Virus record (IMG/VR): IMGVR_UViG_3300017917_001143
Location: 1-29,215 of that record
Length of the DNA: 29,215 nucleotides
DNA from: a virus
Reading direction: 5' to 3' (one strand)
The position numbers were made by a program, and so were the translations under genes. This document shows positions 1-29,215 of this stretch, in pieces. Each line of letters opens with the position of its first letter. The stretch's first letter is position 1. The notes below the pieces were generated by a model. That model worked only from the letters and a program-made list of their open reading frames with translations. It was not told the origin of the DNA and did no database searches.

Positions 1-22
1 CCCCAACGCACACCGCCGCAGT

Positions 23-376
23 TCAGCGGTTTCCGGCTCCGCCCATCCGAACGGCCACGTGGTAGTTCTCAGCGGTTGGCTTGGTGATGCGCAGTACGGC
101 CGGGCACGACTGGCCCCCGTACTCGTTGATTGCGTCCAGCGCCTCGGTTGCTCCGTCAGCGACTGGCCCGTAGTCCACCCCGTCCATGACCAGATGCGCC
201 TTGCCGTCCACCAGATCCAGTCGGGCAACGAAACACTGGTCCCGCTCACCTTTGAGCGGGAACTTGGCAATCCAGACATTGTACGACCGCCCGCTGGAGT
301 TGTCGGCGAACGCCTGGGCAAACGCCTCGCTTGCCCGTAGCGGCTGGTGCTTGACCTTGGCTCCAAACAGTCCCAT
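23..376 (-). CDS. Hypothetical protein, 117 aa, leftward
   Basis: Not recognised with confidence. The start is the ATG at 376, giving MGLFGAK; a GGGGAGG ribosome-binding site lies just upstream on the minus strand, whereas the longer reading from 418 has no better site. The protein is soluble, with no signal peptide or membrane segment. The middle has alternating hydrophobic strands around residues 30-65, and a conserved-looking stretch ITKPTAENYHVAV lies near the C-terminus. It faces away from the packaging operon and is divergent from the methyltransferase gene, with 53 bp between them. It could be the last gene of a leftward early or host-interaction operon lying outside the window. A HIRAN-like beta fold is possible, but I could not establish the motif. 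Confidence 0.7.
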   Translation of the reverse strand: MGLFGAKVKHQPLRASEAFAQAFADNSSGRSYNVWIAKFPLKGERDQCFVARLDLVDGKAHLVMDGVDYGPVADGATEALDAINEYGGQSCPAVLRITKPTAENYHVAVRMGGAGNR

Positions 377-429
377 TACGCCTCCCCGTTCACCCTGAAT
401 GTACCTCTCCCTGCGCAAGGAATCCTGCC

Positions 430-1680
430 GTGATACTCGAATCCTTGGCCCCTCTGGCGGTCAATATTGACTCCCTAGTGGGCCTACCAGGCAACCCCCG
501 AAAGGGCGACACGGAGGCTGTGGCGGCCAGTTTGGCCCGCTTCGGCCAGCGCAAGCCCATCGTGGTGCGAGCCTCTGACCGGACCATCGTGGCAGGCAAC
601 CACACCTGGATGGCAGCCAAGTCTCTCGGCTGGGCCGAGATCGCCGCCGTGCTGGTGGACGACGACGAAGCCACAGCCAAGGCGTTCGCCCTCGCCGACA
701 ACCGCACCGCCGAGCTGGGCACCTACGACGAGGCGCTGCTGCTAGATCTGATCCGCTCCGTTGGCGAGGTCGACCCCTCGCTGCTACTCGACACCGGCTG
801 GTCCGAGGACGCCGTGCGCGACCTAGTGGACCGCATTGACCCCGGCTTGCCGGACGCCCCGCCGGCTGACGAGGCACCTGAGCCGCCCGCGGAGGCGTTC
901 AGCAAGCCGGGCGACGTGTGGGTGCTTGGCGGGCACCGGGTGGTCTGCGGCGACTCCACGGACGTCACCGTTTACGACGCGCTGCTCGGCGAGGCCAAGG
1001 TCGACTGCGTGTGGACGGACCCGCCGTATGGGGTGGACTACGTCGGCAAGACGAAGGACGCGCTGACGATCAAGAACGACGGTGCCGGTGGTCTGCCTGA
1101 CCTGCTCGCGGCTGCGTTTAACGCCGTCACGCTTGCGGGTAAGGATGGCGCCTCCATTTACGTGGCGCACGCTGAGTCACAGCGGCTGGCTTTCACTCAG
1201 GCTTTCGTGGACGCTGGATGGCGACTACATCAGACCTTGATTTGGGACAAGGGCACCATTGCGCTCGGTCACTCGGACTACCACTACCGGCACGAGCCGA
1301 TCCTGTTCGGCTACCTGCCCGGCGGCGGTCGGCGTGGTCGCGGCGGCACTGGCTGGTACGGCGACAACAGCCAGCAGTCCGTGCTCAACGTGCCCAAGCC
1401 GAGCGCCAACCGCGAGCACCCCACGATGAAGCCCATCGATCTCATCGTCATCTGCCTAAACAACAGCGCGCCCAAGGGCGGCCTCGTCCTTGACCCCTTC
1501 GGCGGCAGCGGCTCGACGCTGATGGCCTGCGAATACACCGGGCGCAAGGCCCGCCTTATCGAACTTGACCCCCGCTACGTGGACGTGATCTGCCGGCGCT
1601 GGCAGGAGCACACGGGCGCCAAGCCAGTCCTGGAGTCCACGGGCAAGCCCCACGACTTTACAGGAGGAAGCAATGGCTAA
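430..1680 (+). CDS. ParB-like N-terminal domain fused to DNA (adenine/cytosine-N4) methyltransferase, 416 aa
   Basis: Transfers a methyl group from S-adenosylmethionine to an exocyclic amino group in DNA, probably protecting phage DNA from restriction. Residues about 8-105 look like a ParB/sulfiredoxin-type nuclease domain, with the AGNHTWMAA segment in place of the usual G-H-R-R motif. The methylase domain follows, with motif IV DPPY at residues 197-200 and motif I DPFGGSGST from residue 355. Motif IV before motif I is the beta-class order. Residues about 290-305 are Gly/Arg-rich and lie where a target-recognition region would be. The start is GTG at 430 with AAGGAA upstream. The 3' end overlaps the small terminase gene by 8 nt, so the two are translationally coupled. 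Whether it makes N6-adenine or N4-cytosine cannot be told from sequence alone. Confidence 0.9.
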   Translation: MILESLAPLAVNIDSLVGLPGNPRKGDTEAVAASLARFGQRKPIVVRASDRTIVAGNHTWMAAKSLGWAEIAAVLVDDDEATAKAFALADNRTAELGTYDEALLLDLIRSVGEVDPSLLLDTGWSEDAVRDLVDRIDPGLPDAPPADEAPEPPAEAFSKPGDVWVLGGHRVVCGDSTDVTVYDALLGEAKVDCVWTDPPYGVDYVGKTKDALTIKNDGAGGLPDLLAAAFNAVTLAGKDGASIYVAHAESQRLAFTQAFVDAGWRLHQTLIWDKGTIALGHSDYHYRHEPILFGYLPGGGRRGRGGTGWYGDNSQQSVLNVPKPSANREHPTMKPIDLIVICLNNSAPKGGLVLDPFGGSGSTLMACEYTGRKARLIELDPRYVDVICRRWQEHTGAKPVLESTGKPHDFTGGSNG

Positions 1681-2110
1681 CCCTCCGAAGCCCGTGGAGC
1701 GCAAGCGCGCCCTTGGCAACCCTGGCAAGCGCACGCTGCCGCCATTGGCAAGCGTCACGTCGCTTCCGGCTACCGGCGGGGTGCCCGAACCGCTCCGCCC
1801 CCTCGGTCCCGAGGGCCGCAAGATGTGGGACCGCATCTGGACCGGCGGCGCGACGTGGGTGGCCCAGCAGACAGACATCGAGCTCGTGCAGATGTGCTGC
1901 GAGGCGATGGACGAGCGGGTGGCCCTGCGTGTCGCCGTGCTGCGCGGCAGCGATTGGCGCGACCGTGTTGCGCTGCGAAGCCTTGAGTCCGACCTGCGCT
2001 CAATGCTGGCCTCACTGGGATTCACCCCCATCGACCGCACCCGCATGGGTGTTGCCGAGGTGGCCCAGGAGTCCAAGCTTGACGCCTTGCGAGCACGTCG
2101 GGCTCGATAG
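1673..2110 (+). CDS. Terminase small subunit, P27-like, 145 aa
   Basis: Recognises phage DNA and hands it to the large terminase for packaging. The basic N-terminus with LGNPGKRTLP, followed by a long helical region rich in Glu, Arg and Leu, is typical of the P27 family of small terminases, and the 145-aa length fits. The start ATG at 1673 sits inside the end of the methyltransferase gene behind GGAGGAAG. Its stop overlaps the large terminase start (TAGTG). The position directly before the large subunit supports the call strongly. Recognition from sequence alone is moderate, because small terminases diverge quickly. Confidence 0.85.
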   Translation: MANPPKPVERKRALGNPGKRTLPPLASVTSLPATGGVPEPLRPLGPEGRKMWDRIWTGGATWVAQQTDIELVQMCCEAMDERVALRVAVLRGSDWRDRVALRSLESDLRSMLASLGFTPIDRTRMGVAEVAQESKLDALRARRAR

Positions 2111-3624
2111 TGCCCAAGGTGGCTGGCTGGCCGCCAGCAATCCTCACGCCAGTGCCGGCCCCAGACCGCAAGCGCGGCGACGGGCTGCTGGTGGCTGACT
2201 TCATCGAGCAGCTGTGCCCGCAGGTGAAGGACTCCATCGCGGGCCGGGCGGGGGAGCCGCTGCACTTGCGGCCCTGGCAGCGGCAGTTGATGCAGCACGC
2301 CTACGCTCGCCGCCCCGATGGCCGCTACCGCCACCGGCGCCTGCTGATCGGCCTGCCACGTAAGTCCGGCAAGTCTGCGCTCGGCTCGGGCATGGCGCTT
2401 TACGCGCTGCTGATGGGACCGAAAGGTGGCGAGGTCTACTCCTGTGCAGCCGACCGCGACCAGGCGCGCATCGTGTTCGGTTCAGCAAAGGCGATGGTTG
2501 AGAACAGTCCTGAGCTGGCGGCGCAGACCAAGTTGTACCGCGACGCGATCGAAGTGCCATCGACCGGTTCCATCTACCGGGTGCTGTCCTCGGAGGCGTT
2601 CACCAAGGAGGGCCTGAATCCGCACGCGGTCATCTTCGACGAGGTGCACGCCTCGCCCGACGACGAGCTGTGGAACGTCATGGCCCTGGCGATGGGCGCC
2701 CGCGTCGACCCGATGCTCATCGGCATCACGACGCCGGGCGTGAAGTCCGACCGCACTGGGCAGGACAGCATCGCGTACCGACTGTTCCAGCACGGACAGC
2801 GGATCGCCTCCGGCGAGGTCAGCGATCCGTCATTCTTCATGGCGTGGTGGAAGGCGCCGGACGACGCCGACCACACCGATCCGAAGGTGTGGAAGGCAGC
2901 CAACCCCGGCTTCGGCGACCTCCAAGACCCAGAGGACTTCGCCGCCGCGGTCACGACCACGCCGGAAAACGAGTTCAAGACCAAGCGCCTCGGCATGTGG
3001 GTCAACGCGCAGACGGCCTGGCTGCCAACTGGGTCGTGGACTGGGCTCGCCAGCCAGCCGCCGCCGCCGGACGACGTCGAGTGCGTGCTTGGCTTTGACG
3101 GATCGTTCTCCGGCGACTCGACGGCGCTGGTCGGCGTCACCGTCGAGGACCCCCCGCGCATCTGGCTGGTCAAGGTGTGGGAGAAGCAGCCCACGGACAC
3201 CGACGACTGGCGCGTGGACATCGCCGAGGTTGAGGCCACGATCATCGCCGAGTGCGGTCGCCGCCGCGTGCTTGAGGTGGCGTGCGACCCGTTCCGCTGG
3301 CAGCGGTCGATGCAGGAGCTGGCGGCGATTGGACTGCCCATCGTCGAGTACCCGTCGTCCTCGCCGTCGCGCATGGTGCCCGCAACTGCCAAGTTCTACG
3401 ACGCCGTCATGTCCGGCAGCGTCGCGCATGACCATCACCCGACGCTGGCCAGGCACCTCGACAACTGCGTCGTCAAGACCGACCGGCTCGGGCCACGTAT
3501 CACCAAGGAGAACCGCGGCTCGCCGCGCAAGATCGACGCCGCAGTCGCCGCCGTCATGGCGTTCGACCGAGCCGTGTGGGTGCGGGAGAAAGAGCCGCCA
3601 GTGCCCACCGTGAACTTCTACTAG
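2110..3624 (+). CDS. terL: Terminase large subunit, ATPase and nuclease, 504 aa
   Basis: Motor that cuts concatemeric DNA and pumps it into the prohead. The Walker A-type loop GLPRKSGKS is at residues 81-89. Walker B ends in D177-E178 (IFDEVHAS). The RNase H-like nuclease domain supplies acidic residues at D330 (GFDGSFSGD), D393 (ACDPFRW) and D476 (KIDAAVA). The length is normal for actinophage large terminases. The start is GTG at 2110, sharing one base with the small terminase stop (TAGTG), which implies re-initiation. It is followed after 10 nt by a small membrane protein gene and then portal. No frameshift or truncation is seen. Confidence 0.97.
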   Translation: MPKVAGWPPAILTPVPAPDRKRGDGLLVADFIEQLCPQVKDSIAGRAGEPLHLRPWQRQLMQHAYARRPDGRYRHRRLLIGLPRKSGKSALGSGMALYALLMGPKGGEVYSCAADRDQARIVFGSAKAMVENSPELAAQTKLYRDAIEVPSTGSIYRVLSSEAFTKEGLNPHAVIFDEVHASPDDELWNVMALAMGARVDPMLIGITTPGVKSDRTGQDSIAYRLFQHGQRIASGEVSDPSFFMAWWKAPDDADHTDPKVWKAANPGFGDLQDPEDFAAAVTTTPENEFKTKRLGMWVNAQTAWLPTGSWTGLASQPPPPDDVECVLGFDGSFSGDSTALVGVTVEDPPRIWLVKVWEKQPTDTDDWRVDIAEVEATIIAECGRRRVLEVACDPFRWQRSMQELAAIGLPIVEYPSSSPSRMVPATAKFYDAVMSGSVAHDHHPTLARHLDNCVVKTDRLGPRITKENRGSPRKIDAAVAAVMAFDRAVWVREKEPPVPTVNFY

Positions 3625-3634
3625 GAGGCCGCCC

Positions 3635-3769
3635 GTGCGCGCTCTCGCACTCCAGGCTGTCGGCGCCGCCCTCGTCGTGACCGGCTTCGCACTCATCGCC
3701 CCGTTCGCTGGCTTCCTCGCCGCGGGTGCGGCGCTCATCACCTTCGGCATCGCTCTTGAGAGGGGCTGA
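3635..3769 (+). CDS. Small hydrophobic membrane protein, 44 aa
   Basis: A tiny gene between large terminase and portal. The GTG at 3635 follows an AGGAGG ribosome-binding site at the correct spacing, and the TGA at 3767-3769 lies 1 nt before the portal ATG. The product is almost wholly hydrophobic: MRALALQAVGAALV, then a second apolar stretch ending in LERG, consistent with two short membrane spans or a hairpin. Small membrane proteins at this spot are seen in other actinophages, but their role is unknown. The clean ribosome-binding site and tight packing make it very likely translated. Confidence 0.75.
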   Translation: MRALALQAVGAALVVTGFALIAPFAGFLAAGAALITFGIALERG

Positions 3770-3770
3770 C

Positions 3771-5201
3771 ATGCTCGGTCGCCTCCTCGGTGGGCGTGAT
3801 CCTGAGACCCGCAACGTCACCTGGCAGTCGCTGTGGCTGACGGACCAGGACATCCCCGTCCGCACCCTGTCGGGTGTCTCGGTGACGCAGCAGAACGTGA
3901 TGGCGCAGGCCGCGGTGTTCGACGCGGTGCGCCTCATCGCGGACCCCATCTGCACGCTGCCCATCGGCACGTTCATCCGTCAGAACGGGGAGCGCCGCCC
4001 GTTCTACCCGCAGCCCGCGTGGATCGAGCAGCCGGACCCGGACCCCTCTGTGCAGCGGTCGGACCACTACCAGCAGATCATGGTCAGCCTGCTGCTCAAC
4101 GGCAACTACTACGGGCGCATCCTGCGGGAGAAGGGCGAGATCGTCGCCATCGCCCCGCTCGACCCGACGCGGGTGGAGCCGAAGCGCAACAAGGCCGGCT
4201 TCGTCGAGTTCATCGTCGACCAGACCACTGCGCTGCAGGCGTCCGACGTCGTCCACATCACCGAGCTCCGTGAGCCGGGTGCGCTCAAGGGCGTGTCCCG
4301 CATCGAGCGACTGCGCGAGGTGTTCGGCATCGGCAAGGCGCTCGACGAGTACGTGGCGCGCTACTTCTCCGGCACCCTGTCCTCCGGCATCGTGCTCTAC
4401 CCCGGCGAGATGTCACCCGAGCAGGCCAAGAGCCTGAAGGACGAGTTCGAAAAGAACAGCAAGGGCCTGCGCAACGCGCACCGCCCCAACATCCTCACCG
4501 GCGGCGCCAAGTACGAGCGCATCGCGGCAACCGCGGACGAGGCGCAACTGACGCAGGCCCGTGACTTCTTCACCCTTGAGGTCGCCCGCGCCTTCAAGAT
4601 CCCGCCGAGCAAGCTCGGAGTGAACACTCCCGGCACCCGCGCCTACGCCTCGGTGGAGCAGGACAACATCGACTTCGTCACCACGACGCTGCGCTACTAC
4701 GTCTACAAGATCGAGGAGGCGTACAGCCGCCTCCTGCAGCCCCGTGCCGCGTTCATCCGGCTCAACATGGAGGCGCTCCTCCGGGGCGACCAGCAGTCGC
4801 GCTACGCGGCCTACAGCCAGGGCGTGCAAGCGGGCTTCCTGTCGATCAACGACATCCACCGACTGGAGGACATGCGGCCCGTGGACGGCGGCGACACCTA
4901 CCGGGTGCCGCTGGCGAACGTCGACCTGGGCGCGGCCAACATCACCGAGACCCAGATGCGCGTGGAGATGGCCGTGCAGCTCATCACCGCGGGCTTCGAC
5001 CCCGAGGCCGCACTGGCCGCGGTGGGCCTGCCGGGCATCGACCACACCGGGCTCGCCAGTTCCCAACTGCAGGCCATCGACGCCAGCGGCGACACCAGCA
5101 ACGACAACGACGCCGACGAGGCACCGACGCGCACCGTGCGGCACATCGAGCGTGACGAACAGGGCTTCATCGCCCGCATCATCGAAACCGAGGAGCACTG
5201 A
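3771..5201 (+). CDS. Portal protein, HK97 family, 476 aa
   Basis: Forms the dodecameric ring at one capsid vertex through which DNA enters and leaves. Typical HK97-portal features include an N-terminal segment VFDAVRLIADPI near residue 45, NGNYYGRI, the IAPLDPTRV block, and the region around KIPPSKLGVNTPG. The C-terminus (about residues 430-476) is acidic and low in complexity. The start is ATG at 3771 behind GAGAGGGG. A longer reading from 3726 would overlap the upstream small gene and lacks a site. The stop shares one base with the next ATG (TGATG). Unlike the usual portal-protease-capsid order, three other genes separate it from the protease. Confidence 0.95.
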   Translation: MLGRLLGGRDPETRNVTWQSLWLTDQDIPVRTLSGVSVTQQNVMAQAAVFDAVRLIADPICTLPIGTFIRQNGERRPFYPQPAWIEQPDPDPSVQRSDHYQQIMVSLLLNGNYYGRILREKGEIVAIAPLDPTRVEPKRNKAGFVEFIVDQTTALQASDVVHITELREPGALKGVSRIERLREVFGIGKALDEYVARYFSGTLSSGIVLYPGEMSPEQAKSLKDEFEKNSKGLRNAHRPNILTGGAKYERIAATADEAQLTQARDFFTLEVARAFKIPPSKLGVNTPGTRAYASVEQDNIDFVTTTLRYYVYKIEEAYSRLLQPRAAFIRLNMEALLRGDQQSRYAAYSQGVQAGFLSINDIHRLEDMRPVDGGDTYRVPLANVDLGAANITETQMRVEMAVQLITAGFDPEAALAAVGLPGIDHTGLASSQLQAIDASGDTSNDNDADEAPTRTVRHIERDEQGFIARIIETEEH

Positions 5202-5560
5202 TGGCAACCGTCCTCTCTGACGCGGGCAAGAACCTCGCGCTCAACGGCTTCGCGGGCGGCGCCGTCTACGCCAGCCTGCACAACGGCAACCCGTCCACCA
5301 CGGGCGCCAACGAGATCACCGGCGGCTCCCCGGCCTACGCCCGCAAGTCGGTCTCCTGGGCCGCTGCAGCGTCCGGCGCGCTGACCACCAACGCGCAGAT
5401 CGTGTTCGACGTCCCCGCGGGCACGACGATTCAGTACGTCGGCTTCTGGTCTCTCGCCTCGGGCGGCACGTTCTACGGCCACGTCACGATCACCAACGAG
5501 ACCTTCGCGGGTCAGGGCACCTACACCATCGCGTCCGGCGACATCGACTTCACGGCGTAG
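5201..5560 (+). CDS. Virion-associated beta protein, tail-fibre/decoration type, 119 aa
   Basis: A small Gly-, Ala- and Thr-rich protein. The segment YASLHNGNPSTTGANEITGG and the later VPAGTTIQYVGFWSLASGG are a recurrent module of actinophage tail-fibre or virion proteins, built around short beta strands (family recognition from memory, no formal search). There is no signal peptide or membrane span. It starts one base inside the portal stop, so it is translationally coupled to it. Its presence in the head module suggests a head- or neck-associated adhesin or decoration protein, but it could equally be a fibre subunit whose gene has moved. Function is inferred. Confidence 0.75.
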   Translation: MATVLSDAGKNLALNGFAGGAVYASLHNGNPSTTGANEITGGSPAYARKSVSWAAAASGALTTNAQIVFDVPAGTTIQYVGFWSLASGGTFYGHVTITNETFAGQGTYTIASGDIDFTA

Positions 5561-5563
5561 CAC

Positions 5564-6385
5564 ATGGCGATCACGACGGGTGACGGCTACGTCGCCTCTT
5601 CCAAGCAGATCATCACCTACACCAAGACGGCGGCCACGACGACGACGGCCAACTCGCGCTCGACCATCCGCGGCGCGGCGGGCAACCCCGGCGCGGCGAC
5701 GATGGCCTACACCGCGTTCGCGTCCAACGGCCAGGTGCCGACCGACGCCACCTCGGGCATGCCGGTCATCAACGCCTTCGGCGGCGGCGCCACCGGCTAC
5801 CTGACCCGCGTGCAGTGGAACAACTCCGTCGTGGGCCGCGTCGAGCTGTGGGACGTCCTCTGGGGCGGCAACATCCCCACCGGCGCCGGCGGCTTCGGCT
5901 CCCTGCAGACCCTCAACGCCACCCCGGCGTCGTACCTCAGTCGCTGCCCGGACGGCGCCGGTCACGGCCTGCGCATCTTCTTCGAGATCACGACCACGAT
6001 GTCGGCCACCGCGACGACGCTGAGCGTCACCTACACCAACAGCGACGGCACGGGCTCCCGCTCCACGGGCGCCAGCGCCTCGCTGTCCGGCCTCATCGCC
6101 AACCGCTGGGTCGAGTTCCCGCTGCAGGCCGGTGACCGCGGCGTGCAGAAGATCGACGCGGTCGTCATCGGTGGCGCGACGAACGCCGCAGGCGTGGGCA
6201 ACATCATCGTCGCCCGCCCGCTGTGGACGAACGGCACCCGCGTCGCCAACTCCGGCACCAGCGAGGGGCTCGACATGACGGGCATGCCCATCGTCTACGC
6301 CGACTCTGCCCTCGTCGTGACCACCGTGGCTGACTCGACCTCCTCCGGCATCGTGGACATGAACATCGAAATCGCCAACGGCTAG
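5564..6385 (+). CDS. Putative virion structural protein, 273 aa
   Basis: Not assigned to a named family. It is rich in Thr, Ser, Ala and Gly with short alternating strands throughout, as expected for a beta-sandwich virion protein. Visible landmarks are RVELWDVLWGGNIPTGAGG around residues 92-110, a single Cys in SRCPDG, and GDRGVQKID near residue 190. It starts 3 nt after the previous stop, with no strong ribosome-binding site, so it probably depends on coupling. It sits between two other unusual virion-type genes in the portal-protease gap. The strand-rich, Thr/Ser-rich composition would suit a surface-exposed protein and possible O-glycosylation, but that is inference. Confidence 0.75.
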   Translation: MAITTGDGYVASSKQIITYTKTAATTTTANSRSTIRGAAGNPGAATMAYTAFASNGQVPTDATSGMPVINAFGGGATGYLTRVQWNNSVVGRVELWDVLWGGNIPTGAGGFGSLQTLNATPASYLSRCPDGAGHGLRIFFEITTTMSATATTLSVTYTNSDGTGSRSTGASASLSGLIANRWVEFPLQAGDRGVQKIDAVVIGGATNAAGVGNIIVARPLWTNGTRVANSGTSEGLDMTGMPIVYADSALVVTTVADSTSSGIVDMNIEIANG

Positions 6386-6393
6386 GAGGGGCC

Positions 6394-7188
6394 ATGCCTC
6401 TCACCCCTCCTGAGCGTTGGGGCACCGGCAATCCGCTGCGCCGCCTGCGGCTTTCGGAAGCGTTCATCACGCAGACGCACGGCGGCGCCGCCGGTGACGT
6501 CGTCACCAGCATGGAGTTCCCGACTCCGGCCAGCAATGACAACAAGACTGGCACCGTCGCCGGCGCGCTTGCCCTCTCGGGCACCGTCGTAGGCAAGGAG
6601 GGCGCCACCGGCACCGTCGCCGGTGCCATCGCCCTGTCCGGCACCATTACGGGCAAGGAAGGCGCCCTAGGGGCCGTCACCGGGACGCTGGCACTGTCTG
6701 GCACCACCGCCGGAAAGAAGGGCGCCAGCGGCGCCACAGCGGGCACCGTGACCCTCTCCGGCATGGCAGAGGGCACCGAGGGCCGCACCGTCACCGTCGC
6801 GGGGCAGATCACGCTCGACGGCACCGTCATCGGCACCAAGTCCGACCCCGACGGCCCGGTGGCGCCGGAGTCCACCGGAGGCGGGGGCGGCTACTACCGC
6901 TACCAGCAGCCACCGGCGCCGAAACCCCAGCCCATCGAGCGCCGCTCGGGCAAGGTGCGCGGCACCGTCACCGTGCGCGGCTACATCCGGGGTCGCAAGG
7001 GCGCCGCCACCGCTGCCCGCTCAACGGTCACCGCCCGCTGCGAGATACGCGGCGGCAAGGGCGCCGCCGGTGACGCCTGGATGCACACCGTTACCCGCGC
7101 CGCCGCGCACGGCACCGGCATCTCAATGGTGCCGCACAACCACATTCGCCAGATGCGCGAAGACGCCGAACTGATGCTGTTGATCTGA
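6394..7188 (+). CDS. Repeat protein with seven 20-residue repeats, 264 aa
   Basis: Residues 52-151 are five tandem 20-residue repeats of the form (T/S)G-x-V-x-G-x-(L/V)-x-(L/V)-x-G-x-(V/I)-x-G-K-x-G-A. After a Gly-rich and Pro-rich linker (152-184) two more copies follow at 185-204 and 205-224, in which Ala and Ser are widely replaced by Arg. The regular Gly and alternating Val/Leu predict a beta-solenoid or stacked beta structure. The N-terminus (residues 9-28) is basic and the C-terminus ends in a short helix. The start is ATG at 6394 behind AGGAGGGG. The protease gene follows after 11 nt. Probable virion surface or spacer protein; function inferred. Confidence 0.75.
   Translation: MPLTPPERWGTGNPLRRLRLSEAFITQTHGGAAGDVVTSMEFPTPASNDNKTGTVAGALALSGTVVGKEGATGTVAGAIALSGTITGKEGALGAVTGTLALSGTTAGKKGASGATAGTVTLSGMAEGTEGRTVTVAGQITLDGTVIGTKSDPDGPVAPESTGGGGGYYRYQQPPAPKPQPIERRSGKVRGTVTVRGYIRGRKGAATAARSTVTARCEIRGGKGAAGDAWMHTVTRAAAHGTGISMVPHNHIRQMREDAELMLLI
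6547..6846 (+). repeat. Five tandem 60-bp coding repeats
   Basis: Five in-frame copies of a 60-bp unit coding for the 20-residue repeat. Copies 1 and 2 are the most alike at both DNA and protein level, and the fifth is the most diverged, consistent with growth by unequal recombination followed by drift. Confidence 0.85.
6946..7065 (+). repeat. Two further diverged 60-bp coding repeats
   Basis: Two more copies of the same 20-residue pattern after a linker of about 33 residues, now Arg-rich. Spacing of Gly (positions 2, 6, 12, 16, 19 of the unit in copy 6) matches the first array, so both arrays probably share an origin. Confidence 0.7.
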
Positions 7189-7199
7189 AGGGAACGCCC

Positions 7200-7913
7200 A
7201 TGTCGATGGAGATTCGCGAGCTGACTGCCGATCTGGCAGAACTGCGCGCCGCCGACGAGTCCGACGGCATGACGCTGCACGGGTACGCCGCCCGGTTCAA
7301 CTCCCGCAGCGAGGACATGGGGTTCAGGGAGACCATCGAGCCCGGCGCCTTCACCCGCAGCCTCAAGGCGCGCAACGACATCAAGGCGCTGTTCAACCAC
7401 GATCCGGGGCAGGTGCTGGGCTCTACCCGCGCCGGCACGCTCGTCCTCACCGAGGACGACCGCGGACTGGCCGACACGATCTCGCTGCCGGAGACCACGA
7501 TTGGCAAGGACACCGCCATCAGCGTGCGCCGCGGCGACATCAGCGCGCAGTCGTTCGGCTTCTCCGTCGTCAAGGACGAGTGGAACAGCGACTACAGCGA
7601 GCGCCGACTGCTGGAAGTCAGGCTGCACGAGGTCTCAATCGTCGCTTTTCCGGCATACAAAGCGACCTCGGTCAACGTCCGCGCCATCGCCCGACTCGCC
7701 AAGCGCACCGAGCAGGACGCCGAGGCTCTCGCCGACGCGATGAGCGCGCTGGAGCGCGGCGACGACCTGACCGTCGACCAGGCGTCGGTGCTCATGGAGG
7801 CCGTCGACCGCTCGACCCCCAAGGTCGAGGTCGAGGAGCCGCCCGCACCGGGCACCCCGCTGTCCATCCTGTCCAAGCGGCTCGACCTCATCCAGATGAA
7901 GTTGAGCCTCTGA
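7200..7913 (+). CDS. Prohead protease, HK97 gp4-like (peptidase U35), 237 aa
   Basis: Serine protease that cleaves the scaffold region off the major capsid protein during head maturation. Features include HGYAARFN near residue 27, the catalytic His in FNHD (H67), and the catalytic Ser in GDISAQSFGF (S118). VRLHEVSIVAFPAY at about 143-156 is the typical closing block of the domain. Residues after about 165 form an acidic helical tail that could bind assembly partners. The start is ATG at 7200 behind AAGGGAA. It lies directly before the capsid gene as expected. No key residue is missing. Confidence 0.95.
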   Translation: MSMEIRELTADLAELRAADESDGMTLHGYAARFNSRSEDMGFRETIEPGAFTRSLKARNDIKALFNHDPGQVLGSTRAGTLVLTEDDRGLADTISLPETTIGKDTAISVRRGDISAQSFGFSVVKDEWNSDYSERRLLEVRLHEVSIVAFPAYKATSVNVRAIARLAKRTEQDAEALADAMSALERGDDLTVDQASVLMEAVDRSTPKVEVEEPPAPGTPLSILSKRLDLIQMKLSL

Positions 7914-7930
7914 CCCCACATTCCACCCGA

Positions 7931-7969
7931 CTGCGGAGCCGCGTCGGGTCTTGCGTCTGCGGAGCCGCG
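7931..7969 (+). repeat. 13-bp direct repeat with hairpin in the protease-capsid gap
   Basis: CTGCGGAGCCGCG occurs at 7931-7943 and again at 7957-7969 (26-bp period). The first copy, with its flanks, can fold as CCGAC, a bulged T, GCG, a GAGC loop, CGC and GTCGG. It lies in the 103-bp gap before the capsid start and might be an mRNA processing or attenuation element that sets capsid expression. No U-tract follows, so I do not call it a terminator. Confidence 0.45.
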
Positions 7970-8016
7970 GCGCGCAATCCACCACCTGCGCACCCACCAC
8001 ACACCAAAGGAGCACC

Positions 8017-9225
8017 ATGTCGTATCTGCAGCGTCTCATCGACGCACAGAACGCTGACCTCCACGCGGCTCGGGCGTACATCGACCGTGCCGAGGAGGAG
8101 AAGCGCGAGCTCAGCCACGAGGAGCGCACCGCCTGGGACGCACTGAACGCCCAGATGGACGCCCGCGCTGAGCACATCGAGCAGGTCAAGGCTGACGAGG
8201 CGCGCTCGCTGCGCGTCGAGTCCGCGATGGCCGAGGCCCCCGAGCTGCGGGCGACCCCCGCCGCTGCCGAGCCCCCGGCTGAGAACGTGGCCGCGATCCT
8301 CAAGGATCTCGCCACGGGTCGTCGCTCGTCCTACGTCTTCGGCGCTGAGACCCGTGCGGTCTCGACGACGACCACCGCGGGCGGCTTCACCATCCCCGAG
8401 GGCTTCGGTGGCCGCATCATCGAGAAGATGCTGACGGTCGGGCCGATGCTCGACGCCAACGTCGTCAACCTCATCCGCACCACGTCGAACCAGGACATCC
8501 CGTTCCCGATTGAGAACGCCCGTCCGGTCGGCACGGCGACGGCTGAGGCCGCGACCTACGCGGACAGCACGTCGACCTTCACGCAGAAGACCCTCCGGGC
8601 CTACAAGTACGGCACCCTGCTGCTGGCCTCGGACGAGCTGCTGCAGTCGGAGGACGTCGGGCTGCAGGCGTACCTCGCCAACCAGCTCGGCATCGCCATC
8701 GGAACGGCCTGTAACAGCATTTTGACGCTCGGTACCGGGACGGTTCAGCCCGAGGGGCTGGCAGGGGCTGCGGGCTCCGGCGTCACCGGCGGCACCGGCG
8801 TGTCCGGCGCTCCGACCTTCGAGAACCTGGTGGACCTCGTCCACTCGGTTGACTCGCTGTACGCGGCCAGCCCCAACGCGGGCTTCATGCTGCGCCGCAG
8901 CGCGCTCGGCACCGTCCGCAAGATCAAGGACGGCGCCGGCAACTACGTGTTCGTCCCGGCCCCCGCGGTCGGCATGGCGAGCACGCTGTACGGCTACCCG
9001 GTCTACGAGAACCCCTACGTGGCGGCTGTGGCGACCAACGCCAAGTCCATCCTCTTCGGCGACTTCTCGTACTTCCTGGTCCGTCAGGTCGGCGGCATCG
9101 AGCTGTCCCGCTCCAACGAGCGGTTCTGGGACAGCGACCAGGTCGGCCTCAAGGTTCGCACCTGGGTCGACTCGTTCCTCGGCCAGTCCGAGGCGGTCAA
9201 GTACTTCGCGGGCGGCACGGCCTAG
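8017..9225 (+). CDS. Major capsid protein, HK97 fold, 402 aa
   Basis: Main shell subunit. Residues 1 to about 90 form the charged, coiled-coil-like delta/scaffold region that the upstream protease should remove. It is followed by an Ala/Pro-rich joint and then the HK97 shell domain, starting near TTAGGFTIPEGFG (residues about 118-130). Landmarks are IPFPIENARP, the E-loop/A-domain block, and KVRTWVDSFLGQSEAVKYFAGG at the end, the last part typical of HK97 shells. The start ATG at 8017 has AAAGGAG at correct spacing. The longer frame from 7951 runs through the hairpin region and is not used. The gene is followed by a strong hairpin, as expected for the most highly expressed late product. Confidence 0.96.
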   Translation: MSYLQRLIDAQNADLHAARAYIDRAEEEKRELSHEERTAWDALNAQMDARAEHIEQVKADEARSLRVESAMAEAPELRATPAAAEPPAENVAAILKDLATGRRSSYVFGAETRAVSTTTTAGGFTIPEGFGGRIIEKMLTVGPMLDANVVNLIRTTSNQDIPFPIENARPVGTATAEAATYADSTSTFTQKTLRAYKYGTLLLASDELLQSEDVGLQAYLANQLGIAIGTACNSILTLGTGTVQPEGLAGAAGSGVTGGTGVSGAPTFENLVDLVHSVDSLYAASPNAGFMLRRSALGTVRKIKDGAGNYVFVPAPAVGMASTLYGYPVYENPYVAAVATNAKSILFGDFSYFLVRQVGGIELSRSNERFWDSDQVGLKVRTWVDSFLGQSEAVKYFAGGTA

Positions 9226-9247
9226 CCGTTACCACCGCGACGTAGAC

Positions 9248-9284
9248 GTCGAGGGGGGCGGGGCGCAGGACCGCCCCCCTCGAC
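9248..9284 (+). terminator. Strong hairpin after the capsid gene
   Basis: A perfect 14-bp stem (9248-9261 with 9271-9284), nearly all G-C, with a 9-nt loop, 22 nt after the capsid stop. No T-run follows, which is common for terminators in high-GC actinobacteria. It probably gives partial termination or protects the capsid mRNA 3' end, separating it from the glycosylation genes. Confidence 0.8.
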
Positions 9285-9332
9285 TCACCTCCTGCACCCC
9301 CTGCGCACAACCTGCGAACGGACAACCCTGCG

Positions 9333-10610
9333 ATGAACCGAGCAGAACGACGCCGCGCCGAGCGGCAGGGCAAGACCACCAACCCCCTCGCCATCACCTG
9401 GTACTCCAACGCTGTCTGGGCTGGGACCGGGTACGGCACGCAGACCAAGGAGACCGTCGGGCGGCTCATCGCCGACGGCCACCGCGTCGCCATCCAGACC
9501 AACTACGGGCTGCAGGCGACGCAGATGATCTACGACGGCATCCCCCACTACCCGATGGGCATCGAGCCGTGGAGCCAGGACGTCGTCGAGGGCGCCTTCC
9601 GCGACTGGTCGCGGCAGAACCCGGACCAGACCCCGCTGCTCATCGCGCTGTTCGATGCCTGGCCGCTCAAGGCTCCCGCGTGGGACCGGATGCCGGTCGC
9701 CATCTGGACCATGATTGACCACCTGCCCGCGCCGCCCGCGGTGCTGGCGTTCCTGCAGAAGCCGAACGTGACCCCGCTCGCGGCGTCCCGGTTCGCGCAC
9801 GAGCAGATCGGCAAGGCGGGCATCGAGTCCATCTACGTCCCGATGGCAATCGACACCGAGGTCTACAAGCCGTCCCCGACGTGGAGCAACGGCCACCGCA
9901 GCGTCGGTGGCCGCGAACTCATGGGCTTCGGCGAGGACGCCGACGACCTGTTCGTCGTGTCGAGCATCAACGCGAACAAGTCCGGCGGCGGCGTCCACCG
10001 CAAGGCATGGGGCGAGCACGCGCTGGCGATGAGCATCTTCCTGGCGAACCACGACGATGCCCGCTGGTACATCCACACCGAGCAGTTCGGCAACATGGGC
10101 GGCGTCAACTTCGCCCCGCTGCTGGACTCCCTGAACATCCCGGCCTACCAGTACCGCTTCGTCAACCAGTGGGCGCAGCACACCGGCATCCCGAACGACG
10201 CGATGGCGACGCTCTACACCGCGACGGACGTGCTGCTCGCGCCCACGCTCGGCGAGGGCTTCGGCCTCACCGTCTGCGAGGCGGGAGCCTGCGAGACCCC
10301 GGTGATCGTGTCGGACTTCACCTGCCAGCCGGAGCTGGTCAGTGATGACTCCTACCTCATCGGCGGGCAGCCGTGGTGGGACGCCTCGCAGGCCGCCTGG
10401 TGGCAGGTGCCGAACGTCGCCGAGATCGTCGAGGCGCTGGAGGCCGCCTACCAGCGGGGCCGCTACCGCTCTACCAAGCAGCGCGACCACATCGTCAACA
10501 ACTACGACGCCGGCGTCGTCTACGAGCGCCACTGGAAGCCCGCGCTGGAGGTTCTCGCAGCCAAGGCCGCGCCGCCGGAGGAGGTCGAGCCGTGGGCACC
10601 ATCGCGGTGA
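9333..10610 (+). CDS. Glycosyltransferase, GT-B fold, GT4-like, 425 aa
   Basis: Transfers a sugar from a nucleotide-sugar donor to an acceptor. The C-terminal half has the signature APTLGEGFGLTVCEAG with E308 and E316 in the E-x7-E spacing of retaining GT4-type enzymes. The N-terminal half (about 18-175) has the Rossmann-like acceptor domain, with GTGYGTQTKE at 31-40 in the glycine-rich loop position. There is no membrane segment, so it acts in the cytoplasm. The start is ATG at 9333, with no good ribosome-binding site. It comes after the capsid terminator and overlaps the next gene by 19 nt. Its likely acceptor is a virion protein (inference from position); a host wall or lipid sugar is the alternative. 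Confidence 0.9.
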   Translation: MNRAERRRAERQGKTTNPLAITWYSNAVWAGTGYGTQTKETVGRLIADGHRVAIQTNYGLQATQMIYDGIPHYPMGIEPWSQDVVEGAFRDWSRQNPDQTPLLIALFDAWPLKAPAWDRMPVAIWTMIDHLPAPPAVLAFLQKPNVTPLAASRFAHEQIGKAGIESIYVPMAIDTEVYKPSPTWSNGHRSVGGRELMGFGEDADDLFVVSSINANKSGGGVHRKAWGEHALAMSIFLANHDDARWYIHTEQFGNMGGVNFAPLLDSLNIPAYQYRFVNQWAQHTGIPNDAMATLYTATDVLLAPTLGEGFGLTVCEAGACETPVIVSDFTCQPELVSDDSYLIGGQPWWDASQAAWWQVPNVAEIVEALEAAYQRGRYRSTKQRDHIVNNYDAGVVYERHWKPALEVLAAKAAPPEEVEPWAPSR

Positions 10611-11299
10611 CCGGCTCGTCCGGCCACCTCGGTCGGACCCTCGTTCCCTACCTGTGGGAGCGCGGCCACATCGTCGAGCCCGTGGGCCGCCTCATCCCGC
10701 CGGACCTGCAGGCCGACGTGCTCATCCACGCCGCGGCCCCGGACTGGCGCAGCGACGAGGCCGTGGCCGCGTTCGCGTGGTTCAACGAGGACGTCGCACG
10801 CTGGGCCGAGGTCACCGGGGGACGGGTCATCAACATCGGCTCGTGGTGGCAGTACGCGAGGGGCGACGCCGCGGACCTGGCCTACAGCAGGATGAAGGAC
10901 GACCAGCAGGCGATGTTTCCCTGCACGGTGGTCCCGTTCAGCATCTACGGCACCACGGCCCGCGAGGGGCGCGGATTCATCCCGCAGTTGCTGCAGCATG
11001 TCCGAGGCCGTGGGAGCGTCACAGCGGCCTCGACAGAGCCGCGGGACTGGATACACGTCACCGACCTGTGCGACGCGCTACGCGCCGTCCTGCGGGCTCC
11101 TGACGGCATTTACGAGGCGGCCAGCGGCGTGCAGTACAGCGCCGCGGAACTGCTCCGGGCGATGACCGGCGAGCGCGTCCCGGTGTGGCCGGACGTGCCG
11201 TCCTGCACCCCGGTCTACCGCCACCCGCGGGTGCCCGGCTGGACCCCGCGGACCAACGTGCTGACCTACCTCGCCCGCAGCGTGGGGGCGGTCGCATGA
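10592..11299 (+). CDS. NAD(P)-binding epimerase/reductase, extended SDR type, 235 aa
   Basis: Probably makes or modifies a nucleotide sugar for the neighbouring transferases. The N-terminus carries the Rossmann motif TGSSGHLG (residues 7-14), and the catalytic Y98-x3-K102 (YSRMK) is present. VPFSIYGTTAREG and RDWIHVTDLCDAL are typical of NDP-sugar epimerases and dTDP-4-keto-rhamnose reductases. At 235 aa it is shorter than the usual 290-340, mainly in the substrate-binding part. The start is GTG at 10592 behind GGAGGAGG, 19 nt inside the glycosyltransferase gene. The stop overlaps the HNH gene start (ATGA). The exact sugar cannot be told. Confidence 0.88.
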   Translation: MGTIAVTGSSGHLGRTLVPYLWERGHIVEPVGRLIPPDLQADVLIHAAAPDWRSDEAVAAFAWFNEDVARWAEVTGGRVINIGSWWQYARGDAADLAYSRMKDDQQAMFPCTVVPFSIYGTTAREGRGFIPQLLQHVRGRGSVTAASTEPRDWIHVTDLCDALRAVLRAPDGIYEAASGVQYSAAELLRAMTGERVPVWPDVPSCTPVYRHPRVPGWTPRTNVLTYLARSVGAVA

Positions 11300-11886
11300 A
11301 GACCTGTAGCAAGTGTGGCGAGACGAAGCCTCTGGAGCACTTCGGGAAGCGGTCTGCATCCAAGGATGGCCTTGAGCAGCGATGCCGGCCCTGCACTGTC
11401 GCTGCAGCCCGTGCATGGGCGCAGAGCAACCCTGACAGGGTGAAGGCGAACTGGCAGAGGTGGGCAGACCAGAACCGTGACCGAATAGCGGCTACAGCAA
11501 AGGCTTACTACGAGTCGCACCCGCGAGACCGATCCAAGATGGCAGAGAACGCTCGCCGCCACTACTGGAAGAACGTGGAGCGCAACCGCACGCTCCGAAG
11601 GATGAACCAAAGAGCGCGCAAGGCTCGGGCAGCCAGCCTTCCTGAGTTCAAGATCATCGGCAAAGACATGGACCGGCTACTCGCCAGCCCATGCGCAGTC
11701 GCTGGCTGCTCCGCTACCGACATCCAGATTGACCACGTCATCCCCATCGCTCGCGGTGGAAGTCACGGCGTTGGCAATCTCCAAGCCCTATGCGGCTTCC
11801 ACAACCGCAGTAAGGGAGCACGGACCTGGATGGAGTTCCGCATGTACCTGCGACGTGTGGCGGCTCGCGAGATGGGGGCAGCATGA
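11296..11886 (+). CDS. HNH homing-type endonuclease with N-terminal zinc finger, 196 aa
   Basis: DNA nuclease, most likely a selfish homing gene. The N-terminal Cys4 finger uses C4, C7, C30 and C33. The middle (40-105) has repeated N/H-P-x-R-x-K type helical units, common in phage HNH proteins. The HNH core is IQIDHVIPIARGGS with D146-H147, N161 and H169, plus structural cysteines C133, C138 and C166. It starts on the stop of the epimerase gene (ATGA) and ends on the start of the next transferase (ATGA), so it fits the operon exactly. Its codon use is visibly less GC-rich than either neighbour, pointing to recent arrival. No intron or intein borders are seen, so it is free-standing. Confidence 0.93.
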   Translation: MKTCSKCGETKPLEHFGKRSASKDGLEQRCRPCTVAAARAWAQSNPDRVKANWQRWADQNRDRIAATAKAYYESHPRDRSKMAENARRHYWKNVERNRTLRRMNQRARKARAASLPEFKIIGKDMDRLLASPCAVAGCSATDIQIDHVIPIARGGSHGVGNLQALCGFHNRSKGARTWMEFRMYLRRVAAREMGAA

Positions 11887-12527
11887 TCCCCGTCCTCGGA
11901 GTGCCGGTACTTGCCCGCCCGGAGCTGCTGTACCGGATGGTCAACTCCATTGACCACCCCGTCGGGCACCTGCTCATCATTGACAACGGCGGCGTTGTCG
12001 GGATGCCGCCGGACGACCTGCCGAACATCGACAAGGTCTCCGTGGTGCGACTTCCCAGCAATCTGGGAGTAGCGGCTGCTTGGAACCTCATTATTAAGCT
12101 GGAGCCACATGCCCCCTATTGGGTCATATCCAACTTTGATGTGACCTTCCCGCCCGGCTCGCTCGCCCGCTTCGAGGAGTTCCAGACCGGCGGGCTCGTC
12201 CTGTCCGCAGCAGCGCCGCCGTGGGCGTGCTTCGCGCTGCATGACGAGACCGTCCAGCACGTCGGACTCTTCGACGAGGCGTTCTACCCGGCCTACTGGG
12301 AGGACATCGACTACGAGCGCCGGGTGCGCTCCGCGGGCATCCCGGTCATCCAGTCGGACATCCCGGTGCACCACGACAACTCCAGCACCATCGCCGTCGT
12401 CCCCAACCGGCTCGACGTCACCTTCGCCGCAAACAAGGCGTACCACGAGGCCAAGTCCTACCGCGGCGACAACTCCGAGGGCGGCTGGTCGCTGCGCCGG
12501 CGCCGCGAACTGGCGTGGGACCGATGA
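11883..12527 (+). CDS. Glycosyltransferase, GT-A/GT2-like, 214 aa
   Basis: A family-2-like sugar transferase. Typical landmarks are LLIIDNGG (30-37), the LPSNLGVAAAWN block (58-69), N84-F85-D86 in place of the usual D-x-D metal/nucleotide site, and FDEAFYPAYWEDIDYERR (130-147), with E140/D141 in the catalytic-base position. This matches small rhamnosyl- or galactofuranosyl-type GT2 enzymes. There is no membrane span. It overlaps the HNH gene by 4 nt and the next gene by 4 nt. The stretch around 12050-12140 is markedly lower in GC than the rest of the gene, a possible recombination patch. The acceptor is unknown; a virion protein is the simplest guess. Confidence 0.85.
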   Translation: MIPVLGVPVLARPELLYRMVNSIDHPVGHLLIIDNGGVVGMPPDDLPNIDKVSVVRLPSNLGVAAAWNLIIKLEPHAPYWVISNFDVTFPPGSLARFEEFQTGGLVLSAAAPPWACFALHDETVQHVGLFDEAFYPAYWEDIDYERRVRSAGIPVIQSDIPVHHDNSSTIAVVPNRLDVTFAANKAYHEAKSYRGDNSEGGWSLRRRRELAWDR

Positions 12528-13171
12528 GCGACATCACGGTCATCGCGACGTGCTACGGCGACTACTGGGACACCTTCCACGAGCAGTGGGAGCAGTCCAT
12601 CGCCGGGCTCGACCCGGCACCCGCGGAGATCATCCTGGTCTCCGACGTCGAGCGCCCGGTGCCCGAGGGCGTGCGCAACATCGTGATCGGCCCGGCGCAC
12701 ATGACGGACTACTGGATGGTGGGCGCGCTGGCCGCGCAGACCGAGTGGGTCAGCCTGTCGGGGTTCGACGACGTGTGGCTGCCGGACGCGATGACGCCGT
12801 TCGACACCACCGCCGACGTCTACGGCTTCCCGGTCATCATGGTCGGGCTCATGTCTGGCCCGTTCGCCTACGGCGGCGGCTACGAGTCCATCCTGCATGT
12901 GCAGCACAACCCCATGCTTGGGGACTTCTTCTACCGGCGCTCGCTGCTGGAGGAGATACCGCTGCGCCGGATGGGGTACATGGACTGGGCGCACTTCGCG
13001 GAGATGCGCTACTTCGGCAAGACCTTCGACGCCGGCGGCCCGCCGCGGGCGTACAAGACCCGCCACCCGCAGGCCATCAGCCTGGTCAACAACCCGACGT
13101 TCCAGCAGGAGATCGACGCCTTCAAGGTGCGGTTGCTGGCCGGACGCATCCAGAAGGGGGTGCCCGAGTGA
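12524..13171 (+). CDS. Second GT-A-like glycosyltransferase, 215 aa
   Basis: Starts MSDITVIATCYGDYW, the strand-loop start of a GT-A nucleotide-binding domain, followed by EIILVSD (35-41) and SLSGFDDVWLP (78-87), whose D82-D83 would be the metal-binding acidic pair. YGGGYESI and an aromatic C-terminal half (GYMDWAHFAEMRYFGK) follow. It is shorter and less canonical than its neighbour, so the transferase call rests on fold landmarks plus position. The start is ATG at 12524 in a 4-nt overlap; a GTG 9 nt upstream has no ribosome-binding site. The end overlaps the connector gene by 4 nt, so the island runs straight into the tail module with no promoter visible between them. Confidence 0.75.
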   Translation: MSDITVIATCYGDYWDTFHEQWEQSIAGLDPAPAEIILVSDVERPVPEGVRNIVIGPAHMTDYWMVGALAAQTEWVSLSGFDDVWLPDAMTPFDTTADVYGFPVIMVGLMSGPFAYGGGYESILHVQHNPMLGDFFYRRSLLEEIPLRRMGYMDWAHFAEMRYFGKTFDAGGPPRAYKTRHPQAISLVNNPTFQQEIDAFKVRLLAGRIQKGVPE

Positions 13172-13806
13172 GCATCACCAACGGCTACGCCACGCTCAAC
13201 CAGCTCAAGTCGTGGATCGGCGTCGGCACGGCAGACACGATGGACGACCCCATGTTCGAGATGGCCGTCGAGTCTGCCTCCCGCATGGTGGACGACGACT
13301 GCGACCGCGTGTTTTACGCCAGTGGCACCGCCGTGGCCCGCGTGTTCTCGCCCGCGGACAACTACCTCGCGCACATCGACGACGCCATCGCCATCACCGC
13401 CGTCGCCACCGACCAGGACGGCACCGGTGTCTACTCGACAGTCTGGACCTCGGGCACCGACTACCAACTGGAGCCGCTCAACGGCATCTCCGGTGGGCAG
13501 CCGTGGCCGTACACCCGCATCCGCGCCGTGGGCTCCAAGACGTTCCCGAACGGCGTCATGCCGTACTCCACCGACTTCGGTGAGGCGACGCTGCAGGTCA
13601 CTGGGCAGTGGGGCTTCGGCACCGCGGTGCCCATCGCCATCACGCAAGCCACCCTCATCCTCGCGGCGAGGATCGCCAAGCGTGGGGACAGCCCGCTCGG
13701 CATCGCGGGCTTCGGCGACATGGGCGCCCTTCGGGTGACCCGCAATGACCCGGACTACATGAACCTCATCAGCCGCTACCAGCGCATGAAGGTCGCCACC
13801 GCATGA
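13168..13806 (+). CDS. Head-tail connector (gp6-like adaptor), 212 aa
   Basis: Sits under the portal and links head to tail. The N-terminus, GYATLNQLKSWIGV with a run of small acidic helices (about residues 5-45, DDPMFEMAVESASRMVDDDCDR), is typical of phage gp6/QLRG-type adaptors. The beta-rich middle and the final helical part with the PLGIAGFGDMGALRV segment, common to actinophage connectors, agree. The start GTG at 13168 has GAAGGGGG upstream and overlaps the previous stop. It overlaps the next gene by 4 nt. In most relatives it follows capsid directly; here about 4 kb of island separates them. Confidence 0.85.
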   Translation: MSITNGYATLNQLKSWIGVGTADTMDDPMFEMAVESASRMVDDDCDRVFYASGTAVARVFSPADNYLAHIDDAIAITAVATDQDGTGVYSTVWTSGTDYQLEPLNGISGGQPWPYTRIRAVGSKTFPNGVMPYSTDFGEATLQVTGQWGFGTAVPIAITQATLILAARIAKRGDSPLGIAGFGDMGALRVTRNDPDYMNLISRYQRMKVATA

Positions 13807-14207
13807 CCACCATGTCCACGCTGCGCAGCGGCCTCGCTACCAACCTGGCGACCATCACCAACCTGCGCACCTCGGCGACCGTGCCGGACTCGCCCAACGC
13901 GCCCATCGCCATCGTGTTCCCGGACGGCATCACCTTCGACACGACGTTCGCCCGCGGCATGGACGAGTACCGCTTTACCGTGCTGGTGCTGGTCGGCAGG
14001 GCCGACGAGCGGTCGGCGCAGAACAACCTCGACGGGTACTGCGACCCGGCAGGGACCACCAGCGTCAAGCGGGCGCTGGAGTCCGACAAGACCCTCGGAG
14101 GCGCAGCGTTCGACCTCCGAGTGACAGAGATGCGCAACTACGGCCAGACCCCCGTGGGCGAGGTCACCTACCTGTCGGCTGAGTGGTCAGTCGTCGTTTA
14201 CGCCTAA
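13803..14207 (+). CDS. Tail terminator/neck-like protein, 134 aa
   Basis: Probably caps the tail tube at the neck. The small alpha/beta protein has an N-terminal helix (STLRSGLATNLATI), a strand region YRFTVLVLVGRADERSAQNNLDGYCDP (the conserved part of this group, about residues 58-82), and SAEWSVVVYA at the C-terminus. Size and position between connector and tail tube match tail terminators. No head-closure (stopper) gene is separately recognisable in this module, so this protein may do that job instead. Coupled to the upstream gene by ATGA. Confidence 0.75.
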   Translation: MTTMSTLRSGLATNLATITNLRTSATVPDSPNAPIAIVFPDGITFDTTFARGMDEYRFTVLVLVGRADERSAQNNLDGYCDPAGTTSVKRALESDKTLGGAAFDLRVTEMRNYGQTPVGEVTYLSAEWSVVVYA

Positions 14208-14219
14208 CAAGGAGCCACC

Positions 14220-14633
14220 GTGGCAAAGCAGATTATCCAGAACCCCACCATCATCATCGCGGGTGGCACCGTCAGCGCCAACGTCGCGCAGGCCACCCTG
14301 ACCATCTCCTCCAACGAGATCGACGCCAGCAACTTCGGCGGCAACGGCTGGTCGGAGATCATCGGCGGCATCAAGTCCGGCAGCCTCACACTGACCTGGC
14401 ACAACGACTACGCCGCTGGCGGCATCGACTCCATCCTCTCCCCGCTCGTCGGCGGCACCGCTGCCTTCGAGATTCGCCCCGCGGGCACCGCCGCCGCCGG
14501 GTCGAGCAACCCGAAGTACACCGGGACGATCCTCGTGACCGAGTACAGCCCGATTGACTCGGCGGTCGGCGACCTCGCCACCTTCTCGGCGACCTGGCCC
14601 ACCACCGGCGCGATCACCCGCGGCACGGCCTGA
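14220..14633 (+). CDS. Major tail (tube) protein, 137 aa
   Basis: Polymerises into the tail tube. The beta-rich sequence, with ATLTISSNEIDASNFGGNGW and GSLTLTWHNDYAAGG (about 20-70) and SATWPTTGAITRG at the end, is the pattern of short single-domain actinophage tube proteins. There is no additional Ig-like domain. The start GTG at 14220 lies behind AAGGAG. It is followed immediately by the tail chaperone genes, the normal order. Confidence is high from context and moderate from sequence. Confidence 0.85.
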   Translation: MAKQIIQNPTIIIAGGTVSANVAQATLTISSNEIDASNFGGNGWSEIIGGIKSGSLTLTWHNDYAAGGIDSILSPLVGGTAAFEIRPAGTAAAGSSNPKYTGTILVTEYSPIDSAVGDLATFSATWPTTGAITRGTA

Positions 14634-14634
14634 C

Positions 14635-14916
14635 ATGAAGATCACCCTGCGCGTGCGATACAACGACGGGTCGGCGGTCGAGACCGCTGCCACGACCGCC
14701 GACCTCGTCGCTTTCGAGGAGCACTTCCAGCGCTCCGTCGCCCGACTGGAGATCGAGCTGCGGCTGACCGACATCTGCTGGCTGGCCTGGAAGTCGCAGG
14801 TCCGGCAGGGCGGCACTGCCGCGGAGTTCACCACCTGGCTGGAGTCCGTTGACTCCGTCGAGCTGACGGACTCGGAGGCATCACCGGCCCCTTTGGAGAG
14901 TCCAGCCTCCACTTGA
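14635..14916 (+). CDS. Tail assembly chaperone, upstream (G-like) product, 93 aa
   Basis: Helps the tape measure protein fold and coat during tail assembly. Small and mostly helical after a short strand start (MKITLRVRYNDGS), with a Trp-containing helix LTDICWLAWKSQVRQG at about 42-57. ATG at 14635 comes 1 nt after the tube protein stop and depends on coupling. The C-terminal PAPLESPAST is the part translated when no frameshift occurs. Its 3' end carries the -1 slippage site at 14889-14895, so a longer fusion is also made. Position between tube protein and tape measure supports the call. Confidence 0.88.
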   Translation: MKITLRVRYNDGSAVETAATTADLVAFEEHFQRSVARLEIELRLTDICWLAWKSQVRQGGTAAEFTTWLESVDSVELTDSEASPAPLESPAST

Positions 14917-15035
14917 GGCTGGCCCATCTGGCGTTCCAGTGGGGATGCCTGCCGTGGGAGCTGGAGTCGGCGTCCGAGCGCTGGCTGTTCACGATGGAGC
15001 GCTACCTGGTCCTTCGACAGCAGGGGGTGGGCTGA
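14635..15035 (+). CDS. Tail assembly chaperone fusion (G-GT-like) made by -1 frameshift, 133 aa
   Basis: The second product of the chaperone locus. Ribosomes read frame 1 through the codon ending at 14895, slip back one base, and continue from 14895 in the -1 frame to the TGA at 15033-15035. The added 46 residues begin GESSLHLRLAHLAFQWG and contain LPWELESASERWLFTMER, a helical Trp-rich tail typical of the downstream chaperone part in siphoviruses. That downstream frame has no good start of its own near its beginning, which argues for frameshifting and not separate initiation. Its stop overlaps the gp10-like start (TGATG). Confidence 0.85.
14889..14922 (+). promoter_or_regulatory. Programmed -1 ribosomal frameshift signal
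   Basis: The heptamer C-CCT-TTG at 14889-14895 has the canonical X-XXY-YYZ layout in the zero frame (CCT and TTG codons re-pair as CCC and TTT). Six bases downstream a perfect 8-bp stem, CCAGCCTC (14902-14909) with GAGGCTGG (14915-14922) and a 5-nt loop, is well placed to stall the ribosome. The zero-frame stop (14914-14916) lies inside this hairpin. The downstream -1 frame encodes a chaperone-like tail. Confidence 0.88.
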
Positions 15036-15559
15036 TGCGCGTTGACGTCGACAACATCGGGCCATTCATCAACCGCCTGCAGAAGTTCGACACAGAGGTC
15101 TACAAGGTGCTGCGCACCGAGGTCACACAGGCCGCGGAGTCGATTGCATCCGACGCCCGTGCGGCCACGCCAGATGCCCCCCTGTCCCGCTGGGGCAGGT
15201 GGGAGCAGGCAACTGGGCGCAACGCCACCGTCGGCGTCGTGTCCATGGTGCAGGGCAACAGGGACCTGTCCTTCGAAGGTGGCGCGGTCAAGTCCAGCAT
15301 CAAGTCCCGCGCCAAGTTGTCACGGCGCAGAGGTCAAGGCGTTACCGGCATCGTCGGCCAGGTGCGGATCATGAGCGCCGCGGGCGCGATCTTCTCCCGT
15401 GTCGGCTCGCGGTCCACGTCCCCGTTCGCACAGAGCATCATCCGCCGGTTCGGCAGCGAGTATCCCCGCCTGCTGTACCCGGCATGGAAGCGTCGCGGCC
15501 CCGAGGCCGGCGACCGTATCGCAGCGGCAATCGACCGCGCTGCGGCCAAGGTTCCCTGA
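15035..15559 (+). CDS. HK97 gp10-like neck/minor tail protein, 174 aa
   Basis: Starts MRVDVDNIGPFINRLQKFDT, with a helix, a following region SIASDARAATPDAPLS (about residues 30-45) and basic patches (AKLSRRRGQG). The C-terminus RLLYPAWKRRGPEAGDRIAAAIDRA has the pattern of HK97 gp10-type proteins, which act at the head-tail joint or tube completion. The start ATG at 15035 overlaps the frameshift product's stop. In most siphoviruses this family is coded before the tube protein; here it lies between chaperones and tape measure, so a tail role is possible. Highly basic overall. Confidence 0.7.
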   Translation: MRVDVDNIGPFINRLQKFDTEVYKVLRTEVTQAAESIASDARAATPDAPLSRWGRWEQATGRNATVGVVSMVQGNRDLSFEGGAVKSSIKSRAKLSRRRGQGVTGIVGQVRIMSAAGAIFSRVGSRSTSPFAQSIIRRFGSEYPRLLYPAWKRRGPEAGDRIAAAIDRAAAKVP

Positions 15560-15573
15560 GATGGAGGCTGACT

Positions 15574-17163
15574 GTGGCTAGGCCCATCAACGTCACCATC
15601 ACCGGCGACTACTCCGACAGGGACGTCAAGCGGGCCATCAAGGACCTGCAGTCCCTGCAGAAGCAGGGGCCGAGGACGTCCAAGGCCGTCAGCGGTATCT
15701 CGTCCTCGCTCAAGGGCTTCGGCGCCGGCCTCGCGGCCAGCTTCGGCATCAGCGCCATCACCGGCCAGTTGCAGGCACTGGCTCAGGCGGCTGCCGAGGA
15801 CCAGAAGTCAGTGGTCGCCCTGTCCAAGGCGCTGCAGAACGTCGGGCTCGGCGCCGCCGCTGACGAGGCCGAGTCCTTCGTCGAGCAGCTCATGCTGGCG
15901 ACAGGCGTGTCCGACACAGACCTCCGCGGCTCGCTGCAGACCCTGACCACCGCCACCGGGGACTTCGAGCAGTCGCAGCGGCTCGTCCAGGTTGCCATGG
16001 ACGCCAGCGCAGCGACGGGCCGCGACCTCGCCACGGTATCCCTCGCCATCGCCAAGGCATCGCAGGGCAACGTCGGGGCGCTGACCCGGCTCGGCATCCC
16101 GCTTGACGCCAATATCGTCAAGGCCAAGGACTTCACCGCCGCGCTCGACGTCATGGAAAGCCGCTTCCGCGGGCAGGCAGCCGCGGCTGCCGAGACCTAC
16201 GCGGGCAAGATGCAGCGCGTCACGATGGCTGTCGGCGAGGCGCAAGAGGCCATCGGATACGAACTGCTCGACACGCTCGACGAGTTCGCCCGGCTGATGG
16301 GTGGCACAGACGGCGTCGTCGGCCTCACCGCCGAGGCTGGCGAGAACATCGCCAACTCCATCCGGCCCGTGCGCGAGCTGGCCGAGGGCTTCGCTGACCT
16401 GAACGAGTACATCCAGAACGTCACCGGCGGTCTGGACTTCCTTGGCTCGTGGCGCCCCACTGGCATCTTCGCCATCGCCGGCGCATGGATGGACTTGGGT
16501 GAAGAGCTCAACGCCGCCGACGAGGCGCAAGGCGCGTTCAGTGAGCATCTCGGCGACATCAAGCAGCGGCTGATGGGCGCGGCACAGGACGCGGGCATCC
16601 TCGGGCGCGACTACGAGGTGCTCAGCGACGACACCGACAAGGTCGCCAGGTCCACGATCAAGGCGACCACGGCGCTGGAGCGCCTGCAGGGGCAGATGGA
16701 CAAGATGCGCGCCAACCGCTCCATCGCTGGCCAGCGCCTCAACCTCGCCCAGCAGCGCGCCGAAGGGCCGGGCAAGGATGGCAACCTGCGCGAGTTCGGA
16801 CTTGACTACGCGGACCAGGCGTCCTCGCTGGCGTTCGACATCATGGACCGCGGCGGCAAGGGCTCCAAGGCGAGCGCCCGCCGCGTGCTTGCCAATGCCC
16901 GCGAGTACCTCGGCGGCCTCGGCCTCGGTCGCAACTTCACAGATGCCGACGGCGCCTTCCTCGGCACACCGGACGAACTGCGGCGCGGCACCCGGCAGCA
17001 GCGTGTGGTGGCAGGGCAGACCGGCCAACGCGCCACGACCATCAACTACAACTTCGGCGATATCAAGGTCGACTCCGGGGCGGCAGCCAGGCAGGCCGCC
17101 AAGGAGGCTCGCCGCCTGACTGCACTGAATCCCGGCGCACGCGCAGCATTGGATGCCGCATGA
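15574..17163 (+). CDS. Tape measure protein, 529 aa
   Basis: Sets tail length and is threaded inside the tube. The start GTG at 15574 lies behind ATGGAGG. The N-terminus (MARPINVTITGDYSDRDVK) is short and leads into long Ala-, Gln- and Leu-rich helices, typical of tape measures. There are small hydrophobic stretches around residues 45-75 (GFGAGLAASFGISAITG) and 300 (GIFAIAGAWMDLG) that may insert in the host membrane. The usual rule of about 0.15 nm per residue gives a tail near 80 nm, short for a siphovirus. No lysozyme or peptidase domain was seen in it. It ends with a 4-nt overlap to the next minor tail gene. Confidence 0.93.
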   Translation: MARPINVTITGDYSDRDVKRAIKDLQSLQKQGPRTSKAVSGISSSLKGFGAGLAASFGISAITGQLQALAQAAAEDQKSVVALSKALQNVGLGAAADEAESFVEQLMLATGVSDTDLRGSLQTLTTATGDFEQSQRLVQVAMDASAATGRDLATVSLAIAKASQGNVGALTRLGIPLDANIVKAKDFTAALDVMESRFRGQAAAAAETYAGKMQRVTMAVGEAQEAIGYELLDTLDEFARLMGGTDGVVGLTAEAGENIANSIRPVRELAEGFADLNEYIQNVTGGLDFLGSWRPTGIFAIAGAWMDLGEELNAADEAQGAFSEHLGDIKQRLMGAAQDAGILGRDYEVLSDDTDKVARSTIKATTALERLQGQMDKMRANRSIAGQRLNLAQQRAEGPGKDGNLREFGLDYADQASSLAFDIMDRGGKGSKASARRVLANAREYLGGLGLGRNFTDADGAFLGTPDELRRGTRQQRVVAGQTGQRATTINYNFGDIKVDSGAAARQAAKEARRLTALNPGARAALDAA

Positions 17164-17591
17164 TCACCCTCACCATCTCTCGCACATCTCTCGGCCTGCT
17201 GCCGCTGACCATTGCCAACTCCGGGCGCACCGCTGGCACCTACGTGCTCACCGCGGGCGGCTGGAACCCCGGCGCTGTGGAGCGGGAGAACTCCTACGCT
17301 CGCTCCCGCTGGCTGCCCGGCGCGCAGTTGGTGTCGACCCGTGACGAGCTGATGGCGCTGAGCCTGACTGTGCGCCTGTGGTCGGACAGCGTGCCGAACC
17401 TGCGCACGATGGCCGACACGCTCGGCGAGGCGCTTGGGCAGTTCTCCTACACGATCACCGAGAACGTGACGGGGGCGCTCACCCCGCGAATCTACGACTG
17501 TATGCCAGCGTCGTACAGCATCGACTCCGACCCGGTGCAGTGGCGGCAGTTCACCACCACGCTGACCGCGTCGATCCCGAGGCAGCCGTGA
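17160..17591 (+). CDS. Minor tail protein (distal-tail-like), 143 aa
   Basis: A small strand-rich protein directly after the tape measure, the normal place for a distal tail protein. Landmarks are MITLTISRTSLGLLPLTI at the start, GGWNPGAVERENSYARSRW in the middle and QWRQFTTTLTASIPRQP at the end. At 143 aa it is smaller than typical siphovirus distal tail proteins (about 200-300), so it may cover only the ring-forming N-terminal domain. Overlaps with the genes on both sides (ATGA, GTGA) imply coupled, near-equal synthesis. The name is inferred mainly from position. Confidence 0.75.
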   Translation: MITLTISRTSLGLLPLTIANSGRTAGTYVLTAGGWNPGAVERENSYARSRWLPGAQLVSTRDELMALSLTVRLWSDSVPNLRTMADTLGEALGQFSYTITENVTGALTPRIYDCMPASYSIDSDPVQWRQFTTTLTASIPRQP

Positions 17592-19897
17592 CGGACATCC
17601 GCTACGCCGCCTATGGCTACCCGATGGCCGAGCAGGACTCGTCCGGCAACTGGGTACTGCAGGCGCCGGACTCGCTCTCGGAGGGCGAGTGGGGCACCCT
17701 GCGGATCGAGGCTGGCGCGGTCTGGGACTGCACCGGCGGCACCGCGGTGCTGACCACCGCGGGCACGGACATCACCACGGTCAACGACGTGCCGACGCTG
17801 GTGGAGTCGCTGTCGTGGGGATCGCCCTACGGCGAGACCACCGGGCAGATCAGCCTGCCCGAGCTGGCCCCGTTCGACGACCCGACCGCGATTGGCCTGA
17901 TCGCGGGCGGCAACCTCGACATCTACCGCGTCCTGCCCGCGAGCCTCGCGGTCGCCTACGGCACCGCGGAGGTGCCCTACTGGCACGGCATCGTGGCGTC
18001 CCTGGAGATGGCCGACGGTGCAGGTATGCAGTCCTCATGGACCGCGCAGTTGACCGGCGCGCTGTACGGGGAGGCGTCGCTGCGGGCGCATCAGCCCTAC
18101 ACCCTCGATCAGTCGCAGGACGTCGGGACGTGGGCTGGCCGCGCCCTGTCCCCGCTGGACTACGCGAGGCCGCTGCCGCCGTACCAGCGCTTCACCTTTG
18201 AGGGCGCGACCACCAACATCAACGTGCGCTGCCGGGGCTCCCGCGGCCAGTCCGTCATCGACTACCTCGACGAGCTGCTCGCGCTCGCGCAGGACGCGAC
18301 CAACGGGCAGTGGACGATAGCCCGCGCCTTCCGCACGCAGACCGGGCCGGGCGGGTCCATCTCCGTCCCGCGCCCGCGGCACTACTACCTGGCCTCGGTC
18401 CCGCAGTCGATGGGCTCGGCGATCCAGCAGAACACCGTGTTCGCGGGCGGCTACGGCATCGGCCTGTCGCTGTCCAAGGACGTCACGGAGACCCCGACCG
18501 CGATCTACGGCGAGGGCGTCCACCCCATCGACTCCTCGGACCTGTCGGGCTCCCGTTGGCGCAACTCCAAGTGGCCGATGCTCACGACCACGCCGCCGGC
18601 GTACCCCGACCGGGTCGGGACGGCCTCGACGTACCCCATCCAGTCGCCGGACGACGACGCCGACTTCACCACCGACGTCATCACGCAGGTGCAGTCCCAG
18701 CTCCGCGCTGGCGGCTGGCCGGACGTGCGGATCACCGGCGCGTGGGACGCCGACACCACTACTGGCCTCAACGCGCTGTGGGCGTCGCTCGGCTCCGCGC
18801 AGGACTCGCAGATCGCGTCCGACGGCGACTGGGACCTCATCTTCGGCACCGGCACCGGCTACACCGACGGCTCGGGCTACTTCGCCCCGCTGGTCGACGC
18901 CAACCCCTACTACCGCTATGCCGCCGACGGCGACGTCATCGGCACCGCAACCGGGTACGACCCGACGATGCTGCGCGTCGACCAGACCCTCTCCTACGGC
19001 GAGGGCATCCCCAAGTCCCGCGCCATCAAGCACGCCACGCGGGTGGTCAACACCGGCGAGGTCGAGTGGATCGGGTCCATCACCCTGACGTCCGACCCGA
19101 CCGACGAGAACGGCACGGGCCGCAGCAGGCTCGACATCCGCGAGGGCGGCTGGGTGCAGGTGAACAACCTGTCCGGCGGCACCTACGAGCAGTTCCACAT
19201 CAGCGCGGTTACCGTCGCCCCGGAGTCCGACGGCTTCCCGGTGACGCTCACGGTCTCGCAGTCGCCCTATGCGCTGCTGGACCTGGTGACCCGCATCGAG
19301 CGGAACAAGGCCGCGAAGAGTGATCCGGCGCGCTCGTTCTACAACCAGCGCACGCAGGTCGTGCGGCCCTTCCGCTCCGCGGTCGGCTGGGACGCGGAGA
19401 GCGGCGCCGGGCTGATCCGCGGCTTCGCCGCCGCCGGGTCTGCCTGGACGGTTTCCCGCATTGTCGGCAGCCAGTTCGGCTCCATCGCCTCCCTGCGCGT
19501 GGACGCCGACCCCGCGTGCGGCTACGCCTTCGCCGTGTTCGGCGGGTCGGTCGCGGGCACCGCGCTGGACGCGCTCATCCCGAACCCGCTGGCCGCGGTC
19601 GGGACCGCGGACGGGTCGTATCCGTCCTGGTGGTCCCACCCGGACAACCAGGACACCCTCGCGGGCTGGGGCTTCATCGAGGCGTGGGGCGACAGCGACG
19701 AGTACGCCGGGTACTACCCCGGCGCGTACTCCATCGGCACCACTGTCGCGGGCGGCTCGGTCACCGGGGCGCTGGAGGACGCGGGCCCCTGGACGTTCGC
19801 GTCGCTGGAGCCGCCCTTCCTGTGGGTCGCCGTGTGGCCCAAGACCTCCGGCACCGCGACCGTGAGCGGTGCGATGCGGATCGTGGTGGAGGAGTAG
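17588..19897 (+). CDS. Large minor tail protein (tail-tip hub), 769 aa
   Basis: The largest gene in the window. Residues about 45-300 (from the LVESLSWGSPYGETTGQI region on) resemble the tail-hub proteins of actinophages, which form the trimeric tip below the distal tail ring. Residues 364-402 (from VITQVQSQLRAGGW to NALWASLG) have the spacing of a peptidoglycan-binding repeat, with the ITGAWDADTTTGL core. The last 250 residues are aromatic and acidic (WWSHPDNQD, DEYAGYYPG) and may contact the host surface. The start GTG at 17588 overlaps the previous stop. No protease or glycosidase catalytic motif was identified. Confidence 0.85.
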   Translation: MTDIRYAAYGYPMAEQDSSGNWVLQAPDSLSEGEWGTLRIEAGAVWDCTGGTAVLTTAGTDITTVNDVPTLVESLSWGSPYGETTGQISLPELAPFDDPTAIGLIAGGNLDIYRVLPASLAVAYGTAEVPYWHGIVASLEMADGAGMQSSWTAQLTGALYGEASLRAHQPYTLDQSQDVGTWAGRALSPLDYARPLPPYQRFTFEGATTNINVRCRGSRGQSVIDYLDELLALAQDATNGQWTIARAFRTQTGPGGSISVPRPRHYYLASVPQSMGSAIQQNTVFAGGYGIGLSLSKDVTETPTAIYGEGVHPIDSSDLSGSRWRNSKWPMLTTTPPAYPDRVGTASTYPIQSPDDDADFTTDVITQVQSQLRAGGWPDVRITGAWDADTTTGLNALWASLGSAQDSQIASDGDWDLIFGTGTGYTDGSGYFAPLVDANPYYRYAADGDVIGTATGYDPTMLRVDQTLSYGEGIPKSRAIKHATRVVNTGEVEWIGSITLTSDPTDENGTGRSRLDIREGGWVQVNNLSGGTYEQFHISAVTVAPESDGFPVTLTVSQSPYALLDLVTRIERNKAAKSDPARSFYNQRTQVVRPFRSAVGWDAESGAGLIRGFAAAGSAWTVSRIVGSQFGSIASLRVDADPACGYAFAVFGGSVAGTALDALIPNPLAAVGTADGSYPSWWSHPDNQDTLAGWGFIEAWGDSDEYAGYYPGAYSIGTTVAGGSVTGALEDAGPWTFASLEPPFLWVAVWPKTSGTATVSGAMRIVVEE

Positions 19898-19898
19898 C

Positions 19899-21125
19899 GT
19901 GGCCGTCCTGACTGGCTGGTCTACCCCGACCACCGTGCCCGCCATCACGGAGGCCGGGCCGTTCCAGTCCATGCGCCACCTCAACGGCTACTTCGTCACG
20001 ATGGCGAACGGCAACGGCGCCGCCACCAACGTCAGTGTCAGGTACGCCACCGACCCCAAGGGGACGTGGACATCGGCCTCCATGCCGGCGCTGCCGTCAG
20101 GGGTCACCACGGTCGACCCGAACGGCCCCTACGGCGTCGACTTCGACGGCACCAACTACGCCACCGCGGCGCTCTACTACAGCGGCAGCACGTACAAGGC
20201 CCGCATCCTGCACACCACCGACCTCGGCGGGACCTGGTCGAGCTACGAGTTCGACACCGCCAACCGCTACCGTCCCGCGGACATCGCCTACCTCAACGGC
20301 GAGTGGGTCATGGTCGGGATCGACTACAACTCTGGGCCGTACAAGCCGTTCATCGCTACCTGCAGCACCCCCAACGGGACGTGGACATTCGACACGACTG
20401 CGAGCGGGACGGGCCTGAGCACATCCGGCTTCGGCGCCACCGACGGCTACAGCATTCGGCGCATCCACTACGCGGACGGCGACTACACCTACCTGTACAC
20501 GCGGCTGTCCACCTTCACCTCAGGCATCAACACCTCCACGTCGCTGTCGTCCGGCTGGGGCGCCCCGTCATCGTTCCCCGGCGCGCCCACCTATGCGCCG
20601 CTGGACAGGTTCCTGGCCTACGTCAACGGCTACTGGTTCACCTGCGTGTGGCTCAACGCCGGCGCCCGTCCCTACATGGCATACGCCACGAACCCCGCGG
20701 GCACATGGTCAACGGTCAGCGCGACGGACCTTGACCTGGACAACAACTTCAGCGAGGTCCACGGCATCGCCTACGACGGCGAGCAGTACGTTATCGCGGG
20801 CATCAAGACCCGCTTCACGTCCTCGTGGCAGTACGAGAGGTTCAGCGGCTACCTGGTCTCCAGTGGCAGTCCTGCCGGGACGTACACCACCGTCACCAGC
20901 GGCCTCGCCACGGGCAGTCGCTCCGGCACGCACGACGTCGTGTTCGTTGCGCCTGTGTTCGTCACGACGCAGAACGCCGGAGGCATCCGGTACAGCAACG
21001 ACACGCAGCCGCTGCCGTCCACCGGCCCCACCTACCTGCGCCAGTCCCAGAGCCCCGTCCGCACCCCGAGCCGCGTCCGCGGCGTCGACCTCCGACAGTC
21101 CCAGACACCCCGCGTCACCCGATAG
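19899..21125 (+). CDS. Tail protein with seven-bladed beta-propeller-like repeats, 408 aa
   Basis: Regular repeats of about 50 residues start near residues 26, 78, 128, 188, 238, 288 and 345. Each begins with a strand pair such as IAYLNGEWVMVG or LAYVNGYWFTCV, and several close with a GTW turn (near 56, 111, 160, 268) like a sialidase/BNR Asp-box. Seven units suggest a closed propeller, a fold used by receptor-binding or glycan-cleaving tail proteins. The C-terminus has two LRQSQ(S/T)P copies (380 and 399), probably for anchoring or contact with the next protein. The start GTG at 19899 lies behind GGAGGAG. No classic catalytic sialidase Arg triad was confirmed. Confidence 0.8.
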   Translation: MAVLTGWSTPTTVPAITEAGPFQSMRHLNGYFVTMANGNGAATNVSVRYATDPKGTWTSASMPALPSGVTTVDPNGPYGVDFDGTNYATAALYYSGSTYKARILHTTDLGGTWSSYEFDTANRYRPADIAYLNGEWVMVGIDYNSGPYKPFIATCSTPNGTWTFDTTASGTGLSTSGFGATDGYSIRRIHYADGDYTYLYTRLSTFTSGINTSTSLSSGWGAPSSFPGAPTYAPLDRFLAYVNGYWFTCVWLNAGARPYMAYATNPAGTWSTVSATDLDLDNNFSEVHGIAYDGEQYVIAGIKTRFTSSWQYERFSGYLVSSGSPAGTYTTVTSGLATGSRSGTHDVVFVAPVFVTTQNAGGIRYSNDTQPLPSTGPTYLRQSQSPVRTPSRVRGVDLRQSQTPRVTR

Positions 21126-21135
21126 GAGCCCGCTC

Positions 21136-21507
21136 ATGCCACTGGCAGACCCCGGCATCTGGAACATCGTCATCAACGCGGGCGCGACGTTCTCCCAGCG
21201 CGCCACCCCCAGCGGGACGCCGTGGAACCTCACCGGGTACGACGCACGGGCGACGATCCGCGAGTCGTACACCGCGGGCAGTGCCGTCCTCACCCTCGGC
21301 ACCGCTGCGGGCTCCGCGGTCATCTCCCTCGGCGGCACCGCTGGCTGGGTGCAGGTGGACATCAACGCCACCACCACGGCAGCGATGGGTAGCGCCGCCG
21401 GGAACCAGACCGTCCAGTACGTGTGGGACATGGAGCTCGTCAACGGCGCCGACGTGACGCGCTTCTGCCAGGGCGTCGTGACCGTGACGCCGGAGGCGAC
21501 CCGATGA
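21136..21507 (+). CDS. Baseplate/fibre upper protein, BppU N-terminal-like, 123 aa
   Basis: A small beta protein in the pattern of BppU-type N-terminal domains that tie receptor-binding proteins to the tail tip. Landmarks are FSQRATPSGTPWNLTGYDARATIRESY (split here as ATFSQRATPSG and WNLTGYDARA), VQVDINATTTAAM, YVWDMELV and a closing GVVTVTPEATR. The start ATG at 21136 lies behind TAGGAG. Its stop overlaps the fibre gene start by 4 nt (ATGA), consistent with making a complex with it. Confidence in the family is moderate. Confidence 0.78.
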   Translation: MPLADPGIWNIVINAGATFSQRATPSGTPWNLTGYDARATIRESYTAGSAVLTLGTAAGSAVISLGGTAGWVQVDINATTTAAMGSAAGNQTVQYVWDMELVNGADVTRFCQGVVTVTPEATR

Positions 21508-22451
21508 CCACCTTCACCACCTCCGGCAGCGTGGTGTCGTTCGACACCTCCGGCAGCGCGGTCGCGTTCTCTGTCGCCACTGCAGGCGCCGCGTTCACTG
21601 TCACCGGCGGCGCAGGCCCGGCAGGCGCCAGCGGAACGGCTGCCATCCCGACGGGGGGCACCGCTGGGCAGGTGCTCGCCAAGATCGACGCGACCGACTA
21701 CAACACCGAATGGGTCGACCAGACCGGCGGCGGTGGCGGAGGCATCGCAGAGACCCTGCTTGATGCTAAGGGCGACCTCATCGTCGCTTCAGCCGCCGAC
21801 ACTGCGGCGCGGCTCGCGGTCGGCACCAACGGCTACGTGTTGACGGCAGACTCTGCTCAGTCCACCGGGGTCAAGTGGGCCGCAGCCGAGGTGCCATCCA
21901 CGCGCACGATCTCCACGACCTCGCCCCTGTCCGGCGGCGGCGACCTGTCCGCGAACCGAACGCTGACCATCGCCGACGCGACCACCTCGGCCAAGGGTGC
22001 CGTCCAGCTCACCGACTCGACCTCGTCCACCTCGACCACGACGGCTGCCACGCCCAACTCCGTCAAGGCGGCTTACGACCTCGCCAACGGCGCCGTTGCC
22101 AAGTCCCTGGTCGACGCCAAGGGTGACCTCATCGCGGCGACCGCTGCCGACACCGTCGCCCGCCTGCCCATCGGCACCAACGGCTACGTCCTGACCGCCG
22201 ACTCTGCGGAGTCCACGGGCATGAAGTGGGCGTCGGTCTCCGGCGCCTCCGGCATCCCCGCGTCGACGGTCAACGCCAAGGGCGACCTCATTGTCGGCAC
22301 CGCGGACGACACGGTCGACAGGCTCGCGGTCGGCACCAATGGCTACGTCCTGACTGCCGACTCAAGCCAGTCCACGGGTGTCAAGTGGGCGGCAGCCTCC
22401 GGCGGCTCGTCAGCCGGCGGCGACCTTTACCTCGCAGCGAACTACGTCTAG
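21504..22451 (+). CDS. Tail fibre with three 41-residue repeats, 315 aa
   Basis: A fibre-type protein, Thr-, Ser-, Ala- and Gly-rich, with a collagen-like short stretch (GAGPAGASG, about 33-41) and a Gly-rich hinge after WVDQT. Three copies of DAKGDLIxxxAADTxxRLxxGTNGYVLTADS... are at residues 87-127, 204-244 and 257-297, a well-known repeat in phage fibres. Between copies 1 and 2 is an SGGGDLSANRTLTIADATTSAKGAV-type segment, common in trimeric fibres. It ends GGDLYLAANYV. Probably trimeric and exposed; the C-terminal receptor-binding part is probably coded by the next genes. Confidence 0.88.
   Translation: MTTFTTSGSVVSFDTSGSAVAFSVATAGAAFTVTGGAGPAGASGTAAIPTGGTAGQVLAKIDATDYNTEWVDQTGGGGGGIAETLLDAKGDLIVASAADTAARLAVGTNGYVLTADSAQSTGVKWAAAEVPSTRTISTTSPLSGGGDLSANRTLTIADATTSAKGAVQLTDSTSSTSTTTAATPNSVKAAYDLANGAVAKSLVDAKGDLIAATAADTVARLPIGTNGYVLTADSAESTGMKWASVSGASGIPASTVNAKGDLIVGTADDTVDRLAVGTNGYVLTADSSQSTGVKWAAASGGSSAGGDLYLAANYV
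21762..22394 (+). repeat. Three 123-bp repeats in the tail fibre gene
   Basis: In-frame copies at 21762-21884, 22113-22235 and 22272-22394. The GTNGYVLTADS core is the best kept part, and the copies differ mainly at third codon positions. They are dispersed, not abutting, so they are not a CRISPR array. Confidence 0.85.
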
Positions 22452-22460
22452 GGAGACACC

Positions 22461-22850
22461 GTGGCATCCACTCCGGCATTTATCGGCACCCCCCGCGTGG
22501 GCATCGTCAACGTGGCGACCGCCAACACCGCCACCGACGGCACGGGCACCATCACCGAGGTGCTCGCGGGCGTGTCCGCTGGCACCCGCGTCCTTGAAAT
22601 CGGCGTGAAGTGCGCCGCAACTTCGGCTGCCGCCGTGGTCAACATCTTCCTGTCCACCGACTCGGCCTCGACGTGGAGGCTCATCGACTCCATCCCGGTC
22701 ACGGCGGTGACAGTCTCCACCACCGTGCCAGGCTTTGAGGGTTCAGCGACCTACCAGAACCTCATTCTGCCCGGCACCGCGTTCCGTATCGGCGTCACCA
22801 CGACCATCTCGCAGTCAACCAACGTCTACGCGCTCGGTGGTGACCTGTAG
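22461..22850 (+). CDS. Fibre-associated virion protein, 129 aa
   Basis: A single beta-sandwich-like domain. PAFIGTPRVGIVNVATANTA at the start, LEIGVKCAATSAA in the middle and FRIGVTTTISQSTNVYALGGDL at the end show regular alternating strands, as in actinophage tail-tip proteins. The start is GTG at 22461 behind AGGGAGA; its stop overlaps the next start (TAGTG). No enzyme motif. It is likely to be a small tail-tip or receptor-binding component. Confidence 0.75.
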   Translation: MASTPAFIGTPRVGIVNVATANTATDGTGTITEVLAGVSAGTRVLEIGVKCAATSAAAVVNIFLSTDSASTWRLIDSIPVTAVTVSTTVPGFEGSATYQNLILPGTAFRIGVTTTISQSTNVYALGGDL

Positions 22851-23380
22851 TGCCTGCTCAGGGTATTCAAGGCTGGCCAAGCGGGCCACGGTCGACGCTG
22901 GACGACCCAAAGCCTGGCCTCGCTTACATTACGTCAGTCTCGTTCGCCGCGGTGTCGTCTGTGTCAGTGGATAACTGCTTCACGAGCACCTACGAAAACT
23001 ACAGGATCATCTACAGCGGCCTCGGGTCCACGACACAAGACGTTTACTTGCGCCTGCGTGCGTCTTCAGTTGACGCAACGGCAGCGAACTACAACTGGAC
23101 TAACCAAGACAACGCTGCGGCAACGAACTCTACGGCGCAGACATTCACCATCCTGTCGATCAATGGGACAACGCTCGGCGGTGCTGCCGGGGACATTCTC
23201 GGCCCTTATCTGGCGCAGGCCACAGTCGGGATCAGCATGGGCCGTCGCCCTTCCACGTCCATCAGATTCACGGCATGGGACCACACTCTTGCTACGTCCT
23301 ACGACGGGATCACGCTGTATCCATCTACAGGAACCTTCAGCGGAACAATCTCCATCTTTGGCTACAGGAGAGCACTCTAA
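22850..23380 (+). CDS. Receptor-binding-type tail protein, 176 aa
   Basis: Begins PAQGIQGWPSGPR, then a beta domain with NCFTSTYENYRIIYSGLGS (about residues 42-60), NYNWTNQDNAAATNS, and a closing GTFSGTISIFGYRRAL. The pattern of a Cys-Phe-x-Ser-x-Tyr-x-Asn-Tyr strand and a GT(I/V)S(I/V)xGY end is seen in many fibre tip domains. The base composition here is clearly less GC-rich than in the genes upstream, typical of a host-range module swapped between phages. GTG start at 22850 overlaps the previous stop (TAGTG). Confidence 0.78.
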   Translation: MPAQGIQGWPSGPRSTLDDPKPGLAYITSVSFAAVSSVSVDNCFTSTYENYRIIYSGLGSTTQDVYLRLRASSVDATAANYNWTNQDNAAATNSTAQTFTILSINGTTLGGAAGDILGPYLAQATVGISMGRRPSTSIRFTAWDHTLATSYDGITLYPSTGTFSGTISIFGYRRAL

Positions 23381-23622
23381 TGGGAACCGTTGTCATCATC
23401 GACGCTACTACTGGCGTAGCCGTCGAGCGGGACATGACGCACGACGAGGTGGCCCAGCGTGAGGCTGACGCTGCTGCGGCTGCTACTGCGGAAGCGGAGC
23501 GCGAGGCCGCGGCGCGGACGAAGGCCAGTAAGCGACAGTCGGCGCTCGGAAAGTTGAAGGCCATCGGCCTGGACGATGACGAGATTGCTGCGCTGCTCGG
23601 CAATCTCGACGACACCGACTAG
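23380..23622 (+). CDS. Small coiled-coil protein, fibre-chaperone-like, 80 aa
   Basis: Starts on the previous stop (TAATG) with CAGGAGAG upstream. The N-terminus MGTVVIIDATTGVAVERDMT is a short strand pair. Residues 20-56 are an Ala/Glu/Arg-rich helix likely to be coiled coil, and the end, LGKLKAIGLDDDEIAALLG, is an amphipathic helical hairpin. Such short proteins follow fibre genes in many phages and may help fibre folding, but I do not recognise the family firmly. Confidence 0.7.
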   Translation: MGTVVIIDATTGVAVERDMTHDEVAQREADAAAAATAEAEREAAARTKASKRQSALGKLKAIGLDDDEIAALLGNLDDTD

Positions 23623-23662
23623 CACCAGCACCCCATCCACCCGCGACCACGGGGAGTTCGCC

Positions 23663-23971
23663 ATGCCGCCAGAAGGTGTCAACGTTTCGCTTGACGAGAT
23701 GTACCGGCTCCTGCTGTCCATAGACCACAAGGTCACGACACTGACCGGCAGCGCCGCGAGCCTGCAGATCATCACCACCGACCACGAGGCGCGCATCCGG
23801 CAGATCGAGGCCGCCGCCGACAACGGGCTGCGCGTCACCGCGATGGAGGAGGACGTCAAGGCCATCCGCGCTGAGCTGGAGTCGATGAAGCTGAAGGTCT
23901 ACTCCATCCCCGGCGCATCCGTCGCCATCGCTGCCGCCGCCGTCGTCATCACCCTCGTCAGAACCTTCTAG
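23663..23971 (+). CDS. Coiled-coil protein with C-terminal membrane anchor, holin-associated, 102 aa
   Basis: An acidic helical N-terminal two-thirds with heptad-like spacing (about residues 9-80) is followed by one apolar segment GASVAIAAAAVVITLV (about 84-99) and a short basic end. This XhlA-like layout is common in lysis cassettes, where it may control or assist the holin. The start ATG at 23663 lies behind GGGGAG. It directly precedes a two-span holin-like gene and the endolysin, supporting a role in lysis at the inner membrane. Confidence 0.75.
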   Translation: MPPEGVNVSLDEMYRLLLSIDHKVTTLTGSAASLQIITTDHEARIRQIEAAADNGLRVTAMEEDVKAIRAELESMKLKVYSIPGASVAIAAAAVVITLVRTF

Positions 23972-23979
23972 GAGGAGCC

Positions 23980-24153
23980 ATGTTCACCGCCAAGGTCCGC
24001 AAGTCCATCTACGCGCTCAGCGCCGTGCTCATCCCGCTGCTGGTCGTGGTGGGCGTGCCGCAGCATGAGGCCGCGGTCTACGTCGCGGCTGCCGTCGCCG
24101 TCGCCAACGTCGTGATGGCGTTCCTGAACGTGCCGGGGGACGAGGATGAGTAA
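23980..24153 (+). CDS. Holin-like membrane protein, 57 aa
   Basis: Two apolar segments, IYALSAVLIPLLVVVGV and AAVYVAAAVAVANVVMAFL, separated by a short polar turn, with a basic N-terminus and an acidic end (NVPGDEDE). The start ATG at 23980 has a very strong AGGAGGAG site. The reading frame overlaps the endolysin start by 8 nt. Size, topology and neighbour fit a small holin that lets the endolysin cross the membrane. This is inferred; direct proof would need lysis assays. Confidence 0.78.
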   Translation: MFTAKVRKSIYALSAVLIPLLVVVGVPQHEAAVYVAAAVAVANVVMAFLNVPGDEDE

Positions 24154-24610
24154 GCCCGCATGGAACGACCGCATCACCTGGCGCGGCAAGACGTTCACCC
24201 GCCGCGCCGTCCAGTCGCTGCGCTGGGCCGAGGAGAAGTCCGGCGTGCGGATCGACCCGTCGCAGGGATCGTTCAACTCCGGCGGCGTCGCCGCGTCCGG
24301 CGGCACTCACGACGGGGAGGCCATCGACATCCGGGTCGGCGGTCTCTCCGGCGCCGAGATCGAGCGGCTGGTGATCGCGCTGCGCAAGGCGGGCTGGGCC
24401 GCGTGGTATCGCCGGGCGTCGTCGAGCTGGGGTGCTCACATCCACGCCGTCCCGACCACCGGCATCCTCTCGGCGCAGGCCGCCAATCAGGTGCGCGCCT
24501 TCGACGCGGGCCGCGACGGCCTCGTCGGCAACCGCATCGACCCGACGTGGCGCCCCAAGATCAAGCGCCGCTGGTCGTACAAGCTCGGCAAGCCCGTACC
24601 TCGCGTCTGA
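24146..24610 (+). CDS. Endolysin, M15-type zinc peptidase, 154 aa
   Basis: Cleaves the peptide part of peptidoglycan. Zinc ligand pattern: H55 and D61 in THDGEAIDI, and H100 (or H98) in WGAHIHAV, the layout of D-Ala-D-Ala/L-Ala-D-Glu peptidases of the M15 and hedgehog-like type. The last 45 residues (RAFDAGRDGLVGNRIDPTW and a basic end) may be a wall-binding tail. No signal peptide, so it needs the holin. Starts inside the upstream holin-like gene. No mycolate esterase (LysB-type) gene is seen in the window. Confidence 0.88.
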   Translation: MSKPAWNDRITWRGKTFTRRAVQSLRWAEEKSGVRIDPSQGSFNSGGVAASGGTHDGEAIDIRVGGLSGAEIERLVIALRKAGWAAWYRRASSSWGAHIHAVPTTGILSAQAANQVRAFDAGRDGLVGNRIDPTWRPKIKRRWSYKLGKPVPRV

Positions 24611-24632
24611 CCCGACAGCACCGGGAGGCACC

Positions 24633-24863
24633 GTGGGACTGAAGGATGCACTCGAAACGGAACGGCGCAAGCGCCCCGGCTATCGCTGCACGATCTGCAC
24701 CTTGCTCGACGAGCTACCCGCCGAGGACGCCGAGGCGCTGCGTGAGGCGCTAGGAGACTCCGGCATACAGGGCAGTCAGATAGCACGGGCGCTGCAGTCC
24801 GAGGGGCACACGGTGGCTCAGAACACCGTGACGCGCCATCGCCGCCGGGATTGCTCCGGCTGA
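24633..24863 (+). CDS. Small helix-turn-helix DNA-binding protein, 76 aa
   Basis: The N-terminus is basic (ETERRKRPGYRC) with a CTIC pair at 19-22. The C-terminal half GSQIARALQSEGHTVAQNTVTRHRRR (about 47-72, given here as two parts IARALQSEG and NTVTRHRRR) is a good helix-turn-helix. The GTG start at 24633 has GGGAGG upstream. The stop overlaps the exonuclease start (TGATG). Such proteins occur near DnaQ-like nucleases in actinophages. It may bind phage DNA or act with the nuclease; the exact role is unknown. Confidence 0.75.
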   Translation: MGLKDALETERRKRPGYRCTICTLLDELPAEDAEALREALGDSGIQGSQIARALQSEGHTVAQNTVTRHRRRDCSG

Positions 24864-25630
24864 TGGGGCTCTCTGACCGGCTGCTGGCGCTGGCGCCGCG
24901 TCACAAGGAGCCGCGCATCCTGACGCTGGACATCGAGACCTCGCCGGCGCTGGTCTACGCCTATGGGCTGTACGACCAGAACATCGGGATCAGCCAGGTG
25001 GTCGAGCCGTCGCGGGTGCTGTGCTTCGCCGCGAAGTGGCATCACGCGAACAAGGTCCACACCCACGACGAGCGCGAGGGCCGCGAGCAGATGGTCACCG
25101 CCGCGTGGCACCTGCTTGACGAGGCCGACGTGGTCGTCGGGTACAACCACGTCCGCTTCGACATCCCGCACCTGAACCGGGAGTTCCTCACCCTCGGCCT
25201 CGGCCCGCCGTCCCCGTGGGTCGACGTCGACCTGCTCTCCGTCGCCCGGCGCCGCTTCAAGTTCCTGTCCAACAAGCTCGGCTACGTCACCGAGGCCACC
25301 GGCCTGCCGACGAAACTCGACACCGGCGGCATGTCCCTGTGGCGCGACGTGCTCGCTGGGGACGAGCGGGCGTGGGGCAAGTTCATCCGCTACTGCGCCA
25401 ACGACGTGCGGATCACCGAGCAGCTCTTCGACCTGCTGCGGGACTGGATCACCATTCCGCACGCCGGTCAGTGGACCCGCGACCGCGAGTGCTGCTTCCG
25501 CTGCGGCTCGTCCTCCCTGACCCTCATCGGGCTCGTCTACGGCAAGACCACCGCGTACCCGAAACTCTCCTGCGACGACTGCGGCGCCTGGAACAAGGTG
25601 CTGCGCAACGGCGACACGAGGCCCGCATGA
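24863..25630 (+). CDS. DEDDy 3'-5' exonuclease with C-terminal zinc ribbon, 255 aa
   Basis: RNase H-like exonuclease fold. Motif I is LDIETSP (D23, E25), motif II YNHVRFD (D100), motif III Y177-x3-D181 (RYCAND), giving the full DEDDy set. Residues 210-240 form a zinc ribbon with C211/C214 and C237/C240. The sequence is close to DnaQ/PolB-type exonuclease domains, but no polymerase is seen here. It is located in the late operon after the endolysin, which is unusual for a DNA-processing enzyme. It could trim packaged or host DNA, or act late in recombination. The overlap with the HTH gene suggests they work together. Confidence 0.85.
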   Translation: MGLSDRLLALAPRHKEPRILTLDIETSPALVYAYGLYDQNIGISQVVEPSRVLCFAAKWHHANKVHTHDEREGREQMVTAAWHLLDEADVVVGYNHVRFDIPHLNREFLTLGLGPPSPWVDVDLLSVARRRFKFLSNKLGYVTEATGLPTKLDTGGMSLWRDVLAGDERAWGKFIRYCANDVRITEQLFDLLRDWITIPHAGQWTRDRECCFRCGSSSLTLIGLVYGKTTAYPKLSCDDCGAWNKVLRNGDTRPA

Positions 25631-25833
25631 GCCACGACCGATGCTGCCCCCTCGACAACCCGGCGCTGGAGTGCGCCGTCTGCGACGCGATAGCCGCGGC
25701 GCGCTCGGAGGAGAAGGCCACCGCGCAGGCCGTATGGAAGGCCAACCTGCACGCGATTGAGTCCCGCAACTACCTTGCGGGCTACCGGGACCGCGACGAG
25801 CGCAGGCCCATCGCGTCGTGGGTGGAGCAGTAG
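25627..25833 (+). CDS. Hypothetical protein with Cys-rich N-terminus, 68 aa
   Basis: Starts MSHDRCCPLDNPALECAVCDAI, so four cysteines lie in the first 20 residues (C6, C7, C16, C19) and could bind zinc. The rest is a charged helix ending RPIASWVEQ. ATG at 25627 overlaps the exonuclease stop by 4 nt. No known family. The coupling suggests an accessory to the nuclease or DNA-binding protein. Confidence 0.7.
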   Translation: MSHDRCCPLDNPALECAVCDAIAAARSEEKATAQAVWKANLHAIESRNYLAGYRDRDERRPIASWVEQ

Positions 25834-26051
25834 TGCCGACCCGCGTGCGCGTCGGTGACGTGGAAGTGCGCGTCGAGGCCGACCTGACCAGCAAGCAACT
25901 CACCCGGCTGCTGCGCATCTGCGCGGGCATCCAACTAGGGCTGGCGGAAGCCAGTCCTCCGGAGGAGCGCCCACCCATCGGCTTCACCGTCATCACCGAG
26001 CGGGAGGCCGAGGCGCTCGCCGAGCCACCTGACTATGACGACGAGGAATGA
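25833..26051 (+). CDS. Hypothetical protein, 72 aa
   Basis: Last gene of the late operon. GTG at 25833 shares one base with the previous stop (TAGTG). Starts with a strand-rich PTRVRVGDVEVRVEADL, then a helix TSKQLTRLLRICAGIQLGL, and a Pro/Glu-rich acidic end. No domain recognised. It is followed by tandem hairpins. Confidence 0.7.
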   Translation: MPTRVRVGDVEVRVEADLTSKQLTRLLRICAGIQLGLAEASPPEERPPIGFTVITEREAEALAEPPDYDDEE

Positions 26052-26074
26052 CCCCGCGTTGGGAAGCGCGGCAG

Positions 26075-26101
26075 GACCGCCGCTGTGAGCGGACGGCGGT
26101 C
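26075..26101 (+). terminator. First hairpin after the late operon
   Basis: An 8-bp perfect stem, GACCGCCG (26075-26082) with CGGCGGTC (26094-26101), with an 11-nt loop, 24 nt after the last late gene. It has no T-run and probably works with the larger hairpin next to it. Confidence 0.6.
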
Positions 26102-26103
26102 GA

Positions 26104-26152
26104 CAACGACACCCCCTACCTAGCCCACGAGGCCGGGTAGGGGGTTTCGTTG
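26104..26152. terminator. Strong bidirectional terminator between late operon and integrase
   Basis: The core stem pairs 26112-26125 with 26131-26144 (one mismatch, one wobble, loop CACGA). Outer bases extend pairing to 26104 and 26152 with one mismatch. TTTCGTT follows on the plus strand. It lies between convergent genes (integrase stop at 26156), so it probably ends both transcripts. Confidence 0.88.
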
Positions 26153-26155
26153 CGT

Positions 26156-26947
26156 CTACGCCACCGCGAGCACCGCGGCCCGCATGGAGTCCTCGTTGGG
26201 CCGCACGTAGCGGCTGGTCGTGACCGGGTCGGCGTGCCCGAGGAGCTGCTGGACGGCCCGCAGGTCGTGAGTGGCGTCGTACCAGCGGGTCGCGGCGTAC
26301 CGGCGCAGGTCGTGGGTGCTGTACGGCTCCCCGAGGGCGCGGGTGACGAGCCGCTGAATGGTCTCGGGGGTGACGTGCTGGCCGGGCTTGACGTGGCTCG
26401 GGAACGCCCAACCGTGGTGGGCCAGCAGGTCGTCGCAGTAGGGCCGCAGCCGCGGGTGCATCGGGATGCGCCGCTCCTTGGAGCCCTTGCCGACGATGAC
26501 CAGGTCGTCGCCGTCGATGCAGTCCGAGCTGAACGTGGCGATCTCCTCTCGGCGCAGGCCGGCGCGGCTCCCGAGCAGCAGCGCGAGCCGGGTCCGGTCG
26601 TCCGCGAGCAGGATGGCGCGGTCCAGGTGGCCGGAGGACAGCGCCGGGCGGGACCGCTCGTGCGTCTTGACCGAGCGGACCATCGCCGCGGGGTTGTGGT
26701 CGAGGTAGCCCATGCCGACCGCGAAGTGGTAGAAGGACTTGATGGCCGACAGGTGCCCGGCCCGCTGCCACGGGGAGCCCGTGAGGCTCCGCAGGTGGTC
26801 GAGGATGTCGTCGGTGGTCACCGCGAGGAGGTCGCGGTCACGGGCGAACGTGCCGAGGGTATAGCGGCGGTTGCGGATCGTGTTGGGCGACAGGTTGCCC
26901 GAAGCCAGCCAGTCGAGCCATGCAGCCGTGAGCTGCGCGTTAGTCAT
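26156..26947 (-). CDS. int: Tyrosine-type integrase, 263 aa
   Basis: Inserts the phage into the host chromosome by site-specific recombination. Full catalytic set: R132 (GLRREE), K157 (GKGSKER), H212-x2-R215 (HDLRRYAATRWY), H238 (LLGHADP) and Tyr nucleophile Y247 (TTSRYV). The N-terminal core-binding domain (about 1-95, with a SAM-like helix set) is present. At 263 aa it is short, and no separate arm-type DNA-binding domain precedes it, so it resembles simple recombinases of the XerC/D size. The start ATG at 26947 has GGGGGTGG upstream. It lies downstream of the repressor, same strand, with an 88-bp gap. The host att site is not identifiable here. Confidence 0.94.
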   Translation of the reverse strand: MTNAQLTAAWLDWLASGNLSPNTIRNRRYTLGTFARDRDLLAVTTDDILDHLRSLTGSPWQRAGHLSAIKSFYHFAVGMGYLDHNPAAMVRSVKTHERSRPALSSGHLDRAILLADDRTRLALLLGSRAGLRREEIATFSSDCIDGDDLVIVGKGSKERRIPMHPRLRPYCDDLLAHHGWAFPSHVKPGQHVTPETIQRLVTRALGEPYSTHDLRRYAATRWYDATHDLRAVQQLLGHADPVTTSRYVRPNEDSMRAAVLAVA

Positions 26948-26969
26948 CGTCCACCCCCGTAGTTGAGTC

Positions 26970-26985
26970 CATCGTTTCTACGATG
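26970..26985. promoter_or_regulatory. Inverted repeat upstream of integrase
   Basis: CATCGT-TTCT-ACGATG is a perfect 6-bp inverted repeat 23 bp before the integrase start. Its right part, CTACGATG, resembles the CTACGCATG element at the switch with one base missing. It could be an operator for integrase control or a small RNA hairpin. Function is inferred. Confidence 0.4.
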
Positions 26986-26991
26986 CGGGCT

Positions 26992-27001
26992 GGGGGGGGG
27001 G
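26992..27001. repeat. Run of ten G
   Basis: An uninterrupted G10 tract lies between the integrase start and the repressor stop. Such runs are error-prone for polymerases and sequencers, so its true length is uncertain. Confidence 0.7.
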
Positions 27002-27035
27002 CAAGCCGCAGATGGGCATATCTCGGACATGCCCG

Positions 27036-27401
27036 CTATGCGGCTTTGTGAAGCCTCCGGGTCGGGGCCGGGCGGCCCCCGCGTGGGAAAGGGACAAGTG
27101 CCCCGGAACCTGTGGACAGCGCGTTAAGCCGATGCATGACGCTTTCCCCGTCCCCCGGACGCGGGACGTCCAGCCCGAGCAACCACGACGCAGACACGCC
27201 CGTCATCCGCTCGACGGCCTGGCAGACCTCCACCAGATGGCGGGGCCGATTGTTGTCCGCCTCCCACTGGCTGTACGCCCGCGAGTCCTCGCCGATAGCT
27301 GCGGCGAAGTCACGCTGCGTCATCCCCGTCAGGCGACGTGCCTTGCGCAGCCTGTCACCGAAGGTCCACTCCGGCACCGTCTGGATCGCTTGGACTGTCA
27401 T
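27036..27401 (-). CDS. XRE/Cro-CI-type repressor, 121 aa
   Basis: Probable immunity repressor that keeps the lytic genes off. A helix-turn-helix of the XRE type covers about residues 14-65 (FGDRLRKARRLTGMTQRDFA, then IGEDSRAYSQWE and later GVSASWLLG). After about residue 70 the tail is short, Gly/Arg/Pro-rich and without a peptidase domain, so SOS-type self-cleavage is unlikely. I chose ATG at 27401 because a -35/-10 pair places transcription start on its first base; an ATG at 27428 would add 9 residues but has no site. It faces away from the excisionase-like gene and precedes integrase on the same strand. Confidence 0.88.
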   Translation of the reverse strand: MTVQAIQTVPEWTFGDRLRKARRLTGMTQRDFAAAIGEDSRAYSQWEADNNRPRHLVEVCQAVERMTGVSASWLLGLDVPRPGDGESVMHRLNALSTGSGALVPFPRGGRPAPTRRLHKAA

Positions 27402-27437
27402 ACCTAAAGCGTATGCATCCCTAGGCATCGCGGTCAA
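27401..27437 (-). promoter_or_regulatory. Leaderless promoter for the repressor
   Basis: On the minus strand, TTGACC (27437-27432) and TACGCT (27413-27408) are separated by 18 bases. The first base of the repressor ATG (27401) lies 7 nt after the -10, so the transcript would begin at the start codon. The element ATGCATACG overlaps the -10. Confidence 0.6.
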
Positions 27438-27515
27438 TATCTAGAAACTTTGCGAATGTGCTTGACACCGCAAGTCTATGCATGCGTAGTCTAAGCCCCA
27501 TGAAATCTACGCATG
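27410..27515. promoter_or_regulatory. Cluster of CTAYGCATG operator-like elements
   Basis: Related elements: GTATGCAT at 27411-27418 over the repressor -10; CTATGCATGCGTAG at 27476-27489, an imperfect palindrome, over the spacer and -10 of the rightward promoter; and CTACGCATG at 27507-27515 just inside the rightward gene. CATGCGTAG (27481-27489) and CTACGCATG (27507-27515) form a perfect 9-bp inverted repeat with 17 bp between. The layout fits repressor or excisionase binding at both promoters. Confidence 0.6.
27462..27500 (+). promoter_or_regulatory. Leaderless promoter for the rightward early operon
   Basis: TTGACA at 27462-27467 is a perfect -35; the best -10 is TAGTCT at 27487-27492 (19-base spacer). 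The A of the ATG at 27500 lies 8 nt past the -10, so the mRNA would be leaderless. No ribosome-binding site is seen upstream of this ATG, in agreement. Confidence 0.6.
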
Positions 27516-27685
27516 ATGAGAAGGGCACGCTGCGGCTGTCTGAGGCTGCGTCGCTTCTCGGAGTCCACCCGGACACCCTGCGCCGATGGGCCGATGCCGG
27601 TCAAGTGCCGTGCACCCGCACGCCCGGTGGTGAGCGCCGCTTCCTGCGCTCCGACATCGACGCCGTCTTCAGCACCACCTCCTGA
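27500..27685 (+). CDS. MerR/excisionase-type helix-turn-helix protein, 61 aa
   Basis: A small DNA-binding protein, either the excisionase or the Cro-like partner of the switch. LRLSEAASLLGVHPDTLRRWADAGQVPCTRT (in pieces LRLSEAASLLGV and HPDTLRRWADAG) is a MerR/BldC-type helix-turn-helix, and PGGERRFLRSDIDAVF is its usual wing and closing helix. The start ATG at 27500 fits a leaderless transcript; ATG at 27482 and GTG at 27458 are in frame but would fall inside the promoter. It is the first rightward gene opposite the repressor, and a perfect hairpin follows it. Confidence 0.85.
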   Translation: MKSTHDEKGTLRLSEAASLLGVHPDTLRRWADAGQVPCTRTPGGERRFLRSDIDAVFSTTS

Positions 27686-27687
27686 CC

Positions 27688-27729
27688 ACCCGGCGGCGGC
27701 ATGCCGCCCCCGTCTAGCCGCCGCCGGGT
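27688..27729 (+). terminator. Hairpin after the excisionase-like gene
   Basis: A perfect 13-bp stem, ACCCGGCGGCGGC (27688-27700) with GCCGCCGCCGGGT (27717-27729), loop 16 nt. GGCGGC-AT-GCCGCC can also fold as an alternative inner hairpin. No T-run follows. It may attenuate early transcription past the first gene. Confidence 0.65.
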
Positions 27730-27749
27730 CTCCATCCCTAGGAGTGACC

Positions 27750-27965
27750 ATGAACGACACCACCCTCGCCGTCATCACGGCGCTGTCCCTGCTGCTCACC
27801 GTCTGCACGGTGCTCGCGTATGAGCGCCACCTGTCCCGCCTGCGCTGGGAGCTGGAGGAGGCCAAGGCCGACGCCGACCTGGCCGTGGACCTCCTCGTCG
27901 AGCAGGCCAAGCAGCGGCACCCCGCCGGGCAGTACGGCGGCGGCAACCTGCGGGTCGTGAAGTGA
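27750..27965 (+). CDS. Small membrane protein with coiled coil, 71 aa
   Basis: One N-terminal membrane span (LAVITALSLLLTVCTVLAY, about 6-24), then a charged helix (RLRWELEEAKADADLAVDLL) likely to be coiled coil, and a Gly-rich end. The start ATG at 27750 lies behind TAGGAGT. The stop overlaps the next ATG (TGATG). Unknown role; small early membrane proteins in temperate actinophages often act in exclusion or membrane remodelling, but nothing here proves it. Confidence 0.72.
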   Translation: MNDTTLAVITALSLLLTVCTVLAYERHLSRLRWELEEAKADADLAVDLLVEQAKQRHPAGQYGGGNLRVVK

Positions 27966-28135
27966 TGACCCACGCCTGCGCCTACTGCGGGCGCCCGCTC
28001 ATGCCGATGACCGGCGAGCGGATCGGGCCGGTGCGGTTCTGCGCCAACACCTGCGTGCGGGAGTGGTTCTCCCTGCCCCGCCATGACCGTCGGCACGCGG
28101 CGCGCCCCGTGGCGTGGGAGCGGAGGGCGTCGTGA
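27965..28135 (+). CDS. Small zinc-finger protein, 56 aa
   Basis: Four cysteines form a likely zinc site: C5 and C8 (CAYC) with C26 and C30 (CANTC). The rest is basic and Arg/His-rich (RHDRRHAARP). ATG at 27965 overlaps the upstream stop, and its own stop overlaps the next GTG (GTGA). The protein is similar in layout to small phage FCS/MYM-like fingers. Nucleic acid or protein binding is possible; function unknown. Confidence 0.72.
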   Translation: MTHACAYCGRPLMPMTGERIGPVRFCANTCVREWFSLPRHDRRHAARPVAWERRAS

Positions 28136-28341
28136 GCGACCCCACCATCCTCGGCGCCGCCGTGTTCTTCATCGGTGTGGGAGTCCTCGTCGCGGGCTGC
28201 TACCTCGTCACCGCATGGCTGCGTGAGCGCGCCTACCAGCGCTGGGTCGAGCAGCAGTACGCGGACGCCTGGCAGCGCGCCCACCGGCGTCACCAGCACG
28301 ACGACCGGCACACCCACGAGCGCGAAGGAGCGCCCGAGTGA
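28132..28341 (+). CDS. Small membrane protein with His-rich tail, 69 aa
   Basis: GTG at 28132 overlaps the previous stop by 4 nt. One membrane span (TILGAAVFFIGVGVLVAGCYLV, about 5-26, in parts AAVFFIGVGVLVAG) is followed by a charged cytoplasmic tail with many His and Arg (HRRHQHDDRHTHERE), which could bind metal or acidic partners. No family recognised. The GTGA junction couples it to the lysozyme-like gene downstream. Confidence 0.7.
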   Translation: MSDPTILGAAVFFIGVGVLVAGCYLVTAWLRERAYQRWVEQQYADAWQRAHRRHQHDDRHTHEREGAPE

Positions 28342-28805
28342 TCGACACCATCATCGCTGCTGGGCTGGAGGTTGCCAGCAACACCGACGACCGGCAGTTC
28401 GCCGTGCAGCGGCCCAGCCGCAGCGTCAGCGCGATCCGACGCGCCAGCGACTTCGGCAAGTGGCGCCCGTTCGCCACCTGCGTCCTCGCAAGAGAGTCCG
28501 GTGCGACGCCTGACCGCCGGCAGTCCGGGGTAGGCGCCCGCAACCCGAGCTCATCTGCGAGTGGTCGCTGGCAGATGCTCAGCCCGTGGCAGGACGGCGG
28601 CGCGTGGAACGTGCAGAAGCGCCTCGTCCGCTACGGCCTGCCCAAGTCGCAGGCGCGTGAGGTCCGCGTCTACCTGCAGCGCACCCCGATCAACAAGTGG
28701 CACGGACTGTTCCAGGACATCGCCGCGCTGGAGACCCTGGACTCCGGCGGCTGGCGGCACTGGTACGCGCCGGGCTCGCGCTGCAACGGGCTGGTGGCGC
28801 GATGA
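28338..28805 (+). CDS. Lysozyme/transglycosylase-like protein, 155 aa
   Basis: Residues about 47-100 resemble a transglycosylase/resuscitation-factor core. The putative catalytic Glu is E53 in LARESGATPD, followed by NPSSSASGRWQML (69-81), the usual Ser-Gly-x-x-Gln loop, and a C-terminal GGWRHWYAPGSRCNGL. C48 and C149 could form a disulphide, typical of secreted wall enzymes, but there is no signal peptide. It lies in the early operon, far from holin and endolysin. It could be delivered by other means or act on the cell wall late. Activity is inferred from motifs only. Confidence 0.72.
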   Translation: MIDTIIAAGLEVASNTDDRQFAVQRPSRSVSAIRRASDFGKWRPFATCVLARESGATPDRRQSGVGARNPSSSASGRWQMLSPWQDGGAWNVQKRLVRYGLPKSQAREVRVYLQRTPINKWHGLFQDIAALETLDSGGWRHWYAPGSRCNGLVAR

Positions 28806-29110
28806 CTGACATCCAGCGGTGGGCACCGGGCGGCTCGTCGTCAACGGGCTACGTCATGCTCAACGCAGATGACGGCCATTACGTCCTCTACGCCGACCAT
28901 GTGGAGGCGCTCGACGCTGCGGTCGAAGCGACACGAGCACGGGCCTACACCCTCATGGGCGCAGCCATCCAGAACGGGATAGATGCAGAGCGCAAGCGTA
29001 TTCACTTCGCCATCGACGACCTAGTCAACGGAGACGTTCTTGACATTTCGCTACGGGAGCACCGCGCCGTGCTGGAGGCCATCTACGAGAACGGAGACAG
29101 CGATGAGTGA
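28802..29110 (+). CDS. Hypothetical early protein, paralogue A, 102 aa
   Basis: Starts MTDIQRWAPGG and continues with a strand pair DGHYVLYADHVEALDAA, then a long charged helix and an acidic end (ENGDSDE). This family (M-x-DIQRW and a VLY-x-DH-x-EA motif) is shared with the next gene, so the two are tandem duplicates. The ATG at 28802 overlaps the upstream stop (ATGA), and its end overlaps the next gene by 8 nt. No enzymatic motif; function unknown. Confidence 0.75.
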   Translation: MTDIQRWAPGGSSSTGYVMLNADDGHYVLYADHVEALDAAVEATRARAYTLMGAAIQNGIDAERKRIHFAIDDLVNGDVLDISLREHRAVLEAIYENGDSDE

Positions 29111-29215
29111 CATCCAGCGGTGGGAGGACGACTACTTCCGTTACGAGGGGGACCAGATGACAGAGGACCCCGAGGGCAGGTTCGTCCTCTACACCGACCA
29201 CGCGGAGGCGGTCGC
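29103..29215 (+). CDS. Hypothetical early protein, paralogue B, cut by window end
   Basis: Only the first 37 codons are inside the window. It starts MSDIQRWEDDYF and includes GRFVLYTDHAEAV, matching paralogue A at both the N-terminal DIQRW and the VLY-DH-EA block. Starts 8 nt before the end of A. The rest lies beyond 29215, so length and function cannot be given. Confidence 0.7.
   Translation, partial: MSDIQRWEDDYFRYEGDQMTEDPEGRFVLYTDHAEAV

Follow-up and report, generated by a model that had tools for sequence, protein, structure and literature searches.

Genes for sugar-transferring enzymes within the head module of a phage raise the question of what those enzymes modify and how they are held to the capsid gene. 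The window analysed here, the 29,215 nucleotides of IMG/VR record IMGVR_UViG_3300017917_001143, belongs to a phage of actinobacteria with a sugar-transfer enzyme set directly 3' of its capsid gene. The HK97-type capsid gene (MCP) is followed by GTB, SDR, an HNH endonuclease gene, GT2a, GT2b and a head-tail adaptor gene, in that order (Table 1). A whole-DNA search for close phages returned a single 59-base match and no near relative among named phages. We consider it probable that this locus, an integral part of the head module, serves virion glycosylation.

Table 1 Features of the window between the capsid gene and the head-tail adaptor gene
Feature	Position	Strand	Evidence
Major capsid protein (MCP), HK97 fold, N-terminal scaffold-like region	8017..9225	+	PF05065 6e-50; phrog_10 1.8e-65
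14-bp hairpin 3' of capsid stop codon, loop GCGCAGG at 9263-9269	9248..9284	+	fold and family comparison
Three CCTGCG copies (9300-9305, 9311-9316, 9327-9332)	9300..9332	+	complementary to hairpin loop
GTB, GT-B glycosyltransferase, GT4-like, 425 aa, core gene of island	9333..10610	+	PF00534 1.8e-10; phrog_2170 7.7e-19
SDR, short extended SDR, NAD-dependent epimerase/dehydratase family, 235 aa	10592..11299	+	PF01370 1.9e-12
HNH endonuclease at SDR/GT2a ATGA junction	11296..11886	+	PF14279, PF01844; phrog_1035 6.7e-31
GT2a, GT-A glycosyltransferase, GT2-like, 214 aa	11883..12527	+	phrog_29879 1.7e-41; GT-A model
GT2b, GT-A glycosyltransferase, 215 aa	12524..13171	+	phrog_9549 2.9e-5; GT-A model
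Head-tail adaptor, HK97 gp6 type, downstream border	13168..13806	+	phrog_442 2.4e-15

Four enzymes and an inserted endonuclease gene

GTB, SDR, GT2a and GT2b form a translationally coupled run, judging by their sequence, and the adaptor start overlaps the end of GT2b at GTGA. A sequence-only reading of the window had placed four enzymes at these positions, and profile matches, GT-A models and dN/dS values confirm them. All four are under purifying selection, with dN/dS of 0.23-0.44 (0.44 for GTB) relative to the sister contig L015, and are therefore real genes. The same reading described one coupled run of four enzymes; the coupling stands, but the HNH gene within the run had been overlooked.

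GTB scored 41.1 bits against Glycos_transf_1/GT4 (PF00534, cut-off 26.4), and its EX7E-type region, GEGFG..E, is kept in 22 relatives. The SDR begins at a GTG overlapping GTB and carries the motifs TGSSGHLG, YSRMK and RDWIHVTD; the extended-SDR pattern TGxxGxxG and the S/T and YxxxK catalytic set are conserved among relatives. Its predicted reaction could equally well be that of a reductase or dehydratase as that of an epimerase. The earlier suggestion that this enzyme signals an unusual sugar is not supported, as substrate and reaction are unreadable from sequence and most relatives are without this SDR. Pfam gave no match for GT2a or GT2b. Structure search of the four proteins had been proposed with the sequence-only reading, and the GT2a and GT2b models proved to have the GT-A fold (pLDDT 85 and 74, respectively), with matches to WrtF, SpsA, GlfT2 and ppGalNAc-T2. 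The GT2a model lies close to AvpGT/GlfT2, and that of GT2b aligned with WrtF over 172 residues (Z 18.8, rmsd 2.5). Acidic residues are invariant among relatives at D86 in GT2a and D82/D83 in GT2b; modelled fold and acidic metal/sugar motif together identify both as GT-A transferases.

The HNH gene is a mobile insertion, precisely present or absent at one site in sister phages. The site is empty in sister phage L009 (GGTCGCATGATCCCC), and L008 carries a different HNH gene at the same SDR/GT2a site. At 0.71, its GC3 is lower than that of the four enzyme genes (0.87-0.97). It resembles the freestanding phage HNH endonucleases of phrog_1035 in its zinc-ribbon-like N-terminus, its position between phage genes and its presence or absence in sisters, and differs from them in lying exactly on the ATGA stop/start junction, with coupling kept on both sides.

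GTB is the fixed part of the locus and the genes behind it vary

GTB sits 3' of the MCP gene in 33 loci, and in 31 of these the two are at most 165 nt apart. Mapped on the MCP tree, the presence of GTB requires 3 changes, compared with 9.2 when labels are shuffled. One gain and two losses fit this distribution, and GTB appears to have been lost at least twice, within one subgroup. It is absent at the locus in two phages of a Microbacteriaceae MAG (L028 and L022), natural losses that stand beside the carriers L007, L113 and Pontimonas phage phiPsal1; in L016 it is fused to a GT2 domain. GTB has diverged in step with the capsid and portal genes (distance correlations of 0.93 for GTB-MCP, 0.96 for GTB-portal and 0.95 for MCP-portal). 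Linkage without functional coupling would likewise give correlated trees among adjoining head genes.

The genes 3' of GTB are exchanged between relatives, and comprise epimerases, GT2, GT17, cytidylyltransferases and sugar-type methyltransferases (Methyltransf_24/RMNT_CmcI). The identifiable cassette genes of relatives are glycan-type. One cassette gene, in L053, belongs to PHROG 14775, as does the N-terminal half of Che8 gp108. No description of a transferase gene following the capsid gene turned up in a literature search, and the layout of a fixed core with a variable cassette is apparently undescribed so far.

A hairpin with a conserved loop precedes GTB

The sequence-only reading had noted a terminator behind the capsid gene. 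The hairpin itself is real, but a U-tract is absent in the window and the conserved loop had been missed. Hairpins in the loci were located by direct stem search, and the 18 aligned elements were picked by the loop GCGCAGG. Across these 18 relatives, 12 of 12 stem pairs covary. Rfam gave 0 matches at the gathering score for positions 9248-9332, with sub-threshold chance matches only, and a hairpin element with this loop between the capsid gene and GTB is apparently undescribed so far. Downstream, the CCTGCG copies lie at the GTB ribosome-binding site, the last ending at the GTB start codon.

From these sequences, pairing of the loop with the CCTGCG copies is likely. A broader proposal, which we hold tentatively, is cis regulation of particle glycosylation in a widespread lineage of actinophages: the hairpin loop of the capsid mRNA would pair with CCTGCG flanking the GTB ribosome-binding site and set enzyme against capsid output, while exchangeable cassettes would alter the sugar coat. 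The alternative, to which we give not quite an even chance, is that a phage protein binds the CCTGCG/CGCAGG repeat, or that the repeat is functionless inherited sequence, and that the hairpin is only a terminator. Since the loop and the downstream motif are the same sequence read in opposite orientations, a common ligand would likewise cause the two to change together, and outgroup prophages have post-capsid hairpins without the motif. Against a protein site or functionless sequence, CCTGCG is rare in low-GC relatives yet clusters between about -5 and -24 relative to GTB, and loop and downstream copies are altered together in L040 and L045. The loop is also unchanged while the stem varies at every pair, in 18 elements picked for that loop, and the loop/downstream complement signal is absent from loci without GTB. 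The element makes regulation directly testable by reporters.

Virion, host surface or DNA as the target

We infer the acceptor, sugars and order of action as follows. GTB would be translated from the capsid operon and work in the cytoplasm of the infected cell, where its acceptor would be either one of the particle's structural proteins (capsid, tail tube or head fibre) or the first sugar attached to such a protein. GT2a and GT2b would lengthen the glycan, and the SDR would supply one donor by converting a nucleotide sugar of the host. GTB would be the constant component; the genes behind it are swapped between related phages, and the glycan would therefore differ from phage to phage. The hairpin may reduce enzyme expression relative to capsid through termination, perhaps also through loop pairing at the GTB ribosome-binding site. 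The MCP is a candidate acceptor of the glycan, and comparison of MCP columns with GTB presence, which includes two natural losses only, gave no convincing acceptor residue or loop. That L028 and L022 manage without a GTB gene at the locus was counted against a virion role, as was the lack of orthology between the three transferases and Che8 gp108-110.

Capsid or tail glycosylation had been the best guess of the sequence-only reading. Co-divergence of GTB with the head genes speaks for it, as do the lack of transmembrane segments and of GtrA described below and the presence of the same pair in phiPsal1, which is described as lytic (PMC6106888); no MCP residue clearly tracks GTB loss, which weakens it.

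It is improbable, in our estimate, that the enzymes instead alter host surface glycans during infection, blocking re-adsorption or superinfection. Such modification is common for phage transferases in other systems and is among the roles proposed for freshwater actinophage transferases (PMC10202952), and the variable cassettes could mirror differences between host walls; P. salivibrio itself carries 28 glycosyltransferases, many of them gained horizontally (PMC6106888). However, no transmembrane segment was predicted in the island proteins of the window (holin-like controls were positive), and the GtrA flippase (PF04138) was absent from 14 records of the phage group, with the positive control matched in 7 genomes. 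A GtrABC serotype-conversion cassette was rejected on these grounds, and the two results are evidence against host-surface seroconversion. The late structural-operon position would moreover confine action to shortly before lysis, GTB tracks the head genes, and lysogenic conversion is inapplicable to phiPsal1, given its description as lytic.

For related transferases of freshwater actinophages, glycosylation of modified phage DNA bases, of T4 or TET type, has also been suggested (PMC10202952), and a DNA methyltransferase gene lies at 430-1680 of the window. This methyltransferase is of the N6/N4 type, however, and a thymidylate-synthase-like hydroxymethylase (PF00303) was missing from the 14 records, which include the complete phiPsal1 genome and several fragments (control matched in 9). 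Tet_JBP gave no match, with its control silent as well. A chain of GT-A, GT-B, epimerase and sugar-methylation enzymes better fits an oligosaccharide, and we regard a DNA target as very unlikely.

Glycosylated phage virions have been reported for a few mycobacteriophages. If virion glycosylation is the correct reading, a broad, largely metagenomic actinophage lineage has it as a core head function, and a fixed first enzyme with exchangeable tailoring genes would suggest selection for differing particle surfaces. The natural losses and the three carriers provide a comparison for the role of the glycan.

Comparison with known systems

Chlorovirus PBCV-1 encodes both transferases and nucleotide-sugar SDR enzymes that serve the glycosylation of its capsid (PMC9614988). 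The window shares virus-borne SDR and transferases with it, and GTB weakly matches B736L (3oy2). The chlorovirus differs in being a eukaryotic virus with an unrelated capsid fold, and its genes are not a head-module cassette.

Virion proteins of Che8, Corndog and Myrna are glycosylated, which is attributed to the phages' own transferases (PMC12363180, PMC11256854). Phage-encoded transferases are the likeness to Che8 gp108-110, Corndog gp38 and Myrna, there reported to act on virion proteins. Orthology of GTB, GT2a and GT2b to Che8 gp108-110 was rejected (hhalign probability 0.1-16.6 in five pairings), and tblastn gave no mycobacteriophage match. In Che8 the genes occupy the end of the genome, whereas in the window they adjoin the capsid gene.

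The closest arrangement is that of phiPsal1 (MG835450, 2018), whose genes 009-013 encode MCP, a group I glycosyltransferase, a GT2 glycosyltransferase and a gp6 neck protein. The order MCP-GTB-GT2-neck is already known from that phage, and the window has homologous MCP, GTB and neck genes in the same order, with GTB 36% and GT2a 43% identical. phiPsal1 differs in carrying an opposite-strand methyltransferase gene between its two transferases, and is without SDR, GT2b, HNH and the motif hairpin of the window.

Layout of the island and its HNH insertion

The viral record, of 29,215 bases and 68% GC, has a late gene order that runs from the small terminase subunit, TerL and portal through three small genes, the protease and the major capsid gene (MCP) to the island, followed by the head-tail adaptor (neck), tail completion, tail tube, tape measure and fibres. 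A sequence-only reading had placed four enzymes in one coupled run between capsid and connector, and all four were located where it had put them: a GT-B transferase (GTB), an extended SDR and two GT-A transferases (GT2a, GT2b). The coupling was borne out at every junction from GTB to neck, with overlaps of 19 nt between GTB and SDR, ATGA at SDR/HNH, HNH/GT2a and GT2a/GT2b, and GTGA at GT2b/neck, but a fifth gene, for an HNH endonuclease, had been overlooked.

Positions of features in the window and in related phage loci
Feature	Position	Remarks
DNA methyltransferase	430-1680	N6/N4 type with fused ParB_N domain; adjoins terminase genes
Small head protein	5201-5560	one of the three small genes after portal; phrog_240, Gp80 fibre family in Pfam; Ser and Thr together 21%; present in some GTB-positive relatives only
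Two proteins between head fibre and protease	5564-7188	neither matches a family above cut-off; one has GTVAGALALSGT-type repeats; the first of the two seen in this window alone
MCP	8017-9225	
Hairpin	9248-9284	
CCTGCG copies	9300-9332	
GTB	9333-10610	
SDR	10592-11299	GTG start at 10592
HNH endonuclease	11296-11886	between SDR and GT2a
GT2a	11883-12527	
GT2b	12524-13171	
Neck	13168-13806	
Tyrosine integrase	26156-26947	minus strand
Fusion ORFs	L016:2743-4782; L019:9324-11351	GTB reading frame extends to about 675-679 aa
Extra sequence between capsid hairpin and GTB	L043:8788-9286; L089:9611-10522	with reverse-strand ORFs

A sister phage (contig UViG_3300019776_000202, loci L009/L015), whose MCP is 87% identical to that of the window, lacks the HNH gene; its corresponding site reads GGTCGCATGATCCCC, with the SDR stop directly overlapping the GT2a start. 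In L008 the same insertion point, the SDR/GT2a ATGA overlap, is occupied by another HNH, with 46% identity. GC3 is 0.71 in the HNH gene vs 0.87-0.97 in the four enzymes. The HNH gene is a mobile insertion that kept the coupling on both sides and lies outside the glycan function.

The four enzymes appear intact

The GT4-type C-terminal region of GTB and its GEGFG..E motif are both retained in 22 relatives; TGxxGxxG, S/T and YxxxK of the SDR are retained in seven sequences. Pfam gave no match for GT2a or GT2b. AlphaFold models, built on small alignments of 8 and 12 sequences, gave both a GT-A fold (pLDDT 85 and 74), with best matches to AvpGT, GlfT2, WrtF and ppGalNAc-T2 for GT2a and to WrtF for GT2b (Z 18.8, 172 residues, rmsd 2.5). 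The acidic motifs of both are invariant. Nei-Gojobori dN/dS against L015 was 0.44 for GTB, 0.33 for SDR, 0.23 for GT2a, 0.29 for GT2b and 0.27 for MCP.

GTB behaves as a head-module gene

TerL-based scans yielded 13 genomic and 80 viral loci, many of them fragments and several near-copies, so that counts refer to loci and not to independent events. In 33 loci GTB is the gene next after MCP, within 165 nt in 31 of these; in eight loci of actinobacterial genomes, which are more distant, no GTB stands behind MCP. Presence of GTB on the MCP tree requires three changes (shuffled mean 9.2), for which one gain and two losses are the simplest reading. The losses, L028 and L022, are nested beside the carriers phiPsal1 (a Pontimonas phage, MG835450) and L007, and both come from a single Microbacteriaceae MAG, one metagenome bin, whose third phage contig (L113) reads MCP-GTB-GT2a-neck. 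In pairwise distances GTB tracks MCP at r 0.93 and portal at r 0.96, a correlation as close as the 0.95 between MCP and portal themselves; GTB therefore behaves as a head-module gene and not as a passenger.

Glycosylation of the virion, as the sequence-only reading had guessed for capsid or tail, is the best-supported role, although no glycan acceptor was found; the small head protein is a possible alternative acceptor. Such a role would account for the head-module position, for a history in common with the capsid and portal genes, for the lack of membrane segments in the window's island proteins and of GtrA in 14 records of this phage group, and for the occurrence in phiPsal1, which is lytic according to its authors (PMC6106888). 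The main rival is modification of the host surface instead of the virion; glycosylation of DNA by the island transferases is unlikely. The window phage, in contrast to phiPsal1, may be temperate, because it encodes a tyrosine integrase. That the epimerase denotes an unusual sugar, as had also been proposed, is not proved by the SDR.

An exchangeable cassette lies behind GTB

Gene content 3' of GTB varies between relatives, and all cassette enzymes that can be identified are of glycan type.

Cassettes found 3' of GTB
Content	Loci
SDR-(HNH)-GT2a-GT2b	window, L015, L008
GT2a-cytidylyltransferase-unknown	L106, L093; L024 similar
GT2a with GT2b and Methyltransf_24/RMNT_CmcI methyltransferase	L070, L071
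GT2a-phrog_14775 transferase-GT2b	L053
Unknown-phrog_14945 transferase-epimerase	L085, L061, L111, L052
Epimerase-methyltransferase-GT2a	L084, L095
GT17	L046
Sialyltransferase-like	L050
GT2a alone	L007, L113
GTB-GT2 fusion and SDR	L016 (Pfam-confirmed), L019 (by length)

In L016 a Pfam GT2 domain is fused behind the GT-B domain, and their union in one chain suggests that they act one after the other on a single glycan.

A conserved hairpin precedes GTB

A hairpin loop with GCAGG was found in 26 of the 30 GTB-positive intervals having a usable hairpin; in L007, L010, L024 and L092 the hairpin differs or is absent. The stem is 12-18 bp and varies in sequence between groups, and the loop contains GCGCAGG, or GGCAGG in L040/L045. 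Among 18 distinct stems selected for the loop AGCGCAGG, two-sided changes occurred in 12 of 12 pairs and 100% of cells pair, with a covariation score of 1.166 (0.292 shuffled, at most 0.337 slid). The hairpin can securely be regarded as an RNA structure. Rfam has no family matching the element (9248-9332).

Copies of CCTGCG, the loop complement, occur in the region of the ribosome-binding site, some 5-24 nt before the start codon of GTB; the hexamer is otherwise rare in low-GC relatives. The longest complement between loop and downstream sequence averaged 5.8 nt in 30 GTB-positive loci (4.2 shuffled; Fisher 2e-11, over related loci) and 4.0 in 13 loci without adjacent GTB (4.0 shuffled). In L040/L045 the downstream copies read CCTGCC, one concerted change with the loop. 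A pattern scan of viral contigs returned at least 80 readable loci, at least 41 with GTB downstream; among the matches listed, 40 of 41 GTB-downstream loci have stems of 12-19 bp and matches elsewhere have no comparable stem. Pairing of the loop with the GTB ribosome-binding region is a good hypothesis, and a protein ligand binding both motif copies could also explain them. L043 keeps a CTGCG motif about 21 nt before GTB despite its extra sequence.

Comparison with known systems

In a limited literature search, neither the combination of a conserved GTB core and an exchangeable cassette nor the RNA element was found described. Orthology of the window enzymes to the mycobacteriophage transferases Che8 gp108-110 was considered and rejected. 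Two papers report virion glycosylation by phage enzymes in Che8, Corndog and Myrna (PMC11256854, PMC12363180). Che8 gp108 shares phrog_14775 with the cassette gene of L053, and in phiPsal1 transferases had already been annotated behind the capsid gene.
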